Positions 1-64,000 of a stretch of DNA of 64,000 nt are shown here, one piece after another. The notes under the pieces are model-generated. The model saw only the letters and a program-made list of their open reading frames with translations. It ran no database searches and was not told where the DNA came from. The translations under genes were made by a program, and so were the position numbers. This stretch comes from Anaerolineales bacterium (GTDB taxonomy: Bacteria; Chloroflexota; Anaerolineae; Anaerolineales; UBA11858). Positions within the stretch are counted from its first letter, which is position 1. Every line of letters begins with the position of its first letter. The stretch covers positions 282,874 to 346,873 of the forward strand of contig JANQED010000132.1 of the NCBI GenBank assembly GCA_028278545.1. Reading direction: 5' to 3'.

Positions 1-180
1 CTGATTGGAGCCCTTTCGGGCTACGGACTGATGTCCGCCTGTGGAGCCGGGGAACTGCTGGCAGCGCACATCACAGGAAGCGAATTGCCCCCCTACGCCC
101 CAGCCTTCGCTCTGGAGCGTTATCAGGACCCTGAATACCAAAGACTGCTCGAAGATTGGCCTTCAGACGGGCAACTTTAA
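1..180 (+). CDS. FAD-dependent oxidoreductase (DAO family), C-terminal fragment
   Basis: The window opens inside this gene. Frame 1 is open from the first base to a TAA at 178-180, giving the last 59 residues. They include GALSGYGLMSACGAGELLA, which resembles the glycine-rich segment that closes the FAD-binding domain in D-amino-acid-oxidase-type flavoproteins (G-x-SG-x-G ... GE-x-LA), followed by a short charged tail. The substrate cannot be told from this piece. A strong hairpin follows 18 bases after the stop, and the next gene is convergent, so this is the end of its transcription unit. A short fragment limits certainty. Confidence 0.6.
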   Translation: MIGALSGYGLMSACGAGELLAAHITGSELPPYAPAFALERYQDPEYQRLLEDWPSDGQL

Positions 181-197
181 CGACAAAGAGTATAACC

Positions 198-226
198 GTA
201 GAGACGCCCCGACGGGGCGTCTCTAC
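198..226. terminator. Bidirectional hairpin between convergent genes
   Basis: A perfect 13-bp inverted repeat (198-210 paired with 214-226) with a 3-base loop lies between the flavoprotein fragment and the convergent subtilase. Stem reads GTAGAGACGCCCC. There is no long T-run on either side, so termination is inferred from position and stem strength. The stem sequence resembles a dispersed hairpin common in cyanobacterial and related genomes. Confidence 0.65.
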
Positions 227-240
227 TCAAAGAATGAACC

Positions 241-2988
241 CTACGGGTTGATCAACGGAAAGAAGATATCATACGGATCGGGTTTAAGCCCGCACCAATC
301 CAGGGCGGCGCTCAATATCTCTTGACGCTCAATATCTGTGGGGATGGCTTCGAAAGGGAAGGCCCAAAGCGTAGTTTTATAAATGACGCTTTGCCTCATC
401 ACCCCGGCAATCCCCTGATCACCATCAAAAGCTGTAGAAGCCCCCTCTGTAGGCGTCACTGCGTCGCTGAAGTTGTGGAAGGGATATGCCAGGGCATAAG
501 GCCCCAGCCCATCGAAAGCCTCACCAACCCCGGCTAAGCGTGTCTGGCTGACATCGCTATCGAAATCGGCCACACCCAAATAGTCCCGCACGAAATCTCT
601 ATCCCCCCTGTTCCACAGATAATCCTGACCGGTGAGGATCAAACATTTATCACCAGAATCAAGCCATGCCGCCAGAGCAGATTCGCCATCGTCACCAGGC
701 CCGGCGGTATCCCCCCACTCATCCCCCACAAACCACACCAGGATTTGATAAGGTTCAAGGATGGCCTGGCTCGGCTCATCATCCGTGTTCCAGGTATCCC
801 AAACTTCATAGTCATACCCCAGGGCATCCAGCCCGTTGGTGTAATAGGCCTGCACATCGGGGTCGTTATCGTCATCATCGACCAGCAGCAACGATGCCGG
901 GGGTCCGGTCACGAAATCGGCCGTCGTCCCCTGAGAAAGCCCACAAATGTTCCCAGCCGCCACCCGCCAGTAATACGCTTCATTATGCTCCAGCCAACTG
1001 ATCGTGGTATGGCTGGTCTCCTGCACTTCAACGGTGTAAACGATATTGCTGAAACCTGGATCATTGGCGATTTCAAGGCGGTAGTACGCAGCCTGGTCAG
1101 CGCTTTGCCACTCTAAGGTGGGCGTGACCGAAATCCCCTGGATACCCCCGATGGGGGCCACAAGACTTGGCGATAGCGGAGCACCACTGCGGAGTTCCAT
1201 GGTCACAGTATCGGTGTGAGTCAGGCCTCCAGAAGTGCCGACGATATCGAACTCATAATTCCCAGGAGTGATGGCATCCGTAGACCCGAGGGTCAAAACA
1301 CTGCTCCCAGGCGGGACGACCGGGCTGAGGTCAAAGCTGATCGATGCTCCCGGAGGCTGCGCGGCTACGCCCAGTGTGACCGGGTCGGTGAAACCCGCCA
1401 CCTGTACCACATTGACATCGTACAAAGCCGCTTCTGGCGCGCAGACGCTCACGGTTTCGGGCGCGGCATCCACTTTGAAACCGCTCCCGCAGTAACTCTT
1501 GGCGGCCTGAACCGCAGCCAGGGCATCGATCTCCCCCCATCCAGTGGCGTAGTTAGGGGAATGCGCGCCCCCACCGGTGCCGTCATCATAAGGCACAGGC
1601 CTTGCAGTGGTCTGAAGTATGGTTTCGGTGGCAGCATACTCACCGATCAGGCAAGCTGCTACATCCCACATCAGGGCGACCAAACCACTGACGTGCGGCG
1701 CTGACATTGATGTTCCAGACAATACCTGATAAGCATGATCGCCGTTCTTCGAGGCCGAACGAATGCGCACTCCCGGCGCTACCACCTGAGGTTTCAGGTT
1801 GGGATATCCCTCGGGATTAATGGTATCGGGGTCATCGGTAGGCCCCCAATTCGAGTGTTCTGCATAACGTCCATTAGAGGCGCCCGTTGAGCCAACACCC
1901 GTTACGTTCCCATAGCGGGCTGGGTTGCCAACAGTATTCAACCCTGGCGGAGAGGTGTAACCGCAAGTAGAGGTATTGCCATTCGAGAAGACCGGGTATA
2001 TGCCTGCCGCCAGCCAACTCTCCACCATGCCCTTATACCAGGTATCCAGGAACTGGAGGCAATCCCCCCAGGAATTGTTGATGATATGCGGTCGTTTGGA
2101 GGGATTTGGGTTCTGCCCGCTCAAATCCCAGGGTGCCATCAGAAATTGACCACATTCCAGCAGCTCGCTATCATTCCCCTCGAAGGCCTGGCAGGCGATC
2201 CAGGTTGCACCCGGAGCCACACCAATGCCATCGGAGCCGGCCATAATGCCCATCGTATGAGAGCCATGCCCATGCCAGTCGTTGGGGATTGAGTCGCTGC
2301 CGCCTATAACTGGATCCCACCAATTGTAGTTGTGATCGAAAACCCCACCTCCCAAATTGCCGCGATACTGGTTCACCAAGGCCTCGTGTGTGTAGCGCAC
2401 CCCGGTATCGATATTGGCTACAACGATATCCTTGCCATCGAACCCCATGCTCCAAACCTCATCTGCATTCACTTGCAAAATATTCGATTCAACACCTGTA
2501 TTGAGGTTGGTCTGGGCGGGTTGGCTGTCTATTGGTTCATGCAGGAAGGGATGACGCCGCGCTCGCAGAGAATCGATCTCTACGAAATTAAGCAAGCCAT
2601 TGAAGGTGTTCTGATCTGATGATTCGACCAGGATAACATTGTCGATCCAAAAAGCCTCATAAGCGACCCCTTTGGCATCTAAATATGCGCGCACGCGCTG
2701 TTGGGTTTTGTTGGCAGCATTTCGCAGAGAATTGACCACAAAACGGCCGCGGGTTTCCCAGTCAAGCTCATAGGCCAGGGAGAGGTTTGGCCGATGCTTG
2801 AACTGGATCATATACCCGGCCTCTTCTTCGACCATAAACTGTGCTTGAAGCTCAGGCTCGATGACCGGCTCAGGGTCATCATCGAAGGGTGCAGCCATCA
2901 CTACCGACGGCGAAAGTCCTGGGGCAACCGTTCCCAACAGTGCAGTCAATACGAGCAAATGAATGATCGCCCTCGAGCTAAATTTCAT
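241..2988 (-). CDS. Exported subtilisin-like serine protease (peptidase family S8) with C-terminal beta-rich domains
   Basis: A 915-residue secreted protease. Residues 1-32 form a signal peptide. The S8 catalytic domain spans roughly 170-500 with the triad visible: D194 in ANIDTGV, H241 in HGHGSHTMG, S427 in SGTSMSAPHVSG; N-rich FSNGN (334-338) matches the oxyanion-hole region. Residues 55-150 look like an inhibitor-type propeptide. After the catalytic domain come beta-rich segments, including a fibronectin-III-like stretch around 610-700 (LEW ... YYWRV) and a DDDDNDPD segment starting an acidic terminal domain. It should degrade proteins outside the cell or at the surface. The ATG at 2986-2988 directly begins the signal peptide. 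It stands alone, convergent to the preceding gene. Confidence 0.92.
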   Translation of the reverse strand: MKFSSRAIIHLLVLTALLGTVAPGLSPSVVMAAPFDDDPEPVIEPELQAQFMVEEEAGYMIQFKHRPNLSLAYELDWETRGRFVVNSLRNAANKTQQRVRAYLDAKGVAYEAFWIDNVILVESSDQNTFNGLLNFVEIDSLRARRHPFLHEPIDSQPAQTNLNTGVESNILQVNADEVWSMGFDGKDIVVANIDTGVRYTHEALVNQYRGNLGGGVFDHNYNWWDPVIGGSDSIPNDWHGHGSHTMGIMAGSDGIGVAPGATWIACQAFEGNDSELLECGQFLMAPWDLSGQNPNPSKRPHIINNSWGDCLQFLDTWYKGMVESWLAAGIYPVFSNGNTSTCGYTSPPGLNTVGNPARYGNVTGVGSTGASNGRYAEHSNWGPTDDPDTINPEGYPNLKPQVVAPGVRIRSASKNGDHAYQVLSGTSMSAPHVSGLVALMWDVAACLIGEYAATETILQTTARPVPYDDGTGGGAHSPNYATGWGEIDALAAVQAAKSYCGSGFKVDAAPETVSVCAPEAALYDVNVVQVAGFTDPVTLGVAAQPPGASISFDLSPVVPPGSSVLTLGSTDAITPGNYEFDIVGTSGGLTHTDTVTMELRSGAPLSPSLVAPIGGIQGISVTPTLEWQSADQAAYYRLEIANDPGFSNIVYTVEVQETSHTTISWLEHNEAYYWRVAAGNICGLSQGTTADFVTGPPASLLLVDDDDNDPDVQAYYTNGLDALGYDYEVWDTWNTDDEPSQAILEPYQILVWFVGDEWGDTAGPGDDGESALAAWLDSGDKCLILTGQDYLWNRGDRDFVRDYLGVADFDSDVSQTRLAGVGEAFDGLGPYALAYPFHNFSDAVTPTEGASTAFDGDQGIAGVMRQSVIYKTTLWAFPFEAIPTDIERQEILSAALDWCGLKPDPYDIFFPLINP

Positions 2989-3202
2989 CGATCAATGCTC
3001 CAAATAGTCGAGCTATTCAAATACCCGCCCGGTGCATGTGCCGCTGCTTCCATTGGATTATAATTCTACCATCGCTTTGAATGGGCACTCTTCACCCGAA
3101 TCATTCGGGATCAAGACTTCCGAAGTCTCCGAAGGGCCGCCAACACAGGTGTTCACACAAAAAGATTTTGGGAATCTCCCCAATTTTCCAGGAATTTGAC
3201 CA

Positions 3203-4183
3203 ATGCAAACACTCGTACTAGGCGCGACTGGTTTTATCGGCGGACATATCGCGCGTGCTGCGCTAGATGCAGGCTGGGCCGTGCGGGGTTTGAGGCGCAG
3301 CCCCAATAGCACCGGCCACCTGGGGGACGCACCAGTCGAGTGGGTCAACGGCGACCTACACGATCCTGCATCTCTAAAAGAAGCCATGAGAGGGATCGAC
3401 ATCGTCTTCCACGCCGCGGCCTACTATCCAGAAGGGGGCAACCCCCGCAAAGTACCCAAACAAGTCGCTTTCGCCGAGCGGGAAATCCAACATGTGCTGA
3501 CAGCGGCAAAAGAGGCCAGTATTCGACGGTTCATTTATACCTCCACGCTGTCCACCATCGGACAGCCACCCCCAAATGAGAACGGGCTAGCCGACGAGCG
3601 GGATGTCTATCAACCCGGCGCGCTGCCCGAGAGCGGCTATTATGAAGCCAAGATCGTCATGGAAAATGCCGTCTTAGAAGCCGTCAGGCATGGACTAGAT
3701 GCTGTGGTGCTCAACCCCACGGCGGTCTTCGGCCCCGACGATATCCACCTGACCATGGGACGGTTGCTGATTATGGTCGCCCGAGGCCAAGCGCGGGCCT
3801 GGCTGCCTGGGGAAATCAACGTTGTAGATGTGCGTGATATTGCCCAGGCCCATATCATCGCCACAGAAAAGGGCCGACGAGGAGAACGCTATATCCTGGG
3901 TGGGCACAATTACACCGTAAAAGAAGCCCTCACAGAAGCCGCCCGTGCCGCCGGTGTCAAACCGCCGCGTTTCGAGATCCCTTTGGGCCTGATAAAAGCC
4001 TCGATCTTTCTTAGTGATATAATCCCCGCGTTTCCCCTGCCAAGCAATCACCTCCGAGCGCTTCCCCTGTGGCAGGGGTACCATATCGACAAAGCGCAAA
4101 AGGAATTGGGCTTGTCGCCCCGCCCTTTCAGAGAAACGGTGCAAGACGCATTGGACTGGTTCAGCGAAGAAGGTCTTTTATAG
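3203..4183 (+). CDS. NAD-dependent epimerase/dehydratase (extended SDR, HpnA/dihydroflavonol-reductase-like)
   Basis: A 326-residue extended short-chain dehydrogenase/reductase. The Rossmann motif GATGFIGG is at residues 7-14 and the active-site YxxxK is present as YYEAK in the middle of the protein, after a conserved TSTLSTIG strand. Length and the GDLHD and VFHAAAYY motifs match the group that contains HpnA (hopanoid-associated) and dihydroflavonol-reductase-like enzymes. The substrate is unknown; no hopanoid genes lie in the window. The ATG at 3203 begins MQTLVLGATGF, the expected N-terminus. It is divergent from the subtilase across a 214-base gap in which I see no clear site. Confidence 0.85.
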   Translation: MQTLVLGATGFIGGHIARAALDAGWAVRGLRRSPNSTGHLGDAPVEWVNGDLHDPASLKEAMRGIDIVFHAAAYYPEGGNPRKVPKQVAFAEREIQHVLTAAKEASIRRFIYTSTLSTIGQPPPNENGLADERDVYQPGALPESGYYEAKIVMENAVLEAVRHGLDAVVLNPTAVFGPDDIHLTMGRLLIMVARGQARAWLPGEINVVDVRDIAQAHIIATEKGRRGERYILGGHNYTVKEALTEAARAAGVKPPRFEIPLGLIKASIFLSDIIPAFPLPSNHLRALPLWQGYHIDKAQKELGLSPRPFRETVQDALDWFSEEGLL

Positions 4184-4186
4184 GGT

Positions 4187-4269
4187 TCACGAATAAATAG
4201 GATGGTACGGTAAATGCGAATACTACTCCTCACGAATATTCAAGGATTTGTTTTCACCGTAATTCGTGA
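4187..4269. promoter_or_regulatory. Triple TCACGAAT motif upstream of the two-component operon
   Basis: The 135-base gap before the response-regulator gene holds the octamer TCACGAAT at 4187-4194 and 4230-4237 and its inverse ATTCGTGA at 4262-4269. Three copies in 83 bases is more than expected by chance. They could be binding sites of the adjacent OmpR/PhoB-type regulator (autoregulation), but this is inference from position only. Confidence 0.35.
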
Positions 4270-4318
4270 TCCGATCGAAGAATCCCCAATCAATTGATCA
4301 AGGTATCGAAAGAAAGCC

Positions 4319-5023
4319 ATGCCCCAAAAAATACTTGTTGTCGAAGACGAACCCGCCTTACAGGAGACCCTCAGCTATAACCTGGAACGTGAAGGCTACC
4401 AAGTCGAGGTTGTCGGTGATGGCATCATGGCCCTGGATTTAGCCCGTGAGTTAAAACCAAACCTGATCATCATGGACATCATGCTCCCAGGCGTGGACGG
4501 CCTCGAGGTCACCCGCGTCTTGCGCCAGGAGATGAACGTCCCCATCCTCATGCTAACCGCCAGAGACGAGGAGATCGATCGCGTGCTCGGGTTAGAGATC
4601 GGCGCGGATGATTACCTGACCAAGCCCTTCTCGATGCGCGAATTAGTGGCGCGCGTCAAAGCGCAGCTTCGTCGCGTTCGCATGATGCGCGAAGAAATGG
4701 GCAACGGCGAGAAACCAATCGAGGATCGCCTGGTCTTTGACAATCTGGTGATCAGCCTCACCCGCCGCGAAGTCTTCATCGACGACGAAGTCATCCCCCT
4801 CAAACCCAAGGAGTTTGATCTGCTCCAATTCCTGGCGGAGCATCGGGGACAGGTGCTCTCCCGGGATTTCATCCTCGAGCAAGTCTGGGACTGGGGGTTC
4901 AGCGGCGGCAGTCGAACAGTAGACGTGCATGTACGCTGGCTACGTGAAAAAATCGAACCCGACCCATCGAACCCCAACCGCATCATTACTGTGAGAGGTC
5001 TAGGTTACCGCTTCGAAGGTTAA
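4319..5023 (+). CDS. OmpR/PhoB-family response regulator
   Basis: A 234-residue DNA-binding response regulator. The receiver domain (1-120) has the acidic pair E9-D10, phosphoacceptor D53 in [10 protein letters not shown] in MLTARDE and the conserved lysine in [10 protein letters not shown]. The C-terminal winged-helix domain (about 135-234) ends in the canonical [13 protein letters not shown] and [12 protein letters not shown]. It forms an operon with the histidine kinase that starts one base after its stop, so the kinase is its cognate partner. The pairing with a PAS/HAMP kinase is like PhoB-PhoR, but no phosphate genes are nearby, so the signal is unknown. Confidence 0.93.
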
Positions 5024-5024
5024 G

Positions 5025-6779
5025 ATGTTCTCAAGTATTCGCTGGCGGATTCTCATTCCCTATGCTCTGCTGATCCTAGTGAGCCTGACGGGGTTGGGGA
5101 TTTACCTGAACAACGTCCTCTACCAATCACAGTTGCAGAACCTCGAGGCTCGATTATCCGATAGCGCCCAGATCATCAGCGATTCACTAAGCAATGACCT
5201 GGCTAACGAGCTTTCGACCAGCGATATCACCGCCCGTGCCGAGCATTGGGCAGACATTTTAGATGCTCGCGTGACCATCATCAGCTACGATGGCACGGTG
5301 TTAGGGGAATCTCACACTGATCCCACGTTAATGAACAATCATATCGCCCGCCCTGAAATTCAGAGCGCCTTATCAACCGGGTATGGAAGCAGTTTGCGGT
5401 ACAGCCAGACGGTCCAATATGAACTGCTGTATGTGGCAGTGCCTATTCTTCGTGATGAGCAGGTCATCGGATTTGCCCGAGTTTCCCTGCCCCTCGAGCA
5501 GATCGAAAGCCAACGCGCCCAAATCCGCCGGACGATTATCATCGGGTCCGTGGTGACCATTGGTGCGGCGGTGATTTTGTCCATCTTCATAGCCACCCTT
5601 GTGACCCGGCCAATCCGCTCCCTGACCCGAGAAGCCCAACAAATGATCGAGGGAGAAGCCACAAAGTACCTCCCCACCTCACGCCGCGATGAAGTTGGGC
5701 AGCTCACCCAGGCATTCAATGCGCTGGTCGAAAAACTGCAAACACAAATCAGCGCACTGCAATCTGAACAGGGCACTTTCACCGCCATGTTGCAGCAAAT
5801 GACGGATGGCGTGCTGATCGTCAACGAAAACGGGCGGCTTACTTTGTTCAATGCCGCTGCGGAGCGGTTATTTGACACTCGGGAAAGCAGAGCCATTGGC
5901 CGCTCCCTTGCCGAGGTCATCCGCCAGCATCAACTCATCGATCTCTGGCAACAATGTATCGATACCGGGCAAGAGCAGTTCATCGCTTTGGAACTTCCCC
6001 GGCAGGGCACCTTCGTCCAGAGCATAGCCATCCCTCTGGGGGAGGCTCTCCCCGGACATATTTTGATGCTATTCCAGGACTTGACCCGCATCCGCCGGTT
6101 AGAGACAGTACGACGTGACTTCATCAGCAATATCTCCCACGAACTGCGCACGCCGCTGGCATCTCTCAAAGCACTCACTGAAACGCTACAAACTGGCGCC
6201 CTCGAAGACCCTCCGGCCGCTCGCCGGTTCTTATACCGCATGGAGACTGAAGTTGATGCGCTGTCTCATATGGTTTCCGAGCTTCTGGAGCTGACACGCA
6301 TCGAATCAGGCCAAGTGCCCTTGAAATTGAAATCGGTGAAGCCCAGAAAGCTGCTCACAAAGGCCAAAGAACGTCTCGGTGTTCAGGCAGAGCGGAATCG
6401 AGTGGTGATCACATTAGATTGCCCAAAGAATCTCCCCCCGGTACGCGCCGACAGGCCCCGCTTAGGCCAGGTGTTGGTCAATTTGCTCCACAATGCCATC
6501 AAGTTTACACCCGAGGGAGGGGAGATCAAGCTATGCGCCCGCCAGCAAGGGGATAAGGTCCTGTTTTCTGTGCAAGATACCGGGTCTGGCATCCCCGCTG
6601 ATGACCTGCCGCGCATCTTCGAGCGCTTCTACAAAACCGATCCTGCTCGTTCCAGCGGGGGCACCGGGCTGGGGTTGGCCATCGCCCGTCACCTGGTGGA
6701 GGCCCACGGGGGGCGCATCTGGGCCGACAGTGTGGAGGGGGAAGGCAGCACGTTCTTTTTCACGATCCCGACAGTATAG
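5025..6779 (+). CDS. Membrane sensor histidine kinase (HAMP-PAS-HisKA-HATPase, PhoR/WalK-like)
   Basis: A 584-residue kinase: TM1 about 8-30, an extracytoplasmic sensor region about 31-168, TM2 about 169-193, HAMP about 190-245, a PAS domain about 250-355, HisKA with phosphoacceptor H372 in FISNISHELRTPLASL, and a C-terminal ATPase domain with N-box LLHNAIKFTP, G1 DTGSGIP, F-box RIFERFYK and G2 GGTGLGLAI. It autophosphorylates and transfers phosphate to the regulator encoded directly upstream (1-base gap, so translational coupling is likely). The domain order matches PhoR/WalK-type kinases; the stimulus cannot be read from the sequence. Confidence 0.93.
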   Translation: MFSSIRWRILIPYALLILVSLTGLGIYLNNVLYQSQLQNLEARLSDSAQIISDSLSNDLANELSTSDITARAEHWADILDARVTIISYDGTVLGESHTDPTLMNNHIARPEIQSALSTGYGSSLRYSQTVQYELLYVAVPILRDEQVIGFARVSLPLEQIESQRAQIRRTIIIGSVVTIGAAVILSIFIATLVTRPIRSLTREAQQMIEGEATKYLPTSRRDEVGQLTQAFNALVEKLQTQISALQSEQGTFTAMLQQMTDGVLIVNENGRLTLFNAAAERLFDTRESRAIGRSLAEVIRQHQLIDLWQQCIDTGQEQFIALELPRQGTFVQSIAIPLGEALPGHILMLFQDLTRIRRLETVRRDFISNISHELRTPLASLKALTETLQTGALEDPPAARRFLYRMETEVDALSHMVSELLELTRIESGQVPLKLKSVKPRKLLTKAKERLGVQAERNRVVITLDCPKNLPPVRADRPRLGQVLVNLLHNAIKFTPEGGEIKLCARQQGDKVLFSVQDTGSGIPADDLPRIFERFYKTDPARSSGGTGLGLAIARHLVEAHGGRIWADSVEGEGSTFFFTIPTV

Positions 6780-6863
6780 GATTACTAATATCCCCGATTT
6801 AGCGGATGACGCGATAGCCAATACAAACTATCTGTGTCAAAGATGCCATGCGGCATATCCACG

Positions 6864-8021
6864 TTAAGAATCTGCCCGCTCGTCAAAATAGCTTTCGGCT
6901 GTTAGGATGCCCTCGAAGGCCTGACGCGCATCGGCAACCGCCTTTTCTCGCCAGACTCCCTCTTTGGGAGAGAACAAAACCTGAAACTCTGTTTTCACGA
7001 GACGCTCATCCCCTGGGTTCAAAGTCCCAAACCAGTAAGCTCGATTTTCAAGGATGATCGCCCTCATGCTGCGAATCGATGCCGTCAGAGAGTCCCCCAA
7101 GGTGCCAAATTCAAATGCAGCCGAATACAGTCGCTTGGCGGGGAACTCCACCTCATGCAACCGATACACCCAGTCGACCATATCGCCCTGTATCGTGTAG
7201 AACTCATCTGGCGTAGCGGCAATCACCAGGGGATAATCGAAAGCATGCGCCAAAGTTTGAGGAGAGCGACGCTCCAAAGGCGAGTTGACCAGGCTCATCT
7301 GGTAACGCGGCCCATAGCCTGTGTGCATATCCAGATGTATGACCTGATCATAATTCTCGAACGCCCCCCGAAAGAGCTTCATCAGCACCCTGGTCTCTTC
7401 CTGGATTTCCCCACCACCATAATAAACCCCTTGCGGGTATCGGTACTGCCCCATCAACATCGCTGACCGCAGCACAGATTCCCCTGGGGAGATCAAGCTG
7501 CGGATCAACTGGAAGAGAAAAGCCCAATTCGCCGCGGCATACCGCCCGATGGGTTTCTGAGGGTTGAGAAAGTGGTTGAGCAAGGTGTAATTAGGGTTGA
7601 TCGCCGGGTTCAAGTCGGCCTCGTCCCAGAGGAAATTGCGATTCAAGTCTACATTATGGGGGTTGACTCGCCGCATGTGCTTCATCCCCCAGGGGTTGAT
7701 GGCATGGACAAGGAGCAGACCGGTGTTTTGGGGGTTCAACCTGGGGAGATATTCCTCGACGAATAAGCGCATCATCGCCGAGCCGACGTGGCCCTCTGCG
7801 CCGTGCAGTCCGGTGGTGAGGATGAACAGTTTTCGGGGGTTAACAGCGGCCTGAGCCTGAATCCAATCGATGCTGAGATCATCTTCGGGCGCAATCCAGT
7901 GCTGGGCGAGTTCTGCATCCGGCCAGCGACCCTGCACTAGAGAAAGATCACCCCGAAAACGTGCTCGGGAATCCGTATAAGTTTTTGGGAAGAGCTGGGT
8001 GATATCCGTTTGCCTCATCAC
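6864..8021 (-). CDS. DUF2817 family M14-like metallopeptidase
   Basis: A 385-residue cytosolic protein (no signal peptide). The zinc-ligand pattern of M14-type carboxypeptidases/deacylases is visible: TTGLHGAEGHVGS supplies the H-x-x-E pair and HLDMHTGYG a later histidine; the Asn/Arg-rich VDLNRNFLWDE resembles the substrate-binding segment. This combination is typical of the DUF2817 branch of the M14 superfamily. A peptidase or amide-hydrolase role is inferred; the substrate is unknown. It precedes the YfcC-type carrier on the same chromosomal side, but the carrier lies upstream in the same orientation (78-base gap), so co-transcription is in the order carrier then peptidase-like gene, which would fit peptide or amino-acid use. 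Confidence 0.82.
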   Translation of the reverse strand: MMRQTDITQLFPKTYTDSRARFRGDLSLVQGRWPDAELAQHWIAPEDDLSIDWIQAQAAVNPRKLFILTTGLHGAEGHVGSAMMRLFVEEYLPRLNPQNTGLLLVHAINPWGMKHMRRVNPHNVDLNRNFLWDEADLNPAINPNYTLLNHFLNPQKPIGRYAAANWAFLFQLIRSLISPGESVLRSAMLMGQYRYPQGVYYGGGEIQEETRVLMKLFRGAFENYDQVIHLDMHTGYGPRYQMSLVNSPLERRSPQTLAHAFDYPLVIAATPDEFYTIQGDMVDWVYRLHEVEFPAKRLYSAAFEFGTLGDSLTASIRSMRAIILENRAYWFGTLNPGDERLVKTEFQVLFSPKEGVWREKAVADARQAFEGILTAESYFDERADS

Positions 8022-8099
8022 ATCACCTGTTGACCATGCTCCACGTGGTCACCACTTTGTTCGTTCGCAGAGCGTCGGCTTTGTACCCCGCCCTGGCGC

Positions 8100-9551
8100 T
8101 CAAAACGGGCCGTAATTAATAGCTACACCAATCCCCAAGAAGACCACCGTGACCACCACCACCCAAAACCACAAGGGCAGCGTCCACCTCAGCCACTTGG
8201 GATAACCAACCACCGCGAGGCCCAGTACGATCAGCAGCACCGGATTGGTGGGATAAACCAAATTGGAGAAACCATCTCCAAAACAATAAGCTGTCACAGT
8301 GACCTGCCGAGTCACGCCCACCAGATCAGCCAGGGGCAGCAAAATAGGCATCATCAAGAACGCCTTGGCCGAGCCGGAAGCCACGAAGAACTCGATCAGC
8401 AACGCCAGGAAATAGATGATCACCGCCGAGAGGAAAGGGCTGGCCTGGGAAAAAGACTGCGCGGCACTATTGAGGATGGTGTCCATGATGCCACCCTGAA
8501 CAACGATGTGTTTGATGCTGACGGCCATCAAGATCAGGATGATCCCGGGAGCAATCCCAGAGATCCCCTCCCAGAGGGCCTTGAAAACAGCCTTTTTATC
8601 ACCGCCGCTGAGCAATCCCGCCCCCACCCCACCGATCAGGAACAATATGCCCACCAGAGGCAAAGCATAATCCGAAATCGCCGGGATGAAGGGGCCACCA
8701 ATCAGCACGAAGAGGATCAACACCATGAAAACCGAGAACCAGCCCACCGCCCGGCCCAGGTGAGGGGTAGCTGCGGCAATCGCGTCCAGATCGAGATCGC
8801 CATATTTGGCGCGCCCGGCCTGATCTTCCTCGAAAACCAAGGAATCTTCTGGCTTCCGCTCGACCTTTTTGGCATAGCGCACCAGGAAAAGGGCAAACAC
8901 GGCGTAAACGGTGATGAAGATGGGAACGCGGAACCAGGTCCCAGAGAAAAGCGGGAGTCCGGCGATCCTTTGGGCGATACCGATGGTGAAGGGATTGGTG
9001 ATCGCCGCCGAAAAACCCATATTGGTCGCCAGCACACTCATGCCCAACCCCACCAGCGCATCCCAGCCCAAATAATAAGCTAAGGCGATCATCAACGGCA
9101 CCAAAGGCACGATCTCCTCGAGGATGCCAAAGAAGGAGCCTAAAGCCATGAAAAACAACGAGATCACCAGCAGCAACACATACTTCCTGCCCCCAAAGAC
9201 CTGAACGATCTTGCCGATCCCCGCTTTGAGTATGCCCACCTGATCCAGCACAGCAAATGCACCGCCGACCATCAGGATGAACACGATGATCACAATGACG
9301 ATCAACGCATCAGGCCCCCAAAGCACCTCCACCGGAGCAGTAAACCAGCGCCAGATGGGGTAATCAAGGTTCTCGACAAAGTGGAATGACCCCGGGTCGA
9401 TCATCTCGCGCCCATCGATGAGCGTGCGATCGTAACTTCCCGGCGGGACCACACGCGTCAAGATGCCAGCAACCATCATGATCGCGAACAAGATAATCAC
9501 AGACTGGATAAAGGCTTTGAAACCGATCTGAGCACCGGCTTTGGATTCCAT
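8100..9551 (-). CDS. YfcC-family carrier (C4-dicarboxylate/arginine-ornithine antiporter superfamily)
   Basis: A 483-residue membrane protein with about 12 hydrophobic segments, starting MESKAGAQIGFKAFIQS. The first periplasmic loop contains ILTRVVPPGSY, characteristic of the YfcC group, and later segments carry SGSAKAFLMMPILLPL and YPTNPVLLIVLG, which are re-entrant-loop-like. Family members exchange amino acids or C4-dicarboxylates across the inner membrane; the substrate here is not determined. The start at 9551 is preceded by GGAGGAG at the right spacing; the reading frame stays open far upstream (to 10136) but that extension would overlap the divergent acyltransferase, lacks YfcC features and is rejected. 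Confidence 0.88.
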   Translation of the reverse strand: MESKAGAQIGFKAFIQSVIILFAIMMVAGILTRVVPPGSYDRTLIDGREMIDPGSFHFVENLDYPIWRWFTAPVEVLWGPDALIVIVIIVFILMVGGAFAVLDQVGILKAGIGKIVQVFGGRKYVLLLVISLFFMALGSFFGILEEIVPLVPLMIALAYYLGWDALVGLGMSVLATNMGFSAAITNPFTIGIAQRIAGLPLFSGTWFRVPIFITVYAVFALFLVRYAKKVERKPEDSLVFEEDQAGRAKYGDLDLDAIAAATPHLGRAVGWFSVFMVLILFVLIGGPFIPAISDYALPLVGILFLIGGVGAGLLSGGDKKAVFKALWEGISGIAPGIILILMAVSIKHIVVQGGIMDTILNSAAQSFSQASPFLSAVIIYFLALLIEFFVASGSAKAFLMMPILLPLADLVGVTRQVTVTAYCFGDGFSNLVYPTNPVLLIVLGLAVVGYPKWLRWTLPLWFWVVVVTVVFLGIGVAINYGPF

Positions 9552-9678
9552 GATCTCCTCCGATATCAACCAGGGACGCTGGGCGTAATCCCCCTTTTGA
9601 ATGCACTTTATTCTCAAGTGTTCAAAGTGTAACACAAAGTTCTCACCAACCGGTCGATACCCCGGCGCTGCTTTAGCG

Positions 9679-9684
9679 TATAAT
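9679..9684 (+). promoter_or_regulatory. Candidate -10 box (TATAAT) of the acyltransferase gene
   Basis: TATAAT lies in the 190-base divergent gap, 58 bases before the ATG of the PlsC-like gene. No convincing -35 hexamer is seen, so it is called from the -10 match and location only. Confidence 0.4.
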
Positions 9685-9741
9685 TTGTCGATGAAGCCCA
9701 ACCATGAAATGCTGTCGTAAATCTGTCCAGATAGTTCAACC

Positions 9742-10650
9742 ATGACACCGAACGAAACAACCGTCAACGCCATCACTCGCATCCTGAGCGGCGAGTTTTT
9801 CAATGCCATAGGGTTTGACCCTGAGGGAAGGGTCTCGCGGACTTTCTCCCCGCTGATATGGACTCCTATCAACCGCTTCGCGAAAATCGCCGCCGGCTTC
9901 GACCAAATCGTGGAGAACCAAAATTTTAAGGAAGCCTCTCGCTGGATTCTGCCCAATTTCGTCAAGAAGACTGAAGTCGAAGGCGCTGAGGTCGTCCCCA
10001 AAGAAGGTCCGCTGATCATCGCCGCCAACCACCCCGGGGCGCACGATGCCCTGGTGATCGCTGCCAACCTGCCTCGCAGCGACATCAAAATCGTGGTCAA
10101 TATCCCCTTACCCTTTATCAAAGAAATCCCTTCCACAGAACGACATTTCCTCTACGCCCCTCTTGATCCCCACGTCCGAATAGGGGTCATCCGGTCGGCG
10201 ATAAGGCATCTCAAAGAAGGGGGGGCTTTGCTGCTCTTCGCCAGCGGTGGGATCGACCCGGACCCGGCCTGCATGCCCGGCTCCCAGCAAGAGATTCAAA
10301 AATGGTCCGGCAGCCTGGAATTATTCCTGCGCAGAGTCCCTCAAACCAAACTCCAGATCACCATGATCAGCGGCATCTTGCTGCCTAAATATGTCCACCA
10401 CATATTTACGCGCTTCCGCAGGGAACGCCGTGACAAACAGAGGATTTCCGAGTTCTTCCAGGTGATGCGCCAGATGCTCTCCCCGGGAGAGTTTTTGTCC
10501 TCCCCGCAGCTCAGCTTTGTCTCCCCGCTATCCCGGGATCAACTACTCCAAAAGAGGGGCCGCGGCGACATCGGGCCCGAGATCGTTCGACACGCCCAAG
10601 AGGCCTTTGCCCTGCATTCATCGAGGCTATTGGGCCAACCTGTCCGTTAG
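9742..10650 (+). CDS. PlsC-like 1-acylglycerol-3-phosphate acyltransferase family protein
   Basis: A 302-residue protein of the glycerolipid acyltransferase superfamily. The catalytic HX4D block is visible as NHPGAHD at about residues 94-100, followed by a basic/hydrophobic block and a FASGGIDPDP segment in place of the usual FPEG(T/S) motif, so this is an atypical member. Members transfer an acyl chain to lysophosphatidate or related acceptors at the cytoplasmic face of the membrane. It stands alone, followed by the AT-rich islet. The missing classical EGTR block means the acceptor could be other than a lysophospholipid. Confidence 0.75.
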   Translation: MTPNETTVNAITRILSGEFFNAIGFDPEGRVSRTFSPLIWTPINRFAKIAAGFDQIVENQNFKEASRWILPNFVKKTEVEGAEVVPKEGPLIIAANHPGAHDALVIAANLPRSDIKIVVNIPLPFIKEIPSTERHFLYAPLDPHVRIGVIRSAIRHLKEGGALLLFASGGIDPDPACMPGSQQEIQKWSGSLELFLRRVPQTKLQITMISGILLPKYVHHIFTRFRRERRDKQRISEFFQVMRQMLSPGEFLSSPQLSFVSPLSRDQLLQKRGRGDIGPEIVRHAQEAFALHSSRLLGQPVR

Positions 10651-10707
10651 AAGGTCGTCAAATACGGCTGTCACGGCCGAAGAAAATCAAAATTATGGAG
10701 ACAAATC

Positions 10708-11826
10708 ATGCAAAATGATCCTGATTTACTTCGTACAATGATGGAAGACTTAGGGGATCAAGATGGTTTGTATCGACCAGGACCATTTTGGGAAGGATAC
10801 TCCTCTAGAATTGTAAAAGCCATTCGCTCGGATGGATTAAATGGGTTTAGAGCAAACAGTCGAATCGGGAAAGGCTATGCCGACACCGCAAATATAAATC
10901 CCTTCGATCTAATGACTTTTGATACTTGGAAACTCAAAATCTACAAAATGATATATGAATTCCCATTTATAAGAAAACGGTTGTTTGACCCATTTATCGA
11001 AAGTTGTGAGAGGCAATTTCAGAAAACTAAGAGCTTTAGAAGTTTATATTACTCAATAATATTTGGGGAATGGTTTGAGGGGTTTTCTGGTAGATATGCT
11101 CTTCCCAACACGCTTATCGAAAACCCGCAAAACACAATATCAATCAATGACCATGAAATTGGGCACAGCTATCTCAAAGCCTTCCTGAGGATTCACAACT
11201 ACTCAAAGGTAGTCGATTTTGACAAGGTTGAGTCAGTTCTTGAGATTGGTGGAGGATTTGGGTCTTTGTGCCATACGCTCCTACATCTGTTTCCAAATAT
11301 AAGAAAGTACATATATTTAGATATACCTCCAATACTCTATGTGGGCACCCAATACCTAAAACAGTTTTATGGTGATGAGGTAATCGATTATAGGGAAACG
11401 CGGGACTTAGAGAAAATAAAATTCTCCTCAAATGACGCTAGAGAAATACTTGCAATATGTCCTTGGCAAATTGAAAGAATAGATGCCAAAATAAACTTAT
11501 TTTGGAATAGTGCATCTTTCCAAGAGATGACTGAAAAGATCATCATCAATTATTTAAGCCACGTCAGGCGGATGCTGACTATTGATGCCTCAAAACTTTG
11601 TATTGTCGTTTACAAAAGTGAAAGCCCTGCGTTAATAAAACCGATAGAGCTTAAGAAAATCATGGAAGATAACTTATCTCTGGAGATCGGCGAGATAGAA
11701 CCGGAGTATGAAATAATAGATTCTCATTACTATTGGGGGGATTGGAGGACAGAATCAAGTCCATCGCAAGTGAGGCTTAAGTTAGGCCATTATAGCAAAA
11801 GGCTATTGAGTGATGAAGAGAATTAA
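10708..11826 (+). CDS. Putative sugar O-methyltransferase
   Basis: A 372-residue protein with a class-I SAM-binding core: VLEIGGGFGSLCHTLLHLF is motif I at about 173-190, followed by an acidic residue in IYLDIPP. The overall pattern, including the N-terminal NSRIGKGYADTANINPFD-like segment and the YLSHVRRML strand, resembles the family annotated as putative sugar O-methyltransferase, which modifies surface polysaccharide sugars. The gene is strikingly AT-rich compared with both flanks and uses many AAA, AAT and ATA codons, a sign of recent transfer. It overlaps the next gene by a few bases, so the two form one unit. Confidence 0.7.
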   Translation: MQNDPDLLRTMMEDLGDQDGLYRPGPFWEGYSSRIVKAIRSDGLNGFRANSRIGKGYADTANINPFDLMTFDTWKLKIYKMIYEFPFIRKRLFDPFIESCERQFQKTKSFRSLYYSIIFGEWFEGFSGRYALPNTLIENPQNTISINDHEIGHSYLKAFLRIHNYSKVVDFDKVESVLEIGGGFGSLCHTLLHLFPNIRKYIYLDIPPILYVGTQYLKQFYGDEVIDYRETRDLEKIKFSSNDAREILAICPWQIERIDAKINLFWNSASFQEMTEKIIINYLSHVRRMLTIDASKLCIVVYKSESPALIKPIELKKIMEDNLSLEIGEIEPEYEIIDSHYYWGDWRTESSPSQVRLKLGHYSKRLLSDEEN

Positions 11827-12928
11827 CTGGATAAATGTACTTGAACAAGCTTTGGGGGCAATTCTTGGAACTGCCACGATAGCATTTCTCGTCTACCTGT
11901 TCAATGTTGTATCAGGTAAAAAAGAGCTTTCTTCTTTGTTGTGGATAGGAGTTGTTGTTCTTGGAATCATTACTATGTTATCTATCTTTTGGCGTTGGTT
12001 TAGAGGAAAAATGAAAGAGGTTGGACAGTGGATTATTGCGCGTTGGCAACTTGTTGCAACATTAGTGATAGTTATTTCGGGAGTAATAGGACTGTATTTT
12101 GTTACAAATCAAATTCTAATATCAATCTCGATACTTGGCGCTTCGCTATCGATATTCATCCTGACGCGATCCTACTATTTATCTTCGCAGACAGACCTAA
12201 CAAATATTGCTGAGATAAAAGATGTGGATCAAGAATATCCTGTTAAGGTTGTCTCGGAGAGTGGGCGTAATCAGAAATCTAGTATCGTTCGGGAATGGGT
12301 TCAGCCTGTGCCAGGATTTAAACCGATTCCACTTGGCAACACACTAGTGAATGCTACTACATTTCCTGGGGTGAAAGTCGACTTCACTAAACCACGACTT
12401 GGACAAGATGGAATACCCTTTGAATTAAATATCGAAGACAAAAATAACCTAATCAAAGGAGTTGAGCATAAACCGAATCACTACAATGATGTTGAAAGAT
12501 CAAGAGAAATTTCTCCTGGGGCCTATGCAACAGCAGCGTATGTGTTAGTGACTTCCGGTAGTGCACTCCGAATAGTAGAAAATGTAGAATTTGAAAATAG
12601 GTTAATAGGATTATTAGAATTTTATTCAGAAGAGTTCGGAGAGAATAATCCATATCAAATAGATTTGGTCTTAGGAAAGAATATTCGAGATTGGTCATAC
12701 AGAAATCCAAATGTAGTTCAAACAGTTTCAGATCCATCTGTGGAGCAAGTTTGGACTGATTCCTCAGATCAAATTACAATAGATATGTTGAGCGTCACTC
12801 TTCCAAGTGTACCTGTAAAGATTGATTATTGCAAAATCTGTTCACATATTCCTGGCTTACCCAGTTATTACAATTTTAATTTTCCAAGTATAAAAATCTC
12901 CGGACTGACATATCGAATTGTTCAATAG
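11813..12928 (+). CDS. Unrecognised membrane protein of the AT-rich islet
   Basis: I do not recognise this 371-residue protein. The first 130 residues contain four hydrophobic segments (about 9-30, 38-58, 74-94, 98-118), separated by short charged loops, followed by a soluble region of about 240 residues without Cys-rich or nucleotide-binding motifs. It overlaps the end of the methyltransferase gene by 14 bases (ATG at 11813; a second ATG at 11810 is also possible), so it is translationally coupled to it. Base composition is as AT-rich as its partner, suggesting that both arrived together. A four-TM anchor with a cytosolic C-domain is all that can be said. Confidence 0.65.
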   Translation: MKRINWINVLEQALGAILGTATIAFLVYLFNVVSGKKELSSLLWIGVVVLGIITMLSIFWRWFRGKMKEVGQWIIARWQLVATLVIVISGVIGLYFVTNQILISISILGASLSIFILTRSYYLSSQTDLTNIAEIKDVDQEYPVKVVSESGRNQKSSIVREWVQPVPGFKPIPLGNTLVNATTFPGVKVDFTKPRLGQDGIPFELNIEDKNNLIKGVEHKPNHYNDVERSREISPGAYATAAYVLVTSGSALRIVENVEFENRLIGLLEFYSEEFGENNPYQIDLVLGKNIRDWSYRNPNVVQTVSDPSVEQVWTDSSDQITIDMLSVTLPSVPVKIDYCKICSHIPGLPSYYNFNFPSIKISGLTYRIVQ

Positions 12929-13150
12929 TGTTGCACTTATAGGAGCGAGAACGGCCTACAGATAAGTCGCACTGTAAAGGATAAGGAAGAACAGCGGGGA
13001 ATTGCGATGAGCAGCGAAAATTACGCAAAACACGTGATGACCGTAATTTAAGCGCCAGCATATCTCTTGTCTGTAAACACTTTCTGTCCAAAAATGCGCT
13101 TCAGGCAACTCGCGCAACTTTTTCCACGTCAAATTGTATAGAATATAGCT

Positions 13151-13708
13151 ATGACCGAACACAGCGATGGTCATCTCGTCCAGCGGACTCTGCGCGGAGA
13201 AACTGAAGCCTACGGGATGCTGGTGCAGCAGCACCAACAATCGGTGTTCAATGTCTGCTATCGCCTGCTGGGCGAACGCGGGCGGGCTGAAGACCTGGCA
13301 CAAGAAACTTTTATCCGCGCTCACCAACGTCTGGACACCTTCGATGTCGAGAGGCCCTTCGGCCCCTGGATCAGGCGGATAGCGGCCAATCTGTGCCTGA
13401 CCCATCTCAACCGGAAGCGGCCAGCTACCCAGCCCCTCGATGACGAGGCAACGTTCAGCGCAGCCGCAAGTTCAACCAACCCCGAAAGGGTCCAAGAACA
13501 GCGCGAACGGAACCAGGCCATTCACCGGGCCCTGCTCGAACTGCCGCCCCATTACCGGGCCGTGATTGAACTGCGCCACTATCAGGACATGAACTACCAA
13601 GAGATCGCCGACACGCTGAAATTGCCGCTCAACACCGCCAAAAGCCATCTCTTCCGCGCCCGCAAGCTTTTGGCCAAGGTACTTGAAGAACGCTATGAAT
13701 ACGCATAA
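13151..13708 (+). CDS. ECF RNA polymerase sigma factor
   Basis: A 185-residue sigma-70 factor with only regions 2 and 4. Region 2 (about 22-90) has FNVCYRLLGERGRAEDLAQETFIRAH; region 4 (about 120-180) has LPPHYRAVIELRHYQDMNYQEIADTL, a typical ECF helix-turn-helix ending LFRARKLL. It should direct polymerase to a small stress or envelope regulon, held inactive by the anti-sigma protein encoded by the overlapping next gene. The ATG at 13151 follows an AT-rich leader; no firm ECF promoter was identified in the 222-base gap before it. Confidence 0.93.
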   Translation: MTEHSDGHLVQRTLRGETEAYGMLVQQHQQSVFNVCYRLLGERGRAEDLAQETFIRAHQRLDTFDVERPFGPWIRRIAANLCLTHLNRKRPATQPLDDEATFSAAASSTNPERVQEQRERNQAIHRALLELPPHYRAVIELRHYQDMNYQEIADTLKLPLNTAKSHLFRARKLLAKVLEERYEYA

Positions 13709-14276
13709 TTCGCCCTCCCGCCACCTCTCCAACAATGAGCTTTTCGAATATCTCGACCAGATGCTCACAAAGGAGCAGCTTGACGAAATCGAATCCCATC
13801 TGGAGTTCTGCCATACATGTGCGGAACGTCTTGCAGGGCATAAGGTCCTTTTCTCTAAGATCAAGGGTTTACCTGACGAACTTCTAGGACGCGATCTAGC
13901 GCCCGCGGTCTTGACAGCCATCAAGGAGGGAGATGCTCTGACTCCGATTTGGTGGTGGCTACTGGTCCCTCAGGGGATCCTGGCTTTGGGTTTGATCGCC
14001 GTCAGCCTGCCCAACGTGGCAAACAACTCGACGGCCGTCTTGCTGCCGAAGATTGGAGGAGATATCCTGCCTTCCCTCGCCGCGAATTTGAGCTTTTGGC
14101 TCCAAAAGTGGAACTCGCTGATAGATAACACCAGCCAACTGCTTACCTTCGATTTCCACTTCTCACTAAGCATCCCCTTGCAATCCATCCTCTGGCTGCT
14201 CTTGTTCGCCACGGTTACCTGGGTGATTGGCAATTCGATCCTGCTGCGCCCTCAGATCAACAAAACTGGACGATGA
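13695..14276 (+). CDS. Anti-sigma factor with zinc-finger (HC2-type) domain
   Basis: A 193-residue membrane protein. The N-terminal domain carries the anti-sigma zinc motif H-x3-C-x2-C (SHLEFCHTCAERL), which in this family grips the ECF sigma factor. One hydrophobic segment lies near residues 80-100 (VPQGILALGLIAVSLP) and another near the C-terminus (ILWLLLFATVTWVIGNSILL), so the zinc domain is cytosolic and the loop between them is outside. The ATG at 13695 overlaps the sigma-factor stop by 14 bases; a TTG at 13683 in the same frame is less likely. Pairing with the sigma factor is supported by the overlap. Confidence 0.88.
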   Translation: MNTHNSPSRHLSNNELFEYLDQMLTKEQLDEIESHLEFCHTCAERLAGHKVLFSKIKGLPDELLGRDLAPAVLTAIKEGDALTPIWWWLLVPQGILALGLIAVSLPNVANNSTAVLLPKIGGDILPSLAANLSFWLQKWNSLIDNTSQLLTFDFHFSLSIPLQSILWLLLFATVTWVIGNSILLRPQINKTGR

Positions 14277-15388
14277 AAACCAACCTCCTGATCCCCGTGA
14301 TTGCCCTCGTATTCGCCATCCTGGCCTGTGGAGGTGGGCAAGCCCCCTCCGTGACATCCAACCCCACCGTCTCGGTGTTCGATTCCGCTGACACCGCCTA
14401 CGGCTTCTTCCCCAGCCCTCCCGAATTAACCGCCGAGAGCCTGATCGCCACGTTAGACGGCATCAGCGAGCACGGCGATGTGATCCTGGTGCAGCGGGCC
14501 ATCCCCTGGGGGGATTTCATCGACAGGCCCGATGGCGAGGCACAAGACCTCCTCGAACTCAAAAACCTGATCACCATGGCCGGCCAGCGGGGCCTTGAGC
14601 CCATCTTCGTCGTCGATCCGCTCAACGGGCTGGACCGCCGCCAACTCTCACCGCTGCCGCCCAAACTGGAAGGTGGTAATTTTAGCTCGCCGGGAATACG
14701 TACTGCCTTCAAGAACTACGCCATTACCTTGGCGAGAGAGTTCCACCCCAGGTATATCGGCCTGGCCTCCGAAATCAACACCTATGCCGACGCCCATCCA
14801 GAGGACTTCCCCAACTTCGTAAGTCTATACCGCGAGACCTATGAGGCGATCAAGCGCGAATCTCCAGAAACCCAGGTCTTCGTCACCTTCCAATGGGATG
14901 ACCTCAACAACGCCATCCCCTTCGATGCCATCGATGGGGAACCTTTCCAACCCAAGTGGGAGCAGATCGAGGTCTTCGAGCCGCAGCTCGATATCTGGGC
15001 GATCTCATCTTATCCCTTCGTGGTCTTCGAGCGCGCCGCTGATATCCCGCCGGATTACTACACCCCCCTGCTGGCGCGCACCGATAAACCGCTGGCCGTG
15101 GCCGAGGGCGGCGTGAACTCCCGGCCTATCGAACCTTTCCCCGGAACTCCCCAGGATCAGATCGATCACCTCAACGCCGTCGATGCCCAACTGGGGGAAC
15201 GGCTGGAATTCTGGATCCAATTGGTGCTTTTCGATATCAACACCGAGTTCTATCGCGATTTCCTGGCCGAGAACGGCATGGAAACCACAGCCGATACCAT
15301 CCTGTGGTTCGGGGCTATCGGTCTGCTTGAATCAGACGGCACTCCCAAGCCAGCCCTGGAGACCTGGGACAGTATCCGCAACCAATAA
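14273..15388 (+). CDS. Lipoprotein with glycoside-hydrolase-like TIM barrel
   Basis: A 371-residue exported lipoprotein: signal peptide with lipobox ILAC, acylated C19. The rest reads as a (beta/alpha)8 barrel of the GH-A type: LASEINTY places a glutamate (E167) at the end of a strand where the acid/base sits, and AVAEGGVNS places E278 where the nucleophile sits, about 110 residues apart as in clan GH-A. A polysaccharide-cleaving or binding role at the cell surface is inferred; the family (GH53-like is one option) is not certain. Its ATG overlaps the anti-sigma stop by 4 bases (ATGA), so it belongs to the sigma operon. Confidence 0.65.
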   Translation: MKTNLLIPVIALVFAILACGGGQAPSVTSNPTVSVFDSADTAYGFFPSPPELTAESLIATLDGISEHGDVILVQRAIPWGDFIDRPDGEAQDLLELKNLITMAGQRGLEPIFVVDPLNGLDRRQLSPLPPKLEGGNFSSPGIRTAFKNYAITLAREFHPRYIGLASEINTYADAHPEDFPNFVSLYRETYEAIKRESPETQVFVTFQWDDLNNAIPFDAIDGEPFQPKWEQIEVFEPQLDIWAISSYPFVVFERAADIPPDYYTPLLARTDKPLAVAEGGVNSRPIEPFPGTPQDQIDHLNAVDAQLGERLEFWIQLVLFDINTEFYRDFLAENGMETTADTILWFGAIGLLESDGTPKPALETWDSIRNQ

Positions 15389-15419
15389 CCGCTGCATTTC
15401 GACGAAAGGAGTGCTCACA

Positions 15420-15938
15420 ATGGAAAGCCTTGGTTTACTACTCGTCATCATCCTCAGCGGCGGCGCGCTGACGACTCTATTCCTGCTGCTGGACGTATTC
15501 TTTCCCAAGAGAATCAGACTCGCCAAACAGGCCGCCGAGGCCATGCCGCGTCGTTCTTTCCTGATCGGATTGGTGAACTTCCTTTTCCTGGCCGCCCTGG
15601 TCATCGCGCTGATCGCCCTGGGCGATTCCATGATTGCCAGAGGCGCTGTCATACAAGAGGTCATTCATTTGCCTGCCCTGTTAATCATCGTGATTTTGGC
15701 AATCGGGATCATATTTGGGCTGTGTGTGATGACGCAAGTGGTTGGTGAAAGCCTATTCCCCGATCTCACACCCCTGAAACAAAAATCCTGGGGGGCGGGG
15801 CTGCTCATTCTGGCGTGCCTGACCCCTTTCGTGGGCTGGTTTGGATTGCTGCCCTTCGTCGGCTTGCTCGGTCTCGGCTCGCTCATCGGGAGCTGGTTTC
15901 CGCCCAAAGTGAAGCAACCACCTGAATCAAAGCCATGA
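15420..15938 (+). CDS. Small membrane protein of the ECF operon, unrecognised
   Basis: A 172-residue integral membrane protein with about four or five hydrophobic segments (around 4-26, 46-66, 80-105, 122-150), beginning MESLGLLLVIILSGG. The ATG at 15420 is preceded by GAAAGGAG; the frame is open further upstream inside the previous gene, but that part is a shadow. It overlaps the next lipoprotein gene by 4 bases (ATGA). No conserved catalytic motif is seen, so no function is proposed beyond a membrane component of the sigma-factor operon. Confidence 0.7.
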   Translation: MESLGLLLVIILSGGALTTLFLLLDVFFPKRIRLAKQAAEAMPRRSFLIGLVNFLFLAALVIALIALGDSMIARGAVIQEVIHLPALLIIVILAIGIIFGLCVMTQVVGESLFPDLTPLKQKSWGAGLLILACLTPFVGWFGLLPFVGLLGLGSLIGSWFPPKVKQPPESKP

Positions 15939-16894
15939 AACGCTTCCTGCTGATCTCCATTTCTATTTTGGTGTCGCTGGCCTGTGTTCTGGAAGGAGTC
16001 ACTCAACCGGAGCCTACAACAGTGCCCATTGACCGGGAGAGTCTCATCCCCCCCGACCAGGTGAAGATCCTCCCCGAGACGGATATCTACCCTCCCAGAT
16101 CGGTGACGGATGAATACGCAGACCCCGTTCCGTTACCCTACCCGGTCAACACGGCCGGTGCGGAAGATTCGGCCTTTATCATGCCGGATGGGAAGACCCT
16201 CTATGTCTGGTTCACTCCAAACGTCAGTACGCCCGTCGAAAAGCAGGTTCTGGACGGCGTGACCGGCATTTATGTCTTTCAAAAGGTGAATGGCGAATGG
16301 AGTCCAGCAGAGAGAGTGATGCTGCAAGACCCGGGCAAACTGTCATTGGATGGGTGTGAGTTCGTATTGGAGGATAAGATGTGGTTCTGCGCAGCCAGGG
16401 AAGGATACACCGGTTTACACTGGTTTACGGCTGAATTCATCGACGGGCGGTGGGGAAATTGGCAGCTCTCCGATTTCGAACCAGAATACGAAGTAGGCGA
16501 GCTGCACATCACTGCTGACGGGCGGGAGCTATATTTCCATTCAGCGCGCCCAGGCGGACAAGGGGGGTATGATATCTGGGTTTCCGAAAATGTCGCTGGG
16601 GAATGGGGGGAACCGGTCAATCTTGCTATCGTCAACTCCCCCAACACCGACGGCTGGCCGTTCGTCTCGTCGGACGGAACCGAATTATGGTTCACGCGCG
16701 GCCCCGGTGCACCTGAATTATGGCGCTCGAAGAGAGTGGATGGCGAATGGCGCGCGCCGGAGCAAATGTTCACTCACTTCGCCGGTGAAGCGTCTATGGA
16801 CAACGACGGGAACGTCTACTTTACACACCACTTCTACAAAGACGACGTCATGCTAGAAGCGGATATCTATGTAGCTCAAAAACTTGCACCTTGA
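15935..16894 (+). CDS. Lipoprotein with WD40-like (PD40/TolB-type) beta-propeller repeats
   Basis: A 319-residue lipoprotein: signal peptide ending in LAC with acylated C17. The mature part has repeated blades of the PD40 type, for example DGRELYFHSARPGG and DGTELWFTRGPG, each followed by an aromatic DIW or ELWRS strand. Such propellers usually bind other proteins or glycans at the cell surface. It is the last gene of the sigma/anti-sigma operon (sigma, anti-sigma, barrel lipoprotein, membrane protein, propeller lipoprotein). The 214 bases after it hold no recognisable site. Confidence 0.8.
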   Translation: MKRFLLISISILVSLACVLEGVTQPEPTTVPIDRESLIPPDQVKILPETDIYPPRSVTDEYADPVPLPYPVNTAGAEDSAFIMPDGKTLYVWFTPNVSTPVEKQVLDGVTGIYVFQKVNGEWSPAERVMLQDPGKLSLDGCEFVLEDKMWFCAAREGYTGLHWFTAEFIDGRWGNWQLSDFEPEYEVGELHITADGRELYFHSARPGGQGGYDIWVSENVAGEWGEPVNLAIVNSPNTDGWPFVSSDGTELWFTRGPGAPELWRSKRVDGEWRAPEQMFTHFAGEASMDNDGNVYFTHHFYKDDVMLEADIYVAQKLAP

Positions 16895-17108
16895 AGTCTT
16901 TCTTTAGGATATTTCTACTGTCTATCTATCAAATTGCTACCAACGAACCGTGTCCCTTGCAGAAACAACCTTCCCAGGGGTACTTCTAGCTTCGATTAAT
17001 CGTTTAAAACAGATTTTTCGAGATTTTTTCGCAGTTATGCGAGGCGTTCCTGACAACAAATCTTGGAAGTCTAGATAAATCCAGGGTGTGCCATCTCCTG
17101 GCAAAAGG

Positions 17109-18113
17109 CTAATTCGTCAAGGTAAGGTCTCCCCAGGTCATCGGGTGTGTCAGCATACGAGTGCTCACGTTGGAGATCATGCTTTGCTGCACAGTCTGCC
17201 CGCCAAGATCATTGTCAGAGACGGAGAAGGCGAAACCGAAATGCTGTCCCGCATAGGGGGAGACACCGAATACACTCCAGGGGATGGCCAGTTCAATGTG
17301 GTAGCCATTGGTTGTGCCCAAAACGCCGATCTGCACCTGGGAGCGCGATCCTTCTTTTGCCATGGGGAACCATAAATAAGCCTCAGGGTTGGACCCTTTG
17401 CTGGTATAACCCGGGGATACGCCTAACTGGTAATCATCAGCACTCAAAGAATCCAAATAATAATCCGCCCCGACATTGGTATCCAGCAAAATCTCAACAC
17501 TGTCCCCTTTATACATATTTTTCCCGGTAGCGTTCTGAACATAGGCCTCGTCCTTGACCCTGGCCCCAATGTACAGGTAGTCTTCGTCCCAGCCGACCAT
17601 CACATTAGCCGTGAGATCGGCCTCATCACTGATCTTATCTGCACCATAAACCTGGTTGGCAGCGGGGTAAATGCCCAAGTCCCAATCGCTCAAATCTCCA
17701 TTGATATTGGGGGCGTTGTCCATATAAGCCGCCGCAATACTCGTCCCCGGGCGCATACCTGGGCCGGCATATGAAGTCGTAGGTGTCAGCGTGATGGTCG
17801 GGGTATGTGTATTCGTGGGATGCGGGGTATCCGTTGGGATGGGCGTCGCGGATGGCTCAGGGGTCTCCGGTGTAGGACTGGCCTCCTCAGATTGCGTGTC
17901 AACATCTTGCCCGGTGGCCACGGTGATGGTGGGCAATTCTGAGGTTGCCGTTGGCTGGTTCTCTTGCAAGAGATTGATGATCGCCGTGCGGGTCAAATCC
18001 GGGGTGGATGTGAGGATCGGGGCCGGAGCCGTAGAACCGAAGTAGTTGCATGCCAACATACTGAGGATCAGCAACGCCAGGGCCAAAGTTATCTTTTGTT
18101 TTGGGGAGTTCAT
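17109..18113 (-). CDS. Lipoprotein with C-terminal CBM9-like sugar-binding domain
   Basis: A 334-residue lipoprotein: signal peptide, lipobox ending LAC (C22), then a long Thr/Pro/Ser-rich linker (about 28-130, repeated T-P-T and P-E-P units) that would span the cell wall, and a C-terminal beta-sandwich (about 140-334) with INGDLSDWD, a motif of carbohydrate-binding module family 9 and DOMON-like domains, and GDSVEILLDTN. It probably binds sugars or heme-like ligands at the surface. Start chosen at 18113, where AGGAG precedes the ATG at 5 bases; a start 10 codons earlier is possible but lacks a ribosome site. It is convergent with the sigma operon. Confidence 0.75.
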   Translation of the reverse strand: MNSPKQKITLALALLILSMLACNYFGSTAPAPILTSTPDLTRTAIINLLQENQPTATSELPTITVATGQDVDTQSEEASPTPETPEPSATPIPTDTPHPTNTHTPTITLTPTTSYAGPGMRPGTSIAAAYMDNAPNINGDLSDWDLGIYPAANQVYGADKISDEADLTANVMVGWDEDYLYIGARVKDEAYVQNATGKNMYKGDSVEILLDTNVGADYYLDSLSADDYQLGVSPGYTSKGSNPEAYLWFPMAKEGSRSQVQIGVLGTTNGYHIELAIPWSVFGVSPYAGQHFGFAFSVSDNDLGGQTVQQSMISNVSTRMLTHPMTWGDLTLTN

Positions 18114-18272
18114 GTGCACTCCTATCGTAAAATCACAGAGCAATCATAATTTCGGTGGCATTGCCCTCTGATTCTAGTTGGATTCCATATATGTTACAGG
18201 ATTCGTGCCGGAAGCCCCTAAAATGCACTTAGGAACGCAGCAAGAAGCCGATTGGATTGCGGCCCTTCACTC

Positions 18273-18297
18273 AAAAAGGCGGCCAAATGGCCGCCTT
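18273..18297 (-). terminator. Rho-independent terminator downstream of asnS
   Basis: A 9-bp GC-rich stem (18276-18284 with 18289-18297, loop AAAT) followed on the minus strand by a run of five T. It would end minus-strand transcripts coming from asnS, 265 bases beyond its stop codon. Confidence 0.75.
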
Positions 18298-18309
18298 CGA
18301 AACTCTGCC

Positions 18310-18495
18310 GGATGGCAGATACCCCACCATGCCGTGTGCAACTAAGTTTTGAACCTGCTTTCGCAGGTATTGGCCTTCATCGGTAGATCCGCCTTGGCCG
18401 AAGCCTATCGCGTCACTAACGTCATATCAGACCAGTTATCAGTAAGTGTTGGCTCAAAACGCATGGGCTGCATCACGAACACAGCAGGGTATGAT
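18310..18495 (+). ncRNA. ssrS: Candidate 6S RNA
   Basis: The 447-base gap between the CBM lipoprotein gene and asnS has no gene but folds as a long rod. Nested pairings are exact: ATACCC 18319-18324 with 18487-18492, CCATGC 18327-18332 with 18461-18466, GTTTTGA 18346-18352 with TCAAAAC 18454-18460, and a small hairpin ACCTGC-TTTC-GCAGGT at 18353-18368. The segment GTGCAACTAAGTTTTGAACC followed by a short hairpin resembles what I recall of Firmicutes 6S RNA. The length of about 185 bases also fits. Strand and ends are not certain, because the terminator at 18273 faces the minus strand. A different structured RNA is possible. Confidence 0.45.
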
Positions 18496-18560
18496 TCTTA
18501 TACCATAAAAAAAAATCCATGGGAAGGCACGTTTGTTCTAACCAGGCAATTTTTAACAAT

Positions 18561-19904
18561 TCACGGATACACGCGATTGATCGTGCGCGGGAAGGCGATA
18601 GTTTCGCGGATATGGTGGATGCCGCATATCCATGAAACCGTGCGTTCAACGCCCAGGCCAAAGCCGCCGTGAGGGACGCTGCCAAAGCGACGTAGCTCCA
18701 TATACCATTGATAAGCTTCTTCAGGAAGCTCGTGCTCGTGAATGCGTTGCAGCAGCATCTCTGGGTCTGAGATGCGCTCGCTGCCGCCGATGATCTCCCC
18801 ATATCCTTCAGGGGCCAGGAGATCGACGCTTTTACATACCTCAGGCCGATCGGGCCAGGGCTCCATGTAGAACGCCTTCACCTGCGTGGGGTATCCGTAG
18901 ACAAAGACCGGTTTCTCGAATTGCTGGGTCAGGGCGGTTTCATGAGGTGAGCCGAAATCTCCCCCCCATTCGAATGCCAGCAGTCTCTTTTCTTCAGGGT
19001 CCTCGGTCTTATCACGGATCTCGGCGATCAGCTCGACCGCCTCGTCGTAGGAAATGCGCGGGAAGGGTGGAGTCACTTTTTCCAGGGCAGAGGTATCCCG
19101 CTCTAATGAAGCCAGTTCCGGAGCACGGTCTTTCAAAGTGCGCTGGATGATATGAGAGACAAACTGTTCCTCGATCTCCATCAACTGATCCAGATCACAG
19201 AAAGCTATCTCTGGCTCAACCATCCAGAACTCCGTGAGGTGGCGACGGGTCTTGGATTTCTCCGCCCGGAACGTAGGGCCAAAACAGTAGACTTTCTTGA
19301 AGGCATAGATATTGGCCTCGTTGTACAGTTGCCCCGTCTGGGCCAGGTACGCAGTTCCCTCATCGAAGTAAGGAGTCCCGAAAAGGGTCGTCGTTCCCTC
19401 GGCAGCCGCGGGGGTCAGGATCGGGGTATCCATGTTGATATAGCCGTTGGAATCCAGCCACTCCCGGATGGCGCTGATCACCGTCGAACGGACGCGCAGG
19501 ATCGCCCACTGGCTGGGCATGCGCAACCAGAGGTGACGGTTCTCCAGCGCGAAATCCGTGCCATGCTCTTTGAGGGACATGGGGTAATCCTCGTCCGCGA
19601 TCTGGACGATATCGATCCCGGTGATGCCGATCTCGAAGCCGCCAGGGATGCCAGGGGCGCGGCTATCAGCCCGAACCAGGCCGGTGATTTCCACCGCCGA
19701 TTCTTGCGTCAAGCGCACGACCTCTTCGAAGATCTCTTCTGGAAGATCGTTCTTGAAGGCCACGCATTGTACAAAGCCATAGCCATCCCGGACGAGCAGG
19801 AACACCAGTTTCCCCTTGCGGGTACGGTTATAAATCCAGCCCTGTATGGTAACTTCTTGATCGATATAATCGCCAATCTGCTCAATGCGGATTTCTCTTG
19901 CCAT
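18561..19904 (-). CDS. asnS: Asparaginyl-tRNA synthetase
   Basis: A 447-residue class IIb synthetase that charges tRNA-Asn with asparagine. The N-terminal OB-fold anticodon-binding domain (1-110) starts MAREIRIEQIG; class II motif 2 is FRAEKSKTRRHLTEFWMVEPE region and motif 3 is GGFGLGVERTVSWICG. The segment AQTGQLYNEA has glycine where archaeal-type AspRS has proline, favouring AsnRS. Start at 19904 chosen because AGGAG lies 5 bases upstream; an ATG eight codons earlier has none. It lies 110 bases downstream of aspS in the same direction and is probably in the same attenuator-controlled unit, although a weak TACAAT box in the gap could give it a second promoter. Confidence 0.93.
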   Translation of the reverse strand: MAREIRIEQIGDYIDQEVTIQGWIYNRTRKGKLVFLLVRDGYGFVQCVAFKNDLPEEIFEEVVRLTQESAVEITGLVRADSRAPGIPGGFEIGITGIDIVQIADEDYPMSLKEHGTDFALENRHLWLRMPSQWAILRVRSTVISAIREWLDSNGYINMDTPILTPAAAEGTTTLFGTPYFDEGTAYLAQTGQLYNEANIYAFKKVYCFGPTFRAEKSKTRRHLTEFWMVEPEIAFCDLDQLMEIEEQFVSHIIQRTLKDRAPELASLERDTSALEKVTPPFPRISYDEAVELIAEIRDKTEDPEEKRLLAFEWGGDFGSPHETALTQQFEKPVFVYGYPTQVKAFYMEPWPDRPEVCKSVDLLAPEGYGEIIGGSERISDPEMLLQRIHEHELPEEAYQWYMELRRFGSVPHGGFGLGVERTVSWICGIHHIRETIAFPRTINRVYP

Positions 19905-20014
19905 AGATTCTCCTATAGAACCGTGCACTGTGTCGTATTCGCGTGATAAATTGTAATCGGTTTCCAGCAGTTTGATTTAAGATTTTCGACCTTTTTGAAT
20001 ATCCGCAATGTCTC

Positions 20015-21781
20015 TCAGGCGCGCACATCGATGTGCAGTTCTTTGAGCTGCTGCTGCTCCACCGGGGAGGGCGCGCTGGCCATCACATCACGCGCATTCT
20101 GGTTCTTGGGGAAGGCGATCACCTCGCGGATATTGGGCTCTCCGGCCAGGATCATGCAGATGCGGTCGATGCCCGGGGCGATGCCGCCATGAGGCGGCGT
20201 GCCATACTCGAAGGCTTCCAACATATGGCCGAAGCGCTCCTGGGCGACTTCTTTTTCCAGGCCAATCAACTCGAATACCTGGGCCTGCAACTGGCGGTCA
20301 TGGATACGGATCGAGCCGCCGCCGACTTCATAACCATTCAGCACCATATCGTACTGCTGCCCTCGGGCCTCGCCGGGGTTGGTGTCCAGGAAAACGATGT
20401 CCTCCGGCATTGGCGAGGTGAAGAGATGGTGGCTGGGGTCCCAGCTCTCTTCTTCGGCGTTGTACATCACAAAGGGGAAGTCTATCACCCAGCAGAAGCC
20501 CAACACATCGGGCTTGCGCAAACCCAAACGCTCCCCCAGCAATTCACGCAAACGACCCAAACTCTCGAAAGTAACTTCAGGGCTGGCAGCCACAAACAGC
20601 AGCAAGTCACCGGGTTCTGCCTCGAAGCGCATGATAATCTCTTTCAAGGTACCCTCTGAAAGATACTTGGCAAAGGAAGATCGTTGTTCACCATCCGAGG
20701 TCAGGGCGACATATGCCAAACCCTTAGCCCCATACTGGCTGACAAACTCAGTCAGCTCCTCGATCTGTTTGCGGCTGTAATCGCCCAGTCCTTGAGCCTT
20801 GATCCCGCGCACGTGACCACCGCTTTCGGCAACGCTCTCAAAAACGCGGAAACCGCTCTGAGCAGCCAGGTCCGTGAAATCGACAAGCTCCATGCCAAAG
20901 CGGATGTCCGGGTTATCTTTGCCAAACCGGGCCATGACTTCTTCGTAAGTAAAGCGCGGCCAGGGCGATTGGAGCAATTTCATTTCGGGCACGATCTCGG
21001 CGACCAGCTTGGTGAACAAATCTTCCGTCACATTCATCACATCTTCGCGCTCCACGAAGGACATCTCCAGGTCAAGCTGGGTAAATTCAGGTTGACGGTC
21101 GCCGCGCTGGTCTTCATCCCGGAAACAGCGCGCAATCTGGAAATACCGCTCCACGCCAGCCACCATCAATAACTGCTTGAGTTGTTGAGGCGATTGAGGC
21201 AGAGCGTAGAACTCCCCGGGGTGGAGCCGTGAAGGGACCAGATAGTCACGCGCACCCTCAGGGGTGGTCTTGAACAAGATCGGGGTTTCAACTTCCAAAA
21301 ATCCATGCTGGTCCAGATAATCGCGGATGAACTTGACCACCTGATGGCGCAACTCCAAGTTCCGGCGCATGCGTTCTTTGCGCAAATCAAGGTAGCGATA
21401 GCGCAGCCGTACCTGCTCGTCGATCTCTTCTTCTTTGTTGATATAGATAGGAGGCGTCTTGGCAGGATTAAGGATCTTCACCTCTTGAATCTCAACTTCG
21501 ATCTCTCCCGTGGATATTTCTGGGTTGACCATCCCTACCGGGCGCTTGTGCACCCGGCCTTTCACCTGGATGACCCACTCAGAACGGACAGGCTCCATGT
21601 CTTTATGCGCCTCGGGATACAGGTCGGCGTTGGTGACCATTTGAACCACGCCAAAACGGTCGCGCAGATCGATGAAAGTCACGCCGCCATGGTCACGACG
21701 GCGGTGCACCCAACCAGCCAGGGTGACTTCTTGTTCGGCATGTTTTGCGGTCAACTCACCGCAAGTATGAGATTTGTACAT
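20015..21781 (-). CDS. aspS: Aspartyl-tRNA synthetase (bacterial type)
   Basis: A 588-residue class IIb synthetase with the bacterial layout: OB-fold anticodon domain (1-105), catalytic core with motif 2 [18 protein letters not shown], the bacterial GAD insertion (about 290-420), and motif 3 [16 protein letters not shown]. It attaches aspartate to tRNA-Asp. Residues H31 and G83 are those reported for non-discriminating enzymes such as the Pseudomonas aeruginosa one, which can also mischarge tRNA-Asn; yet asnS is next door. The ATG at 21781 has GGAGG 5 bases upstream. Expression is predicted to be set by the Asp/Asn leader-peptide attenuator 200 bases upstream. Confidence 0.96.
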
Positions 21782-21975
21782 TGGGGCCTCCGATGATAAT
21801 TTCAGGTGTCAAATTTTGATATGTTTATGCTAAATAACCAGTTTTATATCTGCTGTTTCTGGTAGGCGACGATACCAAGTGCCCTGATTACGCCTGGCAT
21901 TGCATCCATCTGCCGGAGCGAGGGGAATACGGCTTTCATGCATCCGCTTGGGCGAGGGAATACGCCCTTTGGCTC

Positions 21976-22078
21976 AAAAAAAATCGCCCTTTGCTCGAAG
22001 CATCGGGCGATCCGGTTCGAAATGATCTGGTTCAATGATCTGACAGCCTGCACCGTACCGCCCGACGTTGATCGTCGG
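21976..22078 (-). promoter_or_regulatory. Transcription attenuator of the aspS-asnS operon
   Basis: Read on the minus strand, four segments can pair in competing ways. Strand 1 (CCGACG, 22078-22073) pairs with strand 2 (CGTCGG, 22067-22062). Strand 2 (TCGGGCG, 22065-22059) can instead pair with strand 3 (CGCCCGA, 22009-22003). Strand 3 (ATCGCCC, 22011-22005) pairs with strand 4 (GGGCGAT, 21989-21983), which is followed by a run of T to 21976: a rho-independent terminator. Strand 1 lies inside codons 17-19 of the leader peptide. A ribosome stalled at the Asn/Asp codons would cover strand 1, free strand 2 to pair with 3, and prevent termination. This is the architecture of trp- and his-type attenuators. 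Confidence 0.82.
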
Positions 22079-22127
22079 TGGCATTAGCATCATTATTGTC
22101 GTTATTCAGCAGGTAAGCCAGAATCAT
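22032..22127 (-). CDS. Asp/Asn-rich leader peptide of the aspS attenuator
   Basis: A 31-residue reading frame, ATG at 22127 and TGA at 22034-22032, too short for routine gene calling. Residues 8-19 read NNDNNDANATDD: nine of twelve are Asn or Asp, with five AAT/AAC and four GAT/GAC codons. This is the control-codon cluster expected for a peptide that senses charged tRNA-Asn and tRNA-Asp, the products of the two synthetases encoded downstream. An AAGG lies nine bases before the ATG and an extended -10 box 28 bases upstream. The peptide itself is not expected to have a function after translation. No homologue is recalled. Confidence 0.8.
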   Translation of the reverse strand: MILAYLLNNDNNDANATDDQRRAVRCRLSDH

Positions 22128-22486
22128 CGCTCAAAACCTTGAGAATTTCACCGGATTATATCACAGGAATTTTACACCTGGGACGAAATCCCCTCCACAG
22201 AACTTGCATTTTAGTTCCTTGCAAACGGCTGAGAGGATGAGAGCCAGTTTTCGGCCTACAGTGGATTACCCAATGACAGAAATTTGCTGAAACGCGATTT
22301 TAGCTCTAGAGACCAAGCGGTAATGTAATTTATACTCCTGTTGTCACATTACATCTGTTACCCCCTCTTTGTGATGGATATCACTACTAAGAGCATCCTC
22401 CGCTATGTTATATTCTTCACAGATAAACGTATACGCATAGGCGCATATCTCAATAGCTACAGCGCCCTACCACAAGGATTACAACC
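22128..22486. other. Divergent promoter region between the aspS leader and arsR
   Basis: This 359-base gap holds no gene. On the minus side an extended -10 box lies at 22155-22160 (see separate entry). On the plus side TG-T-TATATT at 22406-22414 is a candidate extended -10 for the ArsR/sulfur operon, and the following GTATACGCATAGGCGCATAT stretch (22429-22448) is a partly symmetric region where an ArsR-type repressor could bind. The middle of the gap shows nothing else I can support. Confidence 0.4.
22155..22163 (-). promoter_or_regulatory. Extended -10 promoter of the aspS leader transcript
   Basis: On the minus strand TG-A-TATAAT, an extended -10 element with a perfect hexamer at 22160-22155, lies 28 bases before the leader-peptide ATG. 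No good -35 is seen, which is usual for extended -10 promoters. Transcription would start near 22148, giving a 5' leader of about 20 bases before the peptide. Confidence 0.6.
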
Positions 22487-22834
22487 ATGACCGACTTACG
22501 GGATGAAATCAACAAATTACACGCCAATATTTGCAGTGGGTTGGCAGACCCTACTCGGATTCTGATCCTGTACACTCTGCACGACCACCCTCACAACGTC
22601 AGCGAACTCGCCGAAAGCCTCGAACTGCCCCAACCAACCGTTTCTCGCCACCTGAAAGTCCTGCGCGAACGACAAATGGTAGTCGCCGAACGACACGGTC
22701 AGGCAGTTAATTACTCCCTGACGGATGCGCGCATCATCGAGGCCATGGATTTGCTTCGGGCGGTTCTGGCCAGCCGTCTACAGAATCAAGGTGAGCTGGC
22801 CGTATCGGTAAGTCAAGAAAAAATCTCATCATAG
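22487..22834 (+). CDS. ArsR-family transcriptional regulator
   Basis: A 115-residue winged-helix protein: HTH with LADPTRILILYTL, NVSELAESLELPQPTVSRHLKVL and wing MVVAERHGQAVNYSL, all typical of ArsR. The metal-binding ELCVCD motif is missing; C16 is its only cysteine. It heads an operon of SQR-like flavoprotein, DUF1641, TusE/DsrC and DsrE2 genes (27-base gap to the first), so it probably controls them in response to sulfide or sulfane sulfur, as SqrR/BigR-type members do, although those use two cysteines. A single cysteine would need an intermolecular or mixed disulfide; this is inference. Confidence 0.88.
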   Translation: MTDLRDEINKLHANICSGLADPTRILILYTLHDHPHNVSELAESLELPQPTVSRHLKVLRERQMVVAERHGQAVNYSLTDARIIEAMDLLRAVLASRLQNQGELAVSVSQEKISS

Positions 22835-22861
22835 GTTTTTGATCACATCAGGAGAGCCCTC

Positions 22862-24094
22862 ATGAAAACGTTTTTGATCCTCGGCGCCGGCACCGGCGGA
22901 ACCATGGTCGCCAACAAAATGGCCCATGAACTCGACCCCCAAGAATGGCGCATCGTCATCGTCGATAAGTTCGAGACCCATTACTACCAACCCGGTTTCC
23001 TGTTCATTCCCTTCGGCATTTATACCCCCAGCGACGTGACCAAACCCAAGCGAGATTTCATCCCGCATAATGTCGAATATATCTTGTCCGACATCGAACT
23101 GATCGAGCCAGACAAAAATCGCGTCCTACTCACCAAAGAAGACAAAGTCATCAACTACGATTATTTGGTGGTCGCTACCGGAACCCAAATCCATCCCGAA
23201 GAGACCGAGGGGATGGCAGAGGACGGCTGGTACGAGAACAAATTCGATTTCTACACCATTGAGGGCGCTACAGCCCTGAGCCGTTTTCTAAAGTTCTGGA
23301 AGGGCGGGCGCATGGTGGTAAACGTCACCGAGATGCCCATCAAATGCCCTGTGGCTCCCCTGGAATTCCTTTTCCTGGCCGATTGGTTCTTCCACGAGCG
23401 CGGCATCCGCGATAACGTCGAGATCATTTTTGCGACGCCTCTGGATGGTGCCTTCACCAAGCCGCGTGCTTCAGCCATCCTTGGAGATATGCTGGACCAA
23501 AAAGGCATCCATCTCGTCCCAGAATTCAACATCGGCTGGGCAGATAACGACAAACAAGCCATCGTCTCTTGGGATGAGCAGGATGTCGAATACGATCTCT
23601 TGGTGACGATCCCCACCAACATGGGTGCGGAAGTGATCGACCGTTCTGGAATGGGTGATGAACTCAACTACGTGCCCATCGATAAACACACCCTGCAATC
23701 CAACAAATGGGAAAACGTCTGGGTGATCGGCGATGCCGGGAATGCCCCCACCTCCAAAGCCGGCTCTGTGGCTCACTTCATGCTGGACGTGCTCATCGAG
23801 AACGTCCTCCGCCATATGGAAGGTCTGGAGCCGCTGCCCAAGTTCGACGGGCACGCCAACTGCTATATCGAATCGGGCTTCGAGAAGGGCATTTTGATCG
23901 ATTTCAATTATGACGTCGAGCCACTGCCGGGCAAATTCCCCTTGCCAGGGTTTGGGCCTTTCTCACTGCTCAAAGAATCAGCGGCCAATCACTGGGGCAA
24001 GATGGCTTTCCGCTGGATTTACTGGAATATCCTGCTCAAGGGCGGCGAAATGCCCTTCGAGTCCCAGATGACCATGGCTGGCAAGTGGGCCTAA
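22862..24094 (+). CDS. Sulfide:quinone oxidoreductase-like flavoprotein
   Basis: A 410-residue FAD protein of the two-dinucleotide-binding-domain family. FAD motif GAGTGGTMVANK is at 8-19, the second FAD motif VVATGTQI near 103-110, and VWVIGDAGN near 286-294. Two redox cysteines of SQR occur in their expected contexts: C162 in IKCPVAPLEF and C334 in HANCYIESG. The extra cysteine seen near position 128 in some SQR types is absent. The C-terminal region (FRWIYWNILLKG) is amphipathic and could attach to the membrane. The likely reaction is sulfide oxidation to sulfane sulfur with quinone as acceptor. It is grouped with DUF1641 and sulfur-carrier genes, a setting that supports this role. Confidence 0.85.
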   Translation: MKTFLILGAGTGGTMVANKMAHELDPQEWRIVIVDKFETHYYQPGFLFIPFGIYTPSDVTKPKRDFIPHNVEYILSDIELIEPDKNRVLLTKEDKVINYDYLVVATGTQIHPEETEGMAEDGWYENKFDFYTIEGATALSRFLKFWKGGRMVVNVTEMPIKCPVAPLEFLFLADWFFHERGIRDNVEIIFATPLDGAFTKPRASAILGDMLDQKGIHLVPEFNIGWADNDKQAIVSWDEQDVEYDLLVTIPTNMGAEVIDRSGMGDELNYVPIDKHTLQSNKWENVWVIGDAGNAPTSKAGSVAHFMLDVLIENVLRHMEGLEPLPKFDGHANCYIESGFEKGILIDFNYDVEPLPGKFPLPGFGPFSLLKESAANHWGKMAFRWIYWNILLKGGEMPFESQMTMAGKWA

Positions 24095-24105
24095 AGGAGT
24101 ACATC

Positions 24106-24777
24106 ATGGCAGAAGACCTGGCCCTGCTCCACCAAAAAGTAGACCTGCTGACCGAGCAAGTCGCCACGCTGACCGCTCACGCTGAAGTCCAGCAGCGCCG
24201 CCAGCGCGAGTTCGATGAGCTCAAGGATGACGCCATCCCCATCGTCAACCACATGATCAAGTTGAGCATCGATGAATTGGCCGACATCGGGACTGAATTC
24301 GAAATTGAGGATCTGTTTTTCCTGCTCAAACGCGTCATCCGCAATACCCACATGCTCCTGGCGATGTTCGACCGCTTCGAGGCCCTGATGGGTCTTGCCG
24401 ATGAGACCGAGCTTTTGGGCAAGCAAGTGTTCAATTTCACCGTCGAGCAGCTCGATAAATTCGAGCGCGAGGGCTATTTCGACTTTGCTCGTGAGGGCTG
24501 GCTGATCGTGGAGAGGATCGTGACCGAGTTCTCTGAGGAGGATGTGCGCGCCCTCGGCGATAATGTGGTCACCATTCTGAACACAGTACGCAATATGACC
24601 CAACCTGAAATCATGGCCCTGGCGAATAATGCCGTCGGCGCCATTCAAGAAGACATCCCTGAAACGGAAAAGGTATCCACCTGGGCGTTACTTCGCCAGC
24701 TAAGCGATCCCAAAGTTCGCCGCGGCATGGCCCGCATGATGAACATATTAAAAGCTCTTGATGAGCAGGCAGATTAA
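24106..24777 (+). CDS. DUF1641 family protein
   Basis: A 223-residue soluble protein, start at 24106 with AAAGGAG ahead; a GTG seven codons earlier inside the previous gene is unlikely. The N-terminus is a coiled coil with heptad-like LLHQKVDLLTEQVATL, the middle is helical, and the C-terminus has the DUF1641 signature NMTQPEIMALANNAVGAI and SDPKVRRGMARMMNILKAL. DUF1641 proteins are commonly encoded next to SQR-like flavoproteins, and here the gene follows one by 11 bases. A scaffold or interaction role in sulfide oxidation is inferred; no catalytic residues are seen. Confidence 0.82.
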   Translation: MAEDLALLHQKVDLLTEQVATLTAHAEVQQRRQREFDELKDDAIPIVNHMIKLSIDELADIGTEFEIEDLFFLLKRVIRNTHMLLAMFDRFEALMGLADETELLGKQVFNFTVEQLDKFEREGYFDFAREGWLIVERIVTEFSEEDVRALGDNVVTILNTVRNMTQPEIMALANNAVGAIQEDIPETEKVSTWALLRQLSDPKVRRGMARMMNILKALDEQAD

Positions 24778-24812
24778 TCCATCAACCCAAGATATCGCAA
24801 AGGAGTTACAAA

Positions 24813-25118
24813 ATGTCTCTATTAGAAACCGTAGCACTCAACGATGAAGGCTTCATGACCAACCCCGACGAGTGGACTAAAGAGCTCGCCATGGAAATCG
24901 CTCGAGGCGAGGGCATCGCCGAGCTGACCGAAGATCACTGGAAGATCATCGAGTTCTGCCGCGCCAATGCTGAGAGCTCGGGGGCCGCGCCAACCCTTCG
25001 CCAGATCACCAAAGGGACCGGCATTTCCACCAAAGAACTTTTCGCGCTTTACCCCAAGGGCCCTGCCAAGAAGGTCGCCAAGATATCCGGCCTGGGCAAA
25101 CCTGAAGGCTGCGTGTAA
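24813..25118 (+). CDS. DsrC/TusE-family sulfur carrier with a single conserved cysteine
   Basis: A 101-residue protein with the DsrC/TusE fold: DEWTKELAMEIARGEGI, LTEDHWKIIEFCRAN and the C-terminal arm GLGKPEGCV. The penultimate residue C100 (CysA) is the sulfur-binding cysteine. The second arm cysteine of true DsrC (ten residues earlier) is alanine (A89) here. TusE-type proteins keep only CysA and pass persulfide sulfur without forming the internal disulfide or trisulfide used with dissimilatory sulfite reductase. In this operon it probably accepts sulfur from DsrE2 or the SQR product. GGAG precedes the ATG. Confidence 0.88.
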   Translation: MSLLETVALNDEGFMTNPDEWTKELAMEIARGEGIAELTEDHWKIIEFCRANAESSGAAPTLRQITKGTGISTKELFALYPKGPAKKVAKISGLGKPEGCV

Positions 25119-25151
25119 GAGTCTTTGCCATCCAATAGAAAAGGATAAAGT

Positions 25152-25655
25152 ATGTCTGACGAAAACCGCCACATAGCATTTATCTGCTCCAAAGGGGACC
25201 TCGATATGGCCTATCCTGCGCTGGTAATGGGCTGGGCTGCGCTGGGCAATGGCATTGATGTGACCATTTTCTTTACCTTCTGGGGAATGGATATCATCAA
25301 CAAAAAACGCCAGAAACGCCTTGAACTCTCACCCATCGGGAAAACCAGCATGAAGATGAGCATGATGGGCCTGCCAACCGGAAACCTGGGCATCCCCAAT
25401 ATCATGAGCGTCATTCCAGGCATGACGGCTTTTACGTCCTGGTTCATGAAGAAGAAGATCGAAGAGGTTCATGCTCCCCCGGTGGACGAATACTTGCAGA
25501 TGCTCGTCGATGCGGGTGCCAACCTGTATGCCTGCAAGATGTCTGTGGACATGTTCGGCCACACCATGGACACCTACGTCGATGGCGTCAAGGACATCGT
25601 CACCGCCGGCGACTTCATGGATATGACTGACGGCGCCCAGATTATCTTCATCTAG
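25152..25655 (+). CDS. DsrE2-like sulfurtransferase (DsrE/DsrF family)
   Basis: A 167-residue protein with the DsrE/F fold as in the DsrE2 branch: IAFICSKGDLDMAYPALVMG at the N-terminus (C12), a central hydrophobic, Met/Gly-rich insertion (about 68-100, with NIMSVIPGMTAFTSWF), and LYACKMSVDMFG with the family cysteine C128. Family members bind sulfane sulfur on the conserved cysteine and hand it to TusA- or DsrC-type carriers. The insertion is hydrophobic enough to be a membrane contact. It is the last gene of the operon and is followed 15 bases later by a strong terminator. Confidence 0.88.
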   Translation: MSDENRHIAFICSKGDLDMAYPALVMGWAALGNGIDVTIFFTFWGMDIINKKRQKRLELSPIGKTSMKMSMMGLPTGNLGIPNIMSVIPGMTAFTSWFMKKKIEEVHAPPVDEYLQMLVDAGANLYACKMSVDMFGHTMDTYVDGVKDIVTAGDFMDMTDGAQIIFI

Positions 25656-25670
25656 CCGTTAGAAACACAA

Positions 25671-25700
25671 AAGGCCTCGATGTGCGCACATCGAGGCCTT
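25671..25700 (+). terminator. Terminator after the sulfur operon
   Basis: A perfect 30-base palindrome, AAGGCCTCGATGTGC and its complement, lies 15 bases after the DsrE2 stop and is followed by CTTCT. It sits between convergent genes and can serve both the sulfur operon and the XRE regulator. Confidence 0.85.
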
Positions 25701-25733
25701 CTTCTGTCCGTCAACTGACATCAATTGCGCTTC

Positions 25734-26375
25734 TTATGTTCCTGCGGTTTCCTCTTTATCATCGGACATGCCGCCGACAATATGGAATTCGCTTGGGCTT
25801 TCACCCTCCTCGAAACCCGCTAAAACAAATACCGCGTTGGTGACCGTGTTGCCCGGATTACGCCATTGATGTTTGAGTTCGGCAGCAAACAGCAGGCTGT
25901 CGCCCGGTCCCAAAAGGAAGAGCTGATTCTCCACCTGATATTCTAGCTGCCCCCGCAAACACAGCACAAATTCATGACCGGTATGCACCATGGGAAAACG
26001 CCCGCTATGAGCACCGCTCTCCAATGTAAGCATGAAAGGCTCTACCCGCCCTGAGAAGAACTCCCCCCCCAGGCCTTCCCAAAGGCCGCGGTGAAATGGC
26101 ACCCGCGTGCGTTCGTTCCCTTTTCGGAATACGATCTCTTTCTGAGGGGTTTCAACGCGGAAGAAGGCCGTGATCGGCACTTCCATGGCCTCCGCCAGCT
26201 TATAAAGCGTGCTCACCGAAGGAGAAGATTTGCTGCGCTCGATCATGCTCAGTGCGTTGGCCGAAAGTCCACTCATGCGCGCCAGCGCCCGCATCGACAG
26301 GTTGCGTTCCTCACGCAAATCGCGCAGCCGCACGCCAACGTCCACAGAAATGGCCTCACTGTTATAAGGTTCCAT
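25734..26375 (-). CDS. XRE-family regulator with C-terminal cupin domain
   Basis: A 213-residue regulator. The N-terminal helix-turn-helix (about 12-68) reads LRDLREERNLSMRALARMSGLSANAL and SVSTLYKLAEAMEVP, typical of XRE/HipB. The C-terminal half (about 110-190) is a cupin with HTGHEFVLCLRGQLEYQVEN and LGPGDSLLFAAELKHQWRN, which in this family binds a small ligand. Its gene is divergent from the 9-heme cytochrome across a 320-base gap and convergent with the sulfur operon, so it may control either the cytochrome or itself. The ligand is unknown. Confidence 0.9.
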   Translation of the reverse strand: MEPYNSEAISVDVGVRLRDLREERNLSMRALARMSGLSANALSMIERSKSSPSVSTLYKLAEAMEVPITAFFRVETPQKEIVFRKGNERTRVPFHRGLWEGLGGEFFSGRVEPFMLTLESGAHSGRFPMVHTGHEFVLCLRGQLEYQVENQLFLLGPGDSLLFAAELKHQWRNPGNTVTNAVFVLAGFEEGESPSEFHIVGGMSDDKEETAGT

Positions 26376-26695
26376 GGGGACCGCCTCCGATCAGTTCAAA
26401 GTATCCGCATCCGGCGACTCAAAAGTCAACTAATATTTATATTGTACCAAATAACTCCGAATTTGGCATATGATCGTGTAAAATTCATTGCAATCACGAA
26501 GTTTGCTTTAGGGAGTTCAATAGAGGCCAGGTCTGTACGAACCAAAAACCTCGCCAATTCAACGGTCGCGTGTGAATCATTGCCTGTTTTTATTCAGTTG
26601 ACCCGGCTGCGCATAACGGCAACATACCATCTGGCTGTAATGAGGCTGGCGTGGTATAAATTACACAAGTCATCTTTATTTGTAAGGAGTATTCT
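26376..26695. other. Divergent intergenic region upstream of the 9-heme cytochrome
   Basis: This 320-base gap has no gene. TATAAA at 26655-26660 with an AAGGAG ribosome site at 26684-26689 supports a plus-strand start for the cytochrome gene. It is AT-rich near 26420-26500. I see no clear palindromic operator for the XRE regulator. Confidence 0.4.
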
Positions 26696-28462
26696 ATGGG
26701 CAAGCGTCTGGCAAAATGGTTCAAAAGGTTTTTCTTTCCTCCGGAGGGCACTCCCCTTTGGCTTCGCGCGCTACCCTACGCCATCCTCGGGTTACTCACC
26801 CTTGTGCTGTTGATCTCTGGTGCTTATGCCTGGGAATACACCAACTCCCCGGAGTTCTGCGGGGAAGCCTGCCACACCATGCCCCCTGAGTACACCGCCT
26901 ATCTGACTTCTCCTCACGCGCGCGTTGACTGCGTGGAATGCCATATTGGACGGGGGTTCATCGCCACCCGCATCACCCGCAAAGCCGGGGATTTGAAACA
27001 CGTTTTCGCAACAGTTTTTATGACGTATGAATTCCCAATCCATGCCGATCAGCTGCGACCTGCGCGGGAGACCTGCGAACAGTGCCACTTCCCTGAAAAA
27101 TTCTCCGATGACAGCCTGCGAGAGATCACCCGCTTTCAAGATGATCCGAACAATACCCTGGAAACAACTTATCTGATCATGGAGACGGGAGGGGGCAGCG
27201 AACGGCTTGGCTTGGGACGAGGTATCCACTGGCATATTGTCAATAAAGTCGAGTATTACGCCCTTGATCAGAGCGAGCAAGTCATTCCATATGTCCGGGT
27301 TGTCGAAGATGACGGCACGATTACGGAATACCTGGATGTCGAGTCCGGTTTCGATCCCCAATCTATCGCTGCCTCTGAGTTGGTCGAGATGGACTGCATC
27401 ACCTGTCACAACCGCATCACACACCTGGTGGCCACCCCGGAAGACACTGTCGATCAATTGATCACTCGAGGATTGATCTCGCGAAAAATCCCCTGGATCC
27501 GTAAAAACGCTGTCGAAGCTTACAGCCAGATTTTCGCTACTACCGGGCAGGGGTTAGATAACATCGCCAAGCTGGTGGATTATTACCAGGAAGAACATGC
27601 TGATTTTTATCAAGCCAACCAAGACCTGGTTGAGGAGGCGGTAAAGTCTCTGCAAGAAGCGTATGCGAACAGCGTCTATCCCGAGCAGAATTCCGATTGG
27701 ACTACCCACCCGAACAACGCCGGCCACAAGGATTCACCTGGGTGTCTTCGCTGTCATGGCGGCAAACATCTCAACGCAGAAGACGAGGCCATCCGCCTGG
27801 AGTGCAATATCTGCCACTCCATCCCAGTCGTTACAGGCCCAACCGATTTCCTGGCAGACATTGAGATCAGCCTGGGCCCTGAGCCCTCCTCACACCTAAA
27901 TCCCAATTGGATCAGCCTGCACCGGGATGTCTTTGATCCGACCTGCGTCAACTGCCACACGGTGGATAATCCCGGTGGTGTAGATAACAGTTCGTTCTGC
28001 TCGAACAGCGCCTGCCACGGCAATGTCTGGGAGTACGCCGGTTTCGACGCCCCAGAACTCCGCCGGGTTCTGATCGCCCAATTACCCCCCACGCCTACAC
28101 CCACCCCCATCCCTACCCCAACCCCCACACCTGACCCCAAGGAAGAAGCCTCTGATACCGAAGTTGGGGATGAGCCAGAGGTCGTCGCTTCAACGTATTA
28201 TGGCAGTACCATCGCTCCCCTTTTCGAAGCCCGCTGCGGATCATGCCACGGTTCCAGTTCTGCGATCATGGGCCTGGACTTGACCTCCTACCAGGCAGCC
28301 ATGGCTGGGGGTGAGAGCGGCCCGGCCATCATCCCTGGTGAGCCGGATAACAGCCCGCTCATTCAAATCCAGAGTGGCGAGCAGACCCACTTTGGGCAAT
28401 TCACTCCTGAGGAGTTGTTGATCGTCAGCGACTGGATTGCCGCCGGGGCCAGCGAAGAATAG
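26696..28462 (+). CDS. NapC/NirT-like membrane multiheme cytochrome c fused to a class I-type cytochrome domain (9 heme motifs)
   Basis: A 588-residue protein anchored by one N-terminal helix (about 24-46). It has nine heme-binding motifs: CGEACH (an unusual C-x3-CH at 55-60), CVECH, CEQCH, CITCH, CLRCH, CNICH, CVNCH, CSNSACH (C-x4-CH) and, in the C-terminal domain, CGSCH. The first part resembles NapC/NirT quinol-oxidising cytochromes. A Pro/Thr linker (about 465-485) joins it to a final domain with SWIAAG-type cytochrome c features and a mono-heme site. It likely takes electrons from quinol and passes them to periplasmic cytochromes. The two spaced-out motifs and the fusion are unusual. AAGGAG precedes the ATG. 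Confidence 0.88.
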   Translation: MGKRLAKWFKRFFFPPEGTPLWLRALPYAILGLLTLVLLISGAYAWEYTNSPEFCGEACHTMPPEYTAYLTSPHARVDCVECHIGRGFIATRITRKAGDLKHVFATVFMTYEFPIHADQLRPARETCEQCHFPEKFSDDSLREITRFQDDPNNTLETTYLIMETGGGSERLGLGRGIHWHIVNKVEYYALDQSEQVIPYVRVVEDDGTITEYLDVESGFDPQSIAASELVEMDCITCHNRITHLVATPEDTVDQLITRGLISRKIPWIRKNAVEAYSQIFATTGQGLDNIAKLVDYYQEEHADFYQANQDLVEEAVKSLQEAYANSVYPEQNSDWTTHPNNAGHKDSPGCLRCHGGKHLNAEDEAIRLECNICHSIPVVTGPTDFLADIEISLGPEPSSHLNPNWISLHRDVFDPTCVNCHTVDNPGGVDNSSFCSNSACHGNVWEYAGFDAPELRRVLIAQLPPTPTPTPIPTPTPTPDPKEEASDTEVGDEPEVVASTYYGSTIAPLFEARCGSCHGSSSAIMGLDLTSYQAAMAGGESGPAIIPGEPDNSPLIQIQSGEQTHFGQFTPEELLIVSDWIAAGASEE

Positions 28463-28534
28463 CAAAATATCTCCATCACGAATTGCTCCTCAGAGATTAG
28501 CCCAACTCGAACAACACTGAAACTCCCCACGTAA

Positions 28535-28562
28535 AAGCCGGGCGCTTTCGAGCGCCCGGCTT
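28535..28562. terminator. Bidirectional terminator between convergent cytochrome genes
   Basis: A perfect 12-bp GC-rich stem (AAGCCGGGCGCT with its complement) capped by a stable TTCG tetraloop lies between the 9-heme and 10-heme cytochrome genes. Confidence 0.85.
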
Positions 28563-28596
28563 CCATTTACCCAAAACTGCTATACCATTAAAGGTA

Positions 28597-30738
28597 CTAT
28601 GGTCGGGTCAAACCAGAGACATCGCCACCCACGGCTACGATGCTGTCGTAGAGCAGTTGCAGCACGTATTTGCCGTTGTGGGTGAAGCCACCCGGGTCCT
28701 TCAACGCATACTGATAGTTGTAGGCCGCCTCGAGCAAGTTCGGGGTCCAGGTACCATAGCGGTTGCCATAGTTGGCTTCGTCCGGAGTCGCCTCACCATC
28801 ACCGTTAAGATCAGCGAAGAAGTAAGGATAACTGTGAGATTCGTAGACCACCGGGAAGCCGATCCCTGCCGAGTAAGCCTTGATGGCCTCGTAGAGAGCG
28901 GCAGCCATGGTTTCGACTTCGCCAGCGATTCCTTCAGCGACATCGCCGTCACCATCGTAGTCCACCTCGGACATGCGGATGTCCTTGACATCTTCATAGC
29001 CCGCGTGGCAGGTGAAGCACTCAGCCGTCTTGACTTCCAGCTCATGCGCATCGTGACATTCGGTGCAGGCATCGTAGCCTTCCACATGAGCGAAGAACCC
29101 AACGTATTCCTTACCGTCGAATTCATATCCACCTTGTACCTCGGTGCCGTAGCGGGACGCGCCAGCCGCGAAGTAGTGGATATTGGTGAAGCGCAGGCTA
29201 TCCGCCACCTCGTTGCCAGGCAGACCGGCAGCCATGCCATTCACCGTCACGGTGGATGAGCGCCCTTGGTGGCACTGCATACACAGGCTGCTCTCATCAC
29301 CCTCAGCCACGGTAACTGTGGCACCACTGGGGAAAGCGACCGACTCGAAGGTGAACCGACCAGGCCATTCGCCAGAGTGGCAGGTCTCACATTGCAGACC
29401 GTTGGAAATCTCAGCCGAGATATTCACTCCCTCTTTAGCGAAGGTCGGCAGACCGGTAGCAGTGTGGCACTTGGCACAGGAGCTCGATACCTCACCGTCT
29501 TCATCCCAATGGCGGAAGGCATCTTCAGAGCCAGCAAAGTGACCGTGATCGTTGCGATGCAAGCCAGCCACCTCACCACCGAGGTCCTCGATGGAATCGT
29601 ACAGCAATTGGATGATGTACTTGCCACCATGCGCGAAAGCGCCGGGGTCCTTGGCGGACATCTGGTAGTTGTAGGCCGCTCGCAGCAAGCGCGGTGTCCA
29701 GGAAGCATACTTATTGGGGTAAGCTGCCTCGCCCTCGGTCACAGCGCCGTCGCCATCGCCATCGATGAAGAAGTAGGGATAGCTGTGGGAATCATAGACG
29801 ATCCCGGTGCCGGCCGTGCCAGCAGCATAAGCCTGAATGGCAGCGTACAAAGCCTCTTGCAAGCCGGCGATCTCGCCCGCGATGCCCTCTTCGATGTCAC
29901 CATCGCCGTCGTAGTCTACCGCGGAGCCTTCCAGACGGTAGCCTGCGAATTCACCCTCGCCGTGGCACTTCACACAGCCTTCAGCCTGAACTTCCAGGGT
30001 ATGGGGGCTGTGGCACTCGATGCAGGTGTCGTATTCTTCAACGTGAGCGAAGTTGCCATCGTAGGACTTGCCGGCGTACTCATAGCCGCCTTTGGCAAAA
30101 GTGCCGTACTTGGTAGCCGCGGCCGGGTAGTAGTGGATATTGGCAAAGCCAAGTTCTTCGAAGATGGTGTCGGGATCGACCTCAGCGACATCCTCCACGC
30201 CCGCAGCGCCGGCTACAGCACCGTCCACGCTAACCGTGGAATGGCGACCTTGGTGGCACTCCATACATCGGGCCTCGTCACCCAAACCGGTCAGTTCCAA
30301 ACCGGAGGGCATAACCACACTGTCTTTCGCGATAGCGGCCCGGTTATGGCAAGCCTCACAGGTAATGCCCATAACATCAGTGGCAACAGGTTCAGATGAA
30401 TTCTCACCGGTGGTGAGGAATTCCATATAACCTTCAGCACTGTGGCACTTGGCACAGAAGGTGGGCACTACTGCAGGATCATCCTCATCCCAATGGCGGA
30501 AGGCCTCGGCCGTTGCATCGGCGTGGCCGGAGCCAGCCCAGGCGGCCTCGATGCCGGGCAGCATTGCCTCATACTCCGGGCAGGGTTCTGCCTCAGGGCA
30601 TGCGGGGGCTTCCGGGCACTCCGCCTCGGGACATGCCGGACAATCCGGACATTCGACCTGCCCTGCAGAGCCCGCGCAGCCTGCCAGCAGCAGGCTAATG
30701 CCGGACAACAGGGCTATGATCAGTATTCTTTTATGCAT
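28597..30738 (-). CDS. Decaheme cytochrome c lipoprotein with internal duplication and EF-hand-like loops
   Basis: A 713-residue exported lipoprotein (lipobox LLAG-C21) with ten CXXCH motifs in two homologous halves of about 326 residues, five hemes each: first half C95, C127, C158, C239 and C255; second half begins at C421. Just after the lipid anchor is a Cys-Pro-Glu-rich stretch (residues 30-55: CPDCPACPEAECPEAPACPE). Each half also holds Asp-rich loops like calcium-binding EF-hands (DYDGDGDIEEG, DGDGDGAVTEGEA, DYDGDGDVAEG, DLNGDGEATPDEA). It likely carries electrons at the outer face of the cell. Start at 30738 has GAGGAG upstream; a start ten codons earlier is not supported. Confidence 0.88.
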   Translation of the reverse strand: MHKRILIIALLSGISLLLAGCAGSAGQVECPDCPACPEAECPEAPACPEAEPCPEYEAMLPGIEAAWAGSGHADATAEAFRHWDEDDPAVVPTFCAKCHSAEGYMEFLTTGENSSEPVATDVMGITCEACHNRAAIAKDSVVMPSGLELTGLGDEARCMECHQGRHSTVSVDGAVAGAAGVEDVAEVDPDTIFEELGFANIHYYPAAATKYGTFAKGGYEYAGKSYDGNFAHVEEYDTCIECHSPHTLEVQAEGCVKCHGEGEFAGYRLEGSAVDYDGDGDIEEGIAGEIAGLQEALYAAIQAYAAGTAGTGIVYDSHSYPYFFIDGDGDGAVTEGEAAYPNKYASWTPRLLRAAYNYQMSAKDPGAFAHGGKYIIQLLYDSIEDLGGEVAGLHRNDHGHFAGSEDAFRHWDEDGEVSSSCAKCHTATGLPTFAKEGVNISAEISNGLQCETCHSGEWPGRFTFESVAFPSGATVTVAEGDESSLCMQCHQGRSSTVTVNGMAAGLPGNEVADSLRFTNIHYFAAGASRYGTEVQGGYEFDGKEYVGFFAHVEGYDACTECHDAHELEVKTAECFTCHAGYEDVKDIRMSEVDYDGDGDVAEGIAGEVETMAAALYEAIKAYSAGIGFPVVYESHSYPYFFADLNGDGEATPDEANYGNRYGTWTPNLLEAAYNYQYALKDPGGFTHNGKYVLQLLYDSIVAVGGDVSGLTRP

Positions 30739-30883
30739 TCTATTCTCCTCTACATTGACTTCATGCAAACTGTAAATTTGTGCACAAATTTCAGCGGATT
30801 CGCCTGTTTGGCGAGACTGTTCGGTTCGATTTGCCGGGCACCACCTCCTTCCTATCCGATCACAACAAAGAAATCATGACAAC

Positions 30884-31231
30884 TTACCCACCCCGCTCAC
30901 CAAGAAGATCAAGCAGATCACGCACTTCGTTAAGTTGGCTTTGCTGGCTGGTGATCAACTGGACGGGGTCATGATCAATCGACAGTCGGATGATCCTGAT
31001 CGCAGGAAAAGCTGTTATGAGATCACATAATAAGCATTGTTCCTTCATTTCAGCTTCACTTGCATCCAGGATCACTACATCCGGCCCAATCGCCGCGATC
31101 TGATCGAAACTATCTCCCTCTCGAGGATCGACAAAGTGGAGGCGCACGCGCTCGGGGTACTGTTCAAATCGACTAGCAACCCCTTGAGCAAAAAGTGAAT
31201 GGTCAGAAAAGATCACGACTTGTTGACACAT
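30884..31231 (-). CDS. Stand-alone receiver-like protein
   Basis: A 115-residue protein whose fold pattern matches a response-regulator receiver without an output domain. VVIFSDHSLFAQGV aligns with the NarL-type receiver N-terminus, and D56 in DVVILDASEA sits at the phosphoacceptor position. The later conserved threonine and lysine are not evident, and a CLLC pair follows at about 66-69. Start at 31231 is chosen because GGAGG lies 7 bases upstream; the frame is open upstream but unlikely. It follows the LuxR-type regulator in the same direction, and may be a partner or a degenerate copy of its receiver. Confidence 0.6.
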   Translation of the reverse strand: MCQQVVIFSDHSLFAQGVASRFEQYPERVRLHFVDPREGDSFDQIAAIGPDVVILDASEAEMKEQCLLCDLITAFPAIRIIRLSIDHDPVQLITSQQSQLNEVRDLLDLLGERGG

Positions 31232-31483
31232 GCGTAATCCTCCAATCCTCAACAATCCAGGGGGTTCCCTCGCTTGTCGAGCGGATAGATTTACTGAGAA
31301 TAATATTAACAAAAGATGAGAGAGAACCACACACCCCTATGGGTAATTCATGACACACCTTCGGATAGGAAAAAGGAGACAAACACCTATCAATAAGGAT
31401 AGGCTTTCTGCCTCCCCATTAATGGCTGTCTATTCGACGTTTGGCGTGATCCCGAAGAGCCAGGGCGAACTATCCCCTAAGCT

Positions 31484-32131
31484 CTACTCCCCCACTTCCT
31501 GAACGATCAATCCCTTACGCATAGCTTGGGCAACCGCCTCGGTGCGATTCTGCGCCCCAAGCTTTCGCAAAATGTTGCGCACATGATACTTGATGGTATT
31601 CTCACTCACAAATAGCCTCTGCGCAATGGCCCGGTTGGCTAATCCGTCGCTCAGCAGCGCCAAAACGTCCAACTCGCGCGCCGAGAGCGCATCCTGGTTG
31701 TTCGATCCACTCTGGGCCAAATCTCTTACCCGGTACATCAAACGGGTGGCCATTTTCCTGGAAATTGCCGCTTCGCCCTGACCCAAACCATTCAGCAGCT
31801 CCAGGAATTCTTGCGCGTCGATATCTTTGAGCAAATAACCGTCTGCACCCAATTCAATCGCAGTGAATAGATGATCATGTTCGTTTGATGCCGTCAGCAT
31901 GACCACACACATTTCAGGGAACTCCGTTTTGATGCGCTGAAGCACTTCAAAGCCGTCCATTTCTGGCATACTGACTTCCAACAGCGCCAAATCAGGCTTC
32001 AACCGTCGCGCCGCGTCCAGCGCAGCCCTGCCGTCTCCCTCCTGAGCAACGACCTCATGACCAGCCGCCTCCAGCAGGCTGATGATGCCATCTCGAAAAA
32101 GTGAATGATGATCTGCAATTACAATCCGCAT
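31484..32131 (-). CDS. NarL/LuxR-family response regulator with altered phosphorylation site
   Basis: A 215-residue regulator: receiver (1-120) and a C-terminal LuxR helix-turn-helix (about 148-205) with LSARELDVLALLSDGLANRAIA and TIKYHVRNILRKLGAQNR. In the receiver the phosphoacceptor position is glutamate (E52 in LALLEVSMPEMDG) instead of aspartate, and the acidic pair is D7-H8 instead of two acids; the lysine in LLKDI is kept. Glu can mimic phosphorylated Asp, so the protein may be always active or regulated by something else. It lies among cytochrome and rhodanese genes on the same strand, so it may control them. Confidence 0.88.
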   Translation of the reverse strand: MRIVIADHHSLFRDGIISLLEAAGHEVVAQEGDGRAALDAARRLKPDLALLEVSMPEMDGFEVLQRIKTEFPEMCVVMLTASNEHDHLFTAIELGADGYLLKDIDAQEFLELLNGLGQGEAAISRKMATRLMYRVRDLAQSGSNNQDALSARELDVLALLSDGLANRAIAQRLFVSENTIKYHVRNILRKLGAQNRTEAVAQAMRKGLIVQEVGE

Positions 32132-32239
32132 AGATACCTATAACCCAATTAAACCATAAAGAGATCAAATCGGTCTACTTTTGCCTAAAATATGGCCCAT
32201 TGAGAATTAGCTCGTACTCCTAGAAATTAAACAGAAAAT

Positions 32240-32269
32240 CCTGGCCCCCCGGTGAGAAGGGGAGCCAGG
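32240..32269 (-). terminator. Terminator after the rhodanese gene
   Basis: On the minus strand CCTGGCTCCCC pairs with GGGGGGCCAGG across a short loop, and ATTTT follows. It sits 33 bases after the rhodanese stop, before the LuxR regulator gene. Confidence 0.75.
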
Positions 32270-32301
32270 ACGACGTAATTGGCAATCAGCGATGGGGAAG
32301 A

Positions 32302-33993
32302 TCAGGGAGCAGCATACTCCGCAATCGGGTATTCAGCCTCGGCCCAGCCGTTGAAGCCGCCCTTCAGGCTGCTGACATCCGTATAGCCGTAGCTCCACAG
32401 AATGGTCATAGCCATCGTCGAGCGGTGGCCGCTGCCGCAGTAGATATCTATGTGAGCACCTTTCTCGGCAGGCCAGTTTTCCATCTGGGCGATGAACTCT
32501 TCCAGCGGAATGTGAACCAGAGCAGCTTCGCCGGTGTCGATGACGCCTTTTTCTTCCAGTTCCTCAGCGCGACGCACGTCGATGACGATCATCTCAGGAT
32601 CTTCGATCAGCTCCGTGTTGAGAGTATCAGCATCGATGACGCCGTAGGGTGCGACACCATAAGCGCCCAGGGTCGCATCCGTAAACACAGCAACCTGAGG
32701 GTCAACTTCAGCGACATCCAGAACCATCACCTCGGGAAGGCCTTCAGCGACGGGGTTGCCAGCCTCTACCCAATCGGCAAAGGTGGTCTTGAGGGCACGC
32801 ACGTCGGTCCACCCCATGGCATGCAGAGCCGTCATGGCGATAGTCGCACGCCAGCCGCTGCCGCAGTAGGCCACAATCGGGGTGTCGAAGGCAGGCAACA
32901 GGTCAAGGTTAGCAGCCAACTGGCTCAAGGGGATATGAACCGCCCCTTCGATATGGCCTTTCTCTTCCAGTTCTGGGGTTGTGCGGACATCCAGCAAGAA
33001 GGGAGGGGTATCCTCAGCCATCTCCACCAGCAGCCCATCGGCCTTGGCGGTATTGTAGCCCACCATATTTTCCAGCATAGCTGCATAAGGCGTACCCAGA
33101 TCAGGTGCAGCGTATTCAGCAACGGGGTACTCAGCTTCTGCCCAGCCACCAAAACCGCCTTTCAAGCTGGAGACGTTGGTATAACCATAGGTCCACAGGA
33201 TGGCCATGGCCATTGTGGAGCGGTGACCGCTGCCGCAGTAGATGACGATGTGAGCGTCCTTATCAGCGGGCCAGAGCGCCTTCTGAGCGACGAAACGCTC
33301 CAGAGGAATACTGATGAGTTCGACATCGCCGGTGTCGATGATGCCTTTATCGGTCCATTCACTGGTGCGACGTGTATCCATGACAACCATCTCAGGGTCT
33401 TCGACCAGCGCGGTATTGAGACCCTCGGCGTCGATGACACCATAAGGTTTCACGCCATAAACGGAGAGCGCCGCATCCACCGTCGCGACGGCGTCGGCAT
33501 TGGGCTCAGCAGCATCCAGGGCCACAGCTTCGGGAACGCCCTCGGCAACTGGGTTGCCTGCAGCGACCCAGTCGGCGAAAGTGGTCTTGAGGGCGCGCAC
33601 ATCAGTCCAACCCATGGCGTACATCACGGTCATGGCAATCGTGGCGCGCCAGCCGCTGCCGCAGTAGACCACAATGGGGGTGTCGAAGGCAGGCAGCAGA
33701 GCGGTGTTCTTGGCCAGGTCGGCAAGCGGGATGTGGACAGCGCCTTCGATGTGGCCATTCTCTTCAAGTTCGGGAGTGGTGCGCACATCCAACAAGAAAG
33801 GCGGCTCATCTTCAGCCATCTCGACCAGCAAACCATCCGCCCTGGCGGTGTTGTAGCCCACCATGCTTCCCAGCATAGCGCTGTAAGCAGCATCTAAACC
33901 CGCCGAATGCGCATCCGCAAAAACAGGCATTGCTGCAACCAACATGCTCATAAGTACGAGCAGCGAAACTAATACATGTAGCTTTTTCTTCAT
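32302..33993 (-). CDS. Exported protein with four rhodanese domains
   Basis: A 563-residue secreted protein (signal peptide 1-26) composed of four rhodanese domains, each with an active-site cysteine loop: C111 (CGSGWRA), C253 (CGSGHRS), C377 (CGSGWRA) and C519 (CGSGHRS). The protein is a tandem duplication of a two-domain unit with an exact period of 266 residues, and the two copies are still very similar in DNA, so the duplication is recent or kept similar by gene conversion. Rhodaneses move sulfane sulfur from thiosulfate or persulfides; an exported one acts outside the membrane. It lies beside the multiheme cytochromes and may supply or process sulfur species for them. Confidence 0.92.
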   Translation of the reverse strand: MKKKLHVLVSLLVLMSMLVAAMPVFADAHSAGLDAAYSAMLGSMVGYNTARADGLLVEMAEDEPPFLLDVRTTPELEENGHIEGAVHIPLADLAKNTALLPAFDTPIVVYCGSGWRATIAMTVMYAMGWTDVRALKTTFADWVAAGNPVAEGVPEAVALDAAEPNADAVATVDAALSVYGVKPYGVIDAEGLNTALVEDPEMVVMDTRRTSEWTDKGIIDTGDVELISIPLERFVAQKALWPADKDAHIVIYCGSGHRSTMAMAILWTYGYTNVSSLKGGFGGWAEAEYPVAEYAAPDLGTPYAAMLENMVGYNTAKADGLLVEMAEDTPPFLLDVRTTPELEEKGHIEGAVHIPLSQLAANLDLLPAFDTPIVAYCGSGWRATIAMTALHAMGWTDVRALKTTFADWVEAGNPVAEGLPEVMVLDVAEVDPQVAVFTDATLGAYGVAPYGVIDADTLNTELIEDPEMIVIDVRRAEELEEKGVIDTGEAALVHIPLEEFIAQMENWPAEKGAHIDIYCGSGHRSTMAMTILWSYGYTDVSSLKGGFNGWAEAEYPIAEYAAP

Positions 33994-34046
33994 AAACCTT
34001 CTCCTTTTTCTATTTTTTAGTCGATCATATTGCGAGTACAGGGAAT

Positions 34047-35366
34047 TTATGGGGTTTCCTCAGCCTCGGTGTCAGAAGCTACTGCTGATCCACCGTGGCA
34101 AAGTAAACAGTTTTCATCTGTGTACGCCTGATGGGTGTTGGGCATACCGGGGACGTTCCCACCACCTTCATGGCAGGCCTTGCAAACGATATACTCCTGA
34201 TGGTTGTCTGGGATGGGGGTGACGCCTTCGGTGACCGACCCAGGAACCACATCTACCACCACGCTTTGGTTGGCAATCAATTCCTCTTCATAAACTTTGT
34301 CGGCCGTCAAGAAGATCTCAGCATTGCCATGACACGCATCACAAGACTCCGTTTGGGGCGTATTTCGTTGTATGTTGTGGGGAGTGGCATATACCCAGGT
34401 CGGTAAGGCATCATAATTCACAAGAAGGTCGTCTCCGTAGTATTCAAAACTTGTTCTGGCCACCGGCACATGCCGCACAGGGACGTAATCGTAAGGGCGG
34501 TCAAAGCTCTTGCGAGTGTTTTGCCCGATGAAGAAGCCAATATAGGAGCCTTCTGTTTTGAAAACTGGGTTACCGGTTTGCTCGCTGAGCGAAACATGGC
34601 AGCCATCACAACTGGTATAGGCCACCGAGTGACAGACCTGGCAGGAAAGCGTTGAGCCATGCTGCTGGTGCATGAGAATATCATCCCCCACAGCGACATT
34701 CATATGACAAGTTTCGCAACGTGGAGTCTGCACACCCTCATAGCGATGATCCGGTGGCGGCAGGACGGCACTCTCAGGCCCAGGATGACATTCCTCGCAG
34801 TTGGAAACCTGTCCGTGCATCTCATGCCCGGTATGGCAATCCACACATTTCATACGCCCCTGTCGGAAATGGACATCCGCTTTCAAATCTTCGTGTTTGC
34901 CCAAGAACTCATTACCCACACGACTGCCGTGACAGGCCGTGCAGTTGCGGGTCATAGAAGGCTCAGCGTTGAATATATGCCCATCGATCAACCCCCCACC
35001 AACAGGCACCGGTTGGCTGACGTGGCATTCCCCGCATGTGGCATGACAACTGGCGCAGTGGTTGCCGAACATCTCTTCGAGCGCCTCATGACCTGCCGGC
35101 GAACTGCGAGCATCCAATACGGTCCAGTACCCGGTCAGGTTAGCGTGCAGGCTGTTCTCTTCCATGGCCACCACATTGGGATGGCATTCACCACAGAAGG
35201 TTTCCGCGTCTTCACTGGGATTGGCTACCAGGCCAACATGCGCGGCCTCTTTATCGAGCGTCTGCACACCGCCATGACACTCCGTGCAGGGGATCAAACC
35301 GTGAACTGTTTGGGGGTATACCTCATTATCAACCAAGACTTTCTCCCATGGCTCCAACGGAGCCAC
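34047..35366 (-). CDS. Multiheme cytochrome c, main part after an in-frame stop (13 heme motifs)
   Basis: The open frame from the GTG at 35366 gives 439 residues with thirteen CXXCH motifs, from IPCTECHGG near the start to NCLLCHGG at the end. It has no signal peptide of its own. Three codons upstream of the GTG, in the same frame, is the TGA that ends a small lipoprotein fragment with the first heme (35376-35699). Read through, the two give a 14-heme lipoprotein. As separate proteins the second could not be exported, so heme attachment would fail. Either the TGA is read through, it is a sequencing or recent mutation, or the locus is a pseudogene. The GGGGGTGAG before the GTG could also permit re-initiation. 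Confidence 0.75.
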   Translation of the reverse strand: MAPLEPWEKVLVDNEVYPQTVHGLIPCTECHGGVQTLDKEAAHVGLVANPSEDAETFCGECHPNVVAMEENSLHANLTGYWTVLDARSSPAGHEALEEMFGNHCASCHATCGECHVSQPVPVGGGLIDGHIFNAEPSMTRNCTACHGSRVGNEFLGKHEDLKADVHFRQGRMKCVDCHTGHEMHGQVSNCEECHPGPESAVLPPPDHRYEGVQTPRCETCHMNVAVGDDILMHQQHGSTLSCQVCHSVAYTSCDGCHVSLSEQTGNPVFKTEGSYIGFFIGQNTRKSFDRPYDYVPVRHVPVARTSFEYYGDDLLVNYDALPTWVYATPHNIQRNTPQTESCDACHGNAEIFLTADKVYEEELIANQSVVVDVVPGSVTEGVTPIPDNHQEYIVCKACHEGGGNVPGMPNTHQAYTDENCLLCHGGSAVASDTEAEETP

Positions 35367-35375
35367 CTCACCCCC

Positions 35376-35699
35376 TCAGCCCTCACCTTCGCTTTCGCTC
35401 TCCGTTTCCTCCTCGGGGTCCGCTACAGCCATCAAGGTCTCTTGATCACTATGACACTGGAGGCAATAATCCGGTTCGGCCTCCTCCGGTAGAGCCTCCC
35501 CTTCATCTTCAGCAAGACCGTCGGGAACAGCCGCACCGCCCAAATCGTCCTCGGCGGGAGCAGCAGCAACCTGAGCTTCAAGCGGAGCTTCAGCTTCAGA
35601 GGCGGCCGAAACCAGCTCAGCCTGGCCGCATCCGCTCAAGCCTAAAGCGATGAGCAGAATCGCAAATGTCAGGGATAAAAGATATTTATGCTGGGACAT
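35376..35699 (-). CDS. Lipoprotein N-terminal fragment of the interrupted 14-heme cytochrome
   Basis: A 107-residue product: signal peptide and lipobox LSG-C24, an Ala/Glu-rich linker, one heme motif (DYCLQCHSDQETLM) and a Glu/Ser/Gly tail that runs into TGA at 35378-35376. The same frame then continues GGG GGT GAG and into the 13-heme reading frame. The tail EEETESESEGEG followed by GGEVAPLEPWEK reads as one continuous linker, which supports an original single gene. It is divergent from the LysR gene across a 212-base gap with paired repeats. Confidence 0.75.
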   Translation of the reverse strand: MSQHKYLLSLTFAILLIALGLSGCGQAELVSAASEAEAPLEAQVAAAPAEDDLGGAAVPDGLAEDEGEALPEEAEPDYCLQCHSDQETLMAVADPEEETESESEGEG

Positions 35700-35768
35700 A
35701 ACGAGGCATTCTCCAAAAAGTCTAATTTGCCTTTGTTATCTTTTTCACTAAGCGATTATATATAAGCA

Positions 35769-35880
35769 TATGTCATAATCTCAAGTGACGAAGATAATAT
35801 TTTCTTATTGGAACTTCTTATTTCACACATAAGCAAAAACTATCGGGACATGATATATGTCACTTGTTTTGATTATGGCA
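35769..35880. promoter_or_regulatory. Inverted LysR-type operator pair in the divergent promoter
   Basis: ATAATCTCAAGTGAC at 35775-35789 recurs inverted as GTCACTTGTTTTGATTAT at 35859-35876; both share the core CAAGTGAC/GTCACTTG and ATAATC/GATTAT. A third small palindrome, GACATGATATATGTC (35847-35861), overlaps the second. They lie between the divergent LysR gene and the 14-heme cytochrome, as expected for a LysR regulator that controls both. Contact is inferred. Confidence 0.5.
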
Positions 35881-35911
35881 TTAGTGCTAGTATTCACAAG
35901 GAGGCCTCATT

Positions 35912-36829
35912 ATGCTTGATGCGCATCAGCTTAATGTATTTCTTGTGGCGGCTGAAACGCTCAATTTCACCCAGGCCGCGCAACGCCTGAATATGAGCCA
36001 ACCTAGCGTCAGCCAGCATATTCAGGTCCTGGAGCGTCACTTCAATACGCCCCTTTTCCTGCGCTCCGGGCGTTCCTTGCAATTAACCGACGCTGGTTTG
36101 GCCCTGATTCCATTGGCGCAAGAGTTAGTCAACCAATCCATCCTGATCGAAGAGACCATGGGGTCATTGCAGGGCGAGATCTTCGGACATTTGCTCGTGG
36201 GGTGCAGCACCACGCCAGGGAAATATATCCTGCCCCACTTGTTAGCACAATTCCACCACGAACATCCCAAAGTAAGGGTTACCTGCCAGGTTTCGCCCCA
36301 GGCTCACGCAATTGAACTGCTCAGCGAAGGGAAAACCCATTTCGCACTGGCCAGTTTTGGTCAGAAATCATGCCCGGATGCAGAATTCAGGCAATTCATC
36401 TATGACCCTATCGTCCTGATCGCTCCTTTGGATCATCCTTGGGCAATCCGGGGCGAGATCGATGTCAGCGAATTACTCGATGCCACTTTTATCCTCCGAG
36501 AAGAAGAATCCGGAACTTACAAAACCATACAAGATGCGCTGGCGACCACTGAAGTCCCTATCGAATACCTGAACACACTGCTGACGCTTGGTAATTCTGA
36601 AGCCATCGCCTTAGCCGTGCAAGAGGGTCTTGGGGTCGGTTTTGTATCCCAGGTTGTGGCCGTTGGCATCGGCAGGGGACATGTCGCCACAGTGAATATC
36701 GCTGGTGTCGATATCATTCGGGCAATCTACATCGGTCGCCACACTCGCCTTCCAGCAACGAAGGCTCAAATCGCATTCTGGAATTTCGCAACAAGCCTGG
36801 AGATATCTCCCATTGGCGTATATGCTTAA
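35912..36829 (+). CDS. LysR-family transcriptional regulator
   Basis: A 305-residue LysR protein. The winged-helix N-terminus (1-62) reads MLDAHQLNVFLVAAETLNFTQAAQRLNMSQPSVSQHIQVLE, and residues 90-300 form the two-lobed inducer-binding domain beginning GHLLVGCSTTPGKYILPHLL. AAGGAGG precedes the ATG. The gene sits divergently from the 14-heme cytochrome and just ahead (46 bases) of the 8-heme/FeS/NrfD genes, which makes it the likely regulator of both. The opening resembles the CysB/CbbR-like subgroup but the inducer is unknown. Confidence 0.93.
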   Translation: MLDAHQLNVFLVAAETLNFTQAAQRLNMSQPSVSQHIQVLERHFNTPLFLRSGRSLQLTDAGLALIPLAQELVNQSILIEETMGSLQGEIFGHLLVGCSTTPGKYILPHLLAQFHHEHPKVRVTCQVSPQAHAIELLSEGKTHFALASFGQKSCPDAEFRQFIYDPIVLIAPLDHPWAIRGEIDVSELLDATFILREEESGTYKTIQDALATTEVPIEYLNTLLTLGNSEAIALAVQEGLGVGFVSQVVAVGIGRGHVATVNIAGVDIIRAIYIGRHTRLPATKAQIAFWNFATSLEISPIGVYA

Positions 36830-36875
36830 CACATTAGATTATCTTTTCGAGATTTTGATGAGGTAGAAAGCAACT

Positions 36876-37904
36876 ATGAACAAATTGGCTCCTTCTAAAC
36901 CTGTGTACGCTTTCCTCATAGCTGTCGCCTTGATTGGTATTGTAGCCTTAGGATTTGCCTACCACCCAGCCGCAGCCCAGGAGGAAGAACCAGAACCCAT
37001 TCCTGAAGTCAAAGATTGTGGAGAATGCCACATCGATGTCGCAGAGAGTTGGTCTCACAGTCCCCATGCGCACGCGTACGATGACCCCTATTTCCAAGAA
37101 CGCTGGCAGGGAATGGGTACTCCGAGTGAATGTCTGGCATGTCATACAACCAATTACACCCCCTCAACGGGTGAATATTCCGCCGAAGGTGTCTATTGTG
37201 AAGCATGCCACGGCAAGGTTTCTGGAGACCATCCACCCGAAGTCGTCGAGATCCGTGCAGACACCGAGTACTGCGGCACCTGCCACACCACGACGCTGAG
37301 CGAATGGCACCAGACAGAGCACGCCGCGGTAGGTGTCGGCTGTATGGACTGCCACGACCCCCACAGCCAGCGAAACCTTTTTGCGAATTCAGATGAGATG
37401 TGTATCAACTGTCATCAAGAAGAGGAAATGGGAGAATACCTGAATGATCTCCACGTACAAAAGGATATCGGCTGCGTGGACTGCCACGCATTGGTCATTC
37501 CGCCGGAGATAATCCCCGATGATGGCATCGTGCCCACAGGCCACGCCTTCAATATCACCCCGGCAACTTGCGTGGCCTGTCATACGGACGCCTTACACGC
37601 CGGTTTCTCACTGCCAGGCTATGAGGAAGGGGCCAAAGCTGCCAGTAACGAAGCCGGTGAGGGCGAAGAGGAAGTCGCAGCCGCCGCGCCCCCTCCAGCC
37701 GAAGAAGAGATCCCCCCTGAACAACAGGTACAAGCGCTCGAGGCCGCCCTTGCCAGCCGCAACCTCACCAACCTCTTCCAGGGCGGCGTGACAGGCATTG
37801 TGCTCGGCGGCACAACAGCCTGGATTATCGCTCGCAATATCCGCCAACACCCAAGTGAGAGACGTGCCACTGTGGAGGACGAGGATGACGAAGAAGAAAG
37901 CTAA
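36876..37904 (+). CDS. Octaheme cytochrome c subunit with C-terminal membrane anchor
   Basis: A 342-residue exported cytochrome. A signal segment (1-34) is followed by eight CXXCH motifs (CGECH, CLACH, CEACH, CGTCH, CMDCH, CINCH, CVDCH, CVACH) over residues 45-250; the first, DCGECHIDVAESWSHSPHA, is like cytochrome c554-type proteins. A Glu/Ala/Pro linker (about 255-290) leads to a single C-terminal helix (GVTGIVLGGTTAWIIARNI) that anchors it. It overlaps the FeS subunit gene by 20 bases. With the FeS and NrfD subunits it forms a quinone-linked membrane complex, with the cytochrome as the periplasmic electron partner. Confidence 0.88.
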   Translation: MNKLAPSKPVYAFLIAVALIGIVALGFAYHPAAAQEEEPEPIPEVKDCGECHIDVAESWSHSPHAHAYDDPYFQERWQGMGTPSECLACHTTNYTPSTGEYSAEGVYCEACHGKVSGDHPPEVVEIRADTEYCGTCHTTTLSEWHQTEHAAVGVGCMDCHDPHSQRNLFANSDEMCINCHQEEEMGEYLNDLHVQKDIGCVDCHALVIPPEIIPDDGIVPTGHAFNITPATCVACHTDALHAGFSLPGYEEGAKAASNEAGEGEEEVAAAAPPPAEEEIPPEQQVQALEAALASRNLTNLFQGGVTGIVLGGTTAWIIARNIRQHPSERRATVEDEDDEEES

Positions 37905-38706
37905 GAAGTCCAGTCTCCTTTCCCGGCGTGATCTCTTACAAATCCTGGGCGCAACGGGCGCAGCCGCTGTCGTCACCCAGATCATCACTTCCGGCCCACT
38001 TTCTACCGAGGCCATTCAAGAAATCGGGGAACCAACCCATGATGGTGAAAGCTCAAGTGAGCATGAGTGGCATATGGGCATCGACTTGGCTGAATGCATC
38101 GGCTGCCAATACTGTGTGTGGGCTTGCCAGGCAACCAACGATGTCCCAGACGACGAGATGCGCTGGAACATAGGCTTCCCAGAGCGCACCGAAGGCGGTA
38201 CGGACTTCTTCATGACGCGTCCGTGCTTACACTGCCGGGAAGCACCCTGCGTGAACGTGTGCCCGGTGGGGGCTACCTGGGTGCGCGAGGACGGCATTGT
38301 CGAAATGGACTATGATCGCTGCATTGGCTGCCGATATTGTGAGGTCGCCTGTCCGTACGATGTCCGCCGTTTCAATTGGAAGGTTTCCAGCGAGGAAAAC
38401 GCCTATCAACCTACCTGGGGAGTGGCCGAAGTCGAGCGCCGCCCCCGGGGTGTTGTGGAGAAATGCACCTTCTGTGTGCATCGCATCGACCGCGGCCTGG
38501 AACAAGGGCTCACCCCCGGCGTCGATCAAGCCGCCACTCCTGCCTGCGTGGTTGCCTGCCCTGTGAATGCACGCGCTTTTGGCGACATCAACGACCCTGA
38601 AAGCCCAATATCCAAATTCCTCGAAGAAAAAGAGTCCTTCCGCCTGCGCGAAGATTTCGGAACCGAGCCGAAAGTCCACTACGTGCGACCGGAAAAGGAG
38701 GCTTAA
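37885..38706 (+). CDS. Tat-exported 4Fe-4S ferredoxin-type subunit (PsrB/NrfC-like)
   Basis: A 273-residue iron-sulfur protein. The N-terminus has a twin-arginine signal (SRRDLLQILGATGAAA). Sixteen cysteines in four clusters are visible: CIGCQYCVWAC, CLHCREAPCVNVCP, CIGCRYCEVACP and CTFC with ACVVACP, the arrangement for four [4Fe-4S] clusters as in PsrB, NrfC and DmsB. It passes electrons between the cytochrome subunit and the NrfD-type membrane subunit. The ATG at 37885 (GGAGG upstream) overlaps the previous gene by 20 bases; an earlier TTG frame extension is a shadow. Confidence 0.93.
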   Translation: MTKKKAKKSSLLSRRDLLQILGATGAAAVVTQIITSGPLSTEAIQEIGEPTHDGESSSEHEWHMGIDLAECIGCQYCVWACQATNDVPDDEMRWNIGFPERTEGGTDFFMTRPCLHCREAPCVNVCPVGATWVREDGIVEMDYDRCIGCRYCEVACPYDVRRFNWKVSSEENAYQPTWGVAEVERRPRGVVEKCTFCVHRIDRGLEQGLTPGVDQAATPACVVACPVNARAFGDINDPESPISKFLEEKESFRLREDFGTEPKVHYVRPEKEA

Positions 38707-38707
38707 C

Positions 38708-39940
38708 ATGGCGTTGTTCAACTTATCACTTCCACAACAAAACCGCGAACGCATCTGGTGGGCGTGGATCGCAACAGCCAGCGCCATGTTCATCGTTGGT
38801 TTATTCGGCATGGGGCAAGTCCTGATCAAAGGGTTGCAGGTCACCGGCCTGAGCGACCGCGTCCCATGGGGTTTGTGGATCACCCAAGACCTGAGTTCGA
38901 TTGCCATGGGCGCGGGAGCTTTCACGCTCTCGGCAATCGTGTATCTCTTCCGCATCGAGCGCTTCAAGCCGATTGCCCGAGCAGCCGTGTTCGTGGGCTT
39001 CTTGGGGTATACCTCCGCGATGATCGCCCTCGCTATGGACATCGGTCGGCCCGACCGTTTCTGGCATCCCCTGGTATATTGGAACGTGCACTCAGTGCTC
39101 TGGGAGATCACCTGGTGTGTCGTGCTTTACTCTGCGGTGTTGGTCTTGGAGTTCCTGCCTATCTTGTTTGCCACCCCCTTCTTCGCGCGCTGGCCCTGGC
39201 TTGAGAAGTTCGGCCATATCCTTCACAAGGCTTCCCCTGTGTTTGCCGTCATCGGTTTAGGGCTGTCTCTGCTCCACCAGTCATCCCTGGGGGCCACCTA
39301 CGGCGTGCTTTCCGGGCGGGCGATCTGGTTCAAACCCACCCTGCCGGTGATGTTCATCATCTCAGCGGTGGCGGGCGGCATCTCAATGACCCTGGTCTTG
39401 ACCATGATCGTTGGGAAACTGCGCAACCAGCGTGTGATCAGCCGCCGATTGCAGTTCGACCTCTCCCGCCTGGCCGGGTACACCTTGCTGGCCTATCTCT
39501 ACCTGAAATTATGGGACTGGGCCTCTACCTCCTACTACAGCCATGCCCCGGGCACCGCCGAAGCCCTTACCCGCCTGCAAGCCACGACACCTTATACACA
39601 GACATTCTGGTGGTTGGAGATCATTTTGGGCGGGATCATCCCGGCGATTATCTTACTTTACCGCCCGCTGCGACGCAACGACCGCTATGTGATGATCGCC
39701 CTGGCCCTGGTTGTGATGGGCGTAACCGTCAACCGCTGGAACGTGACCCTTTCGGGGCTGGTAGCACCTCCCCAATGGTCTCCGGGCGTTTTGGGGAACT
39801 ACATCGCGGCCTCATATTTCCCCACCTGGACTGAGATAGCCGTTTTCATCGGCATCCTCGGGTATGCGCTCTTGGCATTCAGCCTGGGTGTACGCTACTT
39901 ACCCATTTACTCAAGCGATAGAGAAGCCAGCGAAACTTAG
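38708..39940 (+). CDS. NrfD/PsrC-type membrane quinone-interacting subunit
   Basis: A 410-residue integral membrane protein with about ten helices and the NrfD-family layout, including DRVPWGLWITQDLSS, AMDIGRPDRFWHPLVYWNVHS and LLHQSSLGATYGVL, conserved around the quinone site. It starts at 38708 one base after the FeS gene stop, with AAAGGAGG just upstream. With the octaheme and FeS subunits it forms a cytochrome-FeS-NrfD complex that could oxidise or reduce quinone in exchange with periplasmic electrons. No molybdopterin catalytic subunit is present, so the substrate reaction is not set by these genes. Confidence 0.92.
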   Translation: MALFNLSLPQQNRERIWWAWIATASAMFIVGLFGMGQVLIKGLQVTGLSDRVPWGLWITQDLSSIAMGAGAFTLSAIVYLFRIERFKPIARAAVFVGFLGYTSAMIALAMDIGRPDRFWHPLVYWNVHSVLWEITWCVVLYSAVLVLEFLPILFATPFFARWPWLEKFGHILHKASPVFAVIGLGLSLLHQSSLGATYGVLSGRAIWFKPTLPVMFIISAVAGGISMTLVLTMIVGKLRNQRVISRRLQFDLSRLAGYTLLAYLYLKLWDWASTSYYSHAPGTAEALTRLQATTPYTQTFWWLEIILGGIIPAIILLYRPLRRNDRYVMIALALVVMGVTVNRWNVTLSGLVAPPQWSPGVLGNYIAASYFPTWTEIAVFIGILGYALLAFSLGVRYLPIYSSDREASET

Positions 39941-39966
39941 GCACCCAAAATTTCGTTAGCGATCAC

Positions 39967-40012
39967 AAAAAAGGGTTCGAGCAGCACTTTGCGCTAGCTC
40001 GAACCCTTTTTT
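39967..40012. terminator. Strong bidirectional terminator after the NrfD operon
   Basis: A 16-bp stem (39967-39982 with 39997-40012) flanked by A-run and T-run: AAAAAAGGGTTCGAGC and its complement. It ends the NrfD operon and also the convergent glycan operon. Confidence 0.92.
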
Positions 40013-40054
40013 GCGAAAATCAACACTGGCTGATCCGCGGCAAATCTTGATGTT

Positions 40055-41083
40055 CTACACTCTAGCTGATGCCCTCATTGACGAGCGCCGCATCCACCAA
40101 CGATAAAAGGTGTATAGAATAGGATTATAAACACGATCCCAGGGGCCTGCGTCACGCAGTAATTCCCCACCAAAGCCGCGCTTAAAACGGTAGACCCCCC
40201 ACAGCTCATCACTGCGCTGGGTGAAATCCGTTTCCAGTTCCTCTTCCTCATAATCCGGCACGCCCCATAAGTCGTATTCTCTACAGCAGCGCTCCTTGGC
40301 CCAGCGCATGGCCTCCCATTGGAGAAGATAAGTGGGCATGCGGCTGCGCTCCCTACCTGAGGAAGCGCCATACAAATACCAGGAGCGCTCACCATAAGCG
40401 AAAACCATCAGGGCTGCCAGGGGCAGCCCCTGGTATTCCGCCTGGAGCAGTTCGCATTGGCCTAACGGGTGGAAGATTTCATAGGCGCGGTGATAATACT
40501 CCGGGCTGTGCACCCCAAACTCGGCACGCTCACCGGTAATATCCATCAGGCTGCAGAAAGTATCGACGTCATCAGATGGGTGAACGACCACATCCTTTTT
40601 AGCCGCCAGGCGGATGTTATAGCGAGTCTTTTGCTTCATATGAGCCAGGATGGTCTCTTCATCCGGGCGCAGGTCAACGACCAGGGTGCGCAGGGGCTGG
40701 ATCGCTTGCGGGCTGAGGCGGAACCCCGGGGGCGGCGCGCCACCCCAAAGGTCGTCCGCTTTCTCCTGCCAGAGGTCGGGTTCCACCTTCAGGAACACGG
40801 CTCGACGCTCCCGGCACAGGGCATCCAGCGCGGGCCAGAGTTCTTCCCAATCCCCATTCGCGCCCAGCGGCCCTTTGGGGATATAAGCCAAAGAAAAACC
40901 TAAGGGTAAACGCCGAAAAAGCACCTGAGAGCCGATGTTACCAGCGATGACGTGGGCAACCTGCCAACCAAAAGCTGACTTCAATTCTCCCCAGGCGGAA
41001 GTCTGCAAAAGATGCGTATTGGGATATTGGCTGAGAAAGCGGTCCCATTCAGGAATGGTCAACGGAGAACCTTTTCTACCCAC
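40055..41083 (-). CDS. FemAB-family aminoacyl/acyl transferase (FemX-like)
   Basis: A 342-residue cytosolic protein with two GNAT-like halves as in FemA/FemX (LLQTSAWGELKSAFGW near the N-terminus, YGASSGRERSRMPTYLLQWEAMRWA in the second half). Family members add amino acids from aminoacyl-tRNA to lipid II to form peptidoglycan side chains, but distant relatives act on other acceptors in surface-polymer clusters. It is the last gene of the glycan operon. The GTG at 41083 is the furthest start; TTG eight codons later has AAAAGG at a better distance and could be the true start. Confidence 0.8.
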   Translation of the reverse strand: MGRKGSPLTIPEWDRFLSQYPNTHLLQTSAWGELKSAFGWQVAHVIAGNIGSQVLFRRLPLGFSLAYIPKGPLGANGDWEELWPALDALCRERRAVFLKVEPDLWQEKADDLWGGAPPPGFRLSPQAIQPLRTLVVDLRPDEETILAHMKQKTRYNIRLAAKKDVVVHPSDDVDTFCSLMDITGERAEFGVHSPEYYHRAYEIFHPLGQCELLQAEYQGLPLAALMVFAYGERSWYLYGASSGRERSRMPTYLLQWEAMRWAKERCCREYDLWGVPDYEEEELETDFTQRSDELWGVYRFKRGFGGELLRDAGPWDRVYNPILYTFYRWWMRRSSMRASARV

Positions 41084-41098
41084 TGGGAGGGTCGTTAG

Positions 41099-43039
41099 CT
41101 ATATTAAGGCCGTAAGGTCTGGAGGCGGGGTATCCCGCACCGATGCCCCTGGGATAAGTACATCCAGAAGTTTGAGGATCGCTGAGGCATCTCCCTCTCG
41201 CGCCAGGTGAACCAGTTCATCCACAGCGTGATGCAGATCACCACCGCTGAGGATATCCTCTTCAGATAGAAGCAGAATGTCGGGATGGTTGGTTGGATCG
41301 AAGGTGGCCCATTGGTCCCATAATTCTTCACTGAGCTTCTCACCGGGGCGCACACCGGTGTAAACGATCTCGACATCTTTGCCGGGTTCTATACCAGACA
41401 AACGGACGAGGTCCTCAGCCAAATCGAGGATCTTAATTTGCTCACCCATCCTAAGTACGAACACTTCTCCACCCTTCCCCATGGTGCCGGCATGCAAAAC
41501 CAGGTGAACCGCCTCGGGGATAGTCATAAAGAAGCGTTCCATCTCGGGATGGGTAATCGTGATTGGGCCACCCTCTGCAATCTGTCGTTGGAAGCGCGGC
41601 ACTACGCTGCCCCGGCTGCCCAGCACATTGCCAAAGCGCACCGCCGAGTACGCCAAACCCGCAGAATGGGCCGCTTCCAAAACCATCAATTCCGCCAGAC
41701 GCTTGGTGGCGCCCATCACACTGGTGGGGCGAATGGCCTTGTCGGATGAAATCATCACCAAGCGCCCAACGCCATAAGTAAGCGCCGTTTCCACCAAATT
41801 GCGGGTGCCCAGTACGTTGTTGGTAATCGCTTCTTCAACATTGACCTCCATAAGAGGAACATGCTTGTGGGCAGCCGCGTGAAAAACCACCTGAGGACGC
41901 AACTCATCGAATACTGCGGTCAACCGGTCACGATCACGGATATCGGCAATGACCGGATGCATGGGCAGCCCAGGGTGAATGGCATTGAGATCGAGGTATG
42001 CTCTGAAAATGCTGTTCTCCCCGTGCCCGAGGATGATCAATGCCGACGGCCCCCATCGAGCAATTTGCCGGCACAATTCAGTGCCAATTGACCCCCCCGC
42101 GCCAGTGACCAACACCCGGCGTCCGGCAATGACCTTGCCAATACGGCGATCATCGGTCATCGTCGAGGCGCGGCGCAGCAAGTCGTTGATATTGACATCA
42201 CGAAGGCGGCTAACGCTGACTCTGCCCCCGATCAACTCATAAACCCCCGGCATGGTGCGGAAGGTGACTCTTTCCTGGCGGCACGCTTCCGCCACCTGAC
42301 GGACTACATCGCCAGGCGCGGTGGGAATAGCGATGACGACCTCCTCAATCCGGCGAGATTTGATAACCCGCGATAAATCCTTCAATTGTCCCACCACGGG
42401 CACACCATGGATCTGACTATTTTGTTTAGCCTGATCGTCATCCAAAAAACAAATCGGCGTTAGATTGAGTTGGGGGTTCTTCTGGATTTCACGGACCACC
42501 AGGGCGCCAGCGTCCCCAGCGCCGACGATGAGGACGCGGCGGGTCGTTGAAGATGAGCGACTACCATTCACCGTGGCTGACCGGCTGTCTGCAACGATGC
42601 GCGAGGTAAAACGTAGACCCCCTACCAGGAACAACGACAGCAGCCAATCGATCACCAGGGTGGCGCGCGGGAAACCAATATATCCTGGAGAACGGGCCTG
42701 GATAATGGTCATCAAGGTCACCGCCACCGAAAGGACCACCGAGGCCGTGGTGACCGCCGAGATGATCAATGTCAGTTCACGGGTGCTGGCGTAAGCCCAC
42801 AAACGCCGGTAGAGGCCAAATCCCCAATACACTAACGGTTTGATGACCACAGCCAACAACGCCATGCGCAGGGTCTGGGGGAAAAAAACTTCAAAAAGCG
42901 GTCCCAACTCAAATCGCAGCGCGAAACTCCCCAAAACCGAGACGACAATCAGGAAAACATCCCCGGCCAGAAATACCCGGTTCCGCAAAGGAGCGTTGGC
43001 AAAGAGCAGACGCAACCAGGGGAAGAACTTCTTGGTCAT
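41099..43039 (-). CDS. CapD/WbpM-like nucleotide-sugar epimerase/4,6-dehydratase
   Basis: A 646-residue membrane enzyme: four N-terminal helices (about 1-130), a first nucleotide-binding-like domain (VLIVGAGDAGALVVREI) and a C-terminal extended SDR domain with VTGAGGSIGTELCRQIA, the serine-containing SSDKAIRP and MGATKRLAE catalytic block in place of the usual YxxxK. This architecture matches CapD/WbpM-type UDP-GlcNAc 4,6-dehydratases that start rare-sugar synthesis for surface glycans. Its start overlaps the previous gene stop as ATGA (43036-43039); an ATG four codons earlier (43051) is possible. Confidence 0.9.
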   Translation of the reverse strand: MTKKFFPWLRLLFANAPLRNRVFLAGDVFLIVVSVLGSFALRFELGPLFEVFFPQTLRMALLAVVIKPLVYWGFGLYRRLWAYASTRELTLIISAVTTASVVLSVAVTLMTIIQARSPGYIGFPRATLVIDWLLSLFLVGGLRFTSRIVADSRSATVNGSRSSSTTRRVLIVGAGDAGALVVREIQKNPQLNLTPICFLDDDQAKQNSQIHGVPVVGQLKDLSRVIKSRRIEEVVIAIPTAPGDVVRQVAEACRQERVTFRTMPGVYELIGGRVSVSRLRDVNINDLLRRASTMTDDRRIGKVIAGRRVLVTGAGGSIGTELCRQIARWGPSALIILGHGENSIFRAYLDLNAIHPGLPMHPVIADIRDRDRLTAVFDELRPQVVFHAAAHKHVPLMEVNVEEAITNNVLGTRNLVETALTYGVGRLVMISSDKAIRPTSVMGATKRLAELMVLEAAHSAGLAYSAVRFGNVLGSRGSVVPRFQRQIAEGGPITITHPEMERFFMTIPEAVHLVLHAGTMGKGGEVFVLRMGEQIKILDLAEDLVRLSGIEPGKDVEIVYTGVRPGEKLSEELWDQWATFDPTNHPDILLLSEEDILSGGDLHHAVDELVHLAREGDASAILKLLDVLIPGASVRDTPPPDLTALI

Positions 43040-43965
43040 CGACGCATCCATTCGACGGTCTGCTTCAAACCGTCCCGGAGGTCCGTCTGGGCTTCGAAAG
43101 CCAAAACTTGGCCAGCAAGGGTGGTATCTCCCAAAGAACGGTAAATATCGCCTGAGCGGGGCGAGTCAAATTTCGCCTCGGGCGTGCCTGGAAGGACTTC
43201 CCGAATTGTGTTCACTAAACCCTCGATGGTGATCTCCCCGCCCGTACTGACGTTGAAAACGCGACCCCCGGCCTGCGGCGACTCGGACGCCAGGAAATTG
43301 GCACGGACGACATCATCCACAAAGACAAAATCTCGGCTTTGCTGTCCATCTCCGAAAATGATGGGCGCCTCACCTTTCAGGAGTGATTTGATGAAAAGGG
43401 GGATGACAGCGGCGTAATCCGAGTCTGGGGATTGGCGCGGGCCATAGACATTGAAATACCGCAGGGCGGCGACATCCATGCCGGTTGTGCGGGTGTACAA
43501 ATCAGCGTAGATTTCATTGACCCGCTTAGAAGCGGCGTAGGGAGATAACGACATGGTTTCACCCGCTTCTTGGAGCGGGTAATCCGCTGAATCCCCATAA
43601 ACGGCGCAACTGGAAGCGAGCACAACCCGTTTGACCCCGGCATTTTGAGCGGCCTGCAGCAGATTCAACGTGCCTTGGACGTTGATATCAAAACATGTTT
43701 GGGGATCTTCCATGGAGAGCGGCACCGAGACAAAAGCAGCCTGATGGAAGATCAAATCGACTCCCTGGACGGCCTGAATAAGGCGATCAGTCTCTCGCAA
43801 ATCGCCCTCGATGATGGCAACAGCATCCTTCAGGGGCTCCAGGTATTCCCACTTGCCTGTTGAGAAGTTGTCCAGCACCTTTACGTGGTCACCGCGTTCC
43901 ACCAATCGTTGAACGATGTGCGAACCGATGAAACCCGCGCCGCCCGTTACCAAACTGACCGTCAT
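43036..43965 (-). CDS. UDP-glucose 4-epimerase-like NAD-dependent epimerase (GalE/WbpP type)
   Basis: A 309-residue extended SDR: TGGAGFIGSHIVQRL at residues 7-21, ASSCAVYGDS with catalytic serine, and the YxxxK as YAASK (in LSPYAASKRVNEIY). The pattern YFNVYGPRQSP is classic for GalE and WbpP. It would interconvert UDP-Glc/Gal or their N-acetyl forms for the glycan. It overlaps the CapD-like gene by four bases and starts directly after the glycosylphosphotransferase stop, so it is in the middle of a tight glycan operon. Confidence 0.9.
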   Translation of the reverse strand: MTVSLVTGGAGFIGSHIVQRLVERGDHVKVLDNFSTGKWEYLEPLKDAVAIIEGDLRETDRLIQAVQGVDLIFHQAAFVSVPLSMEDPQTCFDINVQGTLNLLQAAQNAGVKRVVLASSCAVYGDSADYPLQEAGETMSLSPYAASKRVNEIYADLYTRTTGMDVAALRYFNVYGPRQSPDSDYAAVIPLFIKSLLKGEAPIIFGDGQQSRDFVFVDDVVRANFLASESPQAGGRVFNVSTGGEITIEGLVNTIREVLPGTPEAKFDSPRSGDIYRSLGDTTLAGQVLAFEAQTDLRDGLKQTVEWMRR

Positions 43966-45381
43966 CTATTGTCCCTTTCCCAACATGGTGGCCGGTGTCC
44001 GCAGCAAGATCAAAGCATCCATAATGATGTTGCGATGTTTGATATAGTAGAGGTCGTATTCGAGTTTCATCATGGTTTCAGCCAGGTTAGATGCATAGCC
44101 GTAGTTGATCTGCGCCCAGCCCGTGATACCCGGCTTCACCAGCAGGCGCGCCCGATAGAACGGTATCCGGCGCTGAAAATGATTGACCAGCTGCGGGCGC
44201 TCGGCGCGCGGGCCCACCAGGCTCATATCCCCGCGCAGGACATTGAAAAACTGGGGAAACTCATCCAAATGAGTCCGGCGCAGAAAACGCCCCATGCGCG
44301 TCACCCGAGTATCATCTTCAGTAGCCAACTGAGGCTGACCATCTGCCTCAGCGTCGCGCAGCATGGTGCGGAACTTGATGATTTCGTATATCTGCCCCCC
44401 CTTCCCCAAACGCTCCTGACCATAAAAAATCGGCCAACCATTATCGATCAGGATCGCCAAACCGATCACAGGCAAGATCAGGCCCACAAACAAGACCCCC
44501 ACCAGCCCACCCAGGATATCGATAGAGCGTTTGACCACCTCGTAAAAGCCTCGGATTCGAAATTCATCTACGAATGAACGTAAAATCCAATCTGCTTCTA
44601 AAATATTGATCGGCACGCGGCCGACCAACTCTTCATAGGCCACCGGCATGCGAGTGATCTCCACGCCGCGTTCCTGGGCATCCAGCAGGGTTTGAAAGGT
44701 GCTCCCCATCATCGTACCAGAGATAGCTACGATGATATCCGTGATGGCTTCACGCTCGATCAATTCCAAAAGGCTGTCACTATTCGCAATGATCTGGTGC
44801 CCCTCGACTTCAGACCCTAATAGTTCAGGTGCATCATCAATCAAGCCCACCAATTCGAAGGGGTTAGGTTCCAGAGCATTGACCACTTCGAGGATCGTTC
44901 GACCGGCTCTACCCGCTCCCACCAAAAGAACCCGGCGCATAAATCCCGGCGCTGTAAATACCCGGATGTAGAGCAATCGCCAGACCAAAGTCATCAGGGA
45001 GGCCAAACCCAAAAAAGCCGCCACACCCCGGCGAGGCAGGGGGTTTTCAGAAGCAAAGTAGACAAACAGATACAGCACAAACCCAATGACCGTGGCAGTG
45101 AAAATGCCATTGATCACCTGACGACGATGCGCAGCCCGGTGGACATCATACAACTCCACAATCAGCAGCAACCAGACCAGGGGAAGCAGATAAAACCAGA
45201 AATCTACGCGTGCCCGGATGAAAGCGAATGACAGCCCTAACCACTCCTCGCTCAGCCCCCAAATGATTAACGCAGCTACCATGGCGGCTGCCCCAATCAA
45301 CAAGTCGCCAAGCACTAAGAGGGTGCGGCGTCCCCTCAAATCTAAACGCCAGAGCGTGGATGTCGTCTGCTGTCTAGCCAT
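43966..45381 (-). CDS. Polyprenyl glycosylphosphotransferase (WbaP/EpsE-like)
   Basis: A 471-residue membrane enzyme: four or five N-terminal helices (about 25-130), a nucleotide-binding-like linker domain (VLLVGAGRAGRTILEVVN), then the bacterial sugar-transferase domain with the re-entrant helix KRSIDILGGLVGVLFVG and conserved KFRTMLRDAE, RTHLDEFPQFFNVLRGDMS and VGPRAERP. It links the first sugar-1-phosphate to undecaprenyl phosphate, starting a surface polysaccharide. Start taken at the ATG at 45381, as the frame upstream has only a TTG. It precedes the GalE-like gene without a gap. Confidence 0.92.
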   Translation of the reverse strand: MARQQTTSTLWRLDLRGRRTLLVLGDLLIGAAAMVAALIIWGLSEEWLGLSFAFIRARVDFWFYLLPLVWLLLIVELYDVHRAAHRRQVINGIFTATVIGFVLYLFVYFASENPLPRRGVAAFLGLASLMTLVWRLLYIRVFTAPGFMRRVLLVGAGRAGRTILEVVNALEPNPFELVGLIDDAPELLGSEVEGHQIIANSDSLLELIEREAITDIIVAISGTMMGSTFQTLLDAQERGVEITRMPVAYEELVGRVPINILEADWILRSFVDEFRIRGFYEVVKRSIDILGGLVGVLFVGLILPVIGLAILIDNGWPIFYGQERLGKGGQIYEIIKFRTMLRDAEADGQPQLATEDDTRVTRMGRFLRRTHLDEFPQFFNVLRGDMSLVGPRAERPQLVNHFQRRIPFYRARLLVKPGITGWAQINYGYASNLAETMMKLEYDLYYIKHRNIIMDALILLRTPATMLGKGQ

Positions 45382-45393
45382 AGATGACAAATT

Positions 45394-46401
45394 CTACTTT
45401 TTAGAACCCAGATATTCGACCAGACTCCATAGAAAAGCGGTTCCCCAGGAAAAATGCATCACTACGATTGCCAGGGGAACACCCAATATTAATGAGAGAT
45501 CGCGCTTCTCGAAGGCTGATTGCAGCCCAGAGATCATCAACGCGGAGAGATAGATAACCGCCTCAGCCAACAGCAGCCAACGGGCGAAAACAAACCAGAT
45601 CGACAGCACGCCCAGGACCAGCCAGGTCAGCACAAACGCGCCCGAGAGCTGTCGCCAGCGGAAAGTGTGGGGATATCTCAACAGCATGCGCAGCTTCCAG
45701 TACCCATAGCGCCAGTATTGTCGGGCGAGATCGGACAGATTAGCACGCGCGAAATAGACGGATCGAATAGCAGGGTCCAGCCATATCGTGGCACCAGCCT
45801 GACGGGCCCGGACGTTGAACTCATAATCTTCATTGGTCAGCAAGTCTTCATCAAAGTACCCGATCTGGTTCACCAGGGCTCGGCGGAAAGCACCAAAGGG
45901 CACAGTATTCACGGCTCCAGCCACGACTTCGCCGCCTACCCGGTAGCGAGCGTCGCCTACCCCCAGGGGATGAGCAGCAGCCACAGCAATGGCACGCGCT
46001 AATCGCCCCGGGCCGCCGGGGCGAATCTCCCATACTCCTCCTACATTATCACCCAATCCAGCTTCCAGGGCCGCAACACTACGGGCGATGTAATCAGGCC
46101 TGGGCATAGAATGGGCGTCCAAACGGACAATGATCTCTCCCTGCGCAGCGTCGATGGCGCGGTTCAGTGCAGCCGGGATGGTGCGCTTGGGATTATCGAT
46201 AATCCGGACAATTGATTGCGGATGCGCAGATCGAAAATTGGCGATTTGCTCTCTTGTTCGATCTGTGGACATGCCATCCGCAATGATGACTTCCATCTCT
46301 TGCTGGGGGAAGGTCTGCTCAAGCAGAGACTCCAGCAGCAGTTGGACAGTATCCTGCTCATTGTAACACGGCACAATGACCGAAACCTTGGGGGTGGACA
46401 T
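45394..46401 (-). CDS. Family 2 glycosyltransferase (ExoA-like) with C-terminal membrane segments
   Basis: A 335-residue GT2: KVSVIVPCYNEQDTVQLLLESL at the N-terminus, the acidic VRLDAHSMP (DxH variant of DXD) and NEDYEFNVRARQAG in the middle. The C-terminus (about 235-320) has two or three helices, as in ExoA of succinoglycan synthesis. It adds a sugar to the lipid-linked glycan. The ATG at 46401 is used; a second ATG three codons earlier at 46410 is also in frame. It lies 12 bases upstream of the glycosylphosphotransferase gene. Confidence 0.9.
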   Translation of the reverse strand: MSTPKVSVIVPCYNEQDTVQLLLESLLEQTFPQQEMEVIIADGMSTDRTREQIANFRSAHPQSIVRIIDNPKRTIPAALNRAIDAAQGEIIVRLDAHSMPRPDYIARSVAALEAGLGDNVGGVWEIRPGGPGRLARAIAVAAAHPLGVGDARYRVGGEVVAGAVNTVPFGAFRRALVNQIGYFDEDLLTNEDYEFNVRARQAGATIWLDPAIRSVYFARANLSDLARQYWRYGYWKLRMLLRYPHTFRWRQLSGAFVLTWLVLGVLSIWFVFARWLLLAEAVIYLSALMISGLQSAFEKRDLSLILGVPLAIVVMHFSWGTAFLWSLVEYLGSKK

Positions 46402-46431
46402 AGACTCCATTCAAGAATGGCGCTGAGCCAG

Positions 46432-47868
46432 TCACATCCGACGACGTTCAGCTAAAGTCGTATCATCGGGAAGCGCAAGGGGAAGTTTTACCACAAAAAC
46501 GCTGCCTTGTCCTGGGCGACTCTTCGCAGAGAGTCCCCCCCCGTGAGCCAGGATGATCTCATTGGCAATGGCCAACCCCAACCCGGCTCCCCGCCTGCGG
46601 CCGCCAGGCCGGGATTTGTCCACCTGATAGAAGCGCTCAAAAATACGCCCCAGGTCCTCTGGGGGAATCCCTTCCCCGGTATCGATGACCGAGATTTCTA
46701 TCCCACCGTCGACGAGCTGCGCGACGACCCTCACATCGCCACCCGCCGGGGTATGTTTGATGGCATTATCGACCAGGTTGGTGAACACCTGTGCCAGCCG
46801 GTCGCCATCCCCAATGACGCCGGGCAGCGAGTCGACCCGCGCGGTCAAAGCGACCTCGGCTTGCGTCGCTTGCGGCGTTAGTTTAGCAACCACGCTTTCC
46901 AGCATGGCAGAGATGTCTACGGGGGCGCGCACGAATTCAACGGTACCGGCATCCAGGCGCGCCAAATCCAACAAATCCAGCACCAGGCGATGCATGCGCC
47001 CGGCTTCATTGTAGATCACGTCGGCAGCGCTGCTCAACTCATCCGGGCTTTGCGCAGTGCCGTCCAAAATCGCCTGGGCAAAACCTTGAATGGAAGTCAA
47101 AGGCGTTCTGAGTTCATGCGATACATTGGCGATGAAGTCTCGCTGAGATTGTTGCGAGGTGTGCACCTGCTCCGCCATCTCGTTGAAAGTCCGGGCCAGA
47201 GATTTGACTTCGTCAGGCCCCTCAGGTTTCAGCGGGCGATAATCCCCCGAGGCCACAGACCTGGCAGCCTGTGCGATGCGCTGAAGCGGTCCGGCCACCC
47301 AACGCGCCATCAAGACCGCCAATATCAGGGAAACAAACAGGGCGACCAGCCCCCCTTGCTGCAACGGCCTAGCGATATCGTCTGCGCGCGACCGCAACGC
47401 CACCAGGATGGACACGTTAGGGCGCGGCGTAGCCAGGACGAACCAATACTCTGAGGATAGAGACTGCGCCAGATGCAACCACTCGTCCCCTTCGGCATCA
47501 TCCACCGAGGTAATCACGCTTGCCAGACGGATCAACCTCTGGGTGGGTCGCAATTGTAAGGCGGGTTCTGTCTCCTGGCGTGAATCGATGATCAACTCGC
47601 CATCGCGCTGATAGAGCAGCACGCGCAAATCAAAAGTCTCATCAAGACGTGCTACGGCAGTTTCCAATCCGGGCTCGCTCAAGTCTTTGAGACTCTCGGC
47701 ACGCTGCTCGATAGCGTCAGCAGCGCTCTTTAGCCGCTGCCTGGCCTGGACGGTTTGAGCAGGATTACGCGCAAAATATACCAGGGCAACGGCAGCCACA
47801 ACGCACAAAGCCACCCCGATGACGATGGTATAGGTGAGCAATAAACGGGAACGGAGGGATGTAAACAT
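46432..47868 (-). CDS. Membrane sensor histidine kinase (HAMP-HisKA-HATPase)
   Basis: A 478-residue kinase: TM1 about 10-33, an external sensor about 34-165, TM2 about 170-190, HAMP about 190-240, HisKA with H251 in FIANVSHELRTPLTSI, and an ATPase domain with LVDNAIKHTP, DTGEGIPPED, RIFERFYQ and GAGLGLAIANE. It is encoded 15 bases after the response regulator and is its partner. The external region shows no known sensor domain, so the signal is unknown. Its place just upstream of the glycan genes on the same strand suggests but does not prove control of surface polymers. Confidence 0.93.
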   Translation of the reverse strand: MFTSLRSRLLLTYTIVIGVALCVVAAVALVYFARNPAQTVQARQRLKSAADAIEQRAESLKDLSEPGLETAVARLDETFDLRVLLYQRDGELIIDSRQETEPALQLRPTQRLIRLASVITSVDDAEGDEWLHLAQSLSSEYWFVLATPRPNVSILVALRSRADDIARPLQQGGLVALFVSLILAVLMARWVAGPLQRIAQAARSVASGDYRPLKPEGPDEVKSLARTFNEMAEQVHTSQQSQRDFIANVSHELRTPLTSIQGFAQAILDGTAQSPDELSSAADVIYNEAGRMHRLVLDLLDLARLDAGTVEFVRAPVDISAMLESVVAKLTPQATQAEVALTARVDSLPGVIGDGDRLAQVFTNLVDNAIKHTPAGGDVRVVAQLVDGGIEISVIDTGEGIPPEDLGRIFERFYQVDKSRPGGRRRGAGLGLAIANEIILAHGGGLSAKSRPGQGSVFVVKLPLALPDDTTLAERRRM

Positions 47869-47883
47869 GGTTTACAAACGCAC

Positions 47884-48567
47884 TCAATCGATCAAGAGCT
47901 TATACCCCACCCCGGTGACCGTCTCGATCCGCAGGGAACTTCCCTCCAGTTTCTTGCGCAACTGCCCGATATGAACATCGACGGTGCGAGTCTGGCCCGC
48001 GAAATCATAACCCCAAGCCAGTTGCAGCAACTGCTCACGGCTCAAGACCAGACCTTTATGTTCCACTAAAGATAGCAAAAGCTCAAACTCCTGCGTGCGC
48101 AGATCGACCCCCACCCCCTCGATGGTGACTTCCCGGCTCCCCGGATCGATGGTGATTTCACCGAGGTGCAGGGGCGTCGATGCGGGTTTGGCTGCGCGAT
48201 CACCACGCCGCAGCAGGGCCTTTACCCGGGCAACCAATTCGCGCGGATTAAAGGGCTTGGTGAGATAGTCATCTGCCCCCATCTCCAGGCCGACGATCTT
48301 GTCGATATCATCGTCCCGGGCGGTCAGCATCAGGATCAAGATCGAGTTGTCCTCCGCCCGCAGCCTGCGGCAGACTTCCAGGCCATCGAACTCAGGCAGC
48401 ATAATGTCCAACACCACCAACGCTGGCCGCAGACGAGCGATCTCATCTAATGCCGCCCGGCCATCCCCCACAGCAGCGACGCGATACCCCTCCCGCTCCA
48501 GATACATGCGGGCCAGTTGAAGGATATTGGGTTCGTCGTCGACGAGCAGGATCAGTTCACCGGGCAT
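47884..48567 (-). CDS. OmpR-family response regulator
   Basis: A 227-residue regulator: receiver with D10-D11, phosphoacceptor D54 in LVVLDIMLPEFDG, MLTARDDD and LTKPFNPREL; C-terminal winged helix with LRTQEFELLLSLVEHKG and TVDVHIGQLRKKLE. It ends in ETVTGVGYKLLID. It is the first gene of the pair with the histidine kinase downstream (15-base gap). The regulon is not visible from the sequence. Confidence 0.93.
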   Translation of the reverse strand: MPGELILLVDDEPNILQLARMYLEREGYRVAAVGDGRAALDEIARLRPALVVLDIMLPEFDGLEVCRRLRAEDNSILILMLTARDDDIDKIVGLEMGADDYLTKPFNPRELVARVKALLRRGDRAAKPASTPLHLGEITIDPGSREVTIEGVGVDLRTQEFELLLSLVEHKGLVLSREQLLQLAWGYDFAGQTRTVDVHIGQLRKKLEGSSLRIETVTGVGYKLLID

Positions 48568-48606
48568 GATCTAGTTTTCTGCATCCCGGACGCGGTGTCC
48601 AGCGGT

Positions 48607-48996
48607 TTACTGGTCAGCGATGACCGCTACGGCTTCTATCTCCACCGCGGCGTCCTTGGGCAAACGGGCCACCTGTACCGCCGACCGAGCCGGAAAATCC
48701 TCGGTGAAGAACTCAGCGTACACGGCGTTCATGGCCGAAAAATCATCCATATCTCGCAAAAATACCGTGGTCTTGACCACATTTTCCAGCGCAGTGCCGC
48801 CCGCTTCCAAAATGGCTTTCAGGTTCTTCAGCGCTTGCCGGGTCTGCTCGACGACCTCATCAGAGACGAATTGTCCGGTCAAGGGGTCGATGCCCAATTG
48901 GCCCGCTGTGAAGATAAAATCCCCCACGCGCACGCCGGCAGAATAGGGGCCAATCGCCTTGGGCGCGTCTTTCGCTACGATGACTTCCTTTGTCAT
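48607..48996 (-). CDS. ridA: RidA-family deaminase
   Basis: A 129-residue protein of the YjgF/RidA family: GPYSAGVRVGDFIFTAGQLG, LKNLKAILEAGG, VVKTTVFLRDMDDFSAMN and the arginine-containing FPARSAVQVARLPKDAAVEIEA, in which the arginine holds the carboxylate of the substrate. RidA hydrolyses reactive enamines and imines such as 2-aminoacrylate formed by PLP enzymes and so protects metabolism. It is monocistronic-looking, 39 bases before the response-regulator start on the same strand. Confidence 0.93.
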   Translation of the reverse strand: MTKEVIVAKDAPKAIGPYSAGVRVGDFIFTAGQLGIDPLTGQFVSDEVVEQTRQALKNLKAILEAGGTALENVVKTTVFLRDMDDFSAMNAVYAEFFTEDFPARSAVQVARLPKDAAVEIEAVAVIADQ

Positions 48997-49187
48997 ATTT
49001 CACCTCTTCTGGTATATGAAACCCGCCCCGAGGCGGGATGATCAGACTGGGGTTGAAGTTGAGTGCCGAGGAAAAAGGGGCAGCCACCCCAAAAGGGAGT
49101 CCCGCGGCCCCATTTTACCGCAAATGACCCCCAGGGATTCGGCCGCATGCCTTTCGGGTGTCAGGCGAAACCCACGCGAGGGGATCA

Positions 49188-49871
49188 TTACTCAAAGTCC
49201 AGCATATGGATCACGTCCCCCAAAGCTGCATTGAAAATTTCATCCATGATCACATCATCAACGTGATATGGCCCTCCAAACACCCCATCCCCATACACTT
49301 GACGGGCCTCCTCCGCCCCCAATAGGCCCGGAATGTGAGGGGGTGTTTTCTCCCCATCGGGAAGCTCGGCCACGCGCGTGAAGTTGAAGGCCTCGATCCA
49401 GCTGGCGTGATAAGATTTCAGCTCATATTTCCTGGCAACGGCCTCGACGCTGTGCGAACTCCACCAAGCATACCAGGCAATGCGCAGGTCGGAGAGTTCG
49501 CTGACTAACTCGAACAACCGCGCCCGCACCGGCTCGTTGCCGCCATGTCCATTGAGCACCAAAACCCTGCGGAAGCCATGCCGGTAAACCGAGCGCATGA
49601 TATCTTCCACCACATCCATCAATGTGTCTATGCGCAGTGAGATAGTCCCCGGATAAGCCAGGAAGTACGGCGAAGCGCCGAAGTTGAGCGATGGAGCCAC
49701 CAGAACGCCAGTCTTCTGGCTGGCGGCGTCGGCCAACGCCTGAGGGATTTTGGCGTCTGTGAGCAGACTGAGATAGCCGTGCTGCTCGCAAGAACCCAGC
49801 ACTATCATCAGCCGGTCGTCATTCTTAAGATAGCTTTCCACATCGAGCCAGTTAAGGTCCGCAAAGCGCAT
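49188..49871 (-). CDS. Creatininase-family amidohydrolase
   Basis: A 227-residue protein of the creatininase superfamily: LGSCEQHGYLSLLTD supplies E-x-H near residues 28-30, followed by SLNFGASPYFLAYPGTISL and VLNGHGGNEP, all metal-binding parts of the fold. The third block reads HASWIEAFNFTRV where creatininase has HAGE-x-E-T, so the metal site may differ. Members hydrolyse cyclic amides or related small molecules such as creatinine or formamides; the substrate here is unknown. It follows the nucleotidyltransferase gene after 14 bases and may be the last gene of that operon. Confidence 0.85.
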   Translation of the reverse strand: MRFADLNWLDVESYLKNDDRLMIVLGSCEQHGYLSLLTDAKIPQALADAASQKTGVLVAPSLNFGASPYFLAYPGTISLRIDTLMDVVEDIMRSVYRHGFRRVLVLNGHGGNEPVRARLFELVSELSDLRIAWYAWWSSHSVEAVARKYELKSYHASWIEAFNFTRVAELPDGEKTPPHIPGLLGAEEARQVYGDGVFGGPYHVDDVIMDEIFNAALGDVIHMLDFE

Positions 49872-49885
49872 TGCTGCTCCCGAAA

Positions 49886-51058
49886 TTACTCATTGCCCTG
49901 AGAATAGCTGCCCCCGCTTGATAGCGTACGATAAGATATTTTCTTCCTCACCCGTTTATATAGTCTCTGGACGCCATCGATGGGCACCTGCCAGGCCTTC
50001 TCTATGCCCAGGTCAAGTTGAAGGTATTTGATGAAACCAAAGGGATAAAACCATCCTTTTTGATTGGCTGCTGCTCGCTTATACCGAAACCAATACAATT
50101 GAAGATAATCCATCCACCCCCGAGAGTGCGACATGACCCGGAACTCACGTCTTTCAGATCGTGAAATCGGCGCTCTTTGAAGCTGCTCAACAATTGCGGG
50201 GGGCATGTCGATCTCTAATAATTCCCGGACGTAAAACAGCGCTTCCCTCAACGGCAAGGCCAACCGCCTCTTCTTGGCTTGAAACAGCAGCCGATCCCAA
50301 TCAAGTTCCGGAGTCCCCCTCAGTATCATAAACGCATCGGCGATCCAACGCAGCGGAGGGGAATCATTCCAACCTACCCCGTGCATACAGGCGTGAAAGA
50401 GGTGATCCGCGGGGGCCAATGTCAGTGTGTCCGCCTTCCCAATTTTCAGAGGCATCGCAGCATCCCAAAAATCGTCGTCCGCCCTGGGTTCGAGGTTTTC
50501 CATCAATAAATGCCAGTGCAAATCAAACTGGTTCCCGTCGGGATCGACGAACATATACGCGTGTCTGGTCCTTAAATAGGCCGTCAGGATCTTCTCCGAC
50601 TCCGCCAACGACCTCCAGTCCAAACTTTTTAACAACTTGATCGCCTTTGGGGCTTGATCCGTAGGGATCAATAGATCGAAATCGCTCATCGGGCGCAATC
50701 CAAAGTCCTTGTAATACAGCAAGAGTAACGCGGCACCCTTTAGAATGATGGTTCTGATACCATGTCCATTCAACGCCCGAACGAGGGGCTCCATTATCTT
50801 TAGAAGGACCGTATTTTTGTACCAGGTTAGCCGATGAACTCCTTTCAGCCGGTCGATCGTGATGTGATCAACCCCATGTTTGGTCAGGTTTCGATATAAG
50901 AGGGGCAGTAAACGATGCGAGCCATAATCAACATCATCGAGATCAATCACGGCATTCCATTTTTCCCAGGCCTGGATCGCCTTCGATCCATCGAGGAGCG
51001 CAGCCTGCAACAATAATTCCTGGTGTTCGTTCGGCCAACTGCTGCGTTTAGTAACCAT
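49886..51058 (-). CDS. Nucleotidyltransferase-family protein (NTP_transf_5-like, as in lasso-type clusters)
   Basis: A 390-residue protein. The nucleotidyltransferase core has IILKGAALLLLYY followed by RPMSDFDLLIP (D126 and D128, the metal-binding DxD), a pattern of the uncharacterised nucleotidyltransferase family often found beside PqqD-like and HPr-kinase-like genes in lasso-peptide and glycan clusters. A basic C-terminal tail follows. Start at 51058 overlaps the ABC exporter gene by 11 bases; the upstream frame to 51118 is inside that gene. It may activate or modify a small acceptor, but the true substrate is unknown. Confidence 0.75.
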   Translation of the reverse strand: MVTKRSSWPNEHQELLLQAALLDGSKAIQAWEKWNAVIDLDDVDYGSHRLLPLLYRNLTKHGVDHITIDRLKGVHRLTWYKNTVLLKIMEPLVRALNGHGIRTIILKGAALLLLYYKDFGLRPMSDFDLLIPTDQAPKAIKLLKSLDWRSLAESEKILTAYLRTRHAYMFVDPDGNQFDLHWHLLMENLEPRADDDFWDAAMPLKIGKADTLTLAPADHLFHACMHGVGWNDSPPLRWIADAFMILRGTPELDWDRLLFQAKKRRLALPLREALFYVRELLEIDMPPAIVEQLQRAPISRSERREFRVMSHSRGWMDYLQLYWFRYKRAAANQKGWFYPFGFIKYLQLDLGIEKAWQVPIDGVQRLYKRVRKKISYRTLSSGGSYSQGNE

Positions 51059-52781
51059 CGGAATGAAGTTCCTTGACGGACGAATAAATCCCGCCCCCAT
51101 CCGCTTCCCGTAATACAACAGCCGGTTCTCCGCTCGCTAGAATTAGGCCCTGTTCGCTTAAAACATACACCTTTTGCGCTTGGTGAGCAACATCCATCAG
51201 ATGAGTGATCATCAGAATGGCCGGCATATTTTCCAATCCATTCAGGTTGTGCATCAAACGCTGGATCGTGGCTTCGTCAAGATGATTCGTGGGTTCATCC
51301 AAGATGAGCAGACTGGGGCGGCGCAACAAGGCGCGCGCAATGGCTATCTTCTGTCGCTGGCCCCCAGAAAGCAGCACACCGCCCTCGCCGGCCATCGTTT
51401 CGTAGCCTTTCGGCAACTCGTGAATAAACTCGTCTGCCATCGCGAGCCTGGAGGCCTCCTCGACCTCCTCATGACTCGGCGAAGACATACCATAAGTGAC
51501 GTTTTCCCAAATCGTCCCTGAGAAAATTACCGGGTCTTGTGTCACCACCCCAATATGCCTTCTCAATTGGATCATATCCAATTCATCATAAGGGCGCCCA
51601 TCGGCATAGAGACTGCCGGACTGAGGCCGGTAGAAACCAAGAGTCAGGTAGGCAATCGTGCTCTTGCCGGCACCATTCGGGCCAACCAGGGCCACAAGAG
51701 AACCCGGCCTGAAGACAAGGTCAATCGACTGTAAAACTGGTTCGTCTTTATACCGAAAACTCACCCCCTCGAATGTGACCTCACCGCTGAAATGAATCTC
51801 ACCCTGCCCGCGATACGGCGGAGCGTCCTCCACCTGCAAGATACTGTATAGAGAACCGAGGGATTCGTTCCCTTCAATGACCAGAGGGATCGAAGAGATC
51901 ACCGCTTGCAGATAACCATGCATAAACGCGACAACAATATAGAAAGACAAAAGCGATCCCAAGGTCATCGCCTCGGTGCTGACGGCTATTCCACCAACAA
52001 TCAATATCAGGATTCCAGAGATCGCTACCATTCCGCTCATCACCGATCCATATACGGCATCCTGCCACACCACAGCGAAACTACTTCTGCGCATATCTTC
52101 ATGGCGCTTCATTTGGCGTTCGATCTCAAACTGTTCTGCTGTTTGCACCTTCGCCAAATCAAGCATTTGTAAGATGAATAAAATGCCCTTGCTGAACCCT
52201 TCCAAAGTCCTGTGATAGGCGCTAATTCGTTCCTGTAAGTTTCCCCGCAGCATTCTGCTGATCGCGAACAGGGGCAGAATGGTCAGGATCATTACTAGAA
52301 AAAGGAGAGGATTGAGATACAACAAAACACCACTAAGACCGAGCGTGATAACCAGGGCTGGCAGTGATTTTGCTACCAAGGCGTTGTTCATCACATCCAA
52401 TCGCTGGGTATTTTGGACGATGTTGGCGTGTAATCTGCTCAAATCGGCTTCGCTATAATAAGATCGAGAGAGTGAAAAACACTTCGTCAGTAATTCATTG
52501 CGCAAATCGTATATCACCATCTTGGTGGTCTTATTGGTGATATATCGAGTCCAAAGCGTGATCAAATTATTGATCCCTATCACAAGCAGCAATAAGAGGC
52601 CAACCGTAATCAAACCTTGAACATCGCCGTTGACGATGATTTGGTCAAAGGAATAACGCACAAGATAGGCGATCAAGAGGAAAAGAGCGGATTGTCCGGC
52701 CGAAACCAGTACGACAAAAACGACCCTCTTGATCGACCCCCGGTAGAGTTTTAGATAGTACTGCCAGGCCTCTAAATTCAA
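51048..52781 (-). CDS. ABC exporter (permease-ATPase fusion)
   Basis: A 577-residue half transporter: six helices (about 15-310) then an ATPase with Walker A VGPNGAGKST at about residue 370, signature LLSGGQRQK and Walker B LLILDEPTNHLD. It exports a substrate as a homodimer. In this operon it is placed between five glycosyltransferases and the nucleotidyltransferase, so it may export a glycosylated peptide or a lipid-linked glycan. The lack of a peptidase domain at the N-terminus means it does not cleave leader peptides as it exports. Confidence 0.92.
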   Translation of the reverse strand: MNLEAWQYYLKLYRGSIKRVVFVVLVSAGQSALFLLIAYLVRYSFDQIIVNGDVQGLITVGLLLLLVIGINNLITLWTRYITNKTTKMVIYDLRNELLTKCFSLSRSYYSEADLSRLHANIVQNTQRLDVMNNALVAKSLPALVITLGLSGVLLYLNPLLFLVMILTILPLFAISRMLRGNLQERISAYHRTLEGFSKGILFILQMLDLAKVQTAEQFEIERQMKRHEDMRRSSFAVVWQDAVYGSVMSGMVAISGILILIVGGIAVSTEAMTLGSLLSFYIVVAFMHGYLQAVISSIPLVIEGNESLGSLYSILQVEDAPPYRGQGEIHFSGEVTFEGVSFRYKDEPVLQSIDLVFRPGSLVALVGPNGAGKSTIAYLTLGFYRPQSGSLYADGRPYDELDMIQLRRHIGVVTQDPVIFSGTIWENVTYGMSSPSHEEVEEASRLAMADEFIHELPKGYETMAGEGGVLLSGGQRQKIAIARALLRRPSLLILDEPTNHLDEATIQRLMHNLNGLENMPAILMITHLMDVAHQAQKVYVLSEQGLILASGEPAVVLREADGGGIYSSVKELHSDGY

Positions 52782-52853
52782 GGAAGTCCCCCCAGAAATC
52801 GCTCTTCATAATCCACGGGGATCATAACGCTTATGAGATCTTTTGCTCTCATC

Positions 52854-53543
52854 TCAGATCCCAACCCGTTTTCGATCTAAGGACGCTTTTACGATCCCCA
52901 GAATAGCCTGCTTTTTCTCCTTCCGAAATTGTGTGCTGAAGTTTCCCTCATGAATTCTCCGCCGGGCAACCAAGTCTGGAAGCAATTCGATATTGAGATT
53001 CATTTCCAGGGCTCGTGCAAAAAAACTGATCACTTCCCCCACATGAACATCAGCGTGAAACAGACCGACAACCTCGAAGAATTCACGTCTCACCAACATC
53101 GCCGTAGGAATATACCCCCGGAGCGGCTGGGGATGAAAGTGGTAATTCTTCATAGCCTGGAAATCCAACTCTGGGCTAATAAACTGCTCGACATATCCAG
53201 TGACGATATCAAACGTAGGATCAGCCCTAAAGGCCGCCATTTGTAAGGTGAGTTTTTCCGGCATCCAGAGGTCGTCTGCATCCAAAAAGGCCATATACTC
53301 GCCTTTGGCGGCTAGAATACCCCGATTCCTGGCCTCCGCCTGCCCAGAATGCTCTTGATAGACGCAATTTACCTCAGGGTACGTTAAGGCAACATCCCGG
53401 CTTCCATCGGTGGAACCATCATCCACAACCAGGATTTCAATAGGCCGGTATGATTGTGCTAAAACGCTATCAATGGCTTCCGCTAAATATTTCTCGCCAT
53501 TATAGACGGGGATGACAACGCTTATCAATGGGTTTTCAGTCAT
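52854..53543 (-). CDS. Family 2 glycosyltransferase, copy 1 of the tandem array
   Basis: A 229-residue GT2: PLISVVIPVYNGEKYLAEAIDSVL, VVDDGSTDGS and the DXD-containing FLDADDLWMPEKL. It has no membrane segment, so it acts in the cytosol. It is the fifth gene in transcription order after the HPr-kinase-like gene, ending the array before the ABC exporter (72-base gap). Sequence is close to its four neighbours, which shows that the array grew by gene duplication. The acceptor is unknown. Confidence 0.92.
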   Translation of the reverse strand: MTENPLISVVIPVYNGEKYLAEAIDSVLAQSYRPIEILVVDDGSTDGSRDVALTYPEVNCVYQEHSGQAEARNRGILAAKGEYMAFLDADDLWMPEKLTLQMAAFRADPTFDIVTGYVEQFISPELDFQAMKNYHFHPQPLRGYIPTAMLVRREFFEVVGLFHADVHVGEVISFFARALEMNLNIELLPDLVARRRIHEGNFSTQFRKEKKQAILGIVKASLDRKRVGI

Positions 53544-53547
53544 TGGA

Positions 53548-54237
53548 CTATCTAATATCCTGCGATTCTCTTTGGCGCATAATGGAGGCTCTGGTCATTT
53601 TGATCAAATTTGTACGAAATGACATGACATCTCTGGACGTATTACTCGTATGAACTCGTCTCAAGACCACCACTTCAGGGAATTTAGCTATCTGATAACC
53701 CATATCTTTGGCCCGATAGAATAAATCCAAATTTTCCATGGTTTGATATTTCGGATCAAAGCCGCCAACCTCTTCAAGAAAGGTTTTCTTTGCAATCAAA
53801 TAGCCAAAACCAAACTGGGGGTTTTCCAGATGCTCAGGGGTGATCCAAAATGGTATTTCAACGCCCGGCTCTAAAAATGATTGGTGCTTGGCAATGAGAC
53901 ATTGAATCTCAGGGTGAGCACTAAGATAGTCCATTCGGCCCTGCAACGACGCAGGCAGCATGATGTCATCATGATCCAGAAAAGTAACCCACTCACCGCT
54001 CGCCGCCTGGACCCCTGAATTGCGAGCCCCAGCCACACCCCGATTCGCCTGAAAAACGTATTGGGCTTGGGAATAAGATCTAGCGATCTCAGCCGTGCGG
54101 TCTTCGGACCCATCGTCAACCACCACGATCTCAATAGGTTGGTAACTCTGCGATAAAACACTTTCAATAGCATGGGCTAAATACTTTTCCCCATTATAAA
54201 CAGGGATAATTACGCTCACTAAGGGATTGGCTTTCAT
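53548..54237 (-). CDS. Family 2 glycosyltransferase, copy 2 of the tandem array
   Basis: A 229-residue GT2 with NPLVSVIIPVYNGEKYLAHAI, VVDDGSEDRTAEIA and the DHDD variant of the DXD motif in FLDHDDIMLP. The ATG at 54237 gives the same N-terminal spacing as its neighbours; a GTG at 54279 overlapping the upstream gene is a second choice. Its DXD reads D-H-D-D, a difference from copies 1, 3 and 5 (DADD) that may mean a different donor sugar. It ends 4 bases before copy 1. Confidence 0.9.
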   Translation of the reverse strand: MKANPLVSVIIPVYNGEKYLAHAIESVLSQSYQPIEIVVVDDGSEDRTAEIARSYSQAQYVFQANRGVAGARNSGVQAASGEWVTFLDHDDIMLPASLQGRMDYLSAHPEIQCLIAKHQSFLEPGVEIPFWITPEHLENPQFGFGYLIAKKTFLEEVGGFDPKYQTMENLDLFYRAKDMGYQIAKFPEVVVLRRVHTSNTSRDVMSFRTNLIKMTRASIMRQRESQDIR

Positions 54238-54265
54238 GCTTTGAAATCCCACAGATTGTTTGGTA

Positions 54266-54979
54266 TCAACCTCGATCACGCTTCACAGATGATCTGACAA
54301 CTCGCAGTAATTCAGACAAATTGGCTTTGGCTTCGTAAGACATATTTGAGCTGTGCAGCCGTCTATATACCAAAACATCTTGTAAGACAGCCATTGGCAC
54401 ACCGGCATCTTTCGCTCGAAAGAACCAATCACTGTCATTAGCATGGCGATAACCTGTGTCAAAAGTTCCAATTTCGCCAAGAACATGCTTTTTGACCACA
54501 AGCGTACTTGGCAAATATCCTGCTGGATCACTGGCAAAGTATTCCTCATCCAATTGATAAGGCCACCTCGCGCCAGGCTCCAGGAACACACGCATCCTCG
54601 AGATCACGTAGCCGATTTCGGGATTCTCGATCAGGAAACCGATTTGTGCCCTTAATTTATGGGGCGCCCATAAATCATCCGCATCTAGAAAAGCGATGAA
54701 TTCACCTTCGGCAACAGAAATTCCCGTATTTTTGGCTGCTGCATGGCCCTGGTTGCTCTGGTAGATATAGCGCACATCATCTTTATACAATTTGGCGATA
54801 TCTGCCGTATCATCAACCGAACCATCATCTACAACAATGATCTCGAAGGGGTGATAGTCCTGAGCAAACACACTATCGATCGCTTCAGCCAGATAGCGCT
54901 CGCCATTATAAACAGGAATGATAACACTTACCAGCGGTAGATCAACTTCCTTTGATTCAGCCATCTTATCCACGCTCAT
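54266..54979 (-). CDS. Family 2 glycosyltransferase, copy 3 of the tandem array
   Basis: A 237-residue GT2: LPLVSVIIPVYNGERYLAEAIDS, VVDDGSVDDTADIA and FLDADDLWAPHKL. Its ATG overlaps the stop of copy 4 as ATGA, so the genes are translationally coupled. An internal ATG at 54964 is a possible shorter start. The sugar and the acceptor cannot be told from sequence. Confidence 0.92.
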   Translation of the reverse strand: MSVDKMAESKEVDLPLVSVIIPVYNGERYLAEAIDSVFAQDYHPFEIIVVDDGSVDDTADIAKLYKDDVRYIYQSNQGHAAAKNTGISVAEGEFIAFLDADDLWAPHKLRAQIGFLIENPEIGYVISRMRVFLEPGARWPYQLDEEYFASDPAGYLPSTLVVKKHVLGEIGTFDTGYRHANDSDWFFRAKDAGVPMAVLQDVLVYRRLHSSNMSYEAKANLSELLRVVRSSVKRDRG

Positions 54980-55689
54980 TTCTGATTTGATTGAGCTTTC
55001 CTTCTTCGATCGAGTAATGATTTTATCGCATACACATAATCCGATTGATGCTCGCGTTCACGAATACCGATATTATTGAAGTGAATCCTTCTTCTGAAAA
55101 GGATTTCAGAGAGCATATGGCCTTTTAATCCCCTCTCTACTGCTCTAGGGTACCAATCGATAAAATCTCCAAAATGCAACTTGGGCTCGAACAGCCCCAC
55201 TCGGAAAAATGATTCCCGTCTTACCAGTATCGCACTTGCAATATGTGCCGGCATGATCTCTGCAGCATATGTCCATTTCTTTCTTACTTCATCTTCTATT
55301 TCAGGACTGTAGAATTGCCTTACATGTCCAAAGACCATATCCAGTTCGGGGTCTCTGGCAAACGCTGCCATCTGGAGTTCAAGTTTATTTAACATCCATA
55401 TGTCGTCACAGTCTAGAAAAGCGAAGAACTCGCCCCGCGCCAGATCTATCCCATCATTGCGAGCAGCAGAAAGTCCTACACTTTTCTGAATGTAGCAAGC
55501 AACGTTCGAAGGATAACTGCGGGCAATCTCCTCACTCCGGTCGGTTGAACGACTATCCAAGATGATGATGAGTTCGAGGGACTGGTAAGTTTGACCAAGC
55601 ACACTATCAATGGCCTCGGTCAGATAAGGTTCGCCATTGTAAACCGGCATGATCACGCTGATCAAGGAGTGGCTTGTTAGATTACCCAT
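54976..55689 (-). CDS. Family 2 glycosyltransferase, copy 4 of the tandem array
   Basis: A 237-residue GT2: HSLISVIMPVYNGEPYLTEAID, an altered second block IILDSRSTDRSEEIA instead of VVDDGSxD, and FLDCDDIWMLNKL with DCDD at the DXD. The changed second block replaces the usual aspartate pair (DD) at the UDP-binding site with D-S-R-S, so the activity may be altered. A 162-base gap separates it from copy 5. Confidence 0.9.
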   Translation of the reverse strand: MGNLTSHSLISVIMPVYNGEPYLTEAIDSVLGQTYQSLELIIILDSRSTDRSEEIARSYPSNVACYIQKSVGLSAARNDGIDLARGEFFAFLDCDDIWMLNKLELQMAAFARDPELDMVFGHVRQFYSPEIEDEVRKKWTYAAEIMPAHIASAILVRRESFFRVGLFEPKLHFGDFIDWYPRAVERGLKGHMLSEILFRRRIHFNNIGIREREHQSDYVYAIKSLLDRRRKAQSNQK

Positions 55690-55851
55690 TGTTCATCCTG
55701 TCGTTATCTTATACACATGCGCTATAACCCGTCACAAGCTTTTGCATACTGCTCTAAGAGAAATCGAAATGGATCACATCCAGTTTGAATCGTTTTATAA
55801 GATCAAGGATTCCGTTGCGGATATCGAATTTTCAAGAAGTATCATTGTTGA

Positions 55852-56565
55852 TCAAAGCCGACCAAAAAGGAACTCAACATCTGAAACCAGTGACCTGCGT
55901 CGGTCCAGCGATTTTTTCAATGCCCGTAATAAATACCTGTTATTCAATTGCTTCTCACGTGTGATATTGTCCTCATGCTGTCGATAATACTGAACGACAT
56001 CTTGGTGGAACAAAACGGCGATATCTGTCTCTCTAGCACGCAAATACCAATCGATGTCATCGCAATATCGCAGCGACTCATCAAAGCAGCCCACCTTGGC
56101 AAAAACTGACCTGCGAACGAGAGCACTTCCTAAGCTTGGAGCAAAGAACGGCTCAAAAGACGGTTTGAAAGAGATACGGCCAGCTTCATCTTCAGATAAC
56201 ATCATCAGTTGAGTAAAACCATTAATTAACTCCAGGGAATGATTATCTAATAGATGAGCCAATTGTAATCCGAGTTTGTTAGGAAGCCACAGATCATCAG
56301 CGTCAAGGAAGGCAATCAATTCGCCTTGCGACAAATCTACCCCGGCATTGCGTGCAGATGCTGGGCCTTGGTTGGTCTGATGAATATATTGAACATCATC
56401 AAAACTCTTAGCAACTTGAGGGGTGTCGTCTGTCGAACCATCATCGACCACAATGAGTTCTATTGGCTCATACTGCTGGGAAAGCACGCTCTCAATGGCT
56501 TCAGCCAGAAAACGCTCACCATTGTATACAGGAATAATGACACTGATCAGGGGACTCTTTTCCAT
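55852..56565 (-). CDS. Family 2 glycosyltransferase, copy 5 of the tandem array
   Basis: A 237-residue GT2, first of the array in transcription: SPLISVIIPVYNGERFLAEAIESVL, VVDDGSTDDTPQVA and FLDADDLWLPNKL. The C-terminal half has DESLRYCDDIDWYLRARE, typical of the acceptor side. It begins 55 bases after the HPr-kinase-like gene. A short AT-rich gap before copy 4 may hold a secondary promoter, but no good -10 was found. Confidence 0.92.
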   Translation of the reverse strand: MEKSPLISVIIPVYNGERFLAEAIESVLSQQYEPIELIVVDDGSTDDTPQVAKSFDDVQYIHQTNQGPASARNAGVDLSQGELIAFLDADDLWLPNKLGLQLAHLLDNHSLELINGFTQLMMLSEDEAGRISFKPSFEPFFAPSLGSALVRRSVFAKVGCFDESLRYCDDIDWYLRARETDIAVLFHQDVVQYYRQHEDNITREKQLNNRYLLRALKKSLDRRRSLVSDVEFLFGRL

Positions 56566-56620
56566 ATATTATGATCGCGTTTTCTATCCATCCATTTGGG
56601 TAGTCTGACCAAAATCACTG

Positions 56621-57703
56621 CTAATTACGCGATAGCCAGTCTGATATTACGCCAGGGATTTCTTCTATATCGGTACCCAGTTCAAGTACATAGCTGGGTA
56701 CTTTTCGAGTAATCTCACCAATACTTTTATGGATAGTTTTTCTCACCCCTCGAAGCTGAAATATGGTGGAGGGCGCCATCGCCAGGAAGCCTTCTACCGG
56801 CGAGACTGGTTTCAGGTGCGTTTCGGAACTGCCAGCGACACGCGGTATAAAGATAGCGCGAATGGGAAACTCCCTGACCACAGTTTCAGGGAAAACCTGA
56901 TAAATGAAGAAGAGCGCTTTTTCTGTCGCCAATCTATCAGCATTGCTCAAAGCGGATCTTAATTTGGGAAATCGATAGGCATCTTCGGCATTTAGCTTCC
57001 CTGAGTTGAAAATACTATGTGCACACGGAGCGGGGGAATTTGAGATCATACAATAATCATCACCAGCATAGCCTAGCTCCGAGCCAATGCAAGCCAAAGC
57101 AGTCGTAGACTTTCCAGATCCCCCTTTGCCAGTAAGCAGAACGCCGCCATGAGGCGTTCCGACGGCCCCTGCATGAACGAGTTGATAACCATGACCGCTC
57201 ATCCACCAATGCAGGACCATTCGTAAAGGCGCGCCACTCTCATAATAGGGGACTTTGGAAGCATCTTTTATCCAAAAAACCGCCTCATTTCTTGACCGAT
57301 CAAGCAGGCAAAGTGTGTTGTTGGCAGGTTCATAAAGGGTTACCATCTGATCGCTTTCCCCACTCCAAATATCACCTCGCGGCAGGTAATCTCCCACTAT
57401 CCAAGGTGGCCTGGGCAAATTAATGCTGGTTGAGGCACTATCCCATAGATTAATCGTCAAAGATGGCGTCAACACGCTCCCCGTAGAGAGGTGGTCAAAA
57501 GCCGGCAAGATGCGAGATTCCAGCGCAGGGCCGGCAAAGGACAGTCGAATGATGAATTCACCAAACTGAATACTACGATCAACCTTACCGCCGGTACTTT
57601 GAGCCGCCTTCTCAAACGCAGAATGAACTTGATCGAAATAATCAGTCTCTTGAGCTTTCAATGGGGAATCTATAACATTGATTTGAGCTCGAGGATCACC
57701 CAT
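56621..57703 (-). CDS. HPr-kinase-like P-loop protein
   Basis: A 360-residue protein. The C-terminal domain is like HPr kinase: HAGAVG at about 178-183, Walker A GKGGSGKST at about 192-200, and AGDDY as the Walker-B-like part. The N-terminal 160 residues show no known domain. In lasso-peptide clusters HPr-kinase homologues phosphorylate the precursor peptide, and in other clusters they accompany PqqD and glycosyltransferases. Its ATG at 57703 overlaps the stop of the PqqD gene by 8 bases. A kinase or phosphorylase acting on the PqqD tail or another acceptor is inferred. Confidence 0.82.
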   Translation of the reverse strand: MGDPRAQINVIDSPLKAQETDYFDQVHSAFEKAAQSTGGKVDRSIQFGEFIIRLSFAGPALESRILPAFDHLSTGSVLTPSLTINLWDSASTSINLPRPPWIVGDYLPRGDIWSGESDQMVTLYEPANNTLCLLDRSRNEAVFWIKDASKVPYYESGAPLRMVLHWWMSGHGYQLVHAGAVGTPHGGVLLTGKGGSGKSTTALACIGSELGYAGDDYCMISNSPAPCAHSIFNSGKLNAEDAYRFPKLRSALSNADRLATEKALFFIYQVFPETVVREFPIRAIFIPRVAGSSETHLKPVSPVEGFLAMAPSTIFQLRGVRKTIHKSIGEITRKVPSYVLELGTDIEEIPGVISDWLSRN

Positions 57704-58172
57704 CACTTAAGGAAGCAGGATCAGTCTTTGGGTTAGGCCATCCCGCCTCATCAACCTCATGAATGGGGTCTAGTAAAAGCAAATCCTGCATATCGGTATA
57801 ACGGTTTAGTTTTGGTGGAACGAAAGGTTTCTCTCGTGCATCACCCTTGTGTACAGGTTTTACTTCTTTCCTCTCATGGCCTTCTGCTTCCATTCCCTGA
57901 TTTGGCCGAATTAATTCATCTTGGATAAGCTCAGAAATAAAGGCGTTTACGGCTCCTTCAATGTCTTCCTCTCCACCTTGGTACAATTGAGCCATTTCAT
58001 TTACAATATCATCAACTGAATAACCCGCTTCAATGAAACTCCAGACTTGCGCGGCCGTGTCGGCAATACTGTAATAGTTGCCATTATCCAAATTGATCAA
58101 TACGACCTCATCATCAAAAGTTTCATAGATCACATCACGCTGATTAATTGTAAGTTGATTAGATTGCACCAT
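57696..58172 (-). CDS. PqqD-family protein with C-terminal peptide-like tail
   Basis: A 158-residue protein. Residues 1-90 are a PqqD/RRE-type winged helix (NLDNGNYYSIADTAAQVW, YSVDDIVNEMAQLY, FISELIQDELI), the family that grips leader peptides of RiPPs. After a charged linker (91-112) comes a tail with FVPPKL (117-122), which fits the [Y/F]xxPxL leader signature of lasso precursors, then YTDMQDLLLL (125-134), DPIHEVDEAGWP (135-146) and a Ser/Asp/Gly end. The tail looks like a leader and core attached to the recognition domain. It heads the operon after a promoter flanked by a perfect inverted repeat. AGGAG precedes the ATG. Confidence 0.82.
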   Translation of the reverse strand: MVQSNQLTINQRDVIYETFDDEVVLINLDNGNYYSIADTAAQVWSFIEAGYSVDDIVNEMAQLYQGGEEDIEGAVNAFISELIQDELIRPNQGMEAEGHERKEVKPVHKGDAREKPFVPPKLNRYTDMQDLLLLDPIHEVDEAGWPNPKTDPASLSDG

Positions 58173-58201
58173 AAATTCTCCTAAAAATGGGAATCAACTC
58201 T

Positions 58202-58277
58202 CTCCCAATCTGTGAAATCGTCTCACAATTATAACCCATTCCCAAACTGCTCACAGTGTTTTATGAAAGATTGGGAG
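58202..58277 (-). promoter_or_regulatory. Promoter of the PqqD operon bracketed by a perfect inverted repeat
   Basis: On the minus strand TATAAT at 58233-58228 is a good -10. A perfect 10-bp inverted repeat, CTCCCAATCT (58202-58211) and AGATTGGGAG (58268-58277), brackets it, one arm close to the ribosome site and the other about 40 bases upstream of the -10. Such an arrangement fits an operator for a dimeric regulator or a looped repression site. No regulator gene is adjacent. Confidence 0.5.
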
Positions 58278-58385
58278 TGCTGAAACTCGTGGATGTTTTC
58301 TGCGTTTTACGCTCAGATGAGGCAAACTCTCACTGGAACTGTACTATCTAGTTTGTGTCTGCGCGTTTCAACGCCAGTATCTTCA

Positions 58386-59300
58386 TCACTCCCGAATGTG
58401 GTTCAAGACCCTCGAAAGAAGGCTCTCGTGCCCCAGAATATCTGCGCTGGATAGCTTTTTATACCATTCAGGGGTCCAGGAATGGTGAAGGCCTATTGCG
58501 ATTGGTTTCTTCACGAAAACATCTTCGACATTCCTATCATCCTCGAACCAAAACTTGACGTATTTTTCCTTGGCAGTCAACCGCTTCGTCCGATAGTAGC
58601 GCGCTTCCATAATATAACCATACGCATCGCGATATAGCATATTGAGGGTTCTCTTGATATAAAACCTGAAATATAGTGATCTCCACCTGCGGACAAAGGC
58701 GTTCAAGATCCGGGCATTTCGACCCATGGCGCGCTCAGCATGATCGTTCATCTGATCCAGGTATCGAATATCGATCAATCGTCCCATAGCAGAATCTTTA
58801 TAGATCTCATCCATCACATCTCTCAGGACGCCATTCCCCAGGAAATCCCAACTGTGAGGGACGGTATCATTCTCTTTCCCGACGCTTGACAGCCTCTCCT
58901 GAATACCCTCCAGCCACAAAGAAAGGATTCGAGCACCCGCCTTTGCGGCCACAAAGGACACATGCGTATCGAACATCACAACTTCGGATCGGTTTAGCTT
59001 CTTTAGTACCGGCGCAATATCTCTGAAAACGAGGGTATCGATATCCATGAACACCCCCCCGTGCGACTTCAAAACGGCAACCATAATGGCGTCCTTCTGA
59101 ATCGGGAGTGTAAGCTTCCTCAACGCAGAAAAATCGAATACCCCCTCCGCAACATAATCATGGATATTGGAATAATCCAGGGTGATGATTTCATAGCCCG
59201 GAAGGTTGACTTCCCAAGTCCACCTGCACAATTCAAGATAGTGGGGGATTTTCCCCCTCGGTTCCCAAAATGTGAAAATCGTCTTATCGGTTGATTTCAT
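58386..59300 (-). CDS. DXD-type glycosyltransferase (GT32 / capsular polysaccharide synthesis-like)
   Basis: A 304-residue protein: KTIFTFWEPRGKIPHYLELC at the N-terminus, PIQKDAIMVAVLKSHGGVFMDIDTLVF with the DXD motif D86-x-D88, a pattern of GT32 and capsular-polysaccharide-synthesis transferases. A basic C-terminal half follows. The ATG at 59300 is used; the frame upstream starts with TTG inside the leuS terminator. It lies between leuS and the PqqD operon on the same strand and could belong to either; a 213-base promoter gap before PqqD favours separation. The sugar donor is unknown. Confidence 0.82.
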   Translation of the reverse strand: MKSTDKTIFTFWEPRGKIPHYLELCRWTWEVNLPGYEIITLDYSNIHDYVAEGVFDFSALRKLTLPIQKDAIMVAVLKSHGGVFMDIDTLVFRDIAPVLKKLNRSEVVMFDTHVSFVAAKAGARILSLWLEGIQERLSSVGKENDTVPHSWDFLGNGVLRDVMDEIYKDSAMGRLIDIRYLDQMNDHAERAMGRNARILNAFVRRWRSLYFRFYIKRTLNMLYRDAYGYIMEARYYRTKRLTAKEKYVKFWFEDDRNVEDVFVKKPIAIGLHHSWTPEWYKKLSSADILGHESLLSRVLNHIRE

Positions 59301-59313
59301 TTTCAATGAATAT

Positions 59314-59346
59314 AAAAAGTCGGAGGGGGTCAATCCTCCGACTTTT
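59314..59346 (-). terminator. Terminator of leuS
   Basis: A 12-bp stem (59315-59326 with 59335-59346, 8-base loop) followed on the minus strand by TTTTTATA, 5 bases after the leuS stop. It separates leuS from the glycosyltransferase gene. Confidence 0.9.
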
Positions 59347-59350
59347 CGGG

Positions 59351-61816
59351 TTACACGACGATATTCACCAGCCTCCCCGGCACATAGACCACCTTGCGGA
59401 GTTCCTTGTCACCGATGAAGCGCTGGGCGGCCTCGCTGGCCAGGGCTGTCTGTTTAGCGACTTCCTCGCTGACATCCGCGGGGACAGTGATGCGGTCGCG
59501 CAGCTTGCCGTTGACTTGAACGATCAGCGTGATCTCCTCAACCTGCGTGGCTCCTTCGTCCACTTCGGGCCAGGGCTGGGTGTGTACGGAGTAAGGTTTA
59601 CCCAGCTTTTCCGTCCACATTTCCTCGGCAATGTGCGGAGCAACCGGCGCCAGCATACGCAGGTAATAGTCCCGCGCCTCGGCCCATTCTGGGGTGCCTG
59701 CTACGCCAGCATCTTTCACCGTGTTCATCTCGTTCAATAATTCCATCAAACCTGAAATGATGGTATTGAATTCGAATGTCTCAAAGTCCTTGCTGACCTG
59801 CTGCAATGTCTGATGCACCTTGCGGCGCAGCGATTTCAGCACCGCTGGGTCCGGCTCTCCCTTCTTGGCCTCATCACTGAAAATCGACCAGATGCGGTGC
59901 AGCCATCGAACCACCCCCTGGATATTCTCGGTGTTCCAGGGTCCGCCATCCGACCAGCGATACCCAAACATCAAGTATGTTCGCACGGCATCGGCGCCAT
60001 ACTGCTGAACCTGCTTATCTGGGTCGATGACATTGCCGCGCGACTTACTCATGCGCTGTCCATCAGGGCCCAAAATCTGCCCTTGATTGCGTAATTGGGT
60101 CATGGGTTCATTCCCCTCCAAGATACCCATGTCACGCCCGGCTTTGTGGAAGAAGCGCGTGTAGATCAAATGCATCGTGGCATGTTCGACGCCGCCGGTA
60201 TAAGTATCCACCGGCATCCAGTAGTCATACTCCTCAGGGTCGAACAACCCTTGATCGTAATGAGGGCTTAGATAACGTAAGTGATACCAAGAGGAACACA
60301 TGAAGGTGTCCATAGTATCTGTCTCACGTTCGGCTGGGCCGCCACATTCGGGGCAGGTGGTGTTCTTCCAGGTGGGGTGCAGCTTTAAGGGGCTCTCCCC
60401 GGTGGGCAGCCACTCGACATCATCGGGCAGCAACACGGGCAGTTGATCCTCGGGAACCGGGTGCCAGCCGCACTCTTCACAGTGGACCATCGGGATGGGG
60501 GAACCCCAATATCGCTGGCGAGAGATCAGCCAATCGCGCAACTTGTAGCTGACATCCGCTTTGCCAATGCCTTTTTCTTCCAACCAATCGTTGACCGCTT
60601 TTATGCCGGGGTTGGCCCAACCCTTGGCGTCGCTGACCTCGGTTCCATCGAAGTGAGCGCTGTTGATCATCACGCCGGGGCCGATATAGGCCTCTGTCAT
60701 CGTATCCCCGTGGAACTGTTCTCCTTCAGGCTGAATGACGGGGATGATCTCCAAGTTATACTTGCGGGCAAACTCGAAGTCACGCTCATCATGCGCAGGG
60801 ACAGCCATAATGGCTCCGGTGCCGTAACCCATCATCACGTAGTCAGCAATCCAAATGGGGATGCGCGCCTGGTTGACCGGGTTGATGGCGAATCCACCTG
60901 TGAAGACGCCCGTCTTCTCTTTGTCCGTTGCGCTGCGCTGGATTTCATCCTGGCGGGCAGCTTCTTGTTTGTAGGTTTCGACTTCCTGACGATATTCTGC
61001 CGTGGTGACCCGGTCGACCAGGGGGTGCTCAGGGGCCAAAACCATGAAGGTAGCGCCCCACAATGTGTCCGGGCGGGTCGTGAAGATTTCCATGGGGTCT
61101 CCCTGCTCAGTGTGAAAAACCACTGAGGCCCCCTCAGAGCGCCCCACCCAATTCGTCTGCATAGCCACCACTCTGTCAGGCCAATCTATGCCCGTGAAAT
61201 CTCGTAATTCCTCAGCGTAATCGGTGGTGCGGAAGAACCACTGATCCAGGTCTTTTTTGATAACGGGGGTACCACACCGTTCACAATGGCGGTCTTCTCC
61301 CCAGACCTGCTCGCGGGCCAGCGTGGTGTTGCAGTTGGGACAGAAATCCACCGATCCCGGCGCACGATAAGCCAGGCCATGCTTGAACAACTGAATGAAA
61401 TACCACTCCGTCCAATGGTAGTATTCAGGATCGCAAGATGCCGCCTCTCGCCGCCAGTCCCACATGGCACCCATGCTGCGCAGTTGACCCCTCATGCGGT
61501 CGATGTTGGCGTAAGTCCAATCCTTGGGATGGATGTTGCGGCTGATGGCCGCATTTTCCGCCGGCAACCCAAAAGCATCAAAGCCGATTGGGAACATAAC
61601 GTTGTAGCCCTTCATGCGCAGGTAGCGGGCACGCGCATCGCTGGGGGTCATGGCATACCAATGACCGATGTGCAGGTCCCCGGAAGGATAAGGCAGCATC
61701 GTCAAAGCATAGTATTTAGGTCTGGAGGGGTCAATATCCGCATGATACAGACCATCAGCTTCCCATTTTGCCTGCCATTTTGGTTCGATCTCGGCAGGAA
61801 TATATTTCTCAGTCAT
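59351..61816 (-). CDS. leuS: Leucyl-tRNA synthetase
   Basis: An 821-residue class Ia synthetase that charges tRNA-Leu. The HIGH motif is in PSGDLHIGHWYAM near the N-terminus, the KMSKS equivalent is RMSKSRGN near residue 580, and the CP1 editing domain lies between (VFHTEQGDPMEIFTTRPDTLWGATF, conserved Thr-rich region TTRPDTL). The C-terminal anticodon domain follows. GAGGAG precedes the ATG at 8 bases and lies inside the end of a small upstream ORF whose stop is only 4 bases from the start, so translation is likely coupled. Transcription is controlled by the T-box leader upstream. Confidence 0.97.
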   Translation of the reverse strand: MTEKYIPAEIEPKWQAKWEADGLYHADIDPSRPKYYALTMLPYPSGDLHIGHWYAMTPSDARARYLRMKGYNVMFPIGFDAFGLPAENAAISRNIHPKDWTYANIDRMRGQLRSMGAMWDWRREAASCDPEYYHWTEWYFIQLFKHGLAYRAPGSVDFCPNCNTTLAREQVWGEDRHCERCGTPVIKKDLDQWFFRTTDYAEELRDFTGIDWPDRVVAMQTNWVGRSEGASVVFHTEQGDPMEIFTTRPDTLWGATFMVLAPEHPLVDRVTTAEYRQEVETYKQEAARQDEIQRSATDKEKTGVFTGGFAINPVNQARIPIWIADYVMMGYGTGAIMAVPAHDERDFEFARKYNLEIIPVIQPEGEQFHGDTMTEAYIGPGVMINSAHFDGTEVSDAKGWANPGIKAVNDWLEEKGIGKADVSYKLRDWLISRQRYWGSPIPMVHCEECGWHPVPEDQLPVLLPDDVEWLPTGESPLKLHPTWKNTTCPECGGPAERETDTMDTFMCSSWYHLRYLSPHYDQGLFDPEEYDYWMPVDTYTGGVEHATMHLIYTRFFHKAGRDMGILEGNEPMTQLRNQGQILGPDGQRMSKSRGNVIDPDKQVQQYGADAVRTYLMFGYRWSDGGPWNTENIQGVVRWLHRIWSIFSDEAKKGEPDPAVLKSLRRKVHQTLQQVSKDFETFEFNTIISGLMELLNEMNTVKDAGVAGTPEWAEARDYYLRMLAPVAPHIAEEMWTEKLGKPYSVHTQPWPEVDEGATQVEEITLIVQVNGKLRDRITVPADVSEEVAKQTALASEAAQRFIGDKELRKVVYVPGRLVNIVV

Positions 61817-61820
61817 TTTT

Positions 61821-61943
61821 TTATCTCCTCACAAGATTTGTTGCTTGTTTTGTTAAAAAAACTGTCTTGTCCGTGAGGCGGAGGCGGGCGAGAAGGCGCT
61901 GCACGCTTCCATAGACACATTTTCGGACAGATTTCTTCTTCAT
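61821..61943 (-). CDS. Small cationic ORF coupled to leuS
   Basis: A 40-residue frame (ATG 61943, TAA 61823-61821), too short for routine calling. AAAGGAGG lies 6 bases upstream of the ATG, one of the best ribosome sites in the window. The peptide is basic (12 Lys/Arg) and begins MKKKSVRKCVYG; residues 17-23 are LLARLRL, with CTT, CTC, CTC and CTC leucine codons clustered. Its stop codon is 4 bases before leuS and the leuS ribosome site lies inside its last codons. It could be a translational leader that senses Leu-tRNA charging or a small functional protein. I know no homologue. Confidence 0.6.
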   Translation of the reverse strand: MKKKSVRKCVYGSVQRLLARLRLTDKTVFLTKQATNLVRR

Positions 61944-62032
61944 CTCGAGCCTCCTTTCAACAAACGTCTCAAGTTTTCGAAACAATCACGGCATCATCAA
62001 ACTTGACGCCGGGACAAACAGAACTTTAAAAC

Positions 62033-62340
62033 AAAAAACCTTCGCCGCTCAGGGACGAAGGGCCTCTTAGTCTCCGTGGTACCACCCTGATTGCGCTGAA
62101 CGTACTGTCTGCCACGTTCACACGCCTCTCAGTTTCGCTGTAACGGGCTTACCCGTCGCGGTTACTGTGAGTTCACCGACGATTCCTGCCTATTTACGGC
62201 AGCAGGCGAGTTTGGTCCTCATCGTCCCTTGAAATCGCTTTCGCAGGACTGTGCTCTGCGGGCACCAATGCCAGGGCTTGCACCCGGTGACCCCGGCTCT
62301 CTGGCAGATGACCTATTACTCCTGATGTGTTGTTCTATCT
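62033..62340 (-). promoter_or_regulatory. T-box riboswitch upstream of leuS
   Basis: Minus-strand leader with the conserved T-box AGGGTGGTACCACGG (62088-62074), stem I features (AGAGAGCC and GGGTGCAAGCC near 62300-62270), and a terminator (CCTTCG-loop-CGAAGG at 62061-62039, followed by TTTTTTG to 62033). Uncharged tRNA-Leu binding would favour the antiterminator and leuS transcription. Leu specificity is from the downstream gene; two CTC triplets (62210-62208 and 62171-62169) are candidates for the specifier and I cannot choose between them with certainty, though the first is at the better distance. Confidence 0.93.
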
Positions 62341-62389
62341 CCGAGACCCGGCTTCTTTAGCGAAGGAAAACCGGGATTCTCGTTGTAGG

Positions 62390-62462
62390 TGGACCCAGTG
62401 GGATTCGAACCCACGACCTTCTCAATGCCATTGAGACGCGCTCCCAGCTGCGCCATGGGCCC
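62390..62462 (-). tRNA. tRNA-Ala(GGC)
   Basis: A 73-base cloverleaf. The acceptor stem pairs GGGCCCA with TGGGTCC, the discriminator is A, the anticodon loop is ATGGCAT with anticodon GGC read as alanine (codons GCC/GCU), and the T arm is GTGGG-TTCGAAT-CCCAC. CCA is not encoded. It lies just upstream of the leuS T-box on the same strand; a hairpin (62341-62382) between them may end the tRNA transcript. Confidence 0.95.
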
Positions 62463-62583
62463 CTGCTAAGGTGGCTGGATTTTACCATAAAAAGATGGCC
62501 CGTCAACATTTGGGGCTGATCCAGGATAATCAAAAGAACAGCTCTCTACACTAACCAATTCTACGCTGGGGGAGAAAGCCGCC

Positions 62584-63486
62584 TCAGTGCCTTGCTCTGA
62601 AATCTCTCTGAACCCATTGATCCCCCAGCCATTGATTGAAGTCTGGATCAGTCGTCGGCGTATTGAGTTCCCCCGCTTCAGGATATAACGACATCTCACC
62701 CAATACGATCCCCTTCGAGGTGTCATACAAGTCTATCCGTATAAAATCGAACCCTTCTCCTAACTTTTCTGCTGTTTTCACGATCTCATCGAGTCTTTCA
62801 GGCTTCTCTGGGATGGGATCAGGGGCCACCTCATAATGCCGCGGCAGATCAAAAGGTTTCCAGTTGGCATCAACGAATAAGTCTATCCCCATCTTATACA
62901 TCGGAGAGTCCTGATTGATCACTTTCACTTCGCCATCAAAAACAAAGCATCGGTAATCGATAACCGCCAAGTCATCACGGGGTTCTAATTTCTCTTCAAC
63001 CATGATCAAAGGTTTGATATACCGATAGGCCCATTGATCCCGACTATATGTCGTTCTCAGCCATTTCTTACATAGTCTGATGCTTTTTTCACGCGTCACA
63101 ATTGACTTTGACAAGTCGCGCTCGATCAATGCCTCTCCGCTTACCCAGTTATAGTATTTCCCTCCTTCATACAGAATATTCCATCCGCATCCGTGGCTGG
63201 CTTTTATGAAATATTTCTCTGGAAGCGAATCGAATGGGATCGTTTCGGGCTGATCTGTTACGTAATACACCTCTGCTGTTTCCACGCCGCGTTCTTGAGC
63301 ATATGCCTTGGCCTTGTATTTATCTTGAACCTCGATAAAAAGCGGAGTGTGATCATATTTCATTCGCTGTCTCAGCTTCCAAGAAAAATCCTTCGGGGAC
63401 AGATTGAGTGCATCCAGTATTCTTGTGTATCCATTTTTGATATACAACTGCATACTTTTCCATGGATATCTTGGATCAAGCCTCAT
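62584..63486 (-). CDS. TupA-like ATP-grasp protein
   Basis: A 300-residue protein of the TupA-like ATP-grasp family: KYKAKAYAQERGVETAEVYYV, EKYFIKASHGCGWNILYEGG (a nucleotide-binding strand-loop) and metal-binding FIRIDLYDTSKGIVLGEMSLYPEAG. Relatives include the teichuronopeptide protein TupA and glycan-cluster ligases that join amino acids or small acids to polysaccharides; the actual reaction is unknown. The ATG at 63486 is preceded by AGGTGG; a GTG 18 codons upstream is less likely. It stands alone between the tRNA and the aminotransferase fragment. Confidence 0.8.
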   Translation of the reverse strand: MRLDPRYPWKSMQLYIKNGYTRILDALNLSPKDFSWKLRQRMKYDHTPLFIEVQDKYKAKAYAQERGVETAEVYYVTDQPETIPFDSLPEKYFIKASHGCGWNILYEGGKYYNWVSGEALIERDLSKSIVTREKSIRLCKKWLRTTYSRDQWAYRYIKPLIMVEEKLEPRDDLAVIDYRCFVFDGEVKVINQDSPMYKMGIDLFVDANWKPFDLPRHYEVAPDPIPEKPERLDEIVKTAEKLGEGFDFIRIDLYDTSKGIVLGEMSLYPEAGELNTPTTDPDFNQWLGDQWVQRDFRARH

Positions 63487-63731
63487 GTTTACCACCTTTG
63501 CCAGGAAATGAGAGAGTTGCAAGCGACAGGATTCTATCACACAGCCCTTTGCAAATCTAATGAGATAGAGTGGTACAAAATTGGAACGCCACTCAGTATT
63601 GAATGTTCATCAACTCGGCGATTTGAGGGTATCTCAAGTCATGCAAAACACCGGGCAAAAATCACCCAGTGCGGCGTTGTGGAAAATGCGAGAAATGCCA
63701 TATGAGATTACTTCACCAGGAGATGGCATAG

Positions 63732-64000
63732 TTATATTTCAGCTATCCGGTGCTCCATCGCCATCCCCAGCCGTCGTACACCCTCATCGATATCCTCTGG
63801 CGTCTGTGTGGCAAAGTTGAGACGCAAAAATCGCTCCCCTTCCGCTGGCTCAGGGAAGAAGCGACTTCCAGGAGCAAATTCTACGCCTGCCTCCATGGCC
63901 AGCGGCAGCAAATCCATTGCGGAGAGATTTTCTGGCAAGCGCAGCCAAACGAACAGCCCTCCCTGGGGAGGAACAAGCTCCACATCCGTAGGAAGATGCT
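63732..64000 (-). CDS. PLP-dependent aminotransferase (MocR/2-aminoadipate type), C-terminal fragment
   Basis: The gene runs off the right edge; the last 88 residues are seen. They read PPQGGLFVWLRLPE and FAPGSRFFPEPAEGERFLRLNFA, the C-terminal small domain of class I/II aminotransferases of the 2-aminoadipate/MocR group, where the arginine in FLRLNF binds the substrate carboxylate. The frame is open through the edge and ends at 63732. No N-terminal part is available, so a regulatory HTH as in MocR cannot be judged. Confidence 0.85.
   Translation of the reverse strand, partial: HLPTDVELVPPQGGLFVWLRLPENLSAMDLLPLAMEAGVEFAPGSRFFPEPAEGERFLRLNFATQTPEDIDEGVRRLGMAMEHRIAEI

Follow-up and report, generated by a model that had tools for sequence, protein, structure and literature searches.

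The trp, his, thr, ilv and leu attenuators of Proteobacteria combine a leader ORF carrying control codons with an intrinsic terminator and a competing antiterminator, and in classical attenuators the outcome is set by a race between ribosome and polymerase (PMC1183508). Synthetase genes can also be placed under codons for their own amino acid, as at pheST in gamma-Proteobacteria and trpS2 and leuS in Streptomyces (PMC1262725), and at hisS paralogues in Firmicutes (PMC2965389). The literature we searched describes leader-peptide attenuation in Proteobacteria, Actinobacteria and some Firmicutes, but no case specific to Asp or Asn. T-box leaders likewise sense tRNA charging upstream of synthetase genes, but they bind the tRNA directly and without translation. 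One of these, the two-codon T-box of clostridial gatCAB, reportedly detects two amidation-pathway tRNAs with a single leader.

Here we describe a leader upstream of aspS in a 64,000-nucleotide stretch (the window) of an Anaerolineae metagenome-assembled genome, whose nearest named relatives are Anaerolineales bins. Like the proteobacterial attenuators, it has a leader ORF with control codons, a competing antiterminator and an intrinsic terminator, and within the window's family of aspS leaders the 1:2 protector is present as well. It differs from them in controlling an aminoacyl-tRNA synthetase gene, in having two control amino acids, and in its phylum. The synthetase attenuators named above each read one amino acid, whereas this leader appears to read two, and the enzyme looks non-discriminating. 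It also differs from the clostridial gatCAB leader, a tRNA-binding RNA, in being a putatively translated ORF. We are confident that the aspS leader is a ribosome-mediated transcription attenuator with Asn and Asp as control amino acids, serving aspS and, in the window, probably an aspS-asnS operon. This assignment comes from sequence analysis without expression data, and translation of the leader, sensing of tRNA charging and read-through are inferred.

Results

The leader lies on the minus strand between a promoter and aspS (Table 1). The first-pass annotation of this DNA had proposed an extended -10 promoter, a 31-codon ORF with nine Asn or Asp residues in codons 8-19, three mutually exclusive stems and a U-tract terminator, and all of these are present. 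Stem 1:2 has 6 pairs (CCGACG with CGUCGG), stem 2:3 has up to 11 including G-U pairs (CGUCGGGCGGU with GAUCGCCCGAUG), and stem 3:4 is the terminator hairpin (GAUCGCCC with GGGCGAUU, -17.4 kcal/mol), which together with its eight-U tract spans 22012-21976, between the leader ORF and aspS. Antiterminator 2:3 and terminator 3:4 are mutually exclusive because segment 3 belongs to both. The 1:2 protector overlaps the control codons in the window leader and in most of its family.

Genes beyond the promoter (22487 onward) are on the opposite strand and the intergenic region is divergent. The terminator thus cannot serve an upstream minus-strand gene, and acts on the aspS transcript. The gap between aspS and asnS has no promoter-like match and no minus-strand terminator-like match. 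Our automatic terminator scan misses the leader hairpin because of the scan's loop rule. Elsewhere in the window, a T-box that had been proposed before leuS was borne out by a significant Rfam match, although its score is below the Rfam gathering score of 93, as befits a divergent T-box.

Table 1. Features of the aspS leader, its operon and other RNAs in the window
Feature	Position	Strand	Evidence or remark
Extended -10 promoter, TGATATAAT	22155-22163	-	Sequence
AAGG, possible Shine-Dalgarno, 9 nt 5' of leader ATG	22137-22140	-	Sequence; weak
Leader ORF, 31 codons, MILAYLLNNDNNDANATDDQRRAVRCRLSDH	22032-22127	-	N/D-rich homologues before aspS in many Anaerolineae
Control codons 8-19, NNDNNDANATDD	22071-22106	-	9 N/D among 12 codons
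Segment 1, CCGACG, protector arm, partner of segment 2	22073-22078	-	Sequence and compensatory change
Segment 2, CGUCGGGCGGU, antiterminator 5' strand	22057-22067	-	Folding, alignment pairing
Segment 3, GAUCGCCCGAUG, common to antiterminator and terminator	22001-22012	-	Folding, alignment pairing
Segment 4, GGGCGAUU, terminator 3' strand	21982-21989	-	Folding
Terminator U tract, 8 T	21976-21983	-	Sequence
aspS, aspartyl-tRNA synthetase, residues H31 and G83 (non-discriminating type)	20015-21781	-	
asnS, asparaginyl-tRNA synthetase, 113 nt 3' of aspS	18561-19901	-	
6S RNA, directly 3' of asnS	18317-18493	-	RF00013, 64 bits
T-box before leuS	62048-62215	-	RF00230, 46.9 bits, E 5e-9
tRNA-Ala (GGC), just upstream of leuS T-box	62388-62462	-	

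The attenuator proposal would have been refuted had the Asn/Asp codons and competing stems not been conserved in relatives, and both are. Starting with the genus and moving outward, we gathered the regions upstream of aspS and scored them for a leader ORF with a nearby terminator, calling a leader when at least 5 residues of an 8-residue window ending near the terminator were Asn or Asp. The threshold is our own choice; relaxing it brings in distant families whose runs are shorter, and tightening it drops them. Within the class Anaerolineae, 53 of 131 distinct regions have an Asn/Asp leader with a terminator; 40 reach 6/8, and 25 reach 7 or 8 of 8. The same call (at least 5/8 with a terminator) was met by only 1 of the 131 regions when reverse-complemented and by none of 655 dinucleotide shuffles, and leader plus terminator were absent from all 43 aspS regions of other Chloroflexota classes. 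Leaders extend beyond the window's genus to numerous families of the order and to two other families of the class, with runs such as ANNNNNDNDDN (L135), NNDNNNNND (L062), NNNNEDNN (L026) and IDDNDN (L091). These are presence counts across related genomes and not independent events, and our alignment controls remove kinship only in part.

About 60% of the sampled Anaerolineae regions have no leader scoring at least 5/8. Some of these are true absences, and at least one is a miss: genome G001 (L007) was first taken as a case of leader loss, which was rejected when the leader was found 468 nt upstream of aspS. In this genome, of the same genus as the window, a repeated sequence lies in the 468-nt gap between leader and aspS (L234, G001:C81). 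A covariance model built from the aspS leaders was run on 151 genomes of the order and has matches in 66 of them, usually next to aspS. Matches in G322, G267, G307, G022, G031 and G333 were set aside; these resemble unremarkable terminators or coding sequence and have no N/D leader.

The best 8-residue windows hold 246 Asn and 93 Asp, about 2.6 to 1, followed by Ala and Leu at about 20 each. Spacing is also conserved among the Anaerolineae leaders: the end of the run mostly lies 55-60 nt from the terminator arm and the stop codon mostly 17-24 nt from it. In a 43-sequence alignment, the 2:3 pairs are held in 81.5% of cells; sliding the partner by 1-3 columns lowers this to 28-44%. Altered on both sides are 22 cells of the helix, compared with 10.9 in shuffles. 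Synonymous recoding of the leaders gives a weaker 2:3 stem (mean z -1.58; 29 of 60 leaders at or below the 5% level), which argues for selection on the RNA beyond the peptide. Applied to the window leader by itself, the test gives no more than a hint, as 7% of recodings are equally strong. Three loci of the window's family (L037, L010 and L038) carry a compensatory change in stem 1:2, from CCGACG/CGTCGG to CCGATG/CATCGG, made through interchangeable Asp codons. The four-segment form with the 1:2 protector is clearest in that family and the protector is not established for others, whereas the 2:3/3:4 switch is general.

Of 60 leader starts, 47 have the promoter motif TGNTAYAAT in the 80 nt upstream, and 18 kb of flanking background contains none. 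An SD-like motif precedes only 9 of the 60. Many aspS leader ORFs start at the predicted transcription start or a few bases from it; the window's own gap is 27 nt. Leaderless genes have been reported in Chloroflexi (PMC3160421).

Folding the window leader with and without a ribosome block, as the first-pass annotation had suggested, did not separate the two states at full length, where the terminator dominates, and was informative only for transcripts ending before segment 4. In our occlusion model of such transcripts, a ribosome with its A site at codons 8-18 leaves the 2:3 stem a probability of 0.61-1.00, and a ribosome at codons 19-28 covers segment 2 and reduces it to 0.05-0.22. Ribosome positions that permit 2:3 thus match the control run. 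Many relatives show the same contrast without a clear 1:2 stem, and several are weak or mixed. Equilibrium folding of full-length leaders usually favours the terminator whatever the ribosome position, and the occlusion model of the shorter transcripts also permits 2:3 with the ribosome at the stop codon. The switch must therefore rely on timing, that is, on a race between ribosome and polymerase.

A related leader stands before a different gene. In genome G176 (L225 / L237; G176:C12:70168-70297), an Asn-only leader, MFDYSFANFNNNNNNNNAVLRGVGRSASNLQT, is followed by an antiterminator and terminator of the same kind and by asnA, the gene for asparagine synthetase (PF03590, E 1.6e-105). Its run is eight consecutive Asn without Asp, and the locus is a strong extra match of the covariance model. 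A different gene thus comes with different control codons, which is what an attenuator would lead one to expect. This is a single case, and the other asnA that we found (G308) has no evident leader.

Discussion

Our model follows the classical scheme. Transcription would start just after 22155. With ample charged tRNA, the ribosome would pass the Asn/Asp run promptly and cover segment 2 while the polymerase makes segments 3 and 4, so that the 3:4 terminator forms and transcription ends before aspS. Leaders of the window's family would reinforce termination through the 1:2 hairpin, which holds segment 2. If Asn-tRNA or Asp-tRNA were short, the ribosome would wait in the run, masking segment 1 and leaving segment 2 free; 2:3 would then form first, pre-empt the terminator and allow aspS-asnS to be transcribed. 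The attenuator thus very probably turns aspS up when Asn- or Asp-loaded tRNA is scarce. We have no charging data, and the regulation, like the efficiency of termination, is inferred.

It is possible, though we think it doubtful, that the leader senses mainly Asn-tRNA, the Asp codons being either tolerated substitutes (GAY differs from AAY by a single base) or structural elements of the RNA. The excess of Asn over Asp in the best windows (246 to 93) points that way, as do the eight Asn without Asp in the asnA leader and the overlap of the last two Asp codons of the window leader with segment 1. Yet almost all aspS leaders include one Asp or more, and several are Asp-rich (DDDND in L142, IDDNDN in L091). 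The asnA leader itself also cuts the other way: the sole leader before an Asn-only gene has no Asp in its run, which suggests that Asp codons are selected at aspS. We consider it very unlikely that the terminator is a constitutive premature one, or one under another factor, and that the N/D ORF is no sensor. Equilibrium folding of the full leader, which usually favours the terminator, would fit this idea, but it leaves unexplained why the in-frame N/D run, the antiterminator complementarity and the spacing of run, stop codon and terminator are all conserved, and why an Asn-only version precedes asnA.

Codon choice within the run raises the idea of a sensor for queuosine modification, as tRNA-Asn, -Asp, -His and -Tyr share Q34 and a bias to U-ending codons could be exploited. 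AAT is indeed strongly over-used, with a share of 62.5% in leader runs against 35.5% in aspS genes (odds ratio 3.0, p 4e-13). The runs, however, have almost no His or Tyr codons (1 His and no Tyr in the best windows) and the downstream genes are Asp/Asn-specific, leaving this idea only a slender chance. U-ending codons also keep the run unstructured, and the AAT bias may serve that end or tune sensitivity. We give scarcely any credence to nascent-peptide arrest, with the ribosome stalled by the peptide as such. A regulated gene preceded by a short, conserved leader ORF would be expected there too, but Asn and Asp interchange freely, the length and position of the run vary, flanking residues differ among families, and segment 2 of the RNA accounts for the conservation of the C-terminal residues. 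Finally, the T-box before leuS in the same window might suggest a T-box or other tRNA-binding riboswitch at aspS. This we regard as practically ruled out: an Rfam scan assigned the aspS leader to no family, T-boxes included, its matches being at chance level only (E up to 5), whereas a similar scan detects the leuS T-box.

Control of asnS, also part of the original proposal, is credible in loci like that of the window, in which asnS immediately follows aspS. The leader is also present in 9 sampled genomes in which no asnS was found, several of them incomplete assemblies, and aspS is thus the constant partner. Leader and asnS are associated in our sample (27/36 vs 9/31, p 2e-4), a result that is confounded by relatedness and on which we do not rely. 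In G030 and G103, aspS is followed on its own strand by gatC, a gatA-type amidase gene, gatB and asnS, in a span of about 10 kb that includes other genes between them.

The enzyme itself offers an explanation for the mixed codons. The window AspRS aligns with Pseudomonas aeruginosa AspRS, which is annotated Asp/Asn, and sampled leader-bearing AspRS share with it H31 (40/40) and G83 (39/40). We take these residues to be marks of a non-discriminating AspRS. GatB is encoded in the window's genome. An AspRS with these residues, together with GatB, would account for a mixed Asn/Asp sensor, in that aspS probably feeds both Asp-tRNA and Asn-tRNA; its relaxed specificity, meaning aspartylation of tRNA-Asn, is inferred from sequence alone. 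In Bdellovibrio, charging of tRNA-Asn by an AspRS alongside AsnRS and GatCAB has been demonstrated (PMC4206432). In genomes without asnS, Asn-tRNA would depend on AspRS and GatCAB. The earlier idea that the control codons match the products of the downstream synthetases is thereby refined: the mixture likely stems from a non-discriminating AspRS and not only from the presence of both synthetases.

The mechanism is a known one, and it is the specificity, the genes and the phylum for which we found no earlier report. No leader-peptide attenuator for Asp or Asn, or from Anaerolineae or Chloroflexota, appeared in the literature searched, with subscription literature mostly outside that search; we made no survey beyond Chloroflexota, and priority is not proven. 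The aspS attenuator extends the picture to a further phylum and a further specificity, and it brings in another regulatory logic: a single sensor reads two amino acids, and one enzyme probably charges the tRNAs of both. Through it one can ask how the direct and indirect routes to Asn-tRNA are balanced in cells that have both. It also predicts the genes that should respond to a lack of Asn across this large class, most of which is uncultured.

We lean somewhat towards a broader picture, a peptide-attenuator regulon of Anaerolineae with Asn/Asp leaders at aspS (acting through aspS on gatCAB and asnS), an Asn-only leader at asnA and Thr-rich leaders at an aminotransferase gene, described below. 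Many of the aspS leader ORFs would be leaderless, and they would jointly sense both products of a non-discriminating AspRS. To our knowledge, a leaderless mode of start has not been described for classical attenuators.

In Anaerolineales, a Thr-rich leader ORF and a terminator frequently lie ahead of an uncharacterised gene for a class-I-type PLP aminotransferase (L239-L243, L247, L249, L250, L260 and L263; for example MPNMLSSYQNPTTTTTSTMNTTRLLLRVGR in L243). This looks like a separate Thr attenuator. Related aminotransferase genes in one family have leaders in which Thr and Asn alternate (L256 and L258).
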